In this document: in pieces, positions 1 to 64,000 of the stretch
Layout: each line of letters begins with the position of its first letter
Numbering within the stretch: the first letter of the stretch is position 1
Assembly: GCA_001603805.1 (NCBI GenBank)
Contig: LUZY01000003.1
Coordinates: 124,001-188,000, forward strand
DNA length: 64,000 nucleotides
From: Deferribacterales bacterium Deferri_01
GTDB lineage: Bacteria; Chrysiogenota; Deferribacteres; Deferribacterales; Geovibrionaceae
Direction: 5' to 3'
Made by a program: the position numbers and the translations under genes
Notes under the pieces: generated by a model
Database searches by the model: none
The model's input: only the letters and a program-made list of their open reading frames with translations
Told to the model about the DNA's origin: nothing

Positions 1-469
1 ACTCATACATGCCGCCTGCTGCTGCAAGTCTCACAACACCGCCAAGCCTCACTGCGAAGGGGGCAAACTGACCGTTTTCGCCCGTGCCTGATGTACTGCT
101 TCCGTCCAGCTCTTCATCCTGTCCGTCAAACATATCAGGTTCCCAGACAATCCATGCGTCAAAAAGCGTTGGGTTGTCCTCAACCGCCTTTTTAAGCATG
201 TCTGCAACTTTTTTGCGCTCGATTGCACCGCCGTTGGCAGACATTGCCTCTGCCGATGCTGACAGAGCAAAGGAAGTGCTTAGTGCCTGTTCCACATAGC
301 TTTTGATCAGATGACCGTATCTGTAAGTCATATTCCGCACATCGTTCTGTGCGATTATGACTGTTTCCCTGTTGACAGCCCGATAGGAGGCTATTCCTGT
401 GAGGAGGAAAGCGATAACAACGCTCACCACCACCGGAAGCAGAATTTTCATTCTGAATGAAATTTTCAT
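1..469 (-). CDS. Methyl-accepting chemotaxis-type receptor, N-terminal fragment
   Basis: Only the first 156 codons lie in the window; the gene continues past base 1. The reverse-strand reading is open throughout. It encodes a short basic N-terminus, one hydrophobic segment (about residues 5-24), then an extracytoplasmic helix with sequence typical of double-Cache chemoreceptors: repeated Ala/Ser heptads, then FDAWIVWEPDMFDGQD, followed by a Gly/Ser-rich loop. I infer a membrane chemoreceptor or a Cache-containing sensor. The HAMP and signalling domains are outside the window, so a kinase or cyclase output is not excluded. I chose the ATG at 467-469 because AGAGG sits six bases upstream; an in-frame ATG at 473-475 abuts that ribosome site directly. 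It is transcribed away from the efflux operon that starts at 734. Confidence 0.7.
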   Translation of the reverse strand, partial: MKISFRMKILLPVVVSVVIAFLLTGIASYRAVNRETVIIAQNDVRNMTYRYGHLIKSYVEQALSTSFALSASAEAMSANGGAIERKKVADMLKKAVEDNPTLFDAWIVWEPDMFDGQDEELDGSSTSGTGENGQFAPFAVRLGGVVRLAAAGGMYE

Positions 470-733
470 GAGCATCCTCTGTAAATAAATATTAAATAAT
501 ATAACATTATTTGCTCTTTGTGCATATGATTATATTAATACTCATATGAAAATAATAATTCACATATAAGCAGTATGTTTTTATATTTTTATGTTTCACA
601 TATAACTAAAATATGTTTAGAAATTGACAACTTTATTGACGAATTTATTGAAATGACATAACAAAGGTGCGATGATATAAATATTAAACAGGCATATAAT
701 CTAATCAGATATATTAGGAAATGAGGTATATTT
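470..733. other. AT-rich divergent intergenic region
   Basis: This 264-base stretch separates the chemoreceptor (minus strand) from the efflux operon (plus strand) and must hold both promoters. It is very AT-rich. Around 620-655 there are repeated TTGAC/TTGAA-like hexamers, but no -35/-10 pair with clean 16-18 base spacing stood out. No open frame in it looks like a gene. Confidence 0.4.
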
Positions 734-1915
734 ATGAAAAAATCATTGACCATATTAATAATTCTGGCTGTTTTATGGGGATGCGGAAGCAACAAAAAAG
801 CCGTTGAAGAAAACTTTATCCCGGTAAAAACCACAGCAGTTAATATGGTTGATGATCATCTCAGAGTCTCGGCCGGGGGCACTGTCACATCACAGGATTC
901 TCCGTCAAAACTGTCTTTCCTTGTTGCGGGCAGAGTGGTTCGCATTGTACCTGATGAGGGCGGCTTTGTGAAAAAAGGCTCTCTCATTGCAGAGCTTGAC
1001 CCCGCTGATTATATAATAGCCGTCCGCAGATCCAAAGCACAGGCTGATATGGCAAAAGCGGCATTTGAAAAAGCCGACAGACCTGTAAGAAGTGAACAGC
1101 TTGAACAGGCTCGAATAGCATACGAACGCTCAAAGGATGAACACTCCCGAATGAAAATGCTTTATGATGCAGGGAGTCTTGCTCCAAATGATTATCTTAA
1201 GTTCAAGGCGGCGTATGAATCTGCCGAACGCCAATATGAAATGGCGCAGACAGGCGGACAGAAAGAGGATAAACAACAGGCAGCCGCTGCTTACAGACAG
1301 GCGCAGGCTGCACTGGCATATGAACAAAAAAGATTAAACGATACAAAACTTTATGCCGTAAATGACGGTTATGTGTCCAAACGCTTCATAGCAGAAGGTG
1401 AAACAGTTTCATCGGGCTATCCCGTTGTGGAGACTGTCTGCCTCGACCCTGTGGACGTGAGTTCAGGCATGCCGGAGAAGGATATACGGTTCATAAAAAC
1501 CGGGCAGAAGGCTGAAATAAGCATTTCTGCACTCCCTGATAAGGTTTTTGAGGGCAGAGTCCGTGTTGTGAATGTTTCCGCTGACCCAGCCACCAGAACT
1601 TATCTTGTAAAAATAGAAGTTTCCAATCCTGACGGGCTTCTGAAAATTGGTATGGCGGCGGATGTAGCTGTCGTGGCAGATGAAAAAACAAAGATGCTCA
1701 CAGTGCCGCTTAATTCCGTTGTCAGGGATACCCAGGGCGCCCCTGCGGTTTTTGTGTTTAAGGAAAACAGAGCCTACGCACAGAAGGTGGAGACCGGTAG
1801 ATTGTACAATACTGATATAGAGATAAAAAGCGGGCTGAAGGGTGACGAGCTTATAATAACGGCAGGTCAGGAAAGGCTGAGGGATGGAGCGGCGGTTAAG
1901 CCTGCTGCGGAGTAA
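734..1915 (+). CDS. RND efflux periplasmic adaptor (membrane fusion protein), lipoprotein
   Basis: This 393-residue protein is the periplasmic adaptor of a tripartite efflux pump, linking the inner-membrane RND pump to the outer-membrane channel. It opens with a short lipoprotein signal ending in a lipobox (LWGC, Cys about residue 17). A split biotinyl-lipoyl domain follows (VAGRVVRIVPDEGGFVKKG, then AVNDGYVSKRFIAEGETV) around a long alpha-helical hairpin rich in Ala, Lys and Gln, and then the beta-barrel and membrane-proximal domains. Length fits the HlyD/AcrA family. GAGG lies eight bases before the ATG. The stop is four bases before the ATG of the RND-TolC fusion, so the two genes form one operon. 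Substrate cannot be told from sequence. Confidence 0.9.
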   Translation: MKKSLTILIILAVLWGCGSNKKAVEENFIPVKTTAVNMVDDHLRVSAGGTVTSQDSPSKLSFLVAGRVVRIVPDEGGFVKKGSLIAELDPADYIIAVRRSKAQADMAKAAFEKADRPVRSEQLEQARIAYERSKDEHSRMKMLYDAGSLAPNDYLKFKAAYESAERQYEMAQTGGQKEDKQQAAAAYRQAQAALAYEQKRLNDTKLYAVNDGYVSKRFIAEGETVSSGYPVVETVCLDPVDVSSGMPEKDIRFIKTGQKAEISISALPDKVFEGRVRVVNVSADPATRTYLVKIEVSNPDGLLKIGMAADVAVVADEKTKMLTVPLNSVVRDTQGAPAVFVFKENRAYAQKVETGRLYNTDIEIKSGLKGDELIITAGQERLRDGAAVKPAAE

Positions 1916-1919
1916 TCTC

Positions 1920-4900
1920 ATGAAATTTATCAAAAGTTCCCTCAATCACCCCATAGTTACAGTTGTTATCACCCTTGCTGTGGTGATAGTCGGCATCCAC
2001 GCTTTCCTTAAAATGCCCCGAACTGAAGACCCTTCCATAACCATACGCACAGGGCTGGTGTTTGCGGTTTACCCCGGTGCTTCCTCAGAAGAGGTTGAGC
2101 GCCAGCTCACGGTTAAACTTGAAGAACACATATTTAAGTTCCCTGAAATAAGAAAGGAAAAGACCTACTCCACAAGCCGTCCGGGTATTGCCGTGGTGAA
2201 TGTTGAGCTTGAGGATTATGTTACCGAGGCTGATGTGTTCTGGGCGAAGCTCCGCAATGAATTTGCAGAGGCTAAATCCGAGTTTCCGGAAGGGGTTTAC
2301 GCAATATCAGTCAACTCCGATTTCGGTGATACTGTAGCCATGCTCATCGCTGTCCACGGGGACAACTACGGTTATCGCGAATTAAGCGATTATGCAGATA
2401 AGATACAGGACGGTCTGCGTTCGGTACGTGAGGTCGGCAAGGTTGTTGTCTATGGCAAACAGCAGGAACAGATAAAGGTTACTACTGATTCCGAAAGGCT
2501 TGCCGCATATGCAACTGATCCCATGAAGATTGCCCGTATGTTGAAAGAGAGAAATACCGTTGGTTTTTCAGGTAATTTTGAATCGGCAGAAAGCAAAATC
2601 CCCATAAAAACAGCGGGTCTTTTTAAAGCGGAAGATGATGTGCGGAATACTCTCATTGATGTTTCCCGTACCACAGGTCATCCTGTTTATCTCAAGGATT
2701 TGGCTGATATAGAAAGAGTTTATGAAGACCCTTCATTTATGATCCGTTATGACGGCACACCTGCACTCCTTATTTCTGTTGAGATGCAGGAAGGGAAAAA
2801 CATTGTAGAACTGGGTGAATCGATTGGTCAGGTTTTTACAGGGCTGAAGGGGATTCTGCCGCCTGATATCTCACTTGACCTCATTGCTGACCAGCCCACT
2901 GTCGTAAAAGAGAGAATGAACACTCTAACCCATGAGTTTATGCTTGCCATTGCCTCGGTTATTCTTGTTACTATTATTCTCCTTCCTTTCAGAGTGGCTG
3001 TCATTGCGGCTGTTGCAATTCCGGTAACTCTTTGTGCTACATTGGGTTTGATGAACACTTTCGAGATAGCGCTCCATCAGGTTTCCATAGCATCGCTTAT
3101 TATGGTGCTGGGCATTGTGGTGGATGATGCTATAGTTATTGCTGACAACTATGTTGAACTTCTGGACAGAAAAGTGCCGAAGGAAGATGTGGCGTGGCGT
3201 TCGGCTGGCGATGTATTTGTTCCTGTACTCACTGCGACTCTTACTATCATATTCTCATTTTTGCCGCTTCTCATTCTTTCCGGCTCAGTGGGCGAGTTTA
3301 TTTCCGCACTTCCGAAAACCGTTGCAATTGCTCTTTCGGTTTCGTTTATTGTGGCGGTTATGCTCACTCCGATTCTTTGCAGATTTTTTATCAAAAAGGG
3401 TCTGCATTCTGATACACCGGATAAAAAGCAGAGACGTTCTGTTCTGGACAGGGTGCAGGGCGCATACGCTGTTACGATCAATATATTTATGAAACGCAAA
3501 TATTTAGCTGCTGTTGTGGGAATAGCGGGCATTGTCCTTGGCGGTTTGTATTTTAAATATATTCCACAGCAGTTTTTCCCATCAGCCGAGCGCAACCAAT
3601 TTGTAATTGATGTCTGGATGCCTCAGGGAAGCAGAATCGAGGCAACTGATGCTGTTATGAACCGCATCGAAGGCAGACTTTCTGAACATTCTGATGTCAG
3701 TCATTTTGCCGCATTCGTGGGCAGAAGCGCACCGAGATTCTACTATAATGTCAACCCTCAGCAGCCAGACACCGCTTATGGTCAGTTTATTGTCAACACA
3801 GTGTCTGAAAAGGCGACTGTGGGACTGGTTTATGAACTCCGAAAGTCCCTCGCCGAAACTGCACCGGAAGCACTTGTAATAGTCAAGGAGCTTCAGCAGG
3901 GTAATCTTCTTGAGGCTCCGGTTGAGGTGCGGATAAGCGGATATGATATTCATAAACTTAAACAAATCGGGGCGGAGATAGGGGGGGTAATATCCTCTGT
4001 GCCGTATTCTGATTTTGTGCATACGGACTATTTTAATGATTCAATGATGATAGATGTGAATGTGGACACTGACGCAGCCGCAAGGCTCGGTATTCCGGCT
4101 TCTGCAATAGCAGGGTATCTCTACGGAGGATTTGACGGTATAACAGTAACCAACTACAGAGAAGGGGAAAGAGTCATACCCGTGGTTCTTCGTCTTAATA
4201 AGGAAAACCGCAGCAAAATAAGTGATATAGGCGATTATTATATAACCTCACCCACAACAGGTGCAAAAATTCCGGTACGCTCCGTTGCGGAAGTTAAACC
4301 GGAGTTTCAGACAAGCCGTATAGTCCGCAGAAACGGTGTGCCCACCCTCACTGTCAGAGCTTTTGTGAAGGAAGGATACTACGCCTCTGCGCTTCTTGAC
4401 AGGGTTCGTCCGGAGATTGAAGCAATCAGTCTTCCTGCCGGATACAGCATAAGCTACGGCGGTGAGCTTATGAACAGAGATGAAACATTCCCGCAGATGA
4501 TGGTTGCTCTCGGAATCAGTCTGATAGCTATATTTTTTGTTCTTCTTGTGCAGTTTAAGAATATCCGTGAACCGCTTATAATTATGGCGTCCATACCTCT
4601 TGCACTGCCCGGTGCTATGTTCGGGCTATTCATTACCGGCAACCCGTTCGGCTTTACTGCATTCATGGGGCTTATAAGCCTTTGCGGAATAGTGGTTAGA
4701 AACGCTATTATTTTGGTGGATTACATAAAAGAGAAAACGGCGGAGGGGCATAGCCTGGAGCGTGCAGCAACAGAAGCGGGGGAGCGTAGACTGCGTCCAA
4801 TATTTCTTACTACCATGGCGGCAGCGGTGGGTGTTACCCCTATGATCCTCTCCGGTTCAAGCCTTTGGAGTCCGCTTGCCAGTGTTATAGCTGTGGGGCT

Positions 4901-6308
4901 TATTTTTTCCATGTTTTTTACGCTTCTTGTGGTGCCTGTGCTTTATGTTGTTGTCATGTCAGAAAAAAGAGGTGCAAAAACAGCAGCGGCTGTCATGGCA
5001 TTTATGCTTTTTACAGGCACAGCACATGCTGATACTTTCACACTTAAGCAGGCGGAGGAATATGCCCTTAAAAACAGCCGTAATCTGAAGATTACAGAGG
5101 CGAGGATTCAGGAACAGGCATCTGTGAAAAGAACCGCCAAAGCAAACTATTTCCCTATGCTTACTGTGGATTCAATGTACTCCGAAACGACCAATAACGG
5201 GCTTGTAACAATCGATAAAGGCGCACTGGGAACTGTTCCGGGGCTTGGAGGTTTTCCAACGGAGGATCTCGAAATAGATCAGGGAAGCGATTCTCTTTTT
5301 ATTGTGAACACCACAATAAAGCAGCCGCTTACACAGCTTTTTAAGATAAATGAGGGTGTAGGTGTTGCGGATGCTGATTTGAAAACTGCAAAGGCAGAAC
5401 ATAAAAAAGCGGTGAACGAAACAGTATTCGCAGTGCGCAGGCTTTTTTACGGTATCCTTCTTGCGGATATACAGACAGAAGTTTACGGAACCTACGTTAA
5501 CGCCTTTGAGGAAACAGTTAAGGAAGCGGAGGATGCCTTCTCCGCCGGCAATGTTCTTGAATCTGCCGTTATGGAGGCAGAAACAGGGCTTTTAAACAGC
5601 AGACAGAACCTTAAATCTGCTGAAACAAGGCTTTCAGACCTGAAAGCGCAGTTCAGGGATTTACTTAATTTACCCTCTGATACAGAAATTACCCTTGACG
5701 GTGAATCAATTACAGATGAGCCGGAGAGTATCAGCATTACAAAAGCAGAGGCGGAACTCACCTCTCCTGATGTAAAAGCGGCTGAATACATTCTGGAAAA
5801 AGCAATGAGAGCCAGAGGGGCGGCGAGAGATGAATACATTCCTGATCTGGGGCTGTTCGCAAGGCATACATACCAGGACGGAGTCCCTTTTGTTGACAGC
5901 AGCATAACCACTTTCGGCGTGCAGGCGGAGTGGGATGTGTTTGACTGGGGCAAGCGCAGAGGTGTTCTGGGGCAGAGGAACGCGCAGGTTATTCAGGCAT
6001 CTGAAAATCTGCGGAATGCCAAAGGCAGGCTTGAAGTTGAACTTAACAGGCTGAACGGCAGGCTTGAATATGCTGAAAGTGTACTTAAAACTGCTGAAAA
6101 GGCTGCGGAACTGGCAGAAGAAAACAGCCGTCAGATGAACGACAGGCTCAAAGCCGGACTGGTCAGCGAAGCTAAGGTTAAGCGCACTGCAGCGGAGGCG
6201 GAAAAATCACAGTATGATCTGAAAGCTGCAAGGCTGAATATTCTTCTTGCCACAGCAGAAATAAGAAAAGTATCAGGAATTCTTGCTGCTGCGGAAAAAG
6301 CTGAATGA
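1920..6308 (+). CDS. RND efflux pump fused to a TolC-like outer-membrane factor
   Basis: One continuous frame of 1462 codons encodes two pump components. Residues 1 to about 1012 are a full HAE-type RND permease: first membrane helix at the N-terminus, porter domains, a central helix bundle with the proton-relay motif GIVVDDAIVIADN, and a second bundle ending near 1010. Residues 1013-1037 look like a signal peptide (MSEKRGAK, hydrophobic core, then TGTAHA). From Asp1038 to the end there is a complete outer-membrane efflux protein of about 425 residues with the usual duplicated helical hairpins and the segment FGVQAEWDVFDWGKRR. I start at 1920, just after the adaptor stop, not at the upstream in-frame codon 1884. 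Signal peptidase could cut after Ala1037 and release the channel; otherwise the polypeptide spans both membranes. Confidence 0.9.
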   Translation: MKFIKSSLNHPIVTVVITLAVVIVGIHAFLKMPRTEDPSITIRTGLVFAVYPGASSEEVERQLTVKLEEHIFKFPEIRKEKTYSTSRPGIAVVNVELEDYVTEADVFWAKLRNEFAEAKSEFPEGVYAISVNSDFGDTVAMLIAVHGDNYGYRELSDYADKIQDGLRSVREVGKVVVYGKQQEQIKVTTDSERLAAYATDPMKIARMLKERNTVGFSGNFESAESKIPIKTAGLFKAEDDVRNTLIDVSRTTGHPVYLKDLADIERVYEDPSFMIRYDGTPALLISVEMQEGKNIVELGESIGQVFTGLKGILPPDISLDLIADQPTVVKERMNTLTHEFMLAIASVILVTIILLPFRVAVIAAVAIPVTLCATLGLMNTFEIALHQVSIASLIMVLGIVVDDAIVIADNYVELLDRKVPKEDVAWRSAGDVFVPVLTATLTIIFSFLPLLILSGSVGEFISALPKTVAIALSVSFIVAVMLTPILCRFFIKKGLHSDTPDKKQRRSVLDRVQGAYAVTINIFMKRKYLAAVVGIAGIVLGGLYFKYIPQQFFPSAERNQFVIDVWMPQGSRIEATDAVMNRIEGRLSEHSDVSHFAAFVGRSAPRFYYNVNPQQPDTAYGQFIVNTVSEKATVGLVYELRKSLAETAPEALVIVKELQQGNLLEAPVEVRISGYDIHKLKQIGAEIGGVISSVPYSDFVHTDYFNDSMMIDVNVDTDAAARLGIPASAIAGYLYGGFDGITVTNYREGERVIPVVLRLNKENRSKISDIGDYYITSPTTGAKIPVRSVAEVKPEFQTSRIVRRNGVPTLTVRAFVKEGYYASALLDRVRPEIEAISLPAGYSISYGGELMNRDETFPQMMVALGISLIAIFFVLLVQFKNIREPLIIMASIPLALPGAMFGLFITGNPFGFTAFMGLISLCGIVVRNAIILVDYIKEKTAEGHSLERAATEAGERRLRPIFLTTMAAAVGVTPMILSGSSLWSPLASVIAVGLIFSMFFTLLVVPVLYVVVMSEKRGAKTAAAVMAFMLFTGTAHADTFTLKQAEEYALKNSRNLKITEARIQEQASVKRTAKANYFPMLTVDSMYSETTNNGLVTIDKGALGTVPGLGGFPTEDLEIDQGSDSLFIVNTTIKQPLTQLFKINEGVGVADADLKTAKAEHKKAVNETVFAVRRLFYGILLADIQTEVYGTYVNAFEETVKEAEDAFSAGNVLESAVMEAETGLLNSRQNLKSAETRLSDLKAQFRDLLNLPSDTEITLDGESITDEPESISITKAEAELTSPDVKAAEYILEKAMRARGAARDEYIPDLGLFARHTYQDGVPFVDSSITTFGVQAEWDVFDWGKRRGVLGQRNAQVIQASENLRNAKGRLEVELNRLNGRLEYAESVLKTAEKAAELAEENSRQMNDRLKAGLVSEAKVKRTAAEAEKSQYDLKAARLNILLATAEIRKVSGILAAAEKAE

Positions 6309-6385
6309 GCTTACATACTGGACAAACCAGTCAAAAAGGATAAAATAGATATTATTCATGTTATAAAACAATAAACATGTTTTCA

Positions 6386-6414
6386 TTGAAAATTTAATTA
6401 TATCGCTATATAGT
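6386..6414 (+). promoter_or_regulatory. Sigma-70-type promoter of the SBP/GTPase/ABC/methyltransferase operon
   Basis: TTGAAA at 6386-6391 and TATAGT at 6409-6414 are separated by exactly 17 bases; each hexamer matches five of six consensus positions. The -10 box lies inside the ModE-like operator (6402-6429), an arrangement expected for repression. The first gene starts about 90 bases downstream. Confidence 0.65.
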
Positions 6415-6429
6415 TTAATACATAGCGAT
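6402..6429. promoter_or_regulatory. ModE-type (molybdate-responsive) operator
   Basis: ATCGCTATATA (6402-6412), six bases, then TACATAGCGAT (6419-6429). As I recall it, the E. coli ModE consensus is ATCGnTATATA-n6-TATATAnCGAT; this site differs at one base of the right arm. The symmetric core ATATCGCTAT / ATAGCGATAT (6400-6409 and 6422-6431) is perfect, with centres two helical turns apart. It covers the -10 element and first transcribed bases, so a metal-loaded ModE would block transcription. No modE or modABC gene is in the window; the regulator is inferred from the site alone. Confidence 0.6.
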
Positions 6430-6467
6430 ATCGTTCTTATTATGTGACGGATCAGGCTATATTACCC

Positions 6468-6488
6468 CCGTGCGGCTTTTATGCACGG
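6468..6488 (+). other. Leader hairpin before the ribosome site
   Basis: CCGTGC (6468-6473) and GCACGG (6483-6488) form a six-pair stem with a nine-base loop. It ends four bases before the AAGGAGG ribosome site at 6493-6499. It could modulate translation of the first gene of the operon; no known riboswitch class is recognised. Confidence 0.35.
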
Positions 6489-6504
6489 TTTCAAGGAGGC
6501 TATC

Positions 6505-7746
6505 TTGAAAAATATCAGGCCTGAAATGAGTATTTCAGACATTTTAACCGATTTTTCCGAAACAAAAGAACTGTTCATGATGAACGGTCTCGGGTGTTTT
6601 GCGGATAACGGTGCGTTTCTCAAAACCCTTACTCTGTCTTCATTCACGAAGATGAGAGAGCTTAACCCCGAAATTTTCTATTCACTTCTGGAAAAACGCA
6701 TAGAGGCAAGCGAAGTTCCTATGCTCTACACGGAAGATGCACCCCCGGTTAAGCCGGATTTCCTCGGCTATATGGTGTGTCCGATCAAGCACCTTTTTAA
6801 AGAGTCATACGAAGAGGCGATGATAAAACACCTTGAAAAAACAGGTGAAAAATTTGTCAGCTTCGTCCCTATGGGCTGCGGAGGGGCTGATCCTTATGAG
6901 GATATATGGCAGTCCTACAACATAGATGAACTGCCGGATATTGTCAGTTCCATCGGCTTCGGTTCTTTTTACAGAACCCAGTTTACATCACGATTTCTTG
7001 ACAGCGGGCATTATGAAGCCTGCCAGATGAAGCCCATGCCCGAACCATTCGCCTCCGCAGGCATAGAAGACCCTCTGGGGGTTTACACCGTGTATGCTGT
7101 TTATACATACATAATGCTTGTGGATTATAAACGACTTAAAGATCTTCCCGTTCCCCGCAGTTGGAGCGATTTGATGAAACCGGAATATAAAAACAACATA
7201 ATAGTCGGCGGAAGTGATGACTACATCAGCGAGGTTCTTCTTGTAAATATCTGGAAAGATTACGGTCAGGAAGGTCTTGATAAACTTCTGCCGAACATAA
7301 AAGATGGCTGGCACGCATCACAGATGGCAAAAGCTGCCGGAAGTTCGATGTCAACCGGAGCTGCAATCTATGTTCTTCCTTGGTTTTTTGCCAAATCATG
7401 CCCGAATACCGAACATACGGAAATTATCTGGCCGGAGGATGGAGCAATGGCAAGCCCCATGTATATGCTTGTTAAAAAGAAGGAAAAAGAACGCCTGAAA
7501 CCAATTATAGACTACATGACAGGAACAGAGCTTGCTGACATTATGGCGTCCTCTTTTTTCCCCTCTGTGCATCCAGAAGCTGACAATAAGCTTCCCGAAG
7601 GGGCAAAAATCAAATGGCTCGGCTGGGATTTTATCAGAGGCAGAGACATGAAAGCCTTTTCCGATGAATTAAATGATAACTTCATGGCAAAACTCAGAGA
7701 GTACAGAAAAGAGCAGGGCAAAAAACTGCACGTTATAATCCGCTGA
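6505..7746 (+). CDS. Cytosolic periplasmic-binding-protein homologue with N-terminal DUF1858-like domain
   Basis: The protein of 413 residues has two parts. Residues 1 to about 70 resemble the DUF1858/hybrid-type helical domain (MSISDIL near the start, then NGLGCF). The remainder looks like an iron/anion ABC substrate-binding protein (LPVPRSWSDLMKPEYKNNI, GAAIYVLPWFFAKSCP, ending near a WLGWDF motif). There is no signal peptide, so it should stay in the cytoplasm, which is unusual for this fold. Cysteines occur in VCPIKH and MGCGG. I choose the TTG at 6505 because a perfect AAGGAGG lies five bases upstream; the in-frame ATG at 6481 has no ribosome site and falls inside the leader hairpin. It is the first gene of a four-gene operon behind a ModE-type operator. 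Ligand unknown; a molybdate or tungstate species is inferred. Confidence 0.75.
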   Translation: MKNIRPEMSISDILTDFSETKELFMMNGLGCFADNGAFLKTLTLSSFTKMRELNPEIFYSLLEKRIEASEVPMLYTEDAPPVKPDFLGYMVCPIKHLFKESYEEAMIKHLEKTGEKFVSFVPMGCGGADPYEDIWQSYNIDELPDIVSSIGFGSFYRTQFTSRFLDSGHYEACQMKPMPEPFASAGIEDPLGVYTVYAVYTYIMLVDYKRLKDLPVPRSWSDLMKPEYKNNIIVGGSDDYISEVLLVNIWKDYGQEGLDKLLPNIKDGWHASQMAKAAGSSMSTGAAIYVLPWFFAKSCPNTEHTEIIWPEDGAMASPMYMLVKKKEKERLKPIIDYMTGTELADIMASSFFPSVHPEADNKLPEGAKIKWLGWDFIRGRDMKAFSDELNDNFMAKLREYRKEQGKKLHVIIR

Positions 7747-7766
7747 TATATAAAGGGTAAATATAA

Positions 7767-8471
7767 ATGAAGCTTATTACTGTCGCAGGTCCCCCGTCAG
7801 CGGGGAAGACCTCGGTTATTATAAAAACCGCCGAATATCTCTCCAAATACAAAGGCAAGATCGGAATTGTCAAGTTTGACTGTCTTTCCGCACTTGATCA
7901 CAGGCTCTACACTGAAGCTGGTTTGACAGTTGTTACCGGACTCTCCGGCAACCTTTGCCCCGACCATTACTTCGTAAGCAACATTGACGACTGTGTTCAG
8001 TGGGGCAGGGAAAAGGGATTTGACGTTCTGATAAGCGAAAGCGCAGGGCTATGCAACCGCTGCGCCCCTCATATCAAAGGCGTTACTGCCGTGTGCGTTG
8101 TGGACTGCCTTTCCGGCGTGGACACACCGCAGAAAATAGGTCCCATGCTCCGCTATGCGGATATAGCCGTTATAACCAAGGGTGACATAGTTTCCCAGGC
8201 AGAGAGAGAGGTTTTTGCTTTCCGTGTCCGTCAGGCTAACCCCAAGGCTGCTGTCATGTTCGTAAACGGCATTACAGGTCAGGGAGCTTATGATTTGAGT
8301 TTTTCATTTGATGAAGCCTCCGAAGTTTCATCTCTTGAGGGGGCAAGACTGCGTTTTTCAATTCCCGCTGCTATATGCCCTTATTGTGTGGGTGAAACCG
8401 ATATCGGCGTGGACCACCAGAAAGGAAATGTTAAGAAAATGACATTCAAAGAGGCGGTTCCAAATGGGTAA
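7767..8471 (+). CDS. G3E-like P-loop GTPase with C-terminal CxxC
   Basis: The 234-residue protein has a Walker A motif at its N-terminus (GPPSAGKTS, about residues 8-16). It continues with a SIMIBI/G3E-type core resembling HypB and UreG, which deliver metals to enzymes: ISESAGLCNRCAPH, a switch-like VVDCLSGVD, and the guanine-recognition variant TKGD in place of NKxD. Two cysteine pairs (CNRC near residue 95 and CPYC near 210) plus GVDHQKGN could bind metal. It begins 20 bases after the binding-protein homologue and overlaps the ABC ATPase gene by eight bases, suggesting tight coupling. The exact substrate is unknown; a role in metal handling is inferred from family and operator. Confidence 0.75.
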   Translation: MKLITVAGPPSAGKTSVIIKTAEYLSKYKGKIGIVKFDCLSALDHRLYTEAGLTVVTGLSGNLCPDHYFVSNIDDCVQWGREKGFDVLISESAGLCNRCAPHIKGVTAVCVVDCLSGVDTPQKIGPMLRYADIAVITKGDIVSQAEREVFAFRVRQANPKAAVMFVNGITGQGAYDLSFSFDEASEVSSLEGARLRFSIPAAICPYCVGETDIGVDHQKGNVKKMTFKEAVPNG

Positions 8472-9498
8472 ACATCTTTTAAAAGTGCCTTTCGGCAGGC
8501 TTCTTCAGGAGCATCCATACGCAGGAGACTATTTCCGCTCAATCGGCTTATCGTGGAAGGACAGCCTTCAGACTCCGGAACAGCTTATTGAATCCGTGGA
8601 AGAAGAAACTATGGAGGATGCGGGACTTTCCCATGAGCAGATGCGCACGCACTTTCTGGAATTTATGGCGCAGGCAGCGGAGCTGATGAAAAACTCAAAA
8701 CGCAGACTTTCATCACTGACCATAATCGGCGGAACAGATAAAAACGGGCGTGAGGAAAATGTTGAGATAGAACTTTGTCCAGGGGATATTATGTGTATTG
8801 TCGGCCCTACCGGATCCGGCAAAAGCCGTCTTCTGGCTGATATTGAATGCTTTGCACAGAAGGACACACCGACAGGCAGAACAATCCTCATCGACGGCAA
8901 TAAACCCACGCAGAACGAACGCTTCCGCTTTGAGAACAAGCTTGTTGCACAGCTTTCCCAGAACATGAACTTTGTGGTGGATCTGAATGTGGAGAGTTTT
9001 GTCGCCATGCATGCTTCAAGCCGGATGGTTGTGGATATAGATTCTACTGTTCAGTCTGTCATAGAGTGCGCCAACGAGCTTGCCGGAGAAAAATTTGAGC
9101 GCAAAACTGCTCTTACCCAGCTTTCCGGCGGTCAGTCACGGGCGCTTATGATAGCAGATACGGCTCTTTTAAGCTCATCACCCATTGTCCTGATAGATGA
9201 GATAGAAAACGCCGGAGTAGACAGAAAGAAAGCCTTAGAACTTCTTGTTAGAAAAGAGAAAATTGTCCTGATGTCCACCCATGATCCGATTCTGGCTCTG
9301 ATGGGTAACAGACGTATAGCGATCAGCAACGGAGGCATTGCCGCTTTGATCGATACAGAAGGGAAGGAAAAAGAAAATCTCGCTGTTCTGGAAGAGTTTG
9401 ACGCTAAAATACTTGAAATAAGAAATATGCTGAGATCCGGCAAAAAAATAGATTTTGAACTGGGTGAGTTTCTCGGACTCGCAGAGAAAACCGTTTGA
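8464..9498 (+). CDS. Soluble ABC-type ATPase with extra N-terminal helical domain
   Basis: The first roughly 80 of 344 residues form a helical domain (KVPFGRLLQEHPYAGDYF) reminiscent of the DUF1858-like segment in the operon's first protein. An ABC nucleotide-binding domain follows: Walker A GPTGSGKS, signature LSGGQSRALMIAD, Walker B IVLIDEIENAG and switch His in MSTHDP. No membrane segment is seen, and the operon encodes no permease. It is therefore either an ATPase borrowing a permease from elsewhere or, more likely to me, a soluble ABC machine in cofactor or metal handling. The ATG overlaps the GTPase gene by eight bases. Family assignment is firm, function is not. Confidence 0.8.
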   Translation: MGKHLLKVPFGRLLQEHPYAGDYFRSIGLSWKDSLQTPEQLIESVEEETMEDAGLSHEQMRTHFLEFMAQAAELMKNSKRRLSSLTIIGGTDKNGREENVEIELCPGDIMCIVGPTGSGKSRLLADIECFAQKDTPTGRTILIDGNKPTQNERFRFENKLVAQLSQNMNFVVDLNVESFVAMHASSRMVVDIDSTVQSVIECANELAGEKFERKTALTQLSGGQSRALMIADTALLSSSPIVLIDEIENAGVDRKKALELLVRKEKIVLMSTHDPILALMGNRRIAISNGGIAALIDTEGKEKENLAVLEEFDAKILEIRNMLRSGKKIDFELGEFLGLAEKTV

Positions 9499-9509
9499 GG
9501 TGAATCAAT

Positions 9510-10124
9510 ATGCCGAACAGGGCGCATGAATTTGATGCCATAGCCGATGAGGTTTTTGCTCCTCTTTATCCTGTTGTTGCGGAACAGATTCTGAAAATCA
9601 CAGGAAAAGAGAGCGGAACATGCCTTGATATAGGCTGCGGCGGCGGTCATCTGGGGCTTGAGATAGCTCGCATGGCCGACATGCGCCTTATTCTGGCTGA
9701 TATCTCTGCTGATGCCATAAACCTCGCACGGAAAAGAGTTGGCAGCTGGGGTTTTTCGTCTATTGCAGAAGCTCTTGTGGCAGGTGTTCACAGTCTGCCT
9801 TTTGCTGACGGCTCGTTCGATCTTATCGTGAGCCGCAGTTCTGTGTGGTTCTGGGAGGATCATCTGGGTGCTTTCGGTGAGTTGATGCGTGTTCTTGCTC
9901 CGGGCGGGATAATATTCATCGGAAGCGGCTTCGGCAAACAGAGGGTCAAACAGGCTATCATAGAAAAAATGCGGGAAAGAAACCCCGAATGGCCTAAGAA
10001 GGTCAAGAAAAGAACAGGCATTGACCACACTCCGCAGACTCTGGCTGACACATTCAACCAGCTCGGCGGTCTTACGGAAATTTTTCAGAATGACTGCGGC
10101 GGGTGGGTAATCTGCCGTAAATAG
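9510..10124 (+). CDS. Class I SAM-dependent methyltransferase
   Basis: This 204-residue Rossmann-fold methyltransferase shows motif I CLDIGCGGGHLGLEIA at about residues 34-49, an acidic ADIS at the end of strand 2, and the post-II region LPFADGSFDLIVSRSSVWFW typical of the UbiE/Methyltransf_11 group. There is no signal peptide. It lies 11 bases after the ABC ATPase with AGGTGAATCA in front, and is the last gene before a terminator at 10166. The substrate cannot be predicted. The operon suggests it acts with the GTPase, ATPase and cytosolic binding-protein homologue. Confidence 0.8.
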   Translation: MPNRAHEFDAIADEVFAPLYPVVAEQILKITGKESGTCLDIGCGGGHLGLEIARMADMRLILADISADAINLARKRVGSWGFSSIAEALVAGVHSLPFADGSFDLIVSRSSVWFWEDHLGAFGELMRVLAPGGIIFIGSGFGKQRVKQAIIEKMRERNPEWPKKVKKRTGIDHTPQTLADTFNQLGGLTEIFQNDCGGWVICRK

Positions 10125-10165
10125 AAACTATCCACAGAACTTCTGTTCCGGTAAAAAGATATGAA

Positions 10166-10200
10166 CCCCTTTCTGAAAAGGGGCTCATGTCTATGTTTTT
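10166..10200. terminator. Bidirectional terminator between the methyltransferase and catalase
   Basis: CCCCTTT (10166-10172), loop CTG, and AAAAGGGG (10176-10183) form a strong stem. A T-rich run (10196-10201) follows on the plus strand, and A-rich sequence before it gives a T-rich tail on the minus strand. It sits between two convergent genes. Confidence 0.7.
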
Positions 10201-10202
10201 TA

Positions 10203-11666
10203 TTATTTGACCTTTTTCATGTCGATCTTCATGGCTTCAGCTACGCCTTTTCCGTATGCAGGGTCTGCTTTCATGCAGTTTCCGATATGGCGGATTTTGA
10301 TTTCTTCCGGTGCGTCTCCCATTGCCCTTGCTGTGTTTTCAAACAGCACCTTCTGCTGTTTAGGCTTCATAAGCCTGAAGAGTATTCCGGGCTGAGTGAA
10401 GTAATCGTCATCATCCTCACGGAAATTCCAGTTCCACGCACCGCCCTGAAGCTCAAGCTCCGGTTCACGGAATTTAGGCTGTTCCTGCCATTCGCCGTAG
10501 CTGTTGGGCTCATAGTGCAGGGTTGAACCCTGATTGCCGTCAACACGCATTTGTCCGTCTCTGTGATAGCTGTGGAAGGGGCATCTGGGTGCATTAACAG
10601 GGATCTGGTGATGGTTTACACCGAGTCTGTAACGCTGTGTATCTCCATAGGAGAAAAGCCTTCCCTGGAGCATTTTATCAGGTGAAAAGCCGATTCCGGG
10701 AACAATGTTTGCAGGGTTAAACGCAGCCTGTTCAACATCCTGAAAGTAGTTTTCAGGGTTTTTATTCAACTCAAAATAACCTACTTCAATAAGGGGGAAC
10801 TCCTTTTTGTACCAAACTTTTGTAAGGTCAAACGGATTATAGGGTATTTTCTTTGCCTGATCTTCGGTCATGACCTGAATATACATTGTCCATTTGGGGA
10901 AGTCGCCTTTATCAATGCTTTCAAGTAAGTCTCTCTGGTGGCTTTCACGGCATTTGCCGATTACTTTTTCAGCCTCTTCGTCTGTGAGATTTTTTATTCC
11001 CTGCTGCGACACAAGGTGAAACTTTACCCAAACACGTTCGTTATTATCGTTTATCATACTGAAAGTGTGGCTTCCGAAGCCGTGCATATGGCGGTAGGAA
11101 AGGGGGATACCTCTCTCGCTCATCGTAATTGTAACCTGATGGAGCGCTTCAGGGAGGGATGTCCAGAAATCCCAGTTGTTCTTTGCACTTCTCATGTTTG
11201 TTCTGGGATCACGCTTAACAGCGTGGTTGAGGTCAGGAAATTTCAGCGGATCACGCAAGAAAAATACCGGAGTATTGTTGCCCACAAGATCCCAGTTGCC
11301 TTCTTCAGTGTAAAACTTCATGGCAAAACCACGGATATCTCTTTCGGCGTCTGCTGCGCCTCTTTCACCGGCAACGGTGGAGAACCTGACAAACATGTCA
11401 GTTTTTTTGCCTATTTTGGAGAATATTTTTGCTTTAGTGTACTTTGTTATATCATGTGTAACGGTAAAAGTGCCGAATGCGCCGGAGCCTTTGGCGTGCA
11501 TTCTTCTTTCAGGTATCACTTCCCTGTCAAAATGAGCAAGTTTTTCAAGAAACCATACATCCTGAAGCAGCATAGGACCACGGGGACCTGCGGTCTGAAC
11601 ATTCTGGTTGTCCACAACGGGTGCGCCTGCAACGGTTGTCAGCTTCTGTTTTTTCTTTTTGTCCAT
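10203..11666 (-). CDS. katA: Monofunctional haem catalase
   Basis: The 487-residue protein is a small-subunit haem catalase converting hydrogen peroxide to water and oxygen. The distal His is in [13 protein letters not shown] (His57), the distal Asn in [10 protein letters not shown], and the proximal haem-ligand Tyr in [12 protein letters not shown]; the length is right for clade 3. There is no signal peptide, so it acts in the cytoplasm. The start coincides with the last base of the upstream perR-like gene, so both are one transcript. A Per box lies upstream of perR, which predicts induction by peroxide. In an anaerobe with an oxygen-sensitive nitrogenase this is a plausible protective enzyme. 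Confidence 0.95.
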
Positions 11667-12100
11667 TACTCTGCCTCCTTAACTTTCTCTTTTCTGCATT
11701 TCGGGCATACGCCTTTGAAATAAACATCTCTGTCTTTTATGGTGAATCCGTTTAGGTCATCAGCGGGAAAGTCATCTATATTGATCCTGAAGTTGAAAAT
11801 TTCTCCGCAGGATTCGCATTTGAAATGTCCGTGAGTTTTCATAACTATGTCATACCTTATTTCATTCTCCTCGATATTCAGCATACGTACCAGACCGGCC
11901 GCCAGAAAGAGATTCAGAGTATTGTAAACGGTTGTTTTTGAGAGTGACGGAATTTCAGGATGAAGATCGTTATAAATCTTTTCCACCGTAGGGTGGCAGA
12001 GGTTCTCTTTCATATAAGCCAGTATCCGCACTCTTTGTATTGAGGGTCTGATGTTTCTTTCCGATAATTCTTTCGCAGTTTCTTCAAGGCTGATTTTCAT
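11666..12100 (-). CDS. perR: PerR-type peroxide-sensing Fur-family repressor
   Basis: The 144-residue protein has an N-terminal winged helix and a C-terminal dimerisation domain with two structural zinc pairs (CESC near residue 95 and CPKC near 134). The regulatory-site residues look like PerR: His36, Asp84, His90 and His92 ([12 protein letters not shown]) correspond to B. subtilis His37, Asp85, His91 and His93. Metal-catalysed oxidation of such a His releases DNA. AAGGA precedes the ATG. It is co-transcribed with katA, and a box at 12132-12146 suggests it represses itself and the catalase. Fur or Zur is less likely given the catalase partner and site. Confidence 0.85.
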
Positions 12101-12131
12101 TATTTCCTTCTTGATTATAATGAAAACAAAT

Positions 12132-12146
12132 TTGTAATCATTATAA
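12132..12146. promoter_or_regulatory. Per box upstream of perR-katA
   Basis: TTGTAATCATTATAA matches the PerR consensus TTATAATNATTATAA at all but one defined position. It lies 32 bases before the perR start codon, with a second partial TTATAAT half-site at 12115-12121. The position fits autorepression relieved by peroxide. Confidence 0.7.
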
Positions 12147-12302
12147 ATTAATATTAATTGTTGATTTCTACGCAGTCAAGCAAATCTGAGTAAATTACTA
12201 AATTTATTTTAGCAGATCAAAACAGATGTAACCCAGACAAAAGATTTATCGTCTAAACGGATATCAGGCAGGATGCCGAATAATACTTCAGGGAGGATGA
12301 CA

Positions 12303-13037
12303 ATGATAATTTCTGCTTCAAGCGGTCTTTATGAAAGCCTGAAAATCAGCGGGCTGACTCAGGTTTCTTCCGGTTCAAAAACAGAAGAAAACAGTCAGAA
12401 CAGCCGTTTTGCTTCGCTATCATCTGTTGATAAAACAGATATAAGCGTCACGGGAAGCTTTATGGTTAATATGCCCGATGAACTTCAGACCGACATGGAA
12501 GATTTCAGAAACTCTGTAAAGGAAGCAGCAGAAAGTGAAGAGGAGTTCGACGCAGAAAGCGTTGCGGAATCAGCCTCTGATGAACTCAAAGCCTATGCCG
12601 AGGAGCAGGGGATAAGCCTTGCTGAACTGGCGCAGGAAGGAAAGGAACTGTATGAGAATGCGCCTGCTGAAGGTATGTACGGAATGCAGGGCGGAAAACC
12701 TCCTATGGGCGGCGGGATGCCCCCAATGGGAGGAGGCATGCCTCCTATGAGTGAGTCTGAGGAAAGTTCTGATGATACTCTTCTGAGCCTTCTGGAAGCT
12801 CTTGCCGAAGCCTGCGAAGAATCAGCAGCCGACACAACAGTAAGCATCACCGGCACTGATGATGCTGAAGAAGCTGAAGAAACGGCTGAAACAGCAGCAG
12901 CAGAAAACAGTCAGGATCAAATGACTGAAATGCTTATGAGCGCACTGGAAAAGATGACCTCAACTGATGAAGGGGAAGGTTCTTTTGATTTCAGGTACTC
13001 AAGGATGATGAATTCGCTTCTTTTCGGCGAGGCGTAA
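12303..13037 (+). CDS. Acidic protein with Met/Pro/Gly repeat, function unknown
   Basis: I do not recognise a family. The protein (244 residues) has no signal peptide and is very rich in Glu, Ala and Ser. Near residues 120-140 it carries a low-complexity segment made of three GG(K/M)PPM units (PPMGGGMPPMGGGMPPM). Met-rich repeats of this kind can bind copper or mediate interactions, but that is inference. I start at 12303 because GGGAGG lies six bases upstream; the in-frame ATG at 12297 abuts that site. A hairpin follows at 13092, so it is probably a single-gene unit. The neighbouring metal-response-like genes, one with a similar Pro-Met-Gly tail, make a shared envelope-stress or metal theme possible. 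Confidence 0.65.
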   Translation: MIISASSGLYESLKISGLTQVSSGSKTEENSQNSRFASLSSVDKTDISVTGSFMVNMPDELQTDMEDFRNSVKEAAESEEEFDAESVAESASDELKAYAEEQGISLAELAQEGKELYENAPAEGMYGMQGGKPPMGGGMPPMGGGMPPMSESEESSDDTLLSLLEALAEACEESAADTTVSITGTDDAEEAEETAETAAAENSQDQMTEMLMSALEKMTSTDEGEGSFDFRYSRMMNSLLFGEA

Positions 13038-13091
13038 GGATTAATGACAGTTAAAGACGCAGATTCGGACAGGATGCACACCAACCCGTAG

Positions 13092-13123
13092 GGGCGGCAG
13101 GAAACAGCAGCAGCCTGCCGCCC
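13092..13123. terminator. GC-rich hairpin after the Met/Pro-rich gene
   Basis: GGGCGGCAGG (13092-13101) and CCTGCCGCCC (13114-13123) form a perfect ten-pair stem with a 12-base loop. No T-run follows, so it is either a weak terminator or an mRNA-stabilising structure before the sigma-factor gene. Confidence 0.5.
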
Positions 13124-13179
13124 TGAAATAAACTTTATATTGACTGATAAGGGCAATAAGCGGAAGAATGATATATTGA

Positions 13180-13788
13180 ATGAACAACAGCACTGTGCGT
13201 GATATTTCCGATGAAGAGCTGATAAAAAGGCTTATCTGCGGGGAATACGAATATTTTAAAACCTTTATCAAGAGGTTCGAGTCACTGGTTTTTGAAACAG
13301 TGGGAAGGCATGTTCCGGAGGATATAACCGAGGATATTGCACAGGAAGTTTTTATAAAGGTTTTTAAGTCTTTGAAAACATTGGATAATCACGAAAAGAT
13401 AAAGGGCTGGCTAAAAAAAGTGAGCATAAACTGCTGCTGTGATTACTGGCGGCGTGAATACAGAAAAAATGAAATGTCTCTCAGCAGCCTGAACAATGAC
13501 GGCGGAAACCTTCTGGAAAAGCTTGAATCTGAAAGCGCAGGAGACGAATTTGAGAGGAAGAGGAGGCAGCTCCACCTTAGGATGATTTTGGACAGGGCGA
13601 TGCTTTCTCTTTCTCCGAAAGACAGAATATTGATGGAACTGGTATATTTTGACGGTGTATCCGCTTCTGAAGCAGCGGAAATGATGAACATGACAAAGGC
13701 AGGGGTAAAGGTCCGAACCTTCCGTGCCAAGAAAAAACTTTCAGACGCACTTAAGAAAATGGGAATCAGGGACAGTAACTATGAATAA
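13180..13788 (+). CDS. ECF-type RNA polymerase sigma factor
   Basis: The 202-residue sigma-70 family protein has region 2 (DITEDIAQEVFIKVFKSL, WLKKVSINCCCDYWRR) and region 4 (LSPKDRILMELVYFDGVSASEAAEMM, then a helix-turn-helix ending TFRAKKKL). Regions 1 and 3 are missing, as in extracytoplasmic-function sigmas. Its end overlaps a 93-residue membrane protein by eight bases, and a periplasmic sensor follows. This order resembles the CnrH/CnrY/CnrX nickel-cobalt and copper-zinc signalling modules, where the membrane protein sequesters the sigma until the sensor binds metal. The target promoters are unknown; the nearby efflux operons are obvious candidates. Confidence 0.85.
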   Translation: MNNSTVRDISDEELIKRLICGEYEYFKTFIKRFESLVFETVGRHVPEDITEDIAQEVFIKVFKSLKTLDNHEKIKGWLKKVSINCCCDYWRREYRKNEMSLSSLNNDGGNLLEKLESESAGDEFERKRRQLHLRMILDRAMLSLSPKDRILMELVYFDGVSASEAAEMMNMTKAGVKVRTFRAKKKLSDALKKMGIRDSNYE

Positions 13789-14062
13789 TGAAAAATTGAT
13801 ATCAGAGTTTGGCGATGCCAGCAGAGCATTCAGGAAAACTGTTCCTGATGAATACTTTGCGGAAAAGACATACAGAAAAGCCATTGAAAGCAAGCAGGAT
13901 TTACCATTTGCAGCTATGAAATCTCCGGCATTTGCTGTTCTTGTGCCTGTTCTGTGCGTTCTTGTGGCTGTTTTCTTTATAACAGAAAACTATATGGTGC
14001 AGGAAAAAGCGGTTTACCTTATGGAACTGCTTGTAACCGGTGTTTCCGGCGTTGTTATATAG
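13781..14062 (+). CDS. Small single-pass membrane protein, probable anti-sigma factor
   Basis: The protein has 93 residues: a cytoplasmic N-terminal part of about 48, one hydrophobic helix (about residues 49-67, VLVPVLCVLVAVFF), and a short periplasmic tail. The ATG overlaps the sigma gene by eight bases, which implies translational coupling. No known anti-sigma motif is evident by eye. Size, topology and position match the CnrY class of anti-sigma factors, so I infer that it holds the ECF sigma at the membrane. An upstream in-frame start exists but would overlap the sigma gene by 65 bases with no ribosome site. Confidence 0.65.
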   Translation: MNNEKLISEFGDASRAFRKTVPDEYFAEKTYRKAIESKQDLPFAAMKSPAFAVLVPVLCVLVAVFFITENYMVQEKAVYLMELLVTGVSGVVI

Positions 14063-14069
14063 GTTTGAC

Positions 14070-14477
14070 ATGAAAAGAGTATTTTATATAAGCATTATTT
14101 TTCTGATAGGTTTTGTGACGGGTGCTACTGCAATGAATATATTCCGCATAGCGCAGTTTCACCACATGCGTAAGGAACCGCATAACATAGCGGAAAAGAT
14201 ACATTCAACTCTGGAGAGAGAGCTTAAGCTTGCTCCAGAACAGTCCGCAGAGGTCAGGCGTATTCTTGAGGAAGCACGCCCGCAGGCGGATGCTTTACGT
14301 GAAAAAACTAAAGCAGAGGCCGATAGAATTTTTGAAGAAGCCTTTAGCAAGATGGACAAGATTCTTGATGACGGGCAGATGAAAAAGCTGATTCAGCTCC
14401 ATGAAAGATTTAAAAATAATCCTCCGCCACCTCCGCCTATGGGCGGTTTTCCGCCTCCGCCGCCGGACAGACCCTAG
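14070..14477 (+). CDS. Membrane-anchored CpxP/Spy/CnrX-like periplasmic sensor
   Basis: The 135-residue protein starts with an uncleaved-looking signal anchor (residues 4-22), followed by a His-rich stretch (FHHMRKEPHNIAEKIH). A helical domain with the family signature follows (LKLAPEQSAEVRRILEEARP), and a proline-rich tail (PPPPPPMGGFPPPPPDRP). Proteins of this family act as periplasmic chaperones (Spy/CpxP) or as metal sensors tied to ECF sigmas (CnrX). The His-rich juxtamembrane segment and the preceding sigma and membrane genes favour CnrX-like sensing. I start at 14070 (MKRVFY), since the longer in-frame reading overlaps the preceding gene. It is convergent with the histidine kinase, overlapping its 3' end by four bases. 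Confidence 0.7.
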   Translation: MKRVFYISIIFLIGFVTGATAMNIFRIAQFHHMRKEPHNIAEKIHSTLERELKLAPEQSAEVRRILEEARPQADALREKTKAEADRIFEEAFSKMDKILDDGQMKKLIQLHERFKNNPPPPPPMGGFPPPPPDRP

Positions 14478-15850
14478 GATTTTACCGGCAGTTTTAATGT
14501 AACTTTGAGACCTTCTTCTGTGTTGGATGCCGATATTGTTCCTTCATGAAGATCCACGGCACGCTTGGCTATAGCGAGACCAAGCCCGGTTCCTCCGGTT
14601 TGTCTGTCTCTGTCGGCATTTTCCCTGAAAAACGGGATAAAAATTTTCTCCAGGTTATCTTCATGGACACCATGTCCGTCATCAGTAACTTCCACAGTGA
14701 CAAAATATTCATCGGCGCTGACATTTATTTCAATTTTTCCTTTTGAATAGCGCAGAGAGTTTCTCACAACATTCTCAATGGCGCTCGAAAGAAGTCTTTT
14801 GTTACCATATATTTTGTAGCAGATGCACCCGCTGTATAAGATTTTTTTCCCTGACGCTTCCGCTTCAAAGTGGAAATCAGGCATGAGGCTTTCAATAAGC
14901 CCGCAGATATCAAAATGTTCAAACCTGATCTGTTTATCCGTACAGTCTGAAACTGCCTTGAGATCAGATATCATTGCGCCCATCCTGTTCCATTCGGTTT
15001 CAATGCGGTTCAGAAGTTTGGCGGTGGGCTGATCGGATTTTGCCAAAGCCAGTTCAATGGCAAGTCTCATCCTTGTGAGGGGTGAGCGGAGTTCATGGGA
15101 TATGTCTCTGAACATTCTGATCTGCTGCTGTCTGTTTTCTTCCAGACGTTCAGCCATCTGCATAAACTTGTGTGCAAGCTCACCGAATTCATCGTTTCTG
15201 TGCGCAACATTGCTTAGGGAAATATCAAACGAACCTTTGGCTATTTTGTCCGAAGCCACATTAATTTCCTTAAGAGGAACAGTAAAGTGCCTCGCCAGAT
15301 AGAAACTGATTAGTGAAATAATGATTATATGAAGGAGTATTTCCTGTGAATATTCCTTTATCCATGCCATAGCGACTGTTTTTCTTTCAGGGCGGCTGAA
15401 AACCAGAATAAGATACTTCACCTTGTCATTTGAATTGCCGGCATCATCAAGGAGAATATATCCGTTTATAATTTCACTTTCATTTATCTGCCTTACAACA
15501 CGGAGCTTTTGTTTATGCAGTGTTGTGACTGTTTCCTTAACTTCGTCACGAAACGACTGCCCTGTCAGTTCTTCAAGGCTACTGTTGAAAAGGTAGCCTT
15601 TTGTTTTAGAAGCTGCAGATTTCTTTATGGTGTATTTTATGAAGCTATCGGCATCCATTGACTTATATTTATCAGAGAGAAGGATGCTTAAATTAATTTC
15701 GTTTGAATGCTGTGCCTTTATGCTGAGGATTCTGACAAAATCCTTGTCTGACATTACATAAAGAAAAATGCTGAAAACACTGAATGCTATGAGGCTTATC
15801 CAGAAGGATATAAAGATCTTGAGGAATATTCCGCCTTTAACAAGTTTCAA
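14474..15850 (-). CDS. CpxA-like membrane sensor histidine kinase
   Basis: The protein has 458 residues with two membrane helices (about 12-32 and 170-190) flanking a periplasmic domain. HAMP, HisKA and HATPase_c domains follow: phospho-acceptor His in RDISHELRSPLTRMR, N-box ENVVRNSLRYS, G1 DDGHGV, F-box FIPFFR, G2 GGTGLGLA. It starts with TTG at 15848-15850, which overlaps the response-regulator stop (TTGA) and has GAGG upstream inside that gene. The HAMP-HisKA organisation resembles CpxA/EnvZ. Its neighbours, a CpxP-like sensor on one side and an RND efflux operon on the other, suggest envelope or toxicant stress signalling. Confidence 0.88.
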   Translation of the reverse strand: MKLVKGGIFLKIFISFWISLIAFSVFSIFLYVMSDKDFVRILSIKAQHSNEINLSILLSDKYKSMDADSFIKYTIKKSAASKTKGYLFNSSLEELTGQSFRDEVKETVTTLHKQKLRVVRQINESEIINGYILLDDAGNSNDKVKYLILVFSRPERKTVAMAWIKEYSQEILLHIIIISLISFYLARHFTVPLKEINVASDKIAKGSFDISLSNVAHRNDEFGELAHKFMQMAERLEENRQQQIRMFRDISHELRSPLTRMRLAIELALAKSDQPTAKLLNRIETEWNRMGAMISDLKAVSDCTDKQIRFEHFDICGLIESLMPDFHFEAEASGKKILYSGCICYKIYGNKRLLSSAIENVVRNSLRYSKGKIEINVSADEYFVTVEVTDDGHGVHEDNLEKIFIPFFRENADRDRQTGGTGLGLAIAKRAVDLHEGTISASNTEEGLKVTLKLPVKS

Positions 15851-16533
15851 TTCTTAACCTCTGCGGTGAGAATGTAGCCTGCGCCTCTTATGCTTTTGAT
15901 TGAATCCGTACTGCCTATTTTTTTCCTTATATTGCTTATATGAACATCAATACTGCGGTCAAATGAGTTAAGCTCTCTTTCAAAAACAAATTTGGAAATA
16001 TCATCCCTGCTGACTGTTTTTCCTGGGTTCCGCATAAGCATTTCAAGGATCTGGAACTCTGCGGAGGTAAGAGGAACTTCCTCTCCGTCAACATAAGCAT
16101 TCAGCAGAGCAGTGTTAATACGCAGATTTCCTGCTTCAATTATATCGCCGGTGGAGGAGCGTCCGGTACGCCGGAGAATAGCTTTAATCCTGACTATCAG
16201 TTCACGGGGGTTGAAAGGTTTGGGGAGGTAGTCGTCCGCTCCGTTTTCTATACCGGATATTCTGTCGCCTTCCTCACCTCTGGCTGTGAGCATAAAAACC
16301 GGAGTGTCATTGGTTTTTCGGAGTTTGCGGAGGATGGTGAAGCCGTCCATCCCTGGGAGCATTACGTCTAATATTATAAGAGAAAAGTTTCCGTTTGCAG
16401 CTTTTTCAAGCCCTTTTACACCTTCATGGACACTTTCCACAAGGAAGCCTTCCTCACCGAGATAGGTTTCAAGAAGTTCGCAAAGTTCTTTATCATCATC
16501 TATGATTAGTATATTTGCATTTATAAAATTCAT
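15847..16533 (-). CDS. OmpR/CpxR-family response regulator
   Basis: The receiver domain holds the acidic pair IIDDDKEL, phospho-acceptor Asp in LDVMLPGMDG and Lys in LPKPFNPREL. The C-terminal winged helix is of the OmpR type (LTSAEFQILEMLMRNPGKTVSRD, IRGAGYIL). Length from the ATG at 16533 is 228 residues; an in-frame ATG at 16569 adds twelve hydrophobic residues unlike the family. The stop overlaps the kinase start, so the pair is an operon. A GTAAA-N5-GTAAA box 67 bases upstream of this start lies between this gene and the efflux operon and could serve both directions. Confidence 0.88.
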   Translation of the reverse strand: MNFINANILIIDDDKELCELLETYLGEEGFLVESVHEGVKGLEKAANGNFSLIILDVMLPGMDGFTILRKLRKTNDTPVFMLTARGEEGDRISGIENGADDYLPKPFNPRELIVRIKAILRRTGRSSTGDIIEAGNLRINTALLNAYVDGEEVPLTSAEFQILEMLMRNPGKTVSRDDISKFVFERELNSFDRSIDVHISNIRKKIGSTDSIKSIRGAGYILTAEVKN

Positions 16534-16599
16534 AAATACAATTATAAAAGTAAACTGTAATAAAATCACGTTAATTTACGTTAAGCGTGCTGACGCTGC

Positions 16600-16614
16600 T
16601 TTACAAAAATTTAC
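16600..16614 (-). promoter_or_regulatory. CpxR-type tandem box in the divergent regulator/efflux intergenic region
   Basis: Read on the minus strand this is GTAAA-N5-GTAAA (plus strand TTTAC, AAAAA, TTTAC), the consensus recalled for E. coli CpxR. Nearby, ACGTTAA is directly repeated with a ten-base period (16568-16584), also typical of OmpR-family binding. The location between the regulator gene and the efflux operon supports direct control of both. Confidence 0.55.
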
Positions 16615-16685
16615 CAAGCAGTTAAGACTTTTTTTCTGTAAACGGGTCAATGTAGTGTAAAGTTTTATTATTCCGCAGGGATGGG

Positions 16686-18110
16686 ATGATTATGAAATAT
16701 ATGATTGCATGCGTGCTTTTTTTCTCTTTAGCACTCATGGGATGTGGGGTCAGAGAGCAGTCGGTCAAAATTAAGGAACTCAAAGCTGAAGTACCGGAAT
16801 CATTTGTTAATGTTTCTGCGGGCTATGTTCCTGATAATTCATCGGAATGGTGGAGTATTTTTGACGACATTGCTCTGGATCGGCTTATTCGTGAGATGTT
16901 TGCAGAAAACTATGAGCTTGAAGATACTTACGTCGCTTTGGAAATAAAACGTTCAGGAGTGAAGTCCGCCCGTGCGGACAGAATGCCTGTTGTAACAGCC
17001 GGCGGCGGGATTAACGAGACTTCAAGGGAGTCCGGCGGCGAAAGGAAATGGCAGGATGAATATGAGCTTTCTGTCAGAGCCTCATGGGAGGCAGATATAT
17101 GGGGCAAGGATGCAAGCCTTGTTTCAGCAGCAGAGTATGATTCTGAATATGCAAGAATGACCCTTCGGGGCAGATACATTTCTCTTTCTGCCGAGCTGGC
17201 GGACAGATACTTCCTCTACAGATACGAAACTGAACATCTTCTGAAATTAAAAAAGCTTGAAAAGTTATATGAAAAGCTTGTCAAAGCAGACAGAAATTCT
17301 TTCAGATCAGGGCTTGGCACTCTTGAAGATATATACGAATCTGAAAAAAAGCTTGAAACTGTCAGAATAAACAGAGCGTCCGCTGAATCCACTGCCATGA
17401 GCCTGCGTGAAGAGATAGGGCTTCTTCTTGCCAGAAGGGGCGCAGAGCTGCCTGAACTGCCTCAGGGATGGCAGGTGCGTATTCCTGATGTGCCCTATGC
17501 TGTCCCTGCCGATGTAATAACCTCAAGACCTGACATCAAAGCCGCTGAATACGCAATATACAGAACAGACAGACAGCTTGCCTCTGCCATAGCTAACAGG
17601 TATCCGTCGCTTTCCATTTCTGCAGCGGGTGTTTACGGTTCTGACAGTGTTTCCGCACTGATACGCCCTGAATCCTTTGCGTTTTCGCTTATTGCTGATG
17701 CTCTTTTCACTGTTTTTGACGGCGGGAAAAAGAAAACAGCCGTAACTGTAAAAGAGCTTGAGCTTGACTCGTACATATTAAAATACAAACAGGCAGTGCT
17801 TACCGCTCTGCATGACATTGAGAAAGGGCTCCTTGAAAATTCCTACAGAGAAAAAGCCATTACCGAACTTAGGCGCACCGCAGAGAAAAACAATTCTCTT
17901 TATGAACTTGGCAGCCTCAAATTCAGAGGCGGTCTTATCCCCCTCAGAAGTGTAATATCCGCTGAAATAAGCATGCTTGAGCAGGAAATAGCGCTTCTGG
18001 GCGGTGAACGGGAACTGGTGAGCGCAAGAATAAGTCTTATCCGTGCCTTAGGGAATGGATGGGAGAATAAATATATAGCTGAAATGGAAAAATCAGGAGA
18101 CGGGAAATGA
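16686..18110 (+). CDS. NodT/TolC-family outer-membrane efflux lipoprotein
   Basis: The 474-residue outer-membrane factor has a lipoprotein signal ending LMGC (Cys near residue 20). It has the duplicated helical barrel organisation of RND efflux channels, with SWEADIWGKDASLVSAAEYD, TSRPDIKAAEYAIYRTDRQLASA and VFDGGKKKTAV. Putting the channel gene first in the operon is less common than last. The start at 16686 is uncertain: ATG at 16692 is in frame with a similar G-rich region upstream. Its stop overlaps the adaptor start by four bases. Confidence 0.88.
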   Translation: MIMKYMIACVLFFSLALMGCGVREQSVKIKELKAEVPESFVNVSAGYVPDNSSEWWSIFDDIALDRLIREMFAENYELEDTYVALEIKRSGVKSARADRMPVVTAGGGINETSRESGGERKWQDEYELSVRASWEADIWGKDASLVSAAEYDSEYARMTLRGRYISLSAELADRYFLYRYETEHLLKLKKLEKLYEKLVKADRNSFRSGLGTLEDIYESEKKLETVRINRASAESTAMSLREEIGLLLARRGAELPELPQGWQVRIPDVPYAVPADVITSRPDIKAAEYAIYRTDRQLASAIANRYPSLSISAAGVYGSDSVSALIRPESFAFSLIADALFTVFDGGKKKTAVTVKELELDSYILKYKQAVLTALHDIEKGLLENSYREKAITELRRTAEKNNSLYELGSLKFRGGLIPLRSVISAEISMLEQEIALLGGERELVSARISLIRALGNGWENKYIAEMEKSGDGK

Positions 18111-19291
18111 GCAAGAACATAATTAAAATTATTCTGCCGGTGGCAATTATCGGAGTTTCGCTGCTGGTCTGGAAATACTATATGTCCAACATTCCCGTTC
18201 CTGAAAAAAATGACCCTGCTCGGATTCCCCCTGTTGTTATTACAGAAAAAAGCACAAAGACTTTTATTCCCCTTGAACGTGAAGGATACGGCAGAGTGCA
18301 GGCGGAAAAAACTATTGATGTTAAAACAGAAACAGGCGGAACTGTAATATATAAGAATCCTGCTTTTGATGAAGGCGGCAGAATAAATAAAGGCGATGTG
18401 CTTTTCAGGCTGGAGTCTGTTTCCTACGAAGCTGCTCTGAGTGAGGCTGAAACAGCCCTTGCCACCGCAAGACTGAATCTGGCGGAAATTGAACATTCTG
18501 CAGATATAACCTCCAAAGAATGGGAACTGTGGAATGAGGGCAGAGAAAAACCTGAAATTCCGGGAAGGCTTGCCGATTACCAGCTTCAGAAGGCGGAAGC
18601 GCAGGCAAAGCTTGTTCAGGCGGAAGACAGGCTGCGTCTTGCAAAGAGCAATCTCGGCAAAATAGTCTACTACGCTCCATTTAATGCTGTAGTTGTTTCA
18701 TCTTCAATTGAAAACGGAAGTGTTGTTAAATCAGGCGATGTGCTTGGTTCACTGGCGGGGAATGAACTGTATGAAGCTGTTGTTCCTTTTCCAGCTTCGG
18801 TTTCAGTGGATTTCCGTTTTGCTCTCACAGAAAAAGAGGCATCACCCGTTGCCGTAATATTAAAAGACGGACATAACTCATGGGAATACAGAGGTTATCT
18901 GGCAAAGCTTCTGCCTGCTGCTGACGAAACAACAGGCATGGTAAGAGCAGTGGTGAGGATTCCTTTAAAAGAAAGTAATATCGAAAACAAGCCTGCGCCC
19001 GCCATAGGAATGACGATTAAAGCTGTTCTCCGCACCAGAGAGCCTGAACAACGGGTGATCATACCCGAAGGGGCGCTCCGTGAGGGTTCGCAGGTCTGGG
19101 CTGTGGAAAACGGCAGACTCCGTGTTATTCATGTGGATGTTCATTCTTATAAGGAGGACAGGGTTATCCTTTCCTCTGGTCTTGAGGGAGGAGAGGAGCT
19201 GATAGTCTCCAGACTCCGCGGCGCAGTGGACGGTATGGATGTTACCGTGCGTGATGCGGACAATTCCACCCTTTCAGGGAGTCTTAAATGA
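18107..19291 (+). CDS. RND efflux periplasmic adaptor protein
   Basis: The protein has 394 residues, an N-terminal membrane anchor (residues 5-21) and no lipobox. The lipoyl half-motifs are present (TGGTVIYKNPAFDEGGRINKG and NLGKIVYYAPFNAVVVSSSI), with a moderately long helical hairpin between them. The C-terminal part (IPEGALREGSQVWAVENGRL, LSSGLEGGEELIVSRLRGAV) is typical of AcrA-like adaptors. Both ends overlap the neighbouring genes by four bases, so the three pump parts are translated together. Unlike the fused pump at 1920-6308, this system keeps three separate polypeptides. Confidence 0.9.
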   Translation: MSKNIIKIILPVAIIGVSLLVWKYYMSNIPVPEKNDPARIPPVVITEKSTKTFIPLEREGYGRVQAEKTIDVKTETGGTVIYKNPAFDEGGRINKGDVLFRLESVSYEAALSEAETALATARLNLAEIEHSADITSKEWELWNEGREKPEIPGRLADYQLQKAEAQAKLVQAEDRLRLAKSNLGKIVYYAPFNAVVVSSSIENGSVVKSGDVLGSLAGNELYEAVVPFPASVSVDFRFALTEKEASPVAVILKDGHNSWEYRGYLAKLLPAADETTGMVRAVVRIPLKESNIENKPAPAIGMTIKAVLRTREPEQRVIIPEGALREGSQVWAVENGRLRVIHVDVHSYKEDRVILSSGLEGGEELIVSRLRGAVDGMDVTVRDADNSTLSGSLK

Positions 19292-22200
19292 TCCGCAGGG
19301 GCGGTGCTGTGGGCTGGATGGCTAAAAATAAGGTAGCCTCCAACCTTCTTATGCTTTTCTTCCTTGTGGGCGGCATATTCATGATGCTGAACACCAAGCA
19401 GGAAGTTTTTCCTGACTCTGAAAAAGATATTATTAACATAACATTTGAATACACAGGCGCTTCACCCGCAGAAATTGAAGAGGGGATGATTCTCCCCACG
19501 GAAGACGCTGTAAGCAGCCTGCATTTTGTAAATAAGCTCACATCTGTTGCCCGTGAGGGTTCTGGTTCAGTGAGCATTGAGCTGATAAAAGGTGTGGACA
19601 GACAGCAGGCGCTTCAGGATGTTAAATCTGAAGTTGATAAAATATCCACCTATCCCGATGAGGCTGAAACACCGGATGTTGAGCTTGAAATAAGGCGGAG
19701 AGAAGTTCTGACCGTAAGTGTTTACGGTAATGTGAACGAAGAGGCGCTGCGCTATTATGCGGACAGGATAAAAAACGGACTTCTTGCAACAGAGGGTATT
19801 ACCCAGCTTGAATACGTCGCTGTGAAAGACAGGGAAATAGCTGTCTGGATACCGGAAGAGACCTTACGTAAGTACAGCATAACCCTCAGAGATATATCAA
19901 GCGCTCTCAGGGAAAACTCCATAGACTATCCGTCCGGAACCCTTGAAACCGAATCCGGTGATATTAAACTCCGAATGTATGATAAGCGCCGCACAGGGCA
20001 GGAGTTCAGGGATATTCCCGTAGTCTCATCCGCAGGCGGCGGCACTGTTCTTCTGGGCGATATAGCAGAAATTTATGATGGTTTTGAAGAAAAAGACATA
20101 CTGGAACGTTTCAACGGCGCTCCGTCTATTTCAATAGATGTTTACAGGGTGGGCAAACAGACACCCGCCAGCGTATCAGAGCGGGTTCATAATACAATAA
20201 GCAAAATCACTCCCACATTTCCGGATTCGGTTAAAGTTACAATCTGGGACGACAGGTCAGAGCAGCTTGAAAACCGAATAAATCTGCTTATGAAAAATGC
20301 TGCTTTTGGTCTTTCGCTTGTTGTTATAATCCTTGCAGTGTTTCTAGAAACAAGGGTTGCACTCTGGGTAGCTCTGGGGATCCCCATATCAGTATTCGGA
20401 TCTTTCTATTTCCTTAATCTGGCAGGCGCTTCCATCAACATGATAACAACTTTTGCATTTATAATGACTCTTGGTATTGCGGTGGATGATGCCATTGTTG
20501 TAGGAGAGAACATACACTCGCACTATAAATCAGGCAAAAGCAGATACCGTGCCGCAGTTGACGGCACAAGGGAAATGTTAAGCGCTGTTACCTTCTCTGT
20601 TCTTACCACAGTTGCCACATTTGCACCGCTTCTGTTTGTTGAAGGGAGCATGGGACTTCTTATGAACACCCTTCCGGTGGTTGTTATCTCTGTTCTTATG
20701 GTTTCTCTTGTGGAATCATTTTTTATTCTCCCCGCACATATGAACAGCGGGAGGGATACGGAGAAAAAAGCTTTAATCTCTTTCGGGATAAGGGAAAAAA
20801 TAAGAAATGCCCTGGACAGGTTTGTTAACGGTCCGTTTGAAAGATTTTTGCGTCTTTCCATGGAATATAAATACGCAACAGTATCAGTCTTTTTTGCGGT
20901 TACGATTGTATTTGCCGCTATTGTCTGGTCGGGAAATCTGAAGTTCAGGTTTCTTGCCCCGCTTGAAGGTGACAGAGTCAGGGCGACAGCGGTTATGCCC
21001 ACCGGAACAGCCTCCGCTGTATCTGAAAGAGTTATAAAAAGGCTGGAGGAAGCGGCGTTTCAAGTTGATGCGGATATGATGAAGCAAAGAGGCAGTGATA
21101 CGGGCTTTATCGAATACATAAACAGCGGTGTCCGGAGAGACGGCAGCGTTGTTGTCAATGTTATGCTTTATGAATACGAAATACGAAAATTCCGCACCGG
21201 ACTCTTCGAGGAAAAATGGCGTGAGAAGGTGAAAAATATAAACTCTGCGGAATCACTGAGCTTTGATTCCCAGCTTAGGAACTTCGGGGCAAATATCTCC
21301 GTTCGCCTTGATCATGACAATGAGGAAACACTGCGGAGCGCAAGCAATATTATTAAACAAAAACTGGCGGAATACGGCGGTGTTTATGATATTGAGGACT
21401 CCTTTGCATCCAAACAGCAGGAAATTCACTATAAACTCAACAGCTACGGCAGATCACTCGGACTCACTAATGATATCATCGCCTCGCAGGTCTCTCCGGC
21501 ATTTCTCGGCATAAAATCCCTGACCTATCAGAGAGGGCAGGATGAGGTGACAGTGAGAGTTAAATATCCCGATTACGGGCGGAAATTTCAGGGTGATATA
21601 TTTGCACTGAATATAAAGACTCCTGCCGGTTCTGAAGTGCCTTTAAGTGCGGTAGCGGAGGTTTACTTCACAGAAGATCTCACCGAAATAAACCGAACAA
21701 ACAGACGCAGGGTCGTAAACGTTATTGCAACAGCAGGTGTGACATCAAACCCGCAGGAAATAATGAAGGATCTCGCTGCGAACACTCTGCCGGAGGTTCA
21801 AGGTCTTTTCCCCGGTCTGGAATGGAAATTTGAGGGGCAGGAAGAAAGCAGGCGGGAATCTATGGACAGCCTTAAATACAACATGACATTTGCCGTGCTG
21901 ATAGTTTATGCATTGATTGCTGTCCCTTTGGCAAGCTATGTGCAGCCGCTTATAATCATGTTTTCAATTCCTCTGGGACTCGTGGGTGCAGCAGCAGGGC
22001 ATATGCTTCTGGGCTTGAGTTTAAGTCTTATGAGTATCTTTGGAATGGTTGCTGTGAGCGGTGTTGTTGTTAACAACTCTCTTGTACTTGTGGACTTCAT
22101 AAACAGGTTCGGACGTGACAAAGGCTACGTGAATGACGAGGTTATAATCAACGGCGCAAAACGCAGGTTCAGACCGATTATCATGACATCTCTTACCACT

Positions 22201-22377
22201 TTTTTCGGTCTTGCGCCTATGATAATGGAAACATCAATACATGTGCAGTTTCTTATACCTATGGCTGTGAGCATAGCCTTCGGAGTTCTGTTCACAACCA
22301 TTGTTGCACTTTTATTTGTTCCCAGCGCATATTCAATCATGGAGGATATTAAGCGTATATTCGAGAAAGCCAAATAA
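19288..22377 (+). CDS. RND efflux permease, HAE type
   Basis: The protein has 1029 residues and twelve predicted membrane helices, with the usual duplication and large periplasmic loops. The proton-relay segment in helix 4 reads IMTLGIAVDDAIVVGENI, with two adjacent Asp residues characteristic of hydrophobe/amphiphile pumps, and the matching helix-10 segment is near GVVVNNSLVLVDFI. It therefore probably exports organic toxicants, not metal ions, although the substrate is not certain. Control by the divergent CpxAR-like pair is inferred from the box at 16600. Confidence 0.92.
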   Translation: MIRRGGAVGWMAKNKVASNLLMLFFLVGGIFMMLNTKQEVFPDSEKDIINITFEYTGASPAEIEEGMILPTEDAVSSLHFVNKLTSVAREGSGSVSIELIKGVDRQQALQDVKSEVDKISTYPDEAETPDVELEIRRREVLTVSVYGNVNEEALRYYADRIKNGLLATEGITQLEYVAVKDREIAVWIPEETLRKYSITLRDISSALRENSIDYPSGTLETESGDIKLRMYDKRRTGQEFRDIPVVSSAGGGTVLLGDIAEIYDGFEEKDILERFNGAPSISIDVYRVGKQTPASVSERVHNTISKITPTFPDSVKVTIWDDRSEQLENRINLLMKNAAFGLSLVVIILAVFLETRVALWVALGIPISVFGSFYFLNLAGASINMITTFAFIMTLGIAVDDAIVVGENIHSHYKSGKSRYRAAVDGTREMLSAVTFSVLTTVATFAPLLFVEGSMGLLMNTLPVVVISVLMVSLVESFFILPAHMNSGRDTEKKALISFGIREKIRNALDRFVNGPFERFLRLSMEYKYATVSVFFAVTIVFAAIVWSGNLKFRFLAPLEGDRVRATAVMPTGTASAVSERVIKRLEEAAFQVDADMMKQRGSDTGFIEYINSGVRRDGSVVVNVMLYEYEIRKFRTGLFEEKWREKVKNINSAESLSFDSQLRNFGANISVRLDHDNEETLRSASNIIKQKLAEYGGVYDIEDSFASKQQEIHYKLNSYGRSLGLTNDIIASQVSPAFLGIKSLTYQRGQDEVTVRVKYPDYGRKFQGDIFALNIKTPAGSEVPLSAVAEVYFTEDLTEINRTNRRRVVNVIATAGVTSNPQEIMKDLAANTLPEVQGLFPGLEWKFEGQEESRRESMDSLKYNMTFAVLIVYALIAVPLASYVQPLIIMFSIPLGLVGAAAGHMLLGLSLSLMSIFGMVAVSGVVVNNSLVLVDFINRFGRDKGYVNDEVIINGAKRRFRPIIMTSLTTFFGLAPMIMETSIHVQFLIPMAVSIAFGVLFTTIVALLFVPSAYSIMEDIKRIFEKAK

Positions 22378-22527
22378 AAGAGCTTCTCCCTGTATTTCAT
22401 GCTTATTTTAATGGTATTATTTATTGTTAAGAAAAGACATGCATATATATTTAAAATATAGAGCTGTTTCAGCTGTTTTTCAGACAGAGACAGCGTTTTT
22501 GTTTTGAATATATACGGGGAGCTTCCA

Positions 22528-24732
22528 TTGTCTGTCACACGCCAAACGACACTTGGGGTCGTTCTGATAGTCTTACTGGCAATCTTCATGTTTACGGCTC
22601 TTTCCGTTATTCATGTCAATAGAGATCTCGCCTTCGCCATAGAATATAAACACAACAAAATAGATCAAATGCTTGCTCTTCAGTCCGAGGAGTTTGAAAG
22701 AGCTTTAAGGAGCAGGTTCAGGGCTCTTCTTTCAGATTACTACCTTCGTGAAGTGATGGCATCCAAGGACAAGGAAAGAATCCGTCTTTATTTCAATGAA
22801 AAGTACAGCGCTCTGGTCGGTGAATATCATACAGAAGTTGTGGTTCATATACATGATGAAAACGGCAGATCATTTATGCGTATGCACGCTCCGGGGCATC
22901 TGAACTATATGGGGTATCCCAGACCGATGATAAAGGAAGTTGCGGAACAGAAAGAACCCAGATTCGGTTTTGATTTGGGCTGTTACGGTCTTTTTTACAG
23001 ATACGCGGAACCTGTGTTTTATATGGGTGTTTTTGTCGGAGTGGCTGAAATAGGAATCGGAGTGGATTATCTGCTTTCCAGAATGAAAAACACCCTTGAT
23101 TTGGAAATGGGGCTGTTTATTCCGGCAGAAAAGGCGGAAACTCTCTGTTTTGAACCCAGAGCTGAAAGTCTTGATGGTGAGAGGCTTCTTAATGTGTCCA
23201 ATGATGAGTTTATCCATATTTTCAATAAAGCAGACTTCTCAAAAGGGGTCGCAAAAGAGGTAGAAGAAGACGGCAGAATATACCGTGTTCACATGGGGCA
23301 TTATCTCAAAGGATATAATGGACAGAAAATAGCCACTCTTGTTACCTTTCAGGACATAACTTATGAAAAAGACGCCATAGGTCACTTTCTGAAACTCGCC
23401 GTTATTATGGCACTGCTTTTGATGGGTGTGACGGTTCTTTTGATGAAAAACTCCTTCATGCGGATAATAAGCGATTTGGAAAAAAAATATAAAGAAAGCA
23501 AATCGAGGGAAAACTATCTTGGTGAGATAATAGCCAACTCGCTCAATGAAATATTTATATACGATATAGACACGCTTCGCTTTGTTGAGGTTAATAGGGG
23601 TGCGTGTGAGAATCTGGGCTATACTCACAGCGAAATACTTCAGATGACCACTTTGGATATTAAACCGAAGATGACCTACAGCATGCTAAGAGCCCACATG
23701 ATGCCTGTCTTGCAGGGAGAAAAAGCCACTGTTATATTTGAAACGGTTCACCGACGGAAAGACGGTACCCTTTATCCGGTTGAGATACATATACAGAAAA
23801 CCTCACTCCTCGGACAGGATGTTATGATGGCTGTGGTGCTTGATATAACCCAGCGTAAGGACGTGGAAAACAGGCTTAAGGCTCTTAATGATGCTCTTGA
23901 GAAAAAGGTGGAGCAGGAAACAGAACGCAGGCTTTTCAGCGAAAAAATAATGATGGAGCAGAAGAAGTTTATAGATATGGGGCAGATGATAAACGCTGTT
24001 GCCCACCAGTGGCGTCAGCCTCTTAATGCGCTGGGGCTGTATGTTCAGGATATGAGAGAAACCCATTACAGTCAGGGGCTTGATGATGTGTACGTGAATC
24101 AGATAGAGTCGGACTGCATGCACATAATCAACCATATGTCAGACACAATAGATGATTTCCGCCGTTTCTTTGCTCCGGATAAAAGCGCGGAGCCTTTTGA
24201 GATAATTGTATCTGTTATTGAAACTATACGCCTTGTGAGCGCACAACTTACCTCATCAAGCATTAATTACAGGATAATATGCAGATGCGGTGAGCAGACA
24301 TTCCTTTCTGAAAACTCTGTGGAAAGCCCGGACTGTATAAAGCATAAAACTCTCGTGGATGGTTACGAAGGTGAGTTTAAGCAGGTGCTTCTTAATATTA
24401 TTCATAATTCAAGGGACGCCATAGTAGAAAGAAAACTTACTGAGTCTGATGATTTTCAAGGTTTTATAGAGTTTGAGCTTGATGCGGGCGGTGAAAACAT
24501 TCTCCTTATCATAAAGGATAACGGCGGCGGCATACCAGAAAAAGTTATTCAGAAAATCTTTGACCCCTACTTCACAACCAAAGAGGAGGGCAAGGGAACA
24601 GGGATAGGTCTGTACATGTCAAAAAATATAATTGAACAGCATATGAAAGGTTCTTTAAGCGCAGAATCAAAGGACGGCTGCGCCGTTTTCAGGCTTGTTC
24701 TTAAACATGCGGTGGTGAGAAATGGCGGCTGA
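22528..24732 (+). CDS. Membrane sensor histidine kinase with Cache-like and PAS domains
   Basis: The protein of about 734 residues has a first membrane helix near residues 9-28. Its periplasmic sensor (MRMHAPGHLNYMGYPRP) resembles that of the GGDEF/EAL protein at 42355. A second helix lies near 300, followed by one PAS domain, a coiled coil, and a kinase core with H-box INAVAHQWRQPLNAL, N-box NIIHNSRDAI, G1 DNGGGIP, F-box FDPYFTT and G2 GTGIGLYMS. I start at TTG 22528, preceded by GGGGAG six bases upstream; an in-frame TTG at 22504 lacks such a site. The receiver gene overlaps the end by 11 bases and is its likely phosphorylation target. Confidence 0.85.
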   Translation: MSVTRQTTLGVVLIVLLAIFMFTALSVIHVNRDLAFAIEYKHNKIDQMLALQSEEFERALRSRFRALLSDYYLREVMASKDKERIRLYFNEKYSALVGEYHTEVVVHIHDENGRSFMRMHAPGHLNYMGYPRPMIKEVAEQKEPRFGFDLGCYGLFYRYAEPVFYMGVFVGVAEIGIGVDYLLSRMKNTLDLEMGLFIPAEKAETLCFEPRAESLDGERLLNVSNDEFIHIFNKADFSKGVAKEVEEDGRIYRVHMGHYLKGYNGQKIATLVTFQDITYEKDAIGHFLKLAVIMALLLMGVTVLLMKNSFMRIISDLEKKYKESKSRENYLGEIIANSLNEIFIYDIDTLRFVEVNRGACENLGYTHSEILQMTTLDIKPKMTYSMLRAHMMPVLQGEKATVIFETVHRRKDGTLYPVEIHIQKTSLLGQDVMMAVVLDITQRKDVENRLKALNDALEKKVEQETERRLFSEKIMMEQKKFIDMGQMINAVAHQWRQPLNALGLYVQDMRETHYSQGLDDVYVNQIESDCMHIINHMSDTIDDFRRFFAPDKSAEPFEIIVSVIETIRLVSAQLTSSSINYRIICRCGEQTFLSENSVESPDCIKHKTLVDGYEGEFKQVLLNIIHNSRDAIVERKLTESDDFQGFIEFELDAGGENILLIIKDNGGGIPEKVIQKIFDPYFTTKEEGKGTGIGLYMSKNIIEQHMKGSLSAESKDGCAVFRLVLKHAVVRNGG

Positions 24733-25087
24733 AATATTGAGGGCTAAGATACTTTATATCGAAGACGATGCCCTGACCAGAATGCTTATGGTACGGCAGC
24801 TTAAGCTTTATTTTTCTGATGTTTTTGAGGCAGCAGACGGTAGAGAGGGACTTAAGGTTTTTTTCTCATCTGCGCCGGATGTAATCATAACTGATTTATC
24901 AATGCCTCATATGGACGGATTTCAGCTTGTGGAAAAGGTCAGAGCCTGTGGCAGCAGCACAAAGTTTATAATCACCACAGCCTTCAGAGAGGAAACCGCC
25001 TCCCTGGAAGACTGTGAAATTCTTTTTAAACCGATAAGCTTTGCGGATGTTTATGCCAGTGTTACAAAGCTTTTGAAACTTCAGTGA
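24722..25087 (+). CDS. Stand-alone CheY-like response regulator
   Basis: This 121-residue single receiver domain carries ILYIEDDALT (acidic pair), VIITDLSMPHMDG (phospho-acceptor Asp) and ILFKPISF (Lys). There is no output domain. It overlaps the preceding kinase by 11 bases and so is its cognate partner. The output must be protein-protein interaction with an unidentified target, as in the other two kinase/receiver pairs in this window. Its 3' end overlaps the convergent polyferredoxin gene by seven bases. Confidence 0.85.
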   Translation: MAAEILRAKILYIEDDALTRMLMVRQLKLYFSDVFEAADGREGLKVFFSSAPDVIITDLSMPHMDGFQLVEKVRACGSSTKFIITTAFREETASLEDCEILFKPISFADVYASVTKLLKLQ

Positions 25088-26067
25088 CTTAGCTGACCAA
25101 GCCTTTCCAGCCAGAACTGGTATTCTTCTGATGATACTTCCGACTGCCAGAAGCCGGTGAGTATTGCGGCTGTTATGCTTGCCCAGAATATTATGAATAC
25201 AGCCAGAGTAATATATCTGTAGTCTGTTTTGTAAGTTTTCAGACATTTGTCATTTGCCCGCACTCTCACGCAGTCATGGCAGCCTATACACTCCGGTGAA
25301 TGAACCGTTCCCGCCTTATGAACCTGAATATCCATCGGGCACACCTCAGTACACTTCATGCAGTTTATGCAGGCATCTTTGTCTCTTTGTATTTTAAAAG
25401 GCGAAATCATTGAAATAAGCCCCATCAGCGCACCGTAGGGGCAGAGAAACCTGCACCAGAAATTTCGGAAGAGAAGTCCCAGAATCATAAGCACGGCAAT
25501 AACTATAAGCGTGGTGCGTGAGGGATCAGCAAAGAAATCCATCATTTTGGCATCGGATACTTTATTATAAGGAGCGTTAAGAAAGCCCTCTATTGATGGA
25601 AGAGACATCTGAATCAGGATTATATAAACAAAGAAACCGAGCAGAAGATATTTCAACAGGAATAAAGGGTAGGCGGCAAACCTGTGTATTTTGATATTTT
25701 TCCCCACGCTGCCTACTGTTTCGGAGATTAACCCTATCGGGCAGATGTATCCGCAGAATCCTCTTTTAAAAACGATACTGATTAAAAGAAAGACAATTAG
25801 CAGTGTGAGACCCGCCGGATGCACCATGTCATAATTTCCACTCATAACAAATCTTTTAAGCCCCATCAGTGCGCTTATAGGGAGAAATGCTTCAACGCCG
25901 CCCGGCTTTACTGCGGATGTATCTCCGGCTCTTAATGCTTCAAGGAAAAAGAAAAACCTTATGCCGATGTAAATAGTTGTTAAAAGGAAGAAATATTGGA
26001 CAACTCTTCGTACGGCGATACTGTCCGATTTGAGAAATCCTGTTACTTCCCTGAAAATACTTTTCAT
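25081..26067 (-). CDS. NapH/CcoG-like membrane polyferredoxin
   Basis: The protein has 328 residues and about five or six membrane helices. It has two membrane-embedded CxxxCP motifs (CGYICPIG and CRFLCPYG) and two cytoplasmic iron-sulfur segments: a normal CxxCxxCxxxCP (CINCMKCTEVCP) and a second with wider spacing (CIGCHDC, then C eight residues on). Such proteins move electrons between quinol and periplasmic or cytoplasmic partners (NapH, NosR C-terminus). No reductase gene adjoins it. The position beside nifA, in the opposite orientation, raises the possibility of a redox link with nitrogen fixation, which I hold weakly. Confidence 0.8.
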   Translation of the reverse strand: MKSIFREVTGFLKSDSIAVRRVVQYFFLLTTIYIGIRFFFFLEALRAGDTSAVKPGGVEAFLPISALMGLKRFVMSGNYDMVHPAGLTLLIVFLLISIVFKRGFCGYICPIGLISETVGSVGKNIKIHRFAAYPLFLLKYLLLGFFVYIILIQMSLPSIEGFLNAPYNKVSDAKMMDFFADPSRTTLIVIAVLMILGLLFRNFWCRFLCPYGALMGLISMISPFKIQRDKDACINCMKCTEVCPMDIQVHKAGTVHSPECIGCHDCVRVRANDKCLKTYKTDYRYITLAVFIIFWASITAAILTGFWQSEVSSEEYQFWLERLGQLSH

Positions 26068-26155
26068 TAAAATCTCCTTTTTAATAAAATGTTAGGGCAT
26101 CATAGCCTTAAATTTTATTTCTATAATTGATCCCGAACAAAAAACAGCAAATTAG

Positions 26156-26219
26156 TTCCCTTAAATGTATAAAATATAACCAGTGGTTCTTGATGATAAG
26201 TACTTTATAGATAAGGGAA
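26156..26219. promoter_or_regulatory. Inverted repeat in the 300-base region upstream of nifA
   Basis: TTCCCTTA (26156-26163) and TAAGGGAA (26212-26219) are eight-base inverted arms separated by 48 bases in the AT-rich region between the polyferredoxin and nifA. A perfect TTGACA lies at about 26250, but its -10 partner is poor. The rest of 26068-26367 shows no gene. The arms may be regulator half-sites; this is tentative. Confidence 0.3.
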
Positions 26220-26367
26220 TTTGTTTCAAAATAGAACAATATTGACAAAATTGTAAAAAATGTTGTGATAACCGCTTAAAATTTAGGCAGCAGCGTTGTA
26301 ATAAATCTTCCAAAAGCTTGTTTTTCGTGGATTTATCAATGGCACAGGCATTGCTTATTAAACTCAC

Positions 26368-28029
26368 ATGGAAAAGAGATTAAGCTACTATAAACTTCTT
26401 TTGAATACAATATACGATATAAGCCTTGAACTGAATTCAAAGGTCAGTGAGAGTGCTGCGCTTCAGAATGTTATGAATATTATGAGCAATAACCTTAACA
26501 TTCAGAACGGTACAATTCTTATCTTAGAACCTGAAACAGAGTTCCTTGCCCCTAAGGCGTCCCACGGTCTCAGCCGTGCTGCTTTGGCAGAGATGTTCTA
26601 TAAAAGCGGCGAGGGCATGGTGGGAAAGGTGTTTAAGTATGGTTTTCCCATAATGCTTCACGATATAAGCCTTGAACCGGATTTTGAAGATAAGATAAAG
26701 CGGAAGGACAGCGAAAAAACAAGTTTTATCGCTGTTCCCATAACTAACGGGAGTATCAAAATTGGTGTTCTCGCAGTGGACAAACACTATCATGAGGTGG
26801 TGAGTTATGAAGCAGAGGTGGATATTCTCAAGATGATCGCCGCTCTTCTGGCATCTTTCATGCACAAAATGTCCCTGATAAATAACGAGAAAAAAGAACT
26901 GATAGAGGAAAAGGAACGTCTCCGCAGCGAAGTTGTCGGAAAGTTTTCAGTGAAAGGACTCGTGGGCGGCAGCAAAGTGATGCAGGAAGTCTTTAAAAAG
27001 ATCTCGCAGGTTTGCCGCACAAAAACCACGGTTCTTATAAGAGGCGAAAGCGGTACGGGAAAGGAAATGGTGGCAAAAGCCATACATTACTCCGGAGACC
27101 GGTCACAGAAAGCATTTGTAGCTGTAAACTGTGCTGCTATCCCCAAAGAGCTGATAGAAAGCGAGCTGTTCGGCTATAAAAAAGGCGCTTTTACAGGAGC
27201 CAATGCAGACAAAAAAGGCAAGTTTGAGCTTGCCAACGGCGGAACGATTTTTCTTGATGAAATAGGAGACATGCCTCTGGAAGCTCAGAGCAAGCTGCTT
27301 CGTGTGCTTCAGGAGATGAGTATCGAGCGTGTGGGCGGCTCTGAACCCATGCCTATTGATGTGAGAGTGATCGCCGCAACAAATAGAAACCTTGAAAACG
27401 CTGTGCGTTCCGGCGAATTCAGGCTGGATCTTTACTACAGGCTGAATGTTGTCTCCATCTTCCTTCCGCCTCTCCGTAAACGCAGAGAGGATATACCGGA
27501 ACTTGCCGGAACAGCCCTTGATAAATTCAACGCAAACTACGGAACAAAGCTTAAAATATCTCCTGATGTTTTCCCTCTGCTGATGAAATGCTCATGGCCT
27601 GGAAACATACGTGAGCTTGAAAACTGTATAGAGCGTGCTGCTCTTTCTGTAACGGGAGATGTTATCACGCCCGAAGAGTTCACCTGTTCCAGAGGTGAGG
27701 TCTGTCTTGCTCAATTGATGGACAACAACGGGAATACCGGATGCGGTGAGCATGCTGTCTGTATTGAGTCTTTGAACATGGATATGAACGGTGAGCAGAA
27801 GTTCTTCTGTGAGCATTTTCCTAAGGCCGGAGAAAGGCAGGAAACTGTGAGCCATGCCAAACCTCAGTCAGAAATGCCCCTTGCTGTTGATGATGAAAAA
27901 CAGATGGTGATAGACGCCCTTGAAAAAACAGGCTGGGTTCAGGCTAAGGCAGCAAGACTTCTCGGCATGACCGTACGCCAGATCAACTACCGCATAATGA
28001 AGTTCGGAATCGAAGTTAAGAAAATATAA
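26368..28029 (+). CDS. nifA: NifA-type sigma-54 activator with oxygen-sensing cysteine motif
   Basis: The protein has 553 residues. The N-terminal GAF domain spans about residues 15-170. The AAA+ domain follows with Walker A GESGTGKE, sigma-54 contact loop ESELFGYKKGAFTGA, Walker B GGTIFLDEIGDM and arginine finger region FRLDLYYRLNV. A cysteine-rich linker and a C-terminal Fis-type helix-turn-helix (KAARLLGMTVRQINYRIMK) complete it. Cysteines at 408, 420, 440 and 446 give C-X11-C-X19-C-X5-C, close to the C-X11-C-X19-C-X4-C of oxygen-sensitive rhizobial NifA, with a further C-X5-C at 459/465. It should activate the sigma-54 promoters at 28128 and 30547. Its own control is not clear from the sequence. 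Confidence 0.92.
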   Translation: MEKRLSYYKLLLNTIYDISLELNSKVSESAALQNVMNIMSNNLNIQNGTILILEPETEFLAPKASHGLSRAALAEMFYKSGEGMVGKVFKYGFPIMLHDISLEPDFEDKIKRKDSEKTSFIAVPITNGSIKIGVLAVDKHYHEVVSYEAEVDILKMIAALLASFMHKMSLINNEKKELIEEKERLRSEVVGKFSVKGLVGGSKVMQEVFKKISQVCRTKTTVLIRGESGTGKEMVAKAIHYSGDRSQKAFVAVNCAAIPKELIESELFGYKKGAFTGANADKKGKFELANGGTIFLDEIGDMPLEAQSKLLRVLQEMSIERVGGSEPMPIDVRVIAATNRNLENAVRSGEFRLDLYYRLNVVSIFLPPLRKRREDIPELAGTALDKFNANYGTKLKISPDVFPLLMKCSWPGNIRELENCIERAALSVTGDVITPEEFTCSRGEVCLAQLMDNNGNTGCGEHAVCIESLNMDMNGEQKFFCEHFPKAGERQETVSHAKPQSEMPLAVDDEKQMVIDALEKTGWVQAKAARLLGMTVRQINYRIMKFGIEVKKI

Positions 28030-28040
28030 CAAACAGAAAC

Positions 28041-28057
28041 CCTACAATTAATGTAGG
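28041..28057. other. Small perfect inverted repeat after nifA
   Basis: CCTACA (28041-28046), ATTAA, TGTAGG (28052-28057) form a six-pair hairpin just after the nifA stop. It overlaps the UAS-like site. No T-run follows, so it is more likely part of the regulatory region than a terminator. Confidence 0.4.
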
Positions 28058-28067
28058 TAAGCTTACA
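28052..28067. promoter_or_regulatory. NifA upstream activator sequence (TGT-N10-ACA)
   Basis: TGT (28052-28054), ten bases, ACA (28065-28067) match the canonical NifA site, centred about 70 bases before the -24 element of the fdxB promoter. The core also holds the palindrome GTAAGCTTAC, repeated upstream of nifH. Confidence 0.7.
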
Positions 28068-28127
28068 AAAACAGAACAAGAAATTCTCTGGTGCGTGTAA
28101 GTTGTTGATAAAAATGGTGTTCATGAC

Positions 28128-28142
28128 TGGCACGCCGCTTGC
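28128..28142 (+). promoter_or_regulatory. Sigma-54 promoter of fdxB-nifZ
   Basis: TGGCAC (28128-28133), five bases, TTGC (28139-28142) match the -24/-12 consensus perfectly. Transcription should begin about 28154, leaving a short leader with AAGGAGG before the fdxB start. Confidence 0.85.
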
Positions 28143-28176
28143 ATTAGTATCTGTCAAAAGAATAAGGAGGATTTCA

Positions 28177-28440
28177 ATGCCCTATATCACAGGAATTACC
28201 AAAGACGGCGGAACATGGACGCCTGAATTCGTTATGGCGGTTGACAATGAAAAATGTATCGCATGCGGACGCTGTTACAAGGCATGCAACTATAACTGCC
28301 TCAGTCTTCACGAAGATGACGATGATGATTCCGCAAGAAGATACATGGTTCTTGAAAACGATGGAGACTGTGTAGGCTGCAAGGCTTGTTCCGTTGCCTG
28401 TCCTAAAAAGTGTTTCACACACTCACCCATGGAGGCTTAA
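28177..28440 (+). CDS. fdxB: Nif-specific ferredoxin (FdxB/ferredoxin III type)
   Basis: The 87-residue two-cluster ferredoxin has a first cluster CIACGRCYKAC and a second CVGCKACSVAC followed by PKKC. An acidic insert (HEDDDDDSARR) lies between them, as is usual in nif-associated ferredoxin III. It probably supplies electrons to nitrogenase or to FeMo-cofactor assembly. AAGGAGG sits just before the ATG; an upstream in-frame start at 28102 would lie before the sigma-54 transcription start. The gene is followed one base later by nifZ under the same NifA-dependent promoter. Confidence 0.88.
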   Translation: MPYITGITKDGGTWTPEFVMAVDNEKCIACGRCYKACNYNCLSLHEDDDDDSARRYMVLENDGDCVGCKACSVACPKKCFTHSPMEA

Positions 28441-28441
28441 T

Positions 28442-28735
28442 ATGGAATTCAGAGAAAACCAGAAAGTCAGAGTTCTCGGCTGCACGAAGAGTGACGGAAC
28501 CTGCGCAGGCTGCAACCGTGGTAAAGTGGTTGCCGAAGAGGGGGAGGAAGGTTTTGTCTGTCAGCTCACGGAGTTCCTCTTCGAGCCTGTAGTAGTGGTT
28601 CATTTCCTTGAAACCAACAAAAAAGTCGGCTTCAGGAAGCATGAGCTTGAAATAATTGAAGATTACGACCCGGACGCTATGGTCTGGATAAAAATTAAAA
28701 AAGACGGTTCTCAGAATACGGTTTCAACATCGTAG
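28442..28735 (+). CDS. nifZ: NifZ-like nitrogenase maturation protein
   Basis: The 97-residue protein matches the small beta-rich NifZ fold: KVRVLGCTKSDGT at the start, a central GEEGFVCQLTEFLFEPVVVV, and HFLETNKKVGFRKHEL at the end. NifZ assists P-cluster maturation in the MoFe protein. Unlike typical NifZ it has a cysteine group near the N-terminus (C-x6-C-x2-C) that could bind a metal or cluster. The start is the ATG at 28442 with GGAGG six bases before it; a longer in-frame reading would overlap fdxB by 47 bases. Its 3' end overlaps the convergent draT by 25 bases. Confidence 0.8.
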   Translation: MEFRENQKVRVLGCTKSDGTCAGCNRGKVVAEEGEEGFVCQLTEFLFEPVVVVHFLETNKKVGFRKHELEIIEDYDPDAMVWIKIKKDGSQNTVSTS

Positions 28736-29514
28736 CGCCCGCCGATTACAAGGTACTCCAGCTCTCCGCTGAAAGACCTTTTGGGAAGGGCTTCTGAGAA
28801 GTAGACTATCTTTGTGTAAGGCACTTCAGCTTTAATTATCTTACTGCCGAACTGTTCTGCTATTTCCTTTTCCGAAGTGAATGAGGAGAGAGAGTTCAGT
28901 TCGATGCAGTATTTTCTTTTTGAGAGCTGGCTTATGATTATGTGGTCGCTCAGGTCATTCACCCCTCTGTAAAGGGTTATGGAAGGAACATGATTTTCAC
29001 AGTATGCCTTAATAATTGTCTGGGTATATGTATAAAGGAGGTCAAGCTGGGAAAACATGCTGTTTTTGTTTGTTCTGGAGTTCATCCACTCCTGAAGATA
29101 ATCGTAATACTCCTTGGAGTAAAGACCGGGAATACTCTGACCATGATAAAACGGGATAAGTCCGAATCGGTTTTCAACCCATCCCTTCAGCACTGCTCCG
29201 GCAGAATTGTTGGAGTCAAAAAGCCAGCTTTTCAAAAGCCTTATATAGCTCCCCACCTTTTTACCGTTTACACGTTCCTCCAGCGCAAAAAGCTCATTCA
29301 TATAGCTTTCAAAAAATGCAGAGGCATCATTAATGCTGCCTGCGGAGGCAACAATCTCGAAAAGCCTGCGGTGATACTCCACTACCCCGTCGATTATAAT
29401 GGGTGTTACGCCGACATTATATTCCCTGCTTACAAAAAGTTTTGCAGGAATGTTTATTTTGTTTGTGCTGTGGTAATAAACACCTGCTTTATGGCTGTCA
29501 TCAAGATTTATCAT
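28711..29514 (-). CDS. draT: NAD-dinitrogen-reductase ADP-ribosyltransferase DraT
   Basis: The 267-residue protein transfers ADP-ribose from NAD to a conserved Arg of NifH, switching nitrogenase off during nitrogen excess or energy shortage. Conserved features are NIPAKLFVSREYNVGVTPI near the N-terminus, the ART Arg in ITLYRGVN, the S-T-S-like SLSSFTSEKE and the catalytic ExE in GELEYLV. The target Arg is present in NifH here (GCAGRGV, Arg102). I begin at the ATG of 29512-29514; the longer in-frame reading would cover the draG start. No strong ribosome site is visible. It is divergent from draG with only 37 bases between starts, unlike the usual draTG operon. Confidence 0.9.
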   Translation of the reverse strand: MINLDDSHKAGVYYHSTNKINIPAKLFVSREYNVGVTPIIIDGVVEYHRRLFEIVASAGSINDASAFFESYMNELFALEERVNGKKVGSYIRLLKSWLFDSNNSAGAVLKGWVENRFGLIPFYHGQSIPGLYSKEYYDYLQEWMNSRTNKNSMFSQLDLLYTYTQTIIKAYCENHVPSITLYRGVNDLSDHIIISQLSKRKYCIELNSLSSFTSEKEIAEQFGSKIIKAEVPYTKIVYFSEALPKRSFSGELEYLVIGGRYDVETVF

Positions 29515-29551
29515 AATATCGAAATATGCCAAGACAAAGGAAAGTTTGCAA

Positions 29552-30442
29552 ATGAAAAATGAAGTTTTTGAACGGTCGCTTGCTGCATATATCTGTTTTG
29601 CCATAGGTGATGCTCTCGGAGCAACAACAGAATTCATGCTTCCGAGGGAAATAAAAGAAAAATACGGCATACATGATAAAATAATCGGCGGCGGCTGGCT
29701 TCACCTTAAATCAGGAAATGTTACGGATGATACGGAAATGTCACTTGCCCTCGGCGAAAGTATTTTGGAAACCGGCGGATACTCTGTTCAGGGAGCTGCT
29801 GAACATTTTGCAAAATGGATGAAGAAAAAACCTGTGGATATAGGCAGCACAGTGAGAAGGGGGATTGTCAACTTTATTACAAAAGGTTCTGTTGTATCCC
29901 TTTACTCAACATTTTCTGCCGGAAATGGCGCAGCAATGCGGAATCTGCCCGTTGTGCTGTATTGTCTGAAGGACTGGAAATGGTTTGAGGAGATGACAAT
30001 ATCCCAATGTCACATAACTCACAATAACGAACTGTCCGACATGACAACCCTTGTTCTTGGCGAAGTTACAAAGGTTCTGATAGAAACAGGAGACAAAAAA
30101 GCAGCTCTTGAGATTGTCTCGGAGCTTATCAAAAAAGACCCTTCATTCTCACATTCAAAATACAACGGCGAGGCATCAGGCTATATTAAGGATACGTTCA
30201 GAACTGTGATGCACTATTTCTTCGACTCTGACAATCTGTACGAAACAATTGTCAGAACCGTTAATCAGGGCGGAGATGCAGACACCAACGGAGCAATAGC
30301 CGGAATGCTTGCTGGCGCCCTTTACGGCATGGAAGGCATACCCTCCAAATGGCTCAAGGCGCTGGATCAGGATGTGGTAAAGCTTATAACAAAACAGACT
30401 GAAGATTTATTGAACGCGCATATGGATGTGGTTTTATTGTAA
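29552..30442 (+). CDS. draG: ADP-ribosyl-[dinitrogen reductase] hydrolase DraG
   Basis: The 296-residue enzyme removes ADP-ribose from NifH and restores activity. It carries the dinuclear manganese-site motifs of the ADP-ribosylglycohydrolase family: IGDALGATTEFM near the N-terminus, DDTEMSLALGES, and GGDADTNGAIAGMLAGALYG near the C-terminus. AAAGGAAAG precedes the ATG at 29552. It reads towards nifH and ends about 160 bases before it, separate from the sigma-54 promoter. Regulation of DraT/DraG normally involves PII proteins, whose genes are not in the window. Confidence 0.93.
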   Translation: MKNEVFERSLAAYICFAIGDALGATTEFMLPREIKEKYGIHDKIIGGGWLHLKSGNVTDDTEMSLALGESILETGGYSVQGAAEHFAKWMKKKPVDIGSTVRRGIVNFITKGSVVSLYSTFSAGNGAAMRNLPVVLYCLKDWKWFEEMTISQCHITHNNELSDMTTLVLGEVTKVLIETGDKKAALEIVSELIKKDPSFSHSKYNGEASGYIKDTFRTVMHYFFDSDNLYETIVRTVNQGGDADTNGAIAGMLAGALYGMEGIPSKWLKALDQDVVKLITKQTEDLLNAHMDVVLL

Positions 30443-30443
30443 C

Positions 30444-30510
30444 TTTTGTAAGCTTACCCCTTCAAACCATACAAAAACCTTACAAATCAGTTTTTATTAG
30501 ATCTTACAAA
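30444..30510. promoter_or_regulatory. Cluster of CTTACAAA/TTTGTAAG elements upstream of nifH
   Basis: The octamer TTTGTAAG (or its complement) occurs at 30445-30452, 30479-30486 and 30503-30510, upstream of the nifH -24 element. The first copy is within TTTTGTAAGCTTACC (30444-30458), which is identical to the inverted 28070-28056 site before fdxB. No canonical TGT-N10-ACA was found here, so these may be the activator sites. Confidence 0.45.
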
Positions 30511-30546
30511 ACATGACAATTCTTTATTATTAATAATTTACCGTTT

Positions 30547-30561
30547 TGGCACACTTCTTGT
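30547..30561 (+). promoter_or_regulatory. Sigma-54 promoter of the nifHDK operon
   Basis: TGGCAC (30547-30552), five bases, TTGT (30558-30561): the -24 element is perfect and the -12 differs from TTGC at one base. It lies about 40 bases before the nifH start. Confidence 0.8.
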
Positions 30562-30567
30562 TTATAG

Positions 30568-31470
<903 letters not shown>

Positions 31471-31487
31471 TTCCACAATGGCTATGG

Positions 31488-31563
31488 CTTTCTTTTCAGC
31501 CGCCGCCGTTCATATCTTCTTATTGAAGATGCCGCAGAAACGGTGTGACCGCAGAAAAGAAAG
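31488..31563 (+). other. Nested RNA stem-loop between nifH and nifD
   Basis: Outer arms CTTTCTTTTC (31488-31497) and GAAAAGAAAG (31554-31563) pair perfectly over ten bases. Inside are CCGTT (31506-31510) with AACGG (31539-31543) and a hairpin ATCTTC-TTATT-GAAGAT (31514-31530). No T-run follows, so it looks like an mRNA-processing or stabilising element, not a terminator. Confidence 0.6.
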
Positions 31564-31607
31564 GGAGATTTTGAGACCTTTGACCGCAATAAAACGAGGT
31601 AAGCAGC

Positions 31608-33050
31608 ATGAGCACAATAGATAAAAAACAGGCCGAAGAGTTTATAGAATCGGTCATCACTCAGTACGAGGAGAAAACCTATAAGGACAGAAAAACGCAC
31701 ATAGAGGTTGTAGAACCCGGACAGGAAAAATGTGCGGTTAAGTCCAACAGGAAATCCCGCCCCGGAGTTATCACCATGAGAGGCTGTGCATATGCAGGCG
31801 CAAAAGGCGTGGTCTGGGGTCCCATAAAAGATATTATCAACGTGAGCCACGGTCCGGTGGGATGCGGACAGTACTCATGGTCGTCAAGGCGTAACTACTA
31901 TAACGGTACCACTGGTGTAGACAGCTTCGGTACTATGCAGTTTACGTCGGACTTTCAGGAAAAAGACATAGTTTTCGGCGGAGACGCAATGCTCAGAGAG
32001 CTTCTTCGTGAAGCCAACCAGCTTTTCCCTCTTAACAGAGGCTTGAGCGTGCTTTCCGAATGTCCCATCGGTCTTATCGGTGATGATATTGAGGCTGTTT
32101 CAAGGGAAATATCCAAAGAGATCGGCAAACCTGTAATTCCCTGTCGTTGTGAAGGTTTCAGAGGGGTTTCCCAGTCTCTCGGACACCACATAGCAAACGA
32201 TACTATCCGTGACTGGATATACGAAAAAGATCTTGAAGGACAAAAGTTTGAGAAAGGTCCTTATGATGTTGCCCTCATCGGTGACTACAACATTGGCGGA
32301 GACATCTGGTCTTCAAGAAAAATCCTTGAGGATATGGGGCTTAACCTTGTTGCACAGTCAACAGGAGACAGCACATTCAGCGAGCTTGCAAACGTTGCGC
32401 AGGCTAAAGTGGTTCTTATCCACTGCTACCGTTCAATGAACTACATCTCACGCTATATTGAAGAGAAATACAATGTGCCGTGGCTTGAGTTCAACTTTTT
32501 CGGACCCACTCAGATTATCAAATCAATGCGTAAAATCGCAGAAATGTTTGATGACAAAATCAAAGAGAAGACAGAAAAAGTTATCGCTGAAAAATATCAG
32601 CCTTACTTTGACAAGATTGTCTCTAAGTTTAAACCCAGACTCGAAGGCAAGAAAGCAATGCTTTTCGTCGGTGGTCTGAGACCCAGACACACAATGCCCG
32701 CCTTCCATGATCTCGGTGTTGAGATAATGCTCACCGGCTATGAGTTTGCCCACGGTGACGATTATCAGAGAACTCTGGAATATGTAAATGAAACAACAAT
32801 TATTGTTGACGACATGTCAGAGTTTGAGATGGACAACTTCCTTGAGAAGTACAAACCCGACCTCTTCGGTTCAGGTATTAAAGAAAAATACCAGACACAG
32901 AAATCCGGCATCCCTTTCAGGCAGATGCACTCATGGGATTACTCAGGACCCTATCACGGTGTGGAAGGTTTCGCAGTATTCGCCAGAGACATGGACATGG
33001 CAATTAACGGATCTGTGTGGAAAAACATTAAGGCTCCGTGGAAAGCCTAA
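31608..33050 (+). CDS. nifD: Nitrogenase molybdenum-iron protein alpha chain NifD
   Basis: The 480-residue alpha subunit carries the FeMo-cofactor. P-cluster cysteines are seen in [21 protein letters not shown] and [11 protein letters not shown]. Cofactor ligands are Cys273 ([10 protein letters not shown]) and His441 ([14 protein letters not shown]). The substrate-channel residues Val (AKGVVWGP) and Gln/His (GVSQSLGHH) are conserved. No delta-subunit gene follows, and the sequence is of the molybdenum type, not vanadium or iron-only. It is the second gene of nifHDK, 24 bases before nifK. Confidence 0.97.
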
Positions 33051-33074
33051 TCTAACCGTATTAAGAGGTGCAAC

Positions 33075-34592
33075 ATGAGCAAAGATATAAAAATTAAAGA
33101 TCATATAACTCTATTTAACGATGAACGTTTCTCCGAAATGTTCGACAGAAAGCGTGAGCTTTATGAAAACGCCGCAACAAAGGAAGAGGTTGCAAAAACC
33201 CTTGAGTGGACACTTGGTGAGGAGTACAAGGATCTTAACTTTAAAAGAGAACACCTTGTAATCAACCCTCTCAAGTCATGCCAGCCTCTCGGTGCGCTTT
33301 ACGCAGCAATAGGTATAGATGACACTATGCCCTATGTACACGGTTCACAGGGCTGTGCAGCTTACTTCCGCTCGCACTTCTGCCGCCACTTTAAAGAACC
33401 TTTTCCTGCTGTTTCCGACTCAATGACGGAAGACGCTGCGGTTTTCGGCGGACACAACAACATGTATGTGGGGCTTGATAACGTTTATAAACTCTACAAA
33501 CCCGGCATGGTAGCAATATGCACATCCTGCATGTCAGAAGTTATCGGAGATGACCTTAACAACTTTGTTAAAAACGCAAAGGAACAGGGCAAAATCCCCG
33601 CTGATTTTCCCACAGCATATGCGCATACACCATCATTCGTGGGTTCGCATATCAACGGATATGACAACATGATGTTGAGCCTTGTTTCTCAGATAGGCGA
33701 GAAAACAGGTGAGGTCAAAGACAGAATCAACGTTATCCTCGGTTTCGACACCTATATAGGCAACTTCCGTGAGATAAAAAGAATCCTTGGTCTGTTCGGA
33801 GTGGACTACATACTGATAAGCGACCCCTCCTACAACCTCGATTCACCCACTGACGGACATTACAAAATGTTCAACGGCGGAACAAAACTTGAAGACCTTA
33901 AGGATGCGCCTAATTCCAAGGCTACTCTTCTTCTCCAGAAATACTCTACTGCCAAAACAAGAGAGTACATGGAAAAAGAATGGGGACACCCTGTGAAAGT
34001 GGTTAACCCCTTCGGTATCAAAGGTTCTGACGACCTTATGATGGCCATAGCCGAGCTTACAGGCAAGGAAATACCTACTGAAATCGAAAATGAAAGAGGC
34101 AGATTCATAGACGCTATCGGCGACTCATACTTCTGGGTACACGGCAAGAGCTTCTCTTTGAACGCTGACCCTGACTACGCCATAGGTCTTACAAGATTTG
34201 TAATGGAACTGGGCGGGGACATAAAACACGTTCTCCTCACTAACGGTTCTAAAGACTGGGAAGCTGAAATTAAAGGAATACTCGCTGAATATCCTCAGGG
34301 TAAAGATGCGGAAGTTTACGCCAACAAAGACATGTGGCATTTCCGCTCACTCCTTGCGACAGACCCTTCCGATTTCATCATCGGAAACACTTTCGCAAAA
34401 TATCTCATGAGAGATACAGGCATTCCGCTTATAAGAATCGGTTTCCCCCTGTTCGACAGACAGTTCCTCCACAGATACCCCACAATCGGGTACATGGGCG
34501 GACTGAACCTCCTCAACTGGATTGTTAACACTATCCTTGACGAGACAGACAGGAAAACTATGTACACTACAAGCTACGACGTAATTCGTTAG
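33075..34592 (+). CDS. nifK: Nitrogenase molybdenum-iron protein beta chain NifK
   Basis: The 505-residue beta subunit shares the P-cluster with NifD. Ligand cysteines are in PLKSCQPLGA, HGSQGCAAYF and ICTSCMSEVIGDD. The N-terminal extension before the first Cys is of medium length, as in many anaerobes. AGAGG precedes the ATG. A terminator-like hairpin follows at 34620, so downstream nifTENX expression may be lower or depend on read-through. Confidence 0.97.
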   Translation: MSKDIKIKDHITLFNDERFSEMFDRKRELYENAATKEEVAKTLEWTLGEEYKDLNFKREHLVINPLKSCQPLGALYAAIGIDDTMPYVHGSQGCAAYFRSHFCRHFKEPFPAVSDSMTEDAAVFGGHNNMYVGLDNVYKLYKPGMVAICTSCMSEVIGDDLNNFVKNAKEQGKIPADFPTAYAHTPSFVGSHINGYDNMMLSLVSQIGEKTGEVKDRINVILGFDTYIGNFREIKRILGLFGVDYILISDPSYNLDSPTDGHYKMFNGGTKLEDLKDAPNSKATLLLQKYSTAKTREYMEKEWGHPVKVVNPFGIKGSDDLMMAIAELTGKEIPTEIENERGRFIDAIGDSYFWVHGKSFSLNADPDYAIGLTRFVMELGGDIKHVLLTNGSKDWEAEIKGILAEYPQGKDAEVYANKDMWHFRSLLATDPSDFIIGNTFAKYLMRDTGIPLIRIGFPLFDRQFLHRYPTIGYMGGLNLLNWIVNTILDETDRKTMYTTSYDVIR

Positions 34593-34619
34593 TATCTTAA
34601 AAAAAGTATAAATACCGCT

Positions 34620-34656
34620 GCGGGGCGGCGGCAAAAGTCCGCCCTCCGCTTTTTTT
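34620..34656 (+). terminator. Terminator/attenuator between nifK and nifT
   Basis: GGGCGG (34623-34628) pairs with CCGCCC (34639-34644), extendable by an outer GCGG/CCGC. A run of seven T follows at 34650-34656. It has the form of an intrinsic terminator inside the nif cluster, and no clear sigma-54 promoter was seen between it and nifT, which favours partial read-through. Confidence 0.75.
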
Positions 34657-34690
34657 AACTCATTAATTATTATTTTTTGAAGGTAGGGCT

Positions 34691-34897
34691 ATGAAAGTAA
34701 CAGTTAGAGAAACCCCGAAAGGGCTTAATATTTATGTTCCCAAGAAGGACATCGAAGCGCACGTAATCAAAATAGAGCAGGCAGGGGCATGGGGCGGAGT
34801 GTTTGAACTTGACAATGGATGGGTTCTGGAATTTCCCGCACTTGAGGAAACACCGAAACTCCCCGCAACATTCGAGGCAAAAGTCCTCTCAAAATAA
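34691..34897 (+). CDS. nifT: NifT/FixU family protein
   Basis: The 68-residue protein has the small-family pattern MKVTVRE, IYVPKKDIEA, WGGVFELDNGWVLEFP. NifT is encoded next to nifK in many diazotrophs; its role is unclear and it is often dispensable. GAAGGTAGG lies before the ATG. It is 11 bases before nifE, so it belongs to the downstream half of the cluster. Confidence 0.9.
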   Translation: MKVTVRETPKGLNIYVPKKDIEAHVIKIEQAGAWGGVFELDNGWVLEFPALEETPKLPATFEAKVLSK

Positions 34898-34908
34898 AGG
34901 AATGTACC

Positions 34909-36267
34909 ATGGCTGCAAAATTTGACCACCTGACCGAAGTCGACAGCTGTTCCGAAAACCAGAAGAAAAGCACAGCGGAAAAAGCAAAGAAATGTGCTAA
35001 ACCCACACCCGGTGCCACAATGGGCGGATGCGCCTTTGACGGAGCGCAGATTGTGCTTCTCCCTGTCGGTGATGCGGCACATCTCATCCACGGACCTGCA
35101 ACCTGTGTAAGCCAGAACTGGAACAACAGGGGCAGCAGAAACCTCCACGGTCAATACTATAAAATGGGTTTTTCCACCGATGTAACAGAAATGGACGTTG
35201 TATTCGGCGGAGAAAAAAAGATTACGGATAAATGTGTTGAGATAGCAGACAGATACCCTGTTAAGGCGATATTTGTCTACACCACCTGCGTTACCGCCAT
35301 GATAGGTGACGATGTTCCCACTGCCTGTAAAAAGGCTTCCGAACTCACCGGACTTCCTGTCATACCTGTGGAGTCACCCGGCTTCATCGGCAATAAAAAT
35401 TTCGGTAATAAAATAGCGGGCGATGCTCTCCTTGAGTATGTAATAGGTACAAGAGAACCTGAAACAACAACGAAATACGACATAAATATAATAGGCGATT
35501 ACAACATCGCAGGCGAACTCTGGCAGATGATGCCCGTATTTGAGGAGCTTGGAATAAACGTTCTCGCAAGTCTTACAGGCGGAACATCTTTTAACGAGAT
35601 TGCACACGCACACAGGGCTAAATGTACCCTTGTTATTTGCAGCAAGGCTCTGCTCACCCTTGCGGAAGGACTCAAACGCAAATACGGCATACCCTTTGCC
35701 GAAGGTTCTTTCTACGGGCTCGGTGAAATAGAAAAAACACTTCTCTCCGTGGCGGATATGCTTGACTCCGATGAATTAAGGGACAGGATCCTCAAATTTG
35801 TTGAGAGGAAAAACGCAGAGGTTCTCGCAGAGTTAGCCCCTTACACGGCGCAGCTTAAAGGGAAAAGAGTTTTTGTCTACACCGGCGGGGTGAAAAGCTG
35901 GTCAACAATCTACCAGCTTGAAGAACTCGGCATGGACGTAATCGGCACAAGCACGAGAAAATCAACTGAGCAGGATATAGAAAGAATCAGGGAACATTTT
36001 GAAGGAACACAGAAAATGCTCCTTGAAAAAGGAGACGGACGGATACTTTTGAACATACTTCAGAAAGAAAAGGCCGATCTCCTCCTTGCCGGCGGGAGGA
36101 ACATGTATACCTCCATCAAAGGCAGGTATCCTTTTGTGGATGTAAATCAGGAAAGGATACACGGTTATGCCGGATATACCGGAATGGTTGAACTGGCAAA
36201 ACAGCTCGCTTACACCCTCACTTCACCTGTATGGAAAGTGGCAAAAAGCAAAGCACCCTGGGAGTAA
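34909..36267 (+). CDS. nifE: FeMo-cofactor scaffold protein NifE
   Basis: The 452-residue NifD homologue forms the NifEN scaffold on which NifB-co is matured to FeMo-cofactor. Cysteines for the bridging cluster appear in MGGCAFDGAQ, GPATCVSQNW and YTTCVTAMIGDD. The C-terminus ends WKVAKSKAPWE. No recognised cofactor-His motif like that of NifD is present, as expected. AAGGAATG precedes the ATG. nifN follows after four bases. Confidence 0.95.
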   Translation: MAAKFDHLTEVDSCSENQKKSTAEKAKKCAKPTPGATMGGCAFDGAQIVLLPVGDAAHLIHGPATCVSQNWNNRGSRNLHGQYYKMGFSTDVTEMDVVFGGEKKITDKCVEIADRYPVKAIFVYTTCVTAMIGDDVPTACKKASELTGLPVIPVESPGFIGNKNFGNKIAGDALLEYVIGTREPETTTKYDINIIGDYNIAGELWQMMPVFEELGINVLASLTGGTSFNEIAHAHRAKCTLVICSKALLTLAEGLKRKYGIPFAEGSFYGLGEIEKTLLSVADMLDSDELRDRILKFVERKNAEVLAELAPYTAQLKGKRVFVYTGGVKSWSTIYQLEELGMDVIGTSTRKSTEQDIERIREHFEGTQKMLLEKGDGRILLNILQKEKADLLLAGGRNMYTSIKGRYPFVDVNQERIHGYAGYTGMVELAKQLAYTLTSPVWKVAKSKAPWE

Positions 36268-36271
36268 GTTT

Positions 36272-37603
36272 ATGGAAACAAAGATAAAAACCGGGCAGAC
36301 AAACCCGCTTAAAAAGAGTCAGATTCTTGGCGGCAGTTTAGCCGCTCTCGGAATAAAAGGAGCTATGCCCCTCCACCACGGTTCGCAGGGGTGCACAGCG
36401 TTCACCAAGACGTTTCTTACCCAGCATTTCCGTGAGATTGTTCCGATGCAGACAACAGCACTCACAGATATCGCCACGATTATGGGTGAGGACTGGAACC
36501 TGCTTGAAGGGATGAAAAATGTGATAGAGAAACACAAGCCGGAACTTCTGGTTCTTCTCTCCACAGGGATTTCAGATACCAGAGGGGACGACTTTGAAAG
36601 AAGTATAAAGGATTTCCGCAAAAAGTATCCGGAATATGCAGGAACAAAAATAGTTTACTGCACAACACCTGACTTTGTGGACGATGCCCACCTTGGCTAT
36701 ACAAACACTTTGAAGGCTGTCTTCAAACAGCTTTCACCTGCAAAAATGCAGACAGAAAAAGGGCGTGTAAATGTACTCCCCTCATTCGGAATGACAGCAG
36801 GAGACATAGACGAGATAAGGGATATTATCGAATCCTTCGGGCTCAGACCTGTGTTTCTGCCTGATATATCTGACAGCATGTCCGGCAGTGCGGACTTTTT
36901 CTACAGCACCGCTCCCGGCGGATGCACAGTGGAAGAGATAGAAACCGCCGGAGCCGCCGAGATGAATATCGCCGCCGGCAGAACAATGGGCGAAATAGCT
37001 GAACAGCTTAAAGAACTTAACGGTGTCCCTTTCGTGACATTTGATTCTCTCATCGGAATCTCCGAAACGGACAGATTTATAGAGCTGCTTATGAAACTCA
37101 GCGGCAGGATGGATGTCCCCGCTAAAATCAAAAAGCAGCGCAAAATAGCAATAGACGTAATGCTTGACGGACACTTCAACTTCGGCGGCAAAAAATGTGC
37201 TGTCGCCATTGAGCCGGATCTTCTTCTCGGCGTATCAAAGTTTCTTCATGATGAGTTAGGCATTACGGTACAAATCGGCATCACCACCTTTAATTCCTCC
37301 TTCCTCGGAGAAATTCCGGCGGAAGAGGTTATCAAAGGTGATCTGGAAGATGTAGCCCTAAAGGGGGGAGGAGTCTCCCTTGTTATTTCAAACACCAATG
37401 CCCACTTAACCTCGGAGATGATACACGCTCCATTATTGAGGATGGGGATTCCGGTGAAGGACAGGATAGGGCAGTTTATCAAAGTTTACTCCTGCTACAG
37501 AGGAGCGGCTTATTTTGCCGCAGAGATCGGGAGCATCCTCCTTGAGCGTGACGAACACGAATCATGGGAGGAACAGACGGAGAACTACAGGAGGAGTTTA
37601 TGA
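36272..37603 (+). CDS. nifN: FeMo-cofactor scaffold protein NifN
   Basis: The 443-residue NifK homologue is the partner of NifE. The conserved Cys near the start is in HHGSQGCTAFTK; the second and third P-cluster-type cysteines of NifK are lacking (LLSTGISDTRGDD), which is normal for NifN. I start at 36272 because the longer in-frame reading overlaps nifE by about 100 bases. The stop overlaps nifX by four bases. Confidence 0.93.
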   Translation: METKIKTGQTNPLKKSQILGGSLAALGIKGAMPLHHGSQGCTAFTKTFLTQHFREIVPMQTTALTDIATIMGEDWNLLEGMKNVIEKHKPELLVLLSTGISDTRGDDFERSIKDFRKKYPEYAGTKIVYCTTPDFVDDAHLGYTNTLKAVFKQLSPAKMQTEKGRVNVLPSFGMTAGDIDEIRDIIESFGLRPVFLPDISDSMSGSADFFYSTAPGGCTVEEIETAGAAEMNIAAGRTMGEIAEQLKELNGVPFVTFDSLIGISETDRFIELLMKLSGRMDVPAKIKKQRKIAIDVMLDGHFNFGGKKCAVAIEPDLLLGVSKFLHDELGITVQIGITTFNSSFLGEIPAEEVIKGDLEDVALKGGGVSLVISNTNAHLTSEMIHAPLLRMGIPVKDRIGQFIKVYSCYRGAAYFAAEIGSILLERDEHESWEEQTENYRRSL

Positions 37604-37968
37604 AGGTAGCGTTCTGTACGAACAGTTTAAAAGAGGTAGACGAACATTTCGGAAGGGCAACCTCTGTTGCAGTTTATGATGTAAACACGGACGGGGCAGA
37701 GTTTTCCGAGCTCCGCAGCTTTATCCCCATAGACGCAGAGGAAAACCATAAGGTTGATATTAATACAAAAGTCAGCGCACTTAATGACTGTTCCATACTT
37801 TACCTCACTGAAATAGGCGGTCCGGCTGCTGCTGTGGTTGTGCGCAATAAAATCCACCCCATTAAGGTGGATGAAAACGCTTCCATAGATGAGCTTCTGG
37901 AAAGTCTGGTGAACAAGCTGAATGACTCTCCGCCGCCTTGGCTGAGAAAAGCGATACAGGTAAAATGA
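37600..37968 (+). CDS. nifX: FeMo-cofactor carrier NifX
   Basis: The 122-residue protein of the NifX/NafY/NifB C-terminal fold (MKVAFCTNSLKEVDEHFGRA, LYLTEIGGPAAAVVVRNKIHPIKV) binds NifB-co or the cofactor precursor in transit. The ATG at 37600 overlaps the nifN stop, with GGAGG upstream; the longer reading has no support. It is followed one base later by the DUF269 protein with which NifX usually occurs. Confidence 0.92.
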   Translation: MKVAFCTNSLKEVDEHFGRATSVAVYDVNTDGAEFSELRSFIPIDAEENHKVDINTKVSALNDCSILYLTEIGGPAAAVVVRNKIHPIKVDENASIDELLESLVNKLNDSPPPWLRKAIQVK

Positions 37969-37969
37969 C

Positions 37970-38428
37970 ATGGTCGGCATGTCTCTCTCCCAGAGAACAG
38001 GTTGGGAGGTCTCAGGCTTTACGGACACGCTTGTTAAGAAAATGAGAGCGTTTGACACATATGGCTCATGGAAAAAGCTTGATGATACTCAGGTTTTGAG
38101 CCGTTATGTGAAAAGCAGGGAAGAAAAAAAGAAGATTGATACCTCCGGAGCGGTGGATATTCAGACTGTGTGGCAGATACGCATGTTTTACGAAGCTGTT
38201 GCCATGATTGTTGAGGAAAATACCGGTAAGATGTGCTACGCCGCTCTGGATTTAGGTTATGAAGGCTTTGGAAGAGCGTTTGTTATAACTGAGGATTTCA
38301 TACTCTGCTGTGATACCCTCCGCAATGCTCATAAATTTGCCTTCAGCTCCCTTGAGGAGCTTGCAGGCTCAGGCGAGAAAAAGACTCTCAAGGCATGTGA
38401 GAAGGCCGAGGAACTGGGGCTGATTTAG
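37970..38428 (+). CDS. NifX-associated nitrogen fixation protein (DUF269)
   Basis: The 152-residue protein matches the DUF269 family found after nifX: FVKKMRAFDTYG-like start, WQIRMFYEAVAMIVEENTGK and LDLGYEGFGRAFVITEDFIL. The biochemical role is not established; it is a marker of nif clusters. Its stop overlaps the convergent kinase gene by four bases, closing the nif island. Confidence 0.88.
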   Translation: MVGMSLSQRTGWEVSGFTDTLVKKMRAFDTYGSWKKLDDTQVLSRYVKSREEKKKIDTSGAVDIQTVWQIRMFYEAVAMIVEENTGKMCYAALDLGYEGFGRAFVITEDFILCCDTLRNAHKFAFSSLEELAGSGEKKTLKACEKAEELGLI

Positions 38429-41154
38429 ATATATTCTCTTGGAAACCGCATGGTAAAGACAGCGCCTTTACCGCTGTTTGAGGCGGCTATACTGCCTTTC
38501 ATGCGGTTTTCTATGATCATGCGTGACATATAAAGCCCTATTCCTGTTCCTTCGTCACCTTTGGTGGTGAAGTAGGATTCAAAAATCCGCTTGAGCGCAT
38601 CTTCCGGAATACCGCCGCCATCGTCTTTTGTTTCAATAATCACTTCGGTATCGGTTTCGGTTATTATAAGGTCTATATTGCCCACGTTTTTTCTTTCCAG
38701 AGGGGGCATTGAAGCTCTTTTTGAATCTATGGCGTCACGGGCGTTACTGAGCAGGTTCACCATAACCTGTTTGAACTCACTGGCGTATCCAAAAAGAACT
38801 ACACTGTCAGGGTCGTTCCCCTCTGCTGTGATGTTAACGTTTATTCTGTGTTTTTCCAGGGATGATTTCATCAGTGCTGTTACATCATCAAGGGCTTTTT
38901 TAACAGAAAATTCTCCTAATGTTTTTGACGGGGTAAAGAAGGTTCTGAAGTCCTCCACAGTGTGAGCCATGAAATTAAGTTGGTTCATTATTTCTATAAC
39001 GTATTCACTGAGCTTTTCTTTGGTCAGCTCATTAAAGTCGTAGTCATCTTCAATAAGCTGAACATAAAGACTGGCGGAGTTTAGAGGCTGTTTCCACTGG
39101 TGGGCTATTGCACCTATCATTTCGCCAAGGGCAGCGAGTTTTGACTGCTGAATGAGCATCTGTTCCTGCTCTCTGTGTATCCGCTCTATTCTGTTTTTTT
39201 CGGTTATGTCCGCTATTGAGTAAATAAAGTGGAGCTTTTCATCGTCCATCTTCACAGCACCCGCAGTCACAAGAAGATCAAGGGTTTTGCCGTTATCTGC
39301 ATTATGCTTCCATTCTGTGGTGTGCGGTGCTTTTTCCCTGTCCGCTTCGGGGAATATATCAAAGAAGTTCGAGTTCTTGAGTATCTTTTCCGGAATCGAA
39401 AGAATCTGGCTGAATTTTTTGTTGAATCTGACAAAACACCCTTTTTGATCAACAAGACAAATACCGAAAGAAGCAAAGTCGAATATAAATGAAAGAAGCT
39501 GTTCATTCTGGCGGAGGGCAGCTTCTGTGCGTTTTATTTCTGTAATATCGTGAGCAGTTCCCAGAATATGTAGATTTTCTGATGCATCTTTTTTCACGCG
39601 GCTCTGTATGCGGAGAATACGCTTTTCACCGTCTATTCTGTTGATATGGATGTATTCGTCAAAAGTTCCCTTTGCTATTGTTTCTTCCGAACTCATAGTT
39701 TGAAGAAGGTTTATATCTTCCGGTGCTATCATATCAAAAAAGTTTTTCTGGGAGAGTATAACTTCCGCTTTGTCCACTCCGAAAATTCTGTAGAGTTCGT
39801 CTGAGCAGTCCAGCTTATTATCTCCGCCTGTCCATTCCCAGCTTCCTATTCGTGCGATCTGCTGCGCCTGCTCAAGCTGCTGGCGGCTGCTCTCAAGCAT
39901 TCGATTTGTTTTGCGGAGTTCCTCCGTGCGTTCGTTGACTATTATTTCCAGTATGCGGTTTGCGTCTCTTAATATTTTGTGGTAATTCTCTAAATCTGTT
40001 ATGTCTGTGAGGGAAACTATGTACTCACCGGCAGTCATCGGGAGAACACGGAAGCTGACCTGAAATGTTCTTACCGCTCCGAAGGGGTCACGCATTTTAA
40101 CTTTGCTGTCCACACCCATACGGAAGTTCTGAAAAACCTCTTCAAGCCATCCCTGCTCATCATCACCGGTAACAAGTCCTTGTTCTTTCATGAAATAATC
40201 AGATAGTTCCTTTTTTTTGCTTTTAAAATCCTCAAGTGATTTTGACTGAAAGAAATCAAGGAAACTTTTGTTGCAGTTGAGCAGAAGTTCTCCGTCAGTT
40301 ACGATGATAATATTTGACTGGAAATCCAGAATCTTCTGGACATACTCGCTCTTTTTCTCCAGCTCTATCAGAAAGTTTTTTCGTTCGGTAATGTCATCCA
40401 TAACACAGACCACGTATTCAGCTTTGCCGTCCTGATCAAAGATTACCGAACCGGCTATCCTGCTCCAGAAGTTTCTTCCTCCGGGCGTCTGTATTTTGAC
40501 CTCTTCCGTTACTGAGTCTCTCTGACCGGAAAAAAGCCTGCCAAAACAATCTCTGCAAACTTCAATATGTTCATCACAAAGAAATTTTTCAAAATCTATT
40601 CCTTTGAGTTCATTCTCATCGAGTCCGGTCATTTTACGAAAAGATTCATTTGTGATGAGAATCGACTTATCAGTATTCAGTATTACGATACCGCTGGCGC
40701 TTCTTCCGAACACCGCACGCTGAAATGATTCGCTTTCTTCAAGTTTTTTCTGTGTCTCAAACAGCCTTGTCTGGTCGTATATCATCACAAGAGCGTATTT
40801 AAGTTCTTTATCAAACGGGGATATTACAACATTCTGCTTCATGTATTCAAAAAGCGAATTTGTAAATTTTGCAGATTTAATTTTGAAAAGCCATCCGTCT
40901 GTCCCTGCGTCATAATAAGTATGGGAGCGGAGAGCTTTCATTGAGCGTATTTTTCTTTTAAGCTGCTTTACATTGATTTCAGGAAAAAAGTCAGTAATTT
41001 TTTTCCCTGTAACTTGTTCTCTGAAAAGGGAAGTATGCGCCTCAAGCCATTTGTTCCAGAAGTGAACCGTTAATTCATCGTCCAGAATGCAGGCGCCGTT
41101 GTATATGGAGTCAAGGAAATAAGAAGGATCGGTCTCAAATTTCATACTGTTCAA
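38425..41154 (-). CDS. Soluble multi-PAS histidine kinase
   Basis: The protein has 909 residues, no membrane helix and about five PAS-like modules. They begin near residues 10, 145, 265, 425 and 560; a coiled coil lies near 400-430. The kinase core has H-box IGAIAHQWKQPLNSA, N-box NLLSNARDAI, G1 DDGGGIP, F-box FESYFTT and G2 GTGIGLYMS. The last part, from the NCNKSFLDFF PAS onward, closely parallels the kinase at 51023, so the two are paralogues. It is the third gene of an operon with a CheY-like receiver and a CheC-type phosphatase, the CheC gene overlapping it by 20 bases. The signal is unknown; a cytosolic redox or energy cue is likely. Confidence 0.85.
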   Translation of the reverse strand: MNSMKFETDPSYFLDSIYNGACILDDELTVHFWNKWLEAHTSLFREQVTGKKITDFFPEINVKQLKRKIRSMKALRSHTYYDAGTDGWLFKIKSAKFTNSLFEYMKQNVVISPFDKELKYALVMIYDQTRLFETQKKLEESESFQRAVFGRSASGIVILNTDKSILITNESFRKMTGLDENELKGIDFEKFLCDEHIEVCRDCFGRLFSGQRDSVTEEVKIQTPGGRNFWSRIAGSVIFDQDGKAEYVVCVMDDITERKNFLIELEKKSEYVQKILDFQSNIIIVTDGELLLNCNKSFLDFFQSKSLEDFKSKKKELSDYFMKEQGLVTGDDEQGWLEEVFQNFRMGVDSKVKMRDPFGAVRTFQVSFRVLPMTAGEYIVSLTDITDLENYHKILRDANRILEIIVNERTEELRKTNRMLESSRQQLEQAQQIARIGSWEWTGGDNKLDCSDELYRIFGVDKAEVILSQKNFFDMIAPEDINLLQTMSSEETIAKGTFDEYIHINRIDGEKRILRIQSRVKKDASENLHILGTAHDITEIKRTEAALRQNEQLLSFIFDFASFGICLVDQKGCFVRFNKKFSQILSIPEKILKNSNFFDIFPEADREKAPHTTEWKHNADNGKTLDLLVTAGAVKMDDEKLHFIYSIADITEKNRIERIHREQEQMLIQQSKLAALGEMIGAIAHQWKQPLNSASLYVQLIEDDYDFNELTKEKLSEYVIEIMNQLNFMAHTVEDFRTFFTPSKTLGEFSVKKALDDVTALMKSSLEKHRINVNITAEGNDPDSVVLFGYASEFKQVMVNLLSNARDAIDSKRASMPPLERKNVGNIDLIITETDTEVIIETKDDGGGIPEDALKRIFESYFTTKGDEGTGIGLYMSRMIIENRMKGSIAASNSGKGAVFTMRFPREYI

Positions 41155-41758
41155 TATATTTATCCAGAGCTATAAGCAGGTGATCGAAAGAACTCTCCTT
41201 CAGAAGAAATATAAGAAGTCCGTTGATCTCCTCCTGCCTGAAATCCAAAACAGTTTCGACTACTATAATTTTGCTGAAATTCTCGAAGTTTTTGTATTCC
41301 GCAATCTTTTCACCGCTTTGTTTATCAACAGCGGGCGGGTGGAAGAACACTTCAAGTTCAAGGAGTTCCGCAATCTTACCCACGCAGGCGGATGTAAGAA
41401 TATTAGACAGCTCATGAATAGAGCTGATGATATCTTCTTCGTCTTCAATGGTTTCATCATTATCACTCATGAATATATCCGCAACTTTTCCTGCGGATTC
41501 ATTGTCTATGATGAAAATGCTCTCTCCGTCCAGTTTATTGATAAAAACCTGAACAGAAACGTAATAGTTTTTGGTTTTGGATGTTTTGCTGTTGACGTAG
41601 TTTTCGAGACCTTCTGTACCTACAACATGAATCTTTGGTACATGGAGATTTGCGTGCGCCTCGATAGAGTCGGATATAATAGCAGTAGCCATACCGTAGG
41701 AAATGTTCATTATTTCTGTGAGCGCATCTTTCCTGTCTTCGTTAAGAACATTTATCAT
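41135..41758 (-). CDS. CheC-type CheY-P phosphatase
   Basis: The 207-residue protein carries both CheC active-site signatures, D/S-x3-E-x2-N-x22-P. The first begins at Asp11 (DALTEIMN, Pro 22 residues after Asn); the second is in SSIHELSN, again with Pro at +22. Both sites look intact, so it should dephosphorylate a CheY-like protein. The receiver gene 12 bases upstream is the obvious substrate, and the kinase gene overlaps its 3' end. Having a CheC with a PAS kinase and no CheA, CheD or receptor is unusual. Confidence 0.8.
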   Translation of the reverse strand: MINVLNEDRKDALTEIMNISYGMATAIISDSIEAHANLHVPKIHVVGTEGLENYVNSKTSKTKNYYVSVQVFINKLDGESIFIIDNESAGKVADIFMSDNDETIEDEEDIISSIHELSNILTSACVGKIAELLELEVFFHPPAVDKQSGEKIAEYKNFENFSKIIVVETVLDFRQEEINGLLIFLLKESSFDHLLIALDKYIEQYEI

Positions 41759-41770
41759 ACAAATCAGCCG

Positions 41771-42130
41771 CTATACGAGTTTTGATATTATTTGTGATAT
41801 TTTCTCTGCAGTTACAGGCTTGTTTAGTATTTCATCTGCACCGAGTTCAGCAACCATCTCGGTTGTCTTTTTCTGTATATCTGCTGTAATTATAACAACC
41901 TTTGCGGATGGATTCACTGACTTTATTTCCTCGAGCGCTTCCATACCGCTTTTTTCAGGCATGGTGAGGTCCATGAAAACAATATCCGGTCTATATTCGG
42001 AGTATATTTCAACAGCTTCTGCTCCGTTAGACGCCTCACGGTAGTCAAAACCGTCGGTAAAAGCTGTAGATAGAGACTTAAGAACTCCCTTTCGGGCTAT
42101 CTTTGAATCATCGGCAATTAATATTTTCAT
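41771..42130 (-). CDS. Stand-alone CheY-like response regulator
   Basis: This 119-residue receiver has IADDSK at the N-terminus, phospho-acceptor Asp in VFMDLTMPEKSG and Lys in ILNKPVTAE. There is no output domain. It is the first gene of the three-gene operon receiver/CheC/kinase, whose promoter must lie within 42131-42257. The likely cycle is phosphorylation by the PAS kinase and dephosphorylation by the CheC protein, with an unknown target such as a flagellar switch or an enzyme. Confidence 0.88.
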   Translation of the reverse strand: MKILIADDSKIARKGVLKSLSTAFTDGFDYREASNGAEAVEIYSEYRPDIVFMDLTMPEKSGMEALEEIKSVNPSAKVVIITADIQKKTTEMVAELGADEILNKPVTAEKISQIISKLV

Positions 42131-42257
42131 GTGTACCTGCTAAAAATTATTATTAATTTTATGTGATCATAACCTGAGAACGTCAAATGTCAAGTTCAAG
42201 ATCCGTAAGACGTTATTCAATCCATATACAGTGTTTATTGATGAAATTAATGTTAAG

Positions 42258-42286
42258 TTGCAGTTCCCGTTATGCAAATGTATAAT
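42258..42286 (+). promoter_or_regulatory. Sigma-70 promoter of the GGDEF/EAL gene
   Basis: TTGCAG (42258-42263) and TATAAT (42281-42286) are separated by 17 bases, with a perfect -10. It lies 69 bases before the start codon, upstream of the palindrome at 42306. Confidence 0.6.
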
Positions 42287-42305
42287 AAATAGTGTTTTGG
42301 TATTG

Positions 42306-42327
42306 TTTAAACAGTTTGCTGTTTAAA
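42306..42327. promoter_or_regulatory. Palindrome in the leader of the GGDEF/EAL gene
   Basis: TTTAAACAG (42306-42314), loop TTTG, CTGTTTAAA (42319-42327): a perfect nine-pair inverted repeat about 20 bases after the -10 box. It could be an operator or an mRNA hairpin. The identity of any binding protein is not known. Confidence 0.45.
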
Positions 42328-42354
42328 ATCCGTTTCTAAAAAGGTGGTAATGCT

Positions 42355-44574
42355 ATGACTGTCCGCATGAGGGCAATGCTTCTTGTTATAATGCTTATGC
42401 TCTCTCTTTCCGCTATTTTTCTGTTTGCGGGCAATTATTTTAATGAAAAATACCTTGATTACTCTTTCCGCAGGTTTGACTCTCAGCTTGCACGTTCATT
42501 TGAGTTGTCAGTTGCGGATACTGAACGCCGTTATTTTGATAAGGCTCACAGCCTTTTGCAGCATGGGTCTGTTTTAAGGGCTATTGAAGAAGGGGACAGA
42601 GAAAAGCTGTTTCTGGAGCTTATACCTTACTACAGGCAGATGAGGGAGGAAGATCCGTTTTTCCATGTTATGCACTTTATTGACAAAAACGGAGTAACCC
42701 TTCTGCGTATGCACAGACCGGACTATTTCGGCGATAACCTCACGGAAGTGCGTCCTCTTGTAAACAAAATGAATGAGACACGCACAGAATTATCCGGTTT
42801 TGAGCCGGGCAGACACGGAATATTCTACAGAATTATAGTACCTGTTTTTTCAGGCGGAGACTATCTGGGTATGCTTGATTTGGGGCTTAGTTCTGACTTT
42901 GTGATAGAGGATGTTGCAAAACATTTTCAGTTCAGGAGTGCAATCTTTATTAAGAAAAATTTTGCCGAGATTATTAACAGCAGAGAAAATATGGCTGAAT
43001 CAGGCGGTTACTATATTGCAGGCACCAGTGATCCTGCTTTCAGAGAACAGGAAGCAGATTTTACACCGGGGCGCGGAATGCTGCTTAAAAAAATCGACGG
43101 CACCTACTACAGCTTTCACACTGCTTATGAGTTGAAAGAATATTCAGGGGAACCGTTTGCCTATCTTGTTGTGGTGCAGAATATTGATGCGGAAGTGAAA
43201 GATTATCGCAATGCCAGATTTTATCTTGCTTTGGTGGTTGTTGCTTTTCTGGTTCTTGCCGCTGTTATTCTGCATTACAGCTTCCGGGTTATGCTTAAGG
43301 TTATAGAAGAAGGAAAAAGAACCCTCTCTGCACAGCAGAGGACAGATACCCTCACCGGACTACCGAACAGAAACGCTCTTCTGAATGATTTGCAGGGTCT
43401 TTCAGGCTCAATAATGATCCTGATTAATATTGACCGCTTCAAAGAGGTCAACGAGGTTTTCGGAATTGGGGCGGGGGATCATGTCCTTAAGGAATATTCT
43501 GCCTGTCTGCGGGATTATATTTCGACCCTTGAGTCAATTTATCCGGAACTTGAGGATATTAACACGCTTTACAGGCTCGGCAGGGATGAGTTTGTAATAC
43601 TTCTTAAATCAAGGACTGAGCTGGCGGAAAAGATAGCTGAATACATATCATTAAGAACAGATTCGGAACTCATCGACTATCAGGGTATTGAGATTTCTAT
43701 CTCTGTCAGTATAGGTATTTCAGGCAACAGGGATAAACCGCTCCAGTCCTCTGACATTGCTCTGAAAATATCCAGAGAGCGTAAGCGTGCCTATATGCAC
43801 TTTGACGAAAGTATGGAACTGAGCCAACACCAGTCAAATAACTTTTTCTGGCTTAATAAGGTTAAACAGGCGATTAAAGAGGATCGTATAGTTCCGTATT
43901 TTCAGGGTATAATGGATAATAAAACCGGAGAGATCCGTAAGTACGAATGCCTTATAAGGATGCTTGAACCTGACGGAAGCGTGGTATCCCCCGGGCTTTT
44001 TCTGCCCATAATAAAGAAGACCAAGCTTTATCCGCAGCTCACTAAAATTATGCTCCGCAAATCTGTGGAACATTTTAATGGCGGCAGCAACGAGTTCTCC
44101 ATTAATATATCAACAGAGGATATACTCAATAAAGATATAGTGCTTTACATACAGAGTCTGCTCAGGGAAACCGGTGTTGCTTCCAATGTGATATTTGAAA
44201 TCCTTGAAACGGACAACATCGGCAACTATGAAGAGATAAGGGAATTTATCAGTGAAGTGAAGAGACTGGGATGCAAGGTGGCGATAGATGACTTCGGTAC
44301 CGGTTATTCCAATTTTACTCATCTGATGAATCTGGATTTTGACTATCTGAAAATTGACGGCAGCCTGATCCAGAACATCCACCGGGATGAATATACAAAC
44401 AGACTGGTGAAAAGCATAGAAGGCTTCGCAAACGGCATGAAAATCAAAACTGTTGCGGAGTTTGTGAGCAGTCAGGAAATTTTCGATGCGGTAAACGCAC
44501 TGGGAATAGACTATTCACAGGGATTTTTTATTGCTAAACCAAAGCCGGATACCAAGCCGGACGTCTTTACTTGA
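42355..44574 (+). CDS. Cache-sensor diguanylate cyclase/phosphodiesterase (GGDEF-EAL)
   Basis: The 739-residue membrane protein has helices near residues 8-25 and 285-305 flanking a periplasmic Cache-like sensor (LLRMHRPDYFGDNL) related to that in the kinase at 22528. A GGDEF domain comes next, its signature reading GRDEF (residues 409-413), so cyclase activity is doubtful. The C-terminal EAL domain has YECLIRML, NIS, EILETD and VAIDDFGTGYSNFTHL with the catalytic acids conserved; phosphodiesterase activity is likely. It should lower cyclic di-GMP in response to an external ligand. GGTGG precedes the ATG. Confidence 0.88.
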   Translation: MTVRMRAMLLVIMLMLSLSAIFLFAGNYFNEKYLDYSFRRFDSQLARSFELSVADTERRYFDKAHSLLQHGSVLRAIEEGDREKLFLELIPYYRQMREEDPFFHVMHFIDKNGVTLLRMHRPDYFGDNLTEVRPLVNKMNETRTELSGFEPGRHGIFYRIIVPVFSGGDYLGMLDLGLSSDFVIEDVAKHFQFRSAIFIKKNFAEIINSRENMAESGGYYIAGTSDPAFREQEADFTPGRGMLLKKIDGTYYSFHTAYELKEYSGEPFAYLVVVQNIDAEVKDYRNARFYLALVVVAFLVLAAVILHYSFRVMLKVIEEGKRTLSAQQRTDTLTGLPNRNALLNDLQGLSGSIMILINIDRFKEVNEVFGIGAGDHVLKEYSACLRDYISTLESIYPELEDINTLYRLGRDEFVILLKSRTELAEKIAEYISLRTDSELIDYQGIEISISVSIGISGNRDKPLQSSDIALKISRERKRAYMHFDESMELSQHQSNNFFWLNKVKQAIKEDRIVPYFQGIMDNKTGEIRKYECLIRMLEPDGSVVSPGLFLPIIKKTKLYPQLTKIMLRKSVEHFNGGSNEFSINISTEDILNKDIVLYIQSLLRETGVASNVIFEILETDNIGNYEEIREFISEVKRLGCKVAIDDFGTGYSNFTHLMNLDFDYLKIDGSLIQNIHRDEYTNRLVKSIEGFANGMKIKTVAEFVSSQEIFDAVNALGIDYSQGFFIAKPKPDTKPDVFT

Positions 44575-44598
44575 CTCTGACGTTATTAGGATTATGCT
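44571..44598 (+). promoter_or_regulatory. Possible sigma-70 promoter for nqr
   Basis: TTGACT (44571-44576) and TATGCT (44593-44598) are 16 bases apart, the -35 overlapping the upstream stop codon. A TTTGTAAG octamer like those before nifH follows at 44602-44609. No terminator was seen before it. The assignment is tentative. Confidence 0.35.
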
Positions 44599-44667
44599 TT
44601 ATTTGTAAGCTGTTGTGTATTATAAGGCATAAACTGTCTTAATTATAGCGAGTAATGAGGGTGTTTT

Positions 44668-46023
44668 TTGAGCGGTATGAAAAAAGTAGTTCTTAAGAAA
44701 GGGATTAACCTTCCCTTGGACGGGGCTCCCGAACAGAAAATCTATGAGTCGGGAACTGTGAGCAGATATGCTGTCATAGGAGACGATCATATCGGTCTTA
44801 AGCCCACTATGAATGTTCAGGAAGGGGATTCGGTAAAGGCAGGAGATTTGCTTTTTACCGATAAAAAGAATCCGGAGGCGAAGTTTATTACGCCTTTTTC
44901 CGGCAAGGTTCTTTCTGTCAGCAGAGGTGAAAAGCGCAGGTTTCTTTCTCTTGAAATAGAGATTGACGGCACAGACGGAAAAAGCTTCAGACAGTACAGC
45001 CTTTCAGACATTCAGAAGCTTGGTGAAGAAACCGTGCGTAGTGCTGTCAACGAGGCAGGTTTGTGGACATCGTTTATCAGCCGCCCGTTCGGCAAAGTTC
45101 CTGCTGTTGATACCGTGGCTGATTATATTTATATTACAGCCGCCGACACCAGACCCCTCTGTGCTGATGTGAAGACTGCCCTCTCCGGCAGAGAGGAGTA
45201 TTTCATGGCCGGAGTGGCTGCTCTTGAAAAGCTTGCAGGTAAAAAGCTTTTTGTGTGTGTTAATTCAGAAGATGCCGTACCTGTTGTTCAGAGCGTAAAA
45301 ACGGAATACGCATGTTTCATGGGCAAACACCCTGCGGGACTTGCAGGAACTCATATCCATTTCCTCGCACCTGCTCACGCAGGCAACCGCACTTGGGAAA
45401 TAAACTGGCAGGACACAGCGGCGATAGGTGAACTGCTTCTCACAGGGAAGATTCCTACTCAGACTGTTATATCCCTTTGCGGAACAGGGGCGGTTAAGCC
45501 GAGGCTTATCAGAACGGTCAGAGGTGCATGGCTTGGCGACCTCCTCAAAGACGAAATCTCCGCAGAAGATGTCCGTGTAATATGCGGAAGCGCTCTCTAC
45601 GGACGTAAGGCTGTTGCTCCCACTGACTATCTCCACCGATATATAAATCAGGTTACACTTATACCCGAAGGAAGGGAAAGAAAGCTCCTTGGATGGGCTG
45701 GTCTAGGAACGGACATGCATTCTGTGAAACGCTCTTTCCTCACCGGGTTCGGCATAGGCAAACCTGTTTTCAATACCAACCTTAACGGCGGTAAACGCCC
45801 CATAGTCCCTGTGGGAAGTTATGAGGATGTGATGCCCTTGGATATTCTGCCTACTTATCTTCTTCGTGCAATATCCGTTGGGGATTTTGAAACGGCGGAG
45901 AAGCTCGGCTGTCTTGAGCTTCTGGAGGAGGATTTATCCCTGTGTACTTATGCCTGCCCCGGCAAGCAGGACTATGCGCCTATGCTCCGGCAGGTGCTTG
46001 ATACCATAGAGAAGGAAGGCTGA
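44668..46023 (+). CDS. nqrA: Na+-translocating NADH:quinone reductase subunit A
   Basis: The 451-residue peripheral subunit of the sodium-pumping NADH:quinone oxidoreductase takes part in quinone access. Recognisable segments are KKGINLPLDGAPEQ at the N-terminus, FHRGDSVKAGDLLF-like VQEGDSVKAGDLLFTDKK, and FLAPAHAGNRTWEINWQD. The start is probably TTG at 44668 with GAGGG six bases upstream; an ATG at 44677 is too far from it. It opens a six-gene operon plus nqrM, with overlaps or very short gaps throughout. Confidence 0.93.
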   Translation: MSGMKKVVLKKGINLPLDGAPEQKIYESGTVSRYAVIGDDHIGLKPTMNVQEGDSVKAGDLLFTDKKNPEAKFITPFSGKVLSVSRGEKRRFLSLEIEIDGTDGKSFRQYSLSDIQKLGEETVRSAVNEAGLWTSFISRPFGKVPAVDTVADYIYITAADTRPLCADVKTALSGREEYFMAGVAALEKLAGKKLFVCVNSEDAVPVVQSVKTEYACFMGKHPAGLAGTHIHFLAPAHAGNRTWEINWQDTAAIGELLLTGKIPTQTVISLCGTGAVKPRLIRTVRGAWLGDLLKDEISAEDVRVICGSALYGRKAVAPTDYLHRYINQVTLIPEGRERKLLGWAGLGTDMHSVKRSFLTGFGIGKPVFNTNLNGGKRPIVPVGSYEDVMPLDILPTYLLRAISVGDFETAEKLGCLELLEEDLSLCTYACPGKQDYAPMLRQVLDTIEKEG

Positions 46024-47216
46024 TGAAAGGGCTGCGTAATTTTCTCGAAAAACATGAACATCACTTCAAAAAGGGCGGTAAGTTGGAAAAGTGGTATCCG
46101 GTCTTTGAAATGACCGACAGTTTTCTGTACACTTCACCGGAAGTGACAAAAGGGCACACACACATCAGAGACGGGCTTGATCTCAAAAGGATTATGACCA
46201 CTGTTGTTCTTGCTCTCATACCCTGTGTGCTTATGGCGTTTTACAACACAGGTCTTCAGGCAAACTATGCCGCTGAAGCGGGCACTCTTTCCGAGGGCTG
46301 GCGTCTTGCTGTCATGACAGCATCAGGCGGTGCGGACAGCTCGTCAATCGGCTCCTGTTTTCTGCACGGGGCATTGTATTTCCTGCCTGTTTATATAGTG
46401 ACACTGGCAGTGGGCGGTTTCTGGGAGCTTCTGTTCGCAGTTGTAAGAAAACATGAAATAGGTGAGGCGTTCCTTGTAACCTCTCTTCTTTTTCCGCTGA
46501 TTCTTCCCCCCACCATACCCCTGTGGCAGGCTGGTGTTGCGATCTCCATCGGTCTGGTTATGGGTAAAGAGGTTTTCGGCGGAACAGGACGAAACTTCGT
46601 AAACCCTGCTCTCATCTCAAGGGCAGTGTTGTTCTTCTCATACCCTGCCGCCATGACGGGAGATAGAGTGTGGATTCCCGCAGATGCAATGACATACGCA
46701 ACTCCTCTGGGCTCACTGGCACATGGCGGTGAATCAGGTATAACTTGGATAAATGCTTTTCTGGGGCTCATGCCCGGTTCAATGGGTGAGACATCAACGC
46801 TTGCGTGTCTTTTCGGAGCGGCAGTTCTGATAGCCACCGGCATAGGCTCATGGAGAATAATGGTTTCAAGCCTTGCGGGGCTTGTTTCTCTGGTGCTGGT
46901 GTTTAATGCCGTGGGCAGTGAAACTAATGTTATGATGAATCTTCCTCCCGAATGGCATATAGTTCTCGGCGGCTACGCCTTTGCTATGGTTTTCATGTCA
47001 ACAGATCCTGTGTCCGCCTCAATGACAAGGACAGGGATGTACATATACGGATTTCTCATAGGGGCTATGACGGCACTGATAAGAGTTGTTAACCCTGCAT
47101 TTCCGGAAGGTGCAATGCTTGCGGTTCTTTTCGGAAACGTTTTCGCACCCGTAATAGACCAGTATGTTATCAAAGCAAATATAAGAAGGAGGGGGCGCAG
47201 ATATGCCGGATGTTAA
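46023..47216 (+). CDS. nqrB: Na+-translocating NADH:quinone reductase subunit B
   Basis: This integral membrane subunit (397 residues, about ten helices) binds riboflavin and a covalent FMN. The flavinylation motif reads DAMTYAT with the acceptor Thr at position 227. ApbE, which attaches the FMN, is not encoded in the window. The ATG overlaps the nqrA stop (TGATG). nqrC begins 14 bases before its end, preceded by GGAGG. Confidence 0.95.
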   Translation: MKGLRNFLEKHEHHFKKGGKLEKWYPVFEMTDSFLYTSPEVTKGHTHIRDGLDLKRIMTTVVLALIPCVLMAFYNTGLQANYAAEAGTLSEGWRLAVMTASGGADSSSIGSCFLHGALYFLPVYIVTLAVGGFWELLFAVVRKHEIGEAFLVTSLLFPLILPPTIPLWQAGVAISIGLVMGKEVFGGTGRNFVNPALISRAVLFFSYPAAMTGDRVWIPADAMTYATPLGSLAHGGESGITWINAFLGLMPGSMGETSTLACLFGAAVLIATGIGSWRIMVSSLAGLVSLVLVFNAVGSETNVMMNLPPEWHIVLGGYAFAMVFMSTDPVSASMTRTGMYIYGFLIGAMTALIRVVNPAFPEGAMLAVLFGNVFAPVIDQYVIKANIRRRGRRYAGC

Positions 47217-47991
47217 TTCAAGAAAATTTACATTTATAGTATCTCTCGTTCTTTCTGTTGTCTGCTCGGTGCTGGTTTCCGCTGCTGCGGTTTCCCTCAA
47301 ACCGATTCAGGATAAAAACCGTGAACTTGACAGGCAGAGGAATGTTCTCGCTGCTGCGGGGCTTCTTGGTGAAAATACTGATATTGAAGAAGCCTTCAGG
47401 GATATTTCTGTTCTGGCTGTGAATGTTACGGACGGCAGCTATGAAAAGGAAACTGGCTTTGATACCGAGTTCTTTAAAGATTTCAAGGCACTCAGTACCG
47501 CCTCTTCAACATCTGTGCGTCTTACAAAGGAGCAGGATATCGCTGGTATAGCAAGCATATCCAAAGAACAGCCGGTTTATGTTGTCATGAAGGACGGCAA
47601 GCCGGATAAAATAATTCTCCATGTTTACGGCAGCGGTCTCTGGTCAACCATGTACGGTTTCCTTGCCCTTGAGGGTGACGGCGAGACTGTGGCCGGGCTG
47701 ACATTTTATGACCAGAAGGAAACTCCCGGTCTGGGCGGTGAGGTGGATAACCCCAACTGGAAGGCTCAGTGGGTAGGCAAAGAGGTTTACGGCGAAGACG
47801 GCAGGCTCAAGCTTGGTGTCGGAAACGGAAAAGTTGATCCTTCAAACCCCGATGCAAAACACCTTGTGGATTCTCTTTCAGGAGCTTCCATGACAAGCAG
47901 GGGTGTTAACGGGTTGGTGCGTTTCTGGCTTGGTGAAAACGGTTACGGAAAATTTCTTTCAAAGATAGAATCGGAGGGGTTCAATGGCTAG
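47203..47991 (+). CDS. nqrC: Na+-translocating NADH:quinone reductase subunit C
   Basis: The 262-residue subunit has one N-terminal membrane helix and a periplasmic FMN-binding domain. In typical NqrC the FMN is esterified to the last Thr of an SGAT motif; here the motif is DSLSGAS, with Ser229 at the acceptor position. Other conserved parts are [18 protein letters not shown] and [14 protein letters not shown]. The gene overlaps nqrB by 14 bases and nqrD by eight. Whether Ser229 accepts FMN is worth testing. Confidence 0.93.
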
Positions 47992-48604
47992 CAGCACGGC
48001 AAAAATATTCACGGACCCCATTTTCAGGAATAACCCAATAGCTGTTCAGGTTCTCGGCATCTGCTCTTCACTGGCGGTTACATCAAACCTGAAAACCACT
48101 ATGGTTATGGCACTCGCTGTTGTTGTTGTTCTTGGTTTGTCCAACTTTTCACTCAGCATAATCAGGAACTATATTCCCTCAAGCATCAGGATTATTGTTG
48201 AGATGACCATTATCGCATCGCTGGTTATCATAGCTGATCAGTTCATAAAGGCTTACTTCTTCGAGATAAGCAAACAGCTTTCAGTCTTCGTTGGACTTAT
48301 CATAACAAACTGTATCCTCATGGGCAGGGCAGAGGCATTTGCCATTAAAAACCCGCCATTCCAGAGCCTTCTGGACGGTTTGGGCAATGGAGCCGGCTAC
48401 GGTTTGGTTCTGATTGTCGTTGGAACAATACGTGAGCTTGTGGGGGCAGGAAAGCTGCTTGGTATTCAGGTGCTTCCCCTTGCTACTGACGGAGGATGGT
48501 ACACCCCCAATGGTTTATTTCTCCTCGCTCCGAGTGCATTTTTCCTGATAGGGCTAATCATCTGGGGCGTTCAGCTTATTATTGCTAAAGGGGTGAAGGC
48601 ATGA
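47984..48604 (+). CDS. nqrD: Na+-translocating NADH:quinone reductase subunit D
   Basis: The 206-residue membrane subunit has about six helices and is paralogous to NqrE. It shows the half-site Cys for the intramembrane iron-sulfur centre in [14 protein letters not shown], and [23 protein letters not shown]. It overlaps nqrC by eight bases and nqrE by four. Confidence 0.95.
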
Positions 48605-49212
48605 TTGAGATATATTTAAGCCTTCTGGTTAAATCAATTTTTGTCGAGAACATGGCTCTTGCCTTCTTCCTTGGTATGTGTACCTTCCTTGCCGTTTCAA
48701 AGCAGGTCGAAACAGCGACCGGACTGGGTATAGCGGTAATAGCGGTGCAGACAATAACAGTTCCGGTAAACAATCTTATATATCAGCATGTACTTAAGGA
48801 CGGAGCCCTCGCTTGGGCTGGTCTGAGCGATGTTGATCTTACCTTTCTCGGTCTTGTGACTTATATAGGCATTATAGCAGCTATTGTTCAGGTGCTTGAA
48901 ATGGGTCTGGACAGGTTTGTACCTAAGCTATACAACGCTCTGGGGATTTTTCTGCCGCTTATCACTGTGAACTGTGCGATTCTCGGCGGAACTCTGTTCA
49001 TGGTTCAGCGAGATTACACTTTCGGCGAAAGTGTGGTTTACGGCTTTGGTTCAGGAGCAGGCTGGGCACTTGCCATAATAGCAATGGCGGGTATAAGGGA
49101 AAAGATGAAATACGCCGATGTCCCCAAAGGGCTGGACAATCTGGGTATTGTATTTGTGATAGCGGGAATCATGGCGATTTCGTTCATGCTCTTCTCCGGA
49201 ATACAGCTTTAA
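48601..49212 (+). CDS. nqrE: Na+-translocating NADH:quinone reductase subunit E
   Basis: The 203-residue membrane subunit with six helices is inverted in topology relative to NqrD. The cysteine of the membrane iron centre is in TVNCAILGG, and another conserved Cys is in [14 protein letters not shown]. The segment [24 protein letters not shown] is diagnostic. The start overlaps nqrD by four bases; nqrF follows after 13 bases. Confidence 0.95.
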
Positions 49213-49225
49213 GGGGAGGCGGAAC

Positions 49226-50452
49226 TTGATAGAAATAGTTTTAGGTGTTGCTCTTTTTACGGCGATAATCCTTTTTCTCGCTGGGTTCATCCTCACGGCT
49301 AAACAATGGCTTGTTCCCTCCGGAAATGTGCGTATTGTCATAAACGGCAGTGAGGACAAGGCTCTGAATGTACAGCGAGGTGGTAAACTTCTCAGCGTGC
49401 TGGCAGATGAAAAAATATTTGTTTCATCTGCATGTGGGGGCGGTGGTTCCTGCGGTCAGTGTAAGGTTGTTGTTAATTCCGGCGGCGGGAGCATCCTTCC
49501 CACGGAGAAAAGCCATATTAACAGAAAAATGGAACGTGAGGGCTACAGACTTTCATGCCAGCTTACTGTCAAAGAAGACCTTGACATTGAAGTTCCGGCG
49601 GAAGTATTCAGTGCCCGTCAATGGGAGTGCGAGCTTATATCCAACAGAAATGTTGCGACTTTTATAAAAGAGGTTGTTCTCAAGCTTCCCGAAGGAGAAG
49701 ATGTGAATTTCCGTGCCGGCGGCTATATTCAGGTTATGGTTCCGCCTTATGAGGCTGATTTCACGCAGATAGACGTTGGAGAAAAATATCACGCCACCTG
49801 GGAAAAATTCGGCATATATCAGTATAAATCAAAGGTTGATGAACCTGTGGTGCGTGCTTATTCAATGGCGAATTATCCGGAAGAGAAGGGTGTGATAAAG
49901 CTTAACGTACGTATCGCAACTCCGCCTCCTAAAACCAATGGCATACCTCCGGGAAAGGGCTCAACCTATCTTCACACAAGGAAACCGGGCGATAAAGTGA
50001 CCATCACCGGTCCGTTCGGTGAGTTTCATGCAACGGATAATAATACGGAAATGATATTCCTCGGCGGTGGTGCGGGCATGGCGCCGCTTCGTTCCATAGT
50101 GTTTGATGAGCTTAAAAGAAAAGGCACAAAGCGCAAAATATCCTATTGGTACGGAGCCAGAAGCGTTGCTGAACTGTTTTACGATGAAGATTTCAAACAG
50201 CTTGAAAAAGAGTTTGAAAACTTCAGCTGGCATGTGGTGATGAGCGAGCCTATGCCGGAAGATAACTGGACAGGCTATAAAGGATTTGTTCACTGCATAG
50301 CCTATGACGCTTATCTTAGGAACCATCCTGCGCCGGAGGACTGCGAATACTATCTCTGCGGACCTCCTGTGATGATAGATGCAGTGCTTGACCTGCTGGA
50401 TAAGCTGGGTGTTGAGCCTGAAAATATATACTTTGACGATTTTGGCGGGTAG
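49226..50452 (+). CDS. nqrF: Na+-translocating NADH:quinone reductase subunit F
   Basis: The 408-residue NADH-oxidising subunit has an N-terminal membrane helix, then a plant-type 2Fe-2S domain with cysteines in [15 protein letters not shown] and LSCQLTV. A ferredoxin-reductase module follows: FAD motif [15 protein letters not shown] motif [12 protein letters not shown] and the C-terminal DDFGG. Electrons pass from NADH through FAD and the cluster to the NqrDE iron centre. The start is TTG at 49226 with AAGGGGAGG in front. Confidence 0.95.
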
Positions 50453-50455
50453 TTA

Positions 50456-50647
50456 ATGAAGATATTTGTTGTCGCAGTAATAGCGGCATTAGTAGCTTTT
50501 GCGGTGTTTTTCCTCTCCGTGCTTAGTGCGAAGAGGAAAAACGCATCGTGCGGATGCGGGAAGGGGGCAGAATGCTGCGCCTCTTCCGGCGGACACACAG
50601 ATAATGACAAGTGTGAAAACAGCCAGAACAACTGCGGGAAAAGTTAG
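50456..50647 (+). CDS. nqrM: Small Cys-rich membrane protein, probable NqrM
   Basis: The 63-residue protein has one N-terminal membrane helix (residues 3-22) and a cytoplasmic tail rich in Cys (CGCGKGAECC and two later). NqrM follows nqrF in many bacteria and is needed to mature the NqrDE iron centre; its tail also has conserved cysteines. Position three bases after nqrF supports this call. A FeoB-associated Cys-rich protein has a similar outline and is the main alternative. Confidence 0.65.
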   Translation: MKIFVVAVIAALVAFAVFFLSVLSAKRKNASCGCGKGAECCASSGGHTDNDKCENSQNNCGKS

Positions 50648-50648
50648 G

Positions 50649-51023
50649 TTATTTGCTGTTCAGCTTTTCAACACATTTTTCGAGAAGCTCAAAAAGCCTT
50701 TTTTTAAGAATAGGTTTAATAAGAGAAAAATCGGCCCCTGTTGCTACTTCTGCCTGATCCTCGAAGGCGGTTATGATAATAATGGGGGTTTTTTCGTCTG
50801 TTTGTCTGATTAAGGAGATCATCTGCAGCCCGTTCATCACAGGCATATCCAGATCAGTAATGACTATATCCGGCTTCATCTCCCCGTGTATTTTAAGACC
50901 TTCTTCCCCGTTGACCGCAAGTTTAAATTCACCGACATGCTTTGCCAGAATCTTTTCGATGGATTTCTGCATGAGCAGTTCATCCTCAACGAAAAGAAGC
51001 CTGATATCCTTCAGCTCTTTCAT
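50649..51023 (-). CDS. Stand-alone CheY-like response regulator
   Basis: The 124-residue receiver domain has LLFVEDELLM, phospho-acceptor Asp in IVITDLDMPVMNG and Lys in SLIKPILKK. It has no output domain. The ATG shares a base with the stop of the kinase upstream, so the two are co-translated. Its end is one base from the convergent nqrM stop. Confidence 0.87.
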   Translation of the reverse strand: MKELKDIRLLFVEDELLMQKSIEKILAKHVGEFKLAVNGEEGLKIHGEMKPDIVITDLDMPVMNGLQMISLIRQTDEKTPIIIITAFEDQAEVATGADFSLIKPILKKRLFELLEKCVEKLNSK

Positions 51024-53065
51024 TAGACACTCCCCTCAATAAGTTTTTCCAGTAAAATAGTGAATTCAGCGCCTTTTCCTGAATTAATTACGCTTATTTT
51101 CCCTTTCATTTTACCTTCAATAATTGTACGGCACATGTACAAACCTATACCTGAACCTGAGCCTTTTGTTGTGAAATAGGGCTCAAACAGCCTGTTCATT
51201 ACCTCATCAGGTATCCCGCCTCCATTATCGGAGAAAATAATTCTGACCTGTTTTTCTGTGGATTCTATTTTTATACTTATTATTCCTGCTTCGGAATTCT
51301 TGAGAGTTTTTGCCGCTCTTCTTTCAGCTATAGCATCCTTTGAATTGGCTATCAGGTTGAGTATTACCTGCTTAAACTCATTGGGATAACCATAAACCTC
51401 TGAACCGTAAGTGTTTGTAGCGGAGTTATCCACGTAGACAGCTATGTAGTTTACTTTAAGCTGAGGCAGCATAAGGTTGACAATATCGGAAACAGCAGAC
51501 GAAATTTCAAAAGCCTGCATGGTTCTGGCGGGCTTGAAGAAATTCCTGAAGTCATCAATTGTAGCCGCCATGAAGCTTACCTGCTTCAATATTCCGTTGA
51601 CATGTTCGTTTACGGCATCAAGCGTAAGCTCCTTATAGTCATAGTCATCCTTAAAGCATTGAGCTATCAGCGCTATGGCATTGAGAGGCTGTTTCCACTG
51701 GTGGGCAATCGCACCTATCATTTCACCCATTGCAGCCATTTTTGACTGCTGAACAAGCATTCTTTCCTGCTCTCTCTGCTTCTGCTGTAGTCTGTTTTTA
51801 TCGGTTATATCAAGGTGGGTTGATATGAGGTAGCGTTTACCATCATACATAGTTACCCATTTTGTTGTCATCAGAATATCAACCTGAGTGGAGTCAACTC
51901 TCTTAATTTTCCACTCTGAGGCTATGCGTTTAATATGACCGTCACGGTACTTCATAAATAGGCGGTGCATATCATCACGTAGAGTTTCGTGAAGAACCTC
52001 TCCGAAATCAGAGTTTATTACATTGTGTTCCTTGAGCCTGTATATTTCACAGAACCGGCTGTTCACCCGAACGTAGCGCCCTTTGTCATCAACCATTGCT
52101 ATGCCGATGCTTGCCATGTTGAAAATTACGGAAAGCATCTCTTCATTTGCGGCAAGTTTGCGGTAACTTTCAAATAATTCTCTGCTGCGTCTGTTTATCT
52201 TCTCTTCAAGGGATATGTTGGTATTTTCCAGAAGCTTTTTCTGGTTTTCAAGTTCAGTTATGTCAGTGAATGAGACAATGTAGTAGTATTTTTCACCGGG
52301 AAACGGCTGTATATCCACCATAAAGAAGCGTATGGCTCCGGTTGCGGGGTCTTTTATGGCAACTTTGGTGTCACCGGAAGATGCTTTATTACGCAGGACT
52401 TTTTTGAGCCAGTGACCTCTTCGGGTTTCGGTGAGGTAGCCAGCAAGAGGGATAAATGTATCGCATATACAGGAGTTCTTTTCTTTGAAACTGTTAATGT
52501 TTTCGTAGCTGAAAAAATTCAAAAGATTTTTATTGCAGTTGCGTATCTCTGTTCCGTTTGTGACCACAACCATGCTGTTTACAAAATCCAGCATATTCTG
52601 AAGCTGTTCCCTGCTTGTTAAAAGCTCTTCCCGGAGATTTTTTTCAGTTGTTATATCTCTTATAACAAACAGTATTCTCGGTTCAGAGTCTTTATACTCT
52701 GAGATCAGTGAAATAGCTGTATGCCCCCAGAAAAAACCATCACGGGTCATATACAGGTTTTCAGCTTTAATCCCCTCAGGGAAATCACCTTTGATAAGGC
52801 TGCTGTGAGCTTCTTTACTGATAATTTTACGTCCGAAAGCAAGGGCGTTGATATTCTGGCGGGCAAGCTGTTCCGATTCCATCCCAAACATTTGAACAGC
52901 GGCGGGATTAAAGAAAAGCACATTGTTTTTGAGATCTGTTATTATGACAGAGTCTGAGCTTTGCTCAAAAACTGAACGAAACAGAAAACAGCATTCATCA
53001 TCCTTAGAAATGCTGTCAGCAGTCTTATACTGTTTTTTATGTTTGTCAGCTTTATCCGCACTCAT
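51023..53065 (-). CDS. Soluble PAS histidine kinase
   Basis: The 680-residue protein has no membrane helix. Three PAS-like modules are seen: FEQSSDSVIITDLKNNVLFF near residue 35, NCNKNLLNFFSYENI near 170, and SVIFNMASIGIAMVDDKGRY near 315. The kinase core has IGAIAHQWKQPLNAI, NLIANSKDAI, SDNGGGIPDEV, FEPYFTT and GSGIGLYMC. From the second PAS onward it runs parallel to the kinase at 38425, with the same MLVQQSKMAAMGEM-type linker, so a duplication is likely. A single-domain receiver is translated from the same mRNA. Confidence 0.86.
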   Translation of the reverse strand: MSADKADKHKKQYKTADSISKDDECCFLFRSVFEQSSDSVIITDLKNNVLFFNPAAVQMFGMESEQLARQNINALAFGRKIISKEAHSSLIKGDFPEGIKAENLYMTRDGFFWGHTAISLISEYKDSEPRILFVIRDITTEKNLREELLTSREQLQNMLDFVNSMVVVTNGTEIRNCNKNLLNFFSYENINSFKEKNSCICDTFIPLAGYLTETRRGHWLKKVLRNKASSGDTKVAIKDPATGAIRFFMVDIQPFPGEKYYYIVSFTDITELENQKKLLENTNISLEEKINRRSRELFESYRKLAANEEMLSVIFNMASIGIAMVDDKGRYVRVNSRFCEIYRLKEHNVINSDFGEVLHETLRDDMHRLFMKYRDGHIKRIASEWKIKRVDSTQVDILMTTKWVTMYDGKRYLISTHLDITDKNRLQQKQREQERMLVQQSKMAAMGEMIGAIAHQWKQPLNAIALIAQCFKDDYDYKELTLDAVNEHVNGILKQVSFMAATIDDFRNFFKPARTMQAFEISSAVSDIVNLMLPQLKVNYIAVYVDNSATNTYGSEVYGYPNEFKQVILNLIANSKDAIAERRAAKTLKNSEAGIISIKIESTEKQVRIIFSDNGGGIPDEVMNRLFEPYFTTKGSGSGIGLYMCRTIIEGKMKGKISVINSGKGAEFTILLEKLIEGSV

Positions 53066-53151
53066 ACATTCACAGCCTTAACAGATTAAAAAACAAATTG
53101 TTTTATAAAACTATCATAATCTATCACTAAGTAAAAGTGCAATAGCACAGA

Positions 53152-53823
53152 TTATCTGTTTTTATGATGCCGAATGAAGAAAAAAGCAGTAATTATGGTT
53201 ACTGAAAGAACAGTGAGGGTCTTAACGGCGCTTTCTGAAATACTGCCTGCGTATATCGCCTGATAATTGTAAGTGCTATGCAGAGCTGCGGAAACAAAAA
53301 TATAGCCTGCGGCGCATTGAAGAAAGCCGCAGCGTGCAAATTTTGCAGCATTTATACCTGCTGCCCATATCAGCGCAAGGCTAATATGAAGAGGGGTGGA
53401 GATGCAAAGCCGCATAAGGAGCATTTCAGTGTTAAGCCCTTTCAGGTAGTATATGTTTTCAAGCAATGCAAAGCCCAGTCCCGCTGAAGCAGCGTATATA
53501 TATCCCTGCACAGGGGTTTCATAGTTTTTGGAGTCTTTAATAATCAGAAAGGTTATGAGACATTTGAGAAACTCTTCGTTAATACCTACAAATGCAGAAT
53601 ATGCTGCTGTAGCAGATCGGGGAAGGTTTACAGCATTCATTTCGATACCAATGGTATCAAGAAAAAGCGTGTTCAGCCATGCAGCAGGGTGATAGGCGGC
53701 TGAACCGGCAGCAAAGGCTACAAGAAGGGACATAAACACCGTCCGCTTCTCAAACCTGCCGAAGGCATTTATAATGCAGATCCACAACAGTGAACCGGCA
53801 GCCAGAATTAATACCAACTCCAA
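53152..53823 (-). CDS. PrsW-like intramembrane metalloprotease
   Basis: The 223-residue membrane protein has about seven helices and carries the PrsW signatures: a Glu pair in GINEEFLKCLITF, GFALLENIYYL, and His residues in CISTPLHISLALIW and SAALHSTYNY. PrsW cleaves anti-sigma factors in Bacillus. No anti-sigma gene adjoins it; the small membrane protein at 13781 is a speculative distant substrate. No operon partner is evident. Confidence 0.75.
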   Translation of the reverse strand: MELVLILAAGSLLWICIINAFGRFEKRTVFMSLLVAFAAGSAAYHPAAWLNTLFLDTIGIEMNAVNLPRSATAAYSAFVGINEEFLKCLITFLIIKDSKNYETPVQGYIYAASAGLGFALLENIYYLKGLNTEMLLMRLCISTPLHISLALIWAAGINAAKFARCGFLQCAAGYIFVSAALHSTYNYQAIYAGSISESAVKTLTVLSVTIITAFFFIRHHKNR

Positions 53824-54269
53824 TCAGCACCCGCCAAAGTATAATCAATAAAACTACCTCAGTCTTTTTTCATACGCAATATTAAAGTTGCTTAACTCCT
53901 TAATAAGCTTTTCTTTATGAATAATGAAATGAACGGTAACTCATAATGAAAAGAGAAGTAAGTAAAAAACTGTCAGAAAGAGGAATAGAGTCATGTTGAT
54001 TTTAATAAATACTTGAAGGAGAGTCTTTTTAGAAAGAGGTTATTTGTTTTGCGCACTAAAGAATTATATTAACAAATAAACCGATGATTAACAACGTATT
54101 AGAACAATAAAACACGTTTTGTTCTGCGATCTGTTAAATAGAGACAAAAAATGGAGTTGTTTTATTTGTTTTAGGGTTTATTATTGCCTTATATACATAA
54201 CAAAAAAGTTGAATGCAGTTTTCCTGCACTGTTTCAAAGGGAAACACATTCTTTTTAATGGAGGCAGAA
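53824..54269. other. AT-rich gap with no recognised gene
   Basis: The 446 bases are strongly AT-rich. I find only short unconvincing frames. A small hairpin (TGCAG-TTTTC-CTGCA, near 54212-54226) lies upstream of the 28-residue gene and could be in its leader. No tRNA or known sRNA was recognised. Confidence 0.4.
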
Positions 54270-54356
54270 ATGGCTATATTTTTAGGCATCCTTTGTGTTT
54301 TGGCTATCGCAGGCTTTTGGACTGCGGTTTACTTTAAATCCCAACATGTTGACTAG
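54270..54356 (+). CDS. 28-residue single-pass membrane peptide
   Basis: This short frame encodes a peptide that is one hydrophobic helix (MAIFLGILCVLAIAGFWTAV) followed by YFKSQHVD. The ribosome site GGAGG at 54260-54264 has an ideal five-base spacing. Its form resembles the tiny subunits of respiratory or transport complexes (CydX, KdpF, CcoQ type), but I recognise no specific family. The short repeat GACTAG flanks its stop. It sits alone in an otherwise non-coding gap. Confidence 0.5.
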   Translation: MAIFLGILCVLAIAGFWTAVYFKSQHVD

Positions 54357-54364
54357 TGTGCAGA

Positions 54365-55054
54365 CTAGTTTTTCATAGCTATAGTTCCTGACTGAAAGCC
54401 ATCAGGAAGGCGGGGGATGTCTGAAACGGCAAAACCCGCCTTCTTCATATCTTCCCTAACTCCCTTAGCACAAGAATAAGTTACCACTCTTCCATCATCT
54501 TTTAAAACCCTGTGAAGGTTTCTGAATACACTCTCTGTCCACATTTCAGCGTTTTTTCTTTTGCTGAACGGGTCGAAGTACACTGCATCAAAAGGTGCCT
54601 GAATCCTGTCCAGACTGTTTACCGCATCACCATACATTACATCAAGACCATACCTTCCGCATGTTCCCTCATAAAGAAGCTTTCTTAAGATTCTGTATCC
54701 GTCGGGCGGGGTCAAAGAGGCTGTTCTCTGAATAAGCTGAACAAGGCTGTGATCTTTTTCAAGGCTGACTATCTGAAGCCTGTGTTCCTTCGAAATATCC
54801 AGCTTTTCAATTTCATGGAAAGTCACTGCGAGATTAGCGCCTATTCCCAGGCATATGTCAAGAATACGTACATGACCTTTCTTCAGCTTCTCTATCACGC
54901 CTGATGGGATTACAAATTTATGCAGGCTTTCGGTGAATGTACCAATACTCTTTGCGTGGTAAGCCTGCTTGTATGTAAGGTTGTAGAATGATATGGAGCC
55001 GTCCCCCGTGGAGATCGGCTTCTTATCACCTGAAATGAGGATTAAATTCGGCAT
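54365..55054 (-). CDS. MnmD-like SAM methyltransferase (tRNA wobble uridine)
   Basis: The 229-residue protein resembles the methyltransferase half of MnmC, which methylates the aminomethyl group on U34 of certain tRNAs. Seen here: SGDGSISFYNLTYKQAYHAK at the N-terminus, motif I LDICLGIGANLAVTF, and FDAVYFDPFSKRKNAEMWT. The oxidase domain of bifunctional MnmC is absent, as in MnmD proteins. It overlaps the end of nadB by 29 bases and is last in its operon. Confidence 0.75.
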   Translation of the reverse strand: MPNLILISGDKKPISTGDGSISFYNLTYKQAYHAKSIGTFTESLHKFVIPSGVIEKLKKGHVRILDICLGIGANLAVTFHEIEKLDISKEHRLQIVSLEKDHSLVQLIQRTASLTPPDGYRILRKLLYEGTCGRYGLDVMYGDAVNSLDRIQAPFDAVYFDPFSKRKNAEMWTESVFRNLHRVLKDDGRVVTYSCAKGVREDMKKAGFAVSDIPRLPDGFQSGTIAMKN

Positions 55055-56585
55055 TTGTAAAATATACGTGATAGTCTTTTGTTATTTTTTCCGGCATGTC
55101 GTCACGGTAGTGCCCGCCACGGCTGCCTTCTCTGGCGAGGGCGGCATGAGCCATCAGCAGTCCGCTCTCTGCAAGGTTTTTAAGCTCGGCGGTTTTTCTG
55201 TCTGCCGGAGTTTTACCCTCAAATTTACTGAGAAACGATGCAAGCTCACTGATTGCTTTTTTCAGCCCTTCTTCATTTCTGGAAACGCTTACATACTTCC
55301 ACATAGTTTCCTGAATGAACTTAAGTGCTTGGGCGCAGTCGGTTTCTTTGTAAGTTTCAGATACTTGGATCTCTGTTTCACTTATAAGCGTATTTTCTGT
55401 GTCTTTGACCGCAGCCTTTGCACTTCTTCCGCCGAACACAACACCTTCAAGGAGTGAATTGCTGGCAAGGCGGTTTGCTCCGTGAACCCCTGTGCATGCA
55501 GCTTCACCGCAGGCGTAAAGCCCTTTCAGGCTTGAGCGTCCGTCAAGGTCAGTTTTTATGCCTCCCATATAGTAATGAGCGGCAGGGCTTACGGGGATGT
55601 AGTCTTTAGTTATGTCTATGCCGTAGCTGAGGCATGTGTTGTATATCTTCGGAAATCTGTGAAGTATATGTTCTTTATCAAGGTGAGTCACATCGAGATA
55701 GACGTGTTTTGTTTTTGTCTTGTTCATTTCAAAGAATATGGAACGGCTTACCACATCCCTCGGCGCAAGTTCACCGTCTTCATGGTAGTTAAAACAGAAT
55801 CTTTCTCCGGCGTTGTTTCGCAGTACAGCTCCTTCGCCTCTCATAGATTCGCTCAAAAGAAACGCTGGCGCTCCGGGGAAGTGCAGGGCGGTGGGGTGAA
55901 ACTGGAAAAACTCCATGTCTTCCAGCTCTGCTCCTGCTCTGAAAGCCATAGCAGCTCCATCCCCTGTGGACACATCCGGGTTTGTGGTGCGGGTGAACAG
56001 TCTGCCTGCGCCGCCTGTGGCAACGACTACTGCTTTTGAATAGAATGATGTCAGTTCCCCGGTTTTTTCATCCAATGCAAGAACACCCGTGACTCTGCTG
56101 TTTTCCATTATGAAGTCCAGAGCGTAGGTGTAGTCCAGCCTGTATATGTTAAGGAATTTCAGGGAATATTCTTTCAGGGTGCGGACAATTTCGTGTCCGG
56201 TTGCATCACCGTGCGCATGAATTATGCGGTTTACGCTGTGTGCCGCCTCACGGGTAAAGGAGAGAGCCCCTTCTTTAGTGTCGAAATTTGCGCCCCATGA
56301 TATAAGCTGTGTTATATATTCCGGTCCTTCAGCCACAAGGGTTTTAACTGCATCTTTAATGCAGAGACCGTCACCTGCTTTCAGAGTGTCTTCATAGTGA
56401 AGAACTATATCATCCTCTTCACTTAAGGCTACAGCAACACCGCCCTGAGCATATTCAGAGCTGCTTTCACCGAGGACACATTTAGTTATAAGAGCCACAT
56501 CTCCGTGACCTGCAAGCTCAATAGCGGCGCGCAAACCTGCAACGCCGCTGCCGAGAACTATATAATCGAAACGTTTTTTATTCAT
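55026..56585 (-). CDS. nadB: L-aspartate oxidase
   Basis: The 519-residue flavoenzyme oxidises aspartate to iminoaspartate, the first step of NAD synthesis. Features are the FAD motif VLGSGVAGLRAAIEL, SEYAQGGVAVAL, HPTALHFPGAPAFLLSE and the active-site region ESMRGEGAVLRN. The C-terminal helical domain includes RGGHYRDDMPE. The start overlaps the stop of the outer-membrane protein gene by one base. nadA and nadC are not in the window. Under anaerobic conditions fumarate can replace oxygen as acceptor. Confidence 0.95.
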   Translation of the reverse strand: MNKKRFDYIVLGSGVAGLRAAIELAGHGDVALITKCVLGESSSEYAQGGVAVALSEEDDIVLHYEDTLKAGDGLCIKDAVKTLVAEGPEYITQLISWGANFDTKEGALSFTREAAHSVNRIIHAHGDATGHEIVRTLKEYSLKFLNIYRLDYTYALDFIMENSRVTGVLALDEKTGELTSFYSKAVVVATGGAGRLFTRTTNPDVSTGDGAAMAFRAGAELEDMEFFQFHPTALHFPGAPAFLLSESMRGEGAVLRNNAGERFCFNYHEDGELAPRDVVSRSIFFEMNKTKTKHVYLDVTHLDKEHILHRFPKIYNTCLSYGIDITKDYIPVSPAAHYYMGGIKTDLDGRSSLKGLYACGEAACTGVHGANRLASNSLLEGVVFGGRSAKAAVKDTENTLISETEIQVSETYKETDCAQALKFIQETMWKYVSVSRNEEGLKKAISELASFLSKFEGKTPADRKTAELKNLAESGLLMAHAALAREGSRGGHYRDDMPEKITKDYHVYFTNAEFNPHFR

Positions 56586-57301
56586 CAGAAGCGAATGCCT
56601 GCCTTAAGACTGAGCTGGTTTATTTCTCCGATACCTGCTTCAGCATTGAATTTCAGGAAAGGAAACGGAGTAACCTGAATTCCTAATATACCTTTTGCTG
56701 TGTAAGCTGTTTCAGTGTCAAGATCAACTGCATCGGATTTTTCTTTGAGATAATTCATAGAGCCTACAATACCGGCATATGGTTTGATGATAAGTATGCC
56801 TTTGCTGATAAAAACGCCGATGTTTGCATTGTAGGCATCTATTTCATCATGACCCACTGTCTGAGAGTACGCCGCTCTGACAGAAAGTGCAGGAGTCGCC
56901 ACTGTGCCTTCCAGTATGGCGTATTTTATCGAAACGCCAGCCACTGTGAGGTCGGAATTGGCAGACTGACCTATCATTGCTCCTATGTCAATTTTTCCGG
57001 GCAGACCTTTCTGGGCGTGCAGCCTGTACATGATGAGGGCTTCCTGCGAGTCACCGTCGGAAGCTGCGTGATCCCATACATCAGTATCAATTATGTTGAA
57101 AGATGCTTCAGCGGCTATATCAAAACCGAGGAGCCCGAGAGGGTCTGCGGGGCTGTTGGGGTCAAACGAAATTACAGAACCGAGTTCTTTGGCAAAGGTT
57201 TTAAAGTCATTCTGAGTCATACCGGGACGGAGTTTGATGTCGTCTGCGAATGCGGAGCCCGCAAAGCAGATGATAAATGCCAATACAAGAAGCTTCTTCA
57301 T
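56585..57301 (-). CDS. Predicted outer-membrane beta-barrel protein
   Basis: The 238-residue protein has a cleavable signal peptide (MKKLLVLAFIICFAGSAFA, residues 1-19). The mature part has alternating strands and ends in Phe, the usual signal for barrel assembly. I recognise no named family. It sits between a radical SAM gene and nadB with almost no spacing, so it is part of their operon, though a functional link is not apparent. Confidence 0.65.
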   Translation of the reverse strand: MKKLLVLAFIICFAGSAFADDIKLRPGMTQNDFKTFAKELGSVISFDPNSPADPLGLLGFDIAAEASFNIIDTDVWDHAASDGDSQEALIMYRLHAQKGLPGKIDIGAMIGQSANSDLTVAGVSIKYAILEGTVATPALSVRAAYSQTVGHDEIDAYNANIGVFISKGILIIKPYAGIVGSMNYLKEKSDAVDLDTETAYTAKGILGIQVTPFPFLKFNAEAGIGEINQLSLKAGIRF

Positions 57302-57304
57302 GAG

Positions 57305-60466
<3,162 letters not shown>

Positions 60467-60513
60467 AATTTTCTTAGTATTCTAACTATTTGTGTTTAAA
60501 CAAGTTTTATAAA

Positions 60514-60537
60514 GGGAGCTGTAAGCTCCCTTTTTTT
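60514..60537 (+). terminator. Intrinsic terminator of the eno transcript
   Basis: GGGAGCT (60514-60520), loop GTA, AGCTCCC (60524-60530) then seven T (60531-60537). It follows the tandem array, so the eno 3' untranslated region is about 480 bases long unless another stop operates. Confidence 0.88.
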
Positions 60538-60568
60538 ATTTACAATATTAGGTAATAATCACTAGATC

Positions 60569-60597
60569 TTGACAACGTTAATGCTAAATTGTGCTAT
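60569..60597 (+). promoter_or_regulatory. Possible promoter of the cadherin-repeat protein
   Basis: A perfect TTGACA lies at 60569-60574. Seventeen bases on is TGCTAT, a weak -10; TATTAT slightly further downstream is closer to consensus but with wide spacing. It lies between the eno terminator and the next gene. Confidence 0.4.
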
Positions 60598-60644
60598 TAT
60601 TTAATATTAATGATTATAATCTTGCTTTTTCATGGTGGTATCTT

Positions 60645-63600
60645 ATGAATAGGAATGTACTTAAAGTATTGCTAGTACTTTTAGTTCTATTATTTTCCCT
60701 GAACGCACATGCGTCATATCTGGGTGTTGCTAATTCCTCAAAAATTTCTCCTGATTTTTCTGAGTTTGAAAGCTCTGGAAAAACTGCATATCATTACGGA
60801 TATGGCATAACAGCAGGCGGAAAAGTTGTGTATTCTGTTGGTCTCTATGATGCGTCATGGAACTTAAGCAATCTTTATGTTAAAGCCTATAATTTAGATG
60901 GCTCAACAGCCTGGACTTACGATGCAAGCACTCTTATGGGTTCAAGGGCAACGAATTATCAAGGTTCATATGTGCAGACACTCTCCAACGGTAATATCCT
61001 TGTTTCATGGGATGGAACTGATTCCGGCTGCGGAAGTGATTACCAGATGATTATTCTTGATGAGAACGGAAATCTGGTTAAAGGTGTTACAAACATCTCC
61101 GAGACTTCATCTTCCTATAACTGTTACGGGGGGTCTGTGGAGCTTTCAAGCGGAAACGTGCTTTTTTACTGGCAGAATACCGGAAGTGAATATCTGATGA
61201 AAATTTTTGATTCCGCCGGAAATGTGGTGAAGAGTGCAACCTCTATATCAAACACAGGTACAAGAGACGGTACATGCACATCAATGTACAGTCACTTTGC
61301 CGGAGTAATAGACGGCAAGTTTATGCTTGGCTACACCTGCTATACATCTGATAACTACTATGGAGTTATATATAATAATGACGGAACGCAGACTTCTGTC
61401 GGTGGATATAACCATTTCAAAATATCACCAGTTAAAAAAAGTGGTGCTGCGCAGATATATATCCAAGGACTTTCCAACGATACTTTTCTGACAATGTTTC
61501 AGGGAGAACCCGGAGCAGGTTCTGCCTCACGAGATGAGCGCAGAGCGTTTGTCAGCAGTACCGGCACAGTCTCCGGTGAAACAATACTGCGTGTAGTTGG
61601 TAACAACAGCATAAGACAGCCTGTTAGCCTGAAGGACGGTGGGTTTGTCCTCGCAGACTACGATGGTAGCTCATATGTAACAGCCGAATTATTCGATAAT
61701 AATGCAACGAGCCTCGAAGGACCTGTCAGAGCCGGTGAGACAACAGACAGCTTCGGATTTTTTTTGTCCGGTCCTGACAGTGGTTTTATATATGTGAATT
61801 ATGATGATTCAAAAACATATGTTTACGGGGTTACATCTTCCACTTCCCAACCTTCCATAACAGAAGGTGCTTCAACAAATGTAACAATGAGCGAGGACGG
61901 AAGTCCTACTGCATTCAGCCTCACTCTGAATGCCACTGATCCCAACGGAGAAACTCTTACGTGGAGCATATCTTCAGCGGCTTCTCATGGTACAGCGTCC
62001 GCAAGCGGAACAGGTACATCCAAAGCTGTAACATACACTCCCACCGGAAACTACTTTGGTTCTGATTCATTCAAAGTTAAGGTAACTAACACCAGTGGCG
62101 GCACTGATGAAATAGCTGTTAATGTAACAATTGATTCTGTTGCAGACCCTGTTGCTATAACAAGTAACGGGGGCGGTTCTCTTGCAGCTGTTTCAGTTAA
62201 TGAAAATTCTTCATCCGTAACGACTGTTTCCGTCTCCCCAGCATTCGGAGAAACATATACTTACTCTATTGACGGAGGAGCGGACAGTGCCAAGTTTTCT
62301 ATAAACTCCTCAACAGGGGCTCTGACTTTTACTTCAGCTCCTGATTATGAAAATCCTTCAGATTCCGGTGCTGACAACTCATACGAAGTAATAGTCAAAG
62401 TATCGAACGGAACCAATTTTGACAGTCAGATTATAACTGTCAATGTTCAGGATATTGATGACACTGCTCCTTCTTTTACAAGCTCCGCCTCTGTATCAGT
62501 GACTGAAAACACCGAAGAGGTTGTCACCGTTACTGTCACCGATCCGGATACCGCTTCGGCGACCTTTTCAATAACAGGTGGAGCAGATTCTTCAAAGTTT
62601 AATATAAACTCAACGACAGGGGAGTTGGTATTTATTAATGCTCCCGACTATGAAAATCCCGGTGATGCAGACACTAATAATATTTATGTGGTTCAGGTCA
62701 GCGCAACAGATGGGACAAACTCTGCAAGCCAGACGCTGAATGTTACTGTCACCAATGTAGTAAATGAGAATCCTCCGGTTATTACAAGCGGAACGTCTTT
62801 TGCTGTTGATGAGAATCAGACCAATGCCGGTGTGATATCAGCAACGGATGTTGACGGCGATACTCTGTCGTTCAGTATAACTGGTGGCGCTGATTCCGGA
62901 AAATTCATTATAAACAGCTCCACCGGAGCTTTGTTTTTTAATTCCGCACCTGATTATGAAAATCCGGGAAGTGCCGGAGGAAGCAATTCCTACAGTGTGA
63001 CTGTTACCGTATCTGACGGTGTTCATACAGCAAACTCCACAGTTTCTGTCAATGTCAGTAATGTAAACGATAACCAGCCTGTCTTTTCAGGTTCAGGGTT
63101 GTATTCCATTGATGAAGGACAGACTGCAGTTGCTGTTCTTACGGCCACTGACACCGATGGCGACAATCTAACTTACTCTCTCGCCGGTGGTGTGGATTCG
63201 GGAAAATTTTCACTGAATCCATTCACAGGGGCTTTGACTTTTGCTTCTGCACCGGATTATGAAAACCCTCTGGATAACGATGGGAATAATGTATACAGCC
63301 TTGTTGTTATGGTTAACGACGGCTCTCACAGTGCGAATTTAAATGTTGCTGTTACAGTAAATAACCTTAATGATAACACTCCTGTTTTTACCAGCGAAGC
63401 AATAACAAGTGTTCAGGAAAACAGTACGGGTGTCATGACAATTACCGCAGATGATGCGGATGGCAACACCCTGATATTTACAATAGCAGGCGGGGCTGAT
63501 GCGGCTAAGTTTTCACTCAACAGTGCCAACGGCGCTCTCTCGTTTGTCTCAGCTCCGGACTATGAAGAACCTGGGGATGCTGACAGCAACAATGTTTACC

Positions 63601-64000
63601 TTGTTGTCGTCAAAGCTTATGACGGTGTAAATCAGGCAACTCAAAACATAGCTGTGACCGTAACAGATGTTGACGAGCCTGTATTTGAGATAACAAGTGC
63701 CTCTTCCGCTTCTGTTGCGGAAAAACAAACTGCTGTACTTACTGTTGTTGCTGAAGATCCTCTTGCACGCAGTATTGTCTATTCAATAGCCGGAGGAGCT
63801 GATGCTTCGTCTTTCAGTATAAACTCAGCAAGCGGTGTACTTACATTTAACAGCGCTCCTGATTATGAAGATCCCTCAGATTCTGACAGTAACAACACAT
63901 ATGTGGTGCGTGTCAAAGCTGCTGTGGTTGTCGGAACGGACAATGATGAGCAGGATATTACTGTAACAGTCACTAATGTAAACGAAGCGCCTGTTGCTGA
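60645..64000 (+). CDS. Large secreted protein with cadherin-like repeats, 5' part
   Basis: The frame is open from 60645 to the window end, 1118 codons, and continues beyond. It starts with a signal peptide (KVLLVLLVLLFSLNAHA). A globular beta-rich region of about 380 residues follows with WD-like or propeller-like spacing (SNGNILVSWDGT). Next is a tandem-95/Cadherin_4-type domain (GDSF-like YFGSDSFKVKVTNTSGG), and then at least six cadherin-like modules of about 101 residues with the consensus SAPDYENPxDxDxNN and VTDVNE linkers that can bind calcium. I infer a surface adhesin or large exported protein. GGTGG precedes the ATG loosely. The secretion route, usually type I or type V, is not visible. 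Confidence 0.85.
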   Translation, partial: MNRNVLKVLLVLLVLLFSLNAHASYLGVANSSKISPDFSEFESSGKTAYHYGYGITAGGKVVYSVGLYDASWNLSNLYVKAYNLDGSTAWTYDASTLMGSRATNYQGSYVQTLSNGNILVSWDGTDSGCGSDYQMIILDENGNLVKGVTNISETSSSYNCYGGSVELSSGNVLFYWQNTGSEYLMKIFDSAGNVVKSATSISNTGTRDGTCTSMYSHFAGVIDGKFMLGYTCYTSDNYYGVIYNNDGTQTSVGGYNHFKISPVKKSGAAQIYIQGLSNDTFLTMFQGEPGAGSASRDERRAFVSSTGTVSGETILRVVGNNSIRQPVSLKDGGFVLADYDGSSYVTAELFDNNATSLEGPVRAGETTDSFGFFLSGPDSGFIYVNYDDSKTYVYGVTSSTSQPSITEGASTNVTMSEDGSPTAFSLTLNATDPNGETLTWSISSAASHGTASASGTGTSKAVTYTPTGNYFGSDSFKVKVTNTSGGTDEIAVNVTIDSVADPVAITSNGGGSLAAVSVNENSSSVTTVSVSPAFGETYTYSIDGGADSAKFSINSSTGALTFTSAPDYENPSDSGADNSYEVIVKVSNGTNFDSQIITVNVQDIDDTAPSFTSSASVSVTENTEEVVTVTVTDPDTASATFSITGGADSSKFNINSTTGELVFINAPDYENPGDADTNNIYVVQVSATDGTNSASQTLNVTVTNVVNENPPVITSGTSFAVDENQTNAGVISATDVDGDTLSFSITGGADSGKFIINSSTGALFFNSAPDYENPGSAGGSNSYSVTVTVSDGVHTANSTVSVNVSNVNDNQPVFSGSGLYSIDEGQTAVAVLTATDTDGDNLTYSLAGGVDSGKFSLNPFTGALTFASAPDYENPLDNDGNNVYSLVVMVNDGSHSANLNVAVTVNNLNDNTPVFTSEAITSVQENSTGVMTITADDADGNTLIFTIAGGADAAKFSLNSANGALSFVSAPDYEEPGDADSNNVYLVVVKAYDGVNQATQNIAVTVTDVDEPVFEITSASSASVAEKQTAVLTVVAEDPLARSIVYSIAGGADASSFSINSASGVLTFNSAPDYEDPSDSDSNNTYVVRVKAAVVVGTDNDEQDITVTVTNVNEAPVA
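62160..64000 (+). repeat. Cadherin-like module array within the secreted protein
   Basis: The DYE(N/D/E) landmark recurs near 62345, 62647, 62950, 63255, 63558 and 63861, a period of about 303 bases. The units are similar in protein but diverged in DNA, so the duplication is old. The array continues past the window. Confidence 0.85.

Follow-up and report, generated by a model that had tools for sequence, protein, structure and literature searches.

A fused RND permease and TolC-type channel gene that probably encodes a polyprotein divided by signal peptidase

A single gene of Deferribacterales bacterium Deferri_01 encodes, in one uninterrupted chain, an RND permease, a signal-like segment and a TolC-type outer-membrane channel. 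We consider it probable (about 0.78) that this gene specifies a bacterial polyprotein, which signal peptidase would split into permease and channel, resulting in 1:1 synthesis of the two. The gene spans positions 1920-6308 (+ strand) of the window, that is, the entire 64,000-nucleotide stretch of contig LUZY01000003.1 analyzed here, and consists of 1462 codons and a stop; the reading frame contains no stop from 1884 to 6308, and translation likely starts at ATG 1920. The first-pass annotation had described such a frame, with both the permease and the channel complete, and the Pfam, AlphaFold2 and Foldseek results bear this out. The encoded pump is of a known type that, with the predicted cleavage, would be made as a processed precursor.

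The fused gene is the second of a two-gene operon. The upstream gene (734-1915, +), whose stop codon ends just 5' of ATG 1920, encodes a periplasmic adaptor (membrane-fusion protein) with a lipoprotein-type signal (LWGC), which matches HlyD_D23 (94 bits) and, over the cut-off, the RND_mfp model TIGR01730 (211 bits). Thus, adaptor, permease and channel are encoded together, as in a tripartite RND pump operon, and the order of adaptor followed by fused gene is kept in the fused loci examined. Other, separate OEP genes are present elsewhere in the genome, and an ordinary operon at 16686-22377 of the window encodes channel, adaptor and permease as separate genes. An Rfam search of the window gave no match. 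A promoter-like site at 4555-4582 precedes the channel part, and such sites are not clearly commoner than in shuffled sequences (17 vs 11.2, sd 3.1). A long palindrome, ATATCGCTATGTATTAAACTATATAGCGATAT (strand - as printed), occupies 6400-6431, after the fused gene and before the one that follows it, and is possibly an operator or a terminator. The product of that following gene (6481-7746) is a solute-binding protein by its match to SBP_bac_6 (262.6 bits). Its N-terminus resembles DUF1858, and a signal peptide is not visible; an apparently cytoplasmic solute-binding protein seems odd. Genes for a CobW-type GTPase (7767-8471) and an ABC ATPase (8464-9498) come next, and the gene for the solute-binding protein also adjoins the fused pump in one congener.

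The permease part comprises residues 1-1012 (1920-4955, +), of which residues 3-1012 match ACR_tran (PF00873, 624.6 bits) over profile positions 1-1020/1021, with both porter halves. The best NCBIfam model is the multidrug RND model NF033617, at 529.7 bits, which is under its own cut-off, and the CusA/CzcA model TIGR00914 scores 353.7 bits, below its cut-off of 701.45, which rules out the heavy-metal (CzcA) type. The HAE-like class proposed in the first-pass annotation holds, and the permease is classified, on profile and sequence comparison, as an HAE-type multidrug RND. The nearest solved structures by sequence are 6vej (506 bits), which we take to be TriC, and MexK (468 bits), both aligning over residues 12-1010, and the proton-relay residues D402-D403 in TM4 and R927-N928 in TM10 align with both. 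The twelfth membrane helix covers residues 983-1013 (4866-4958, +) in the AlphaFold2 model, and its C-terminal end is expected to be cytoplasmic, in accord with RND topology.

The linker between the RND and TolC parts reads MSEKRGAKTAAAVMAFMLFTGTAHA/DT, with the slash marking the predicted cut after TAHA; the TGTAHA stretch reported earlier lies exactly at residues 1032-1037, from T1032 to A1037. In the alignment and in the list of linkers, a predicted internal signal peptide corresponds to alignment columns 1013-1037 (4956-5030, +), with a basic n-region (4956-4979), an h-region (4980-5015) and a c-region that extends to 5030. Averaged over the columns of an alignment of 26 homologues, the entropy is 0.40 bits for TM12, 0.66 bits for most of the RND part and 1.19 bits for the TolC part; in the linker, it reaches 1.89 bits in the n-region and 1.97 bits in the h-region. 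Nevertheless, the composition of these regions is constrained: Lys and Arg make up 38% of the n-region and are absent from the h-region, which is 84% hydrophobic. The best-conserved point of the linker is the predicted signal peptidase I site, Ala1037/Asp1038 (5028-5033, +), where position -1 is Ala in all 26 homologues, position -3 is Ala in 22 and Val in 4, and position +1 is Glu in 23, Asp in 2 and Gly in one, in agreement with the earlier suggestion that the cleavage site is retained. All 41 distinct linkers of the main clade have a net n-region charge of +1 to +6 and, with the exception of L076, whose segment was clipped before the core, a hydrophobic core of 2.2-3.4 on the Kyte-Doolittle scale. 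The features of signal peptidase I substrates are present, namely, a basic n-region, a hydrophobic core of 7-15 residues and small residues at -3 and -1; the signal is called here from conservation and simple hydropathy. In Persicobacter (Bacteroidota), the internal sites read SWG/Q and SSG/Q, in line with the published rule for Bacteroidetes, where cutting by signal peptidase I leaves Gln at the new N-terminus (PMC5837995). The pattern across the linker is that predicted under selection for cleavage, and would not be expected if the segment were just a spacer or a stably inserted helix.

The mature channel would comprise residues 1038-1462 (5031-6305, +). From residue 1042 onward, there are two OEP matches (PF02321, 151.8 bits), the AlphaFold2 model of this part is a complete TolC fold (pLDDT 81.7), and Foldseek matches it to TolC, OprM and CusC with E-values of about 1e-14 to 1e-16; two OEP repeats are thus combined with the barrel plus helix-tunnel fold of TolC-type outer-membrane factors. 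The first channel helix starts at residue 1042, about 5 residues past the predicted cleavage site. In a model of residues 330-1462, TM12 (983-1013) is followed by a distinct short helix at 1020-1032 (~13 residues), at low confidence across the join (pLDDT about 40, pTM 0.43).

Taken as a polyprotein, the gene product could be processed as follows. The ribosome would make the RND permease, with the twelfth helix ending in the cytoplasm, and then continue through a complete signal peptide. This segment would enter the translocon with its N-terminal end inside, sending the TolC domain to the periplasm, where signal peptidase I would cut after Ala1037 and release the channel, now beginning with DTFTLKQ, for insertion in the outer membrane. 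The used signal would remain on the permease as a short hydrophobic segment, the thirteenth, unless a peptidase removed it. The assembled pump has a 3:6:3 composition, with three permeases, six adaptors and three channels. One translation would therefore yield permease and channel in the proportion found in this assembly, 1:1, with the adaptor, of which twice as many copies are needed, encoded separately. We infer that the benefit of the fusion lies in uniting the parts present in three copies each and leaving out the six-fold adaptor. For a signal located internally, behind a twelve-helix protein, cleavage is unusual, albeit plausible; nevertheless, one synthesis followed by release of the channel by signal peptidase, as the first-pass annotation proposed, is the best-supported mechanism.

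Alternatively, the channel could be made also, or mainly, from a translation start near the join, so that the signal would be an ordinary N-terminus there. The window gene has an in-frame ATG at 4956, at the very beginning of the signal segment, and the unfused sisters discussed below have a start codon at that place. However, the Shine-Dalgarno pairing at this ATG is weak, -1.5 kcal/mol vs -6.1 kcal/mol at ATG 1920, the respective Met is replaced by Lys in most homologues, and L042 and L068 contain no ATG, GTG or TTG from 12 codons before the linker to the h-region. In some other homologues, fair Shine-Dalgarno matches accompany GTG codons, and internal starts might be used in some individual species of this kind. 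Across the homologue linkers, there is no conserved internal start codon, and we therefore reject internal initiation as the way in which the channel is generally made and consider it unlikely even as a contribution in the window gene.

Another reading is that the join stays uncut: the hydrophobic segment would then be membrane helix 13, and the channel would stay tethered in a permanently linked pump. Although the frame is single and continuous and the segment is predicted to be helical, that helix is only about 13 residues long and resembles a signal rather than a membrane-spanning segment, and conservation within the linker peaks at the -1 residue. Furthermore, lipoboxes are kept in separate RND-channel fusions (see below), which is sensible only if these are processed. 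In a canonical pump, the N-terminus of the channel is located far above the inner membrane, a position for which a tether of about 10 residues would be too short; hence, for a pump built in the usual way, cleavage would be all but indispensable. We therefore regard an uncut join as quite improbable and favor the processed polyprotein.

That a sequencing error or a recent stop-loss merged two genes is ruled out for the window, with near certainty, by conservation of the join, because the same uninterrupted frame is found in independently assembled genomes of several phyla. Within Deferribacterota (51 genomes searched), it is present in the window genome and in five others, namely, two congeners with 84% identity and three Seleniivibrio-type genomes with 55% identity. 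With the signal-plus-channel part as query, a search of 84,980 species yielded 35 loci, of which 26 are single frames of 1409-1521 amino acids, from Geobacterales, Desulfarculales, Nitrospirota, Acidobacteriota and Seleniivibrio; the fused homologues in Geobacterales, Nitrospirota and Acidobacteriota are 46-60% identical to the window protein. The gene is carried by 29 of the 141 Geobacterales genomes, and all full-length copies found there are fused (56-60% identity), contrary to the possibility raised initially that relatives always have separate genes with a stop between them. Fused copies are found also in 5 of the 199 sampled Acidobacteriota genomes and, at 38-42% identity, on plasmids of Gemmatirosa and Persicobacter, so that the design is present in at least six phyla. 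The first-pass annotation mentioned fusions of this kind in some CzcA-like pumps of Bacteroidetes, which was not borne out: the few Bacteroidota pumps examined had separate TolC genes, and the fused pump of Persicobacter is HAE-like. Horizontal transfer is suggested by the patchy distribution of fused pumps among phyla. In full-length identity, the pumps of the window genus are slightly nearer to the Geobacterales copies (56-60%) than to the Seleniivibrio-type copies of the same family (55%); nonetheless, the RND tree groups both Deferribacterota sets together.

An RND tree was built from 74 sequences; in it, one clade (SH-aLRT 99) unites 24 fused sequences that represent five phyla. Overall, the tree requires five changes of state, with the starred branches forcing at least four, which excludes a single origin of all fusions. 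Persicobacter falls with unfused sisters, and holding it together with the main clade, as one origin of these two alone, is disfavored (AU p 0.025); yet its TolC domain is nearer to that of the window (about 137 bits) than the TolC domains of the unfused sisters are (29-50 bits). From this phylogeny, fusion of RND and channel seems to have arisen about four times.

The unfused sisters, from two Acidobacteriota genomes (RND identity 40-41%) and a Parabacteroides plasmid (about 35%), have the gene order adaptor-RND-TolC and, in contrast to the single chain of the window, encode two chains with two starts. In the Acidobacteriota, the RND stop and the TolC start overlap as ATGA, and in Parabacteroides, the two genes are 42 bases apart. 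The TolC proteins of the Acidobacteriota sisters have N-terminal signals of the normal type, MNKTPLICAAAWLLAAGALLPA/EK and MKKAAWIIIVGLCAQAVYA/QR. Given this overlap and these signals, the fused gene looks like such an overlapping RND/TolC pair that was brought into one frame, with the signal of the channel kept.

Separate RND-channel fusions retain signal peptidase I or signal peptidase II sites, with a lipobox in two of them. In Nitrospira, nine genomes (the query and eight others, 84-94% identity) carry a fusion of another RND lineage with a NodT-like channel, and this fusion keeps the lipobox, ...IPIVVLTIVMLGGC/TPTRVSD. Unfused relatives in the same genus have permeases that are 83-86% identical; the three that were read show the ATGA overlap, with channel signals such as MKAWYSMMVLSLALMGLGGC/TPTRVSD. 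The fused and unfused versions within one genus (L147-L159) constitute a natural before-and-after set, which is suitable for dating the fusion and testing its effect. The fusion in a single Acidobacteriota genome (L121) keeps the signal ...ALFSLTLLLPTAASA/QEP. Finally, in one genome of a distant member of Deferribacterota (L127, 1751-6250), an AcrB-type RND is in frame with a NodT-like channel through ...FLIFLITGC/SFTP. The nearest listed relative is unfused, with a TAG between the two genes, so that L127 is possibly either a recent fusion or an assembly error. Taken together, we lean towards the view that processed polyproteins evolved repeatedly (about four times), fusing the 1:1 parts and leaving the twofold adaptor apart, with a signal peptidase I or II site retained each time as an obligatory internal site of processing.

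If cleavage is confirmed, bacteria would here make an envelope-spanning machine by way of a polyprotein, in which signal peptidase separates two subunits bound for different membranes, and, if this is the case, control of the ratio of pump parts becomes directly testable. In RefSeq, the fused gene of Persicobacter is annotated only as 'efflux RND transporter permease subunit'; where these genes carry this label, an outer-membrane channel is missed in whole lineages. The open-access literature searched describes neither an RND-TolC fusion nor how one is processed, and the reviews searched for 'fused' mention no such fusion; domain databases likely list this architecture.

TriC of TriABC-OpmH (6vej) and MexK of MexJK, HAE-type permeases of Pseudomonas, have the same Asp-Asp pair in TM4 and Arg-Asn pair in TM10; however, both end after TM12, whereas the permease of the window continues, in one chain, into a channel with its own signal. 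TolC, OprM and CusC share the channel fold, with four barrel strands per protomer and long hairpin helices, but are normally encoded by a separate gene with an N-terminal signal, whereas the signal is internal in the window gene. The nearest known mechanism is probably that of the Bradyrhizobium FbcH cytochrome b/c1 precursor, in which a polytopic membrane protein and an exported protein are made as one chain, and the signal of the latter is kept and cleaved; the proteins are unrelated, and the analogy extends to the mechanism only, but the fused pump would appear to work alike.
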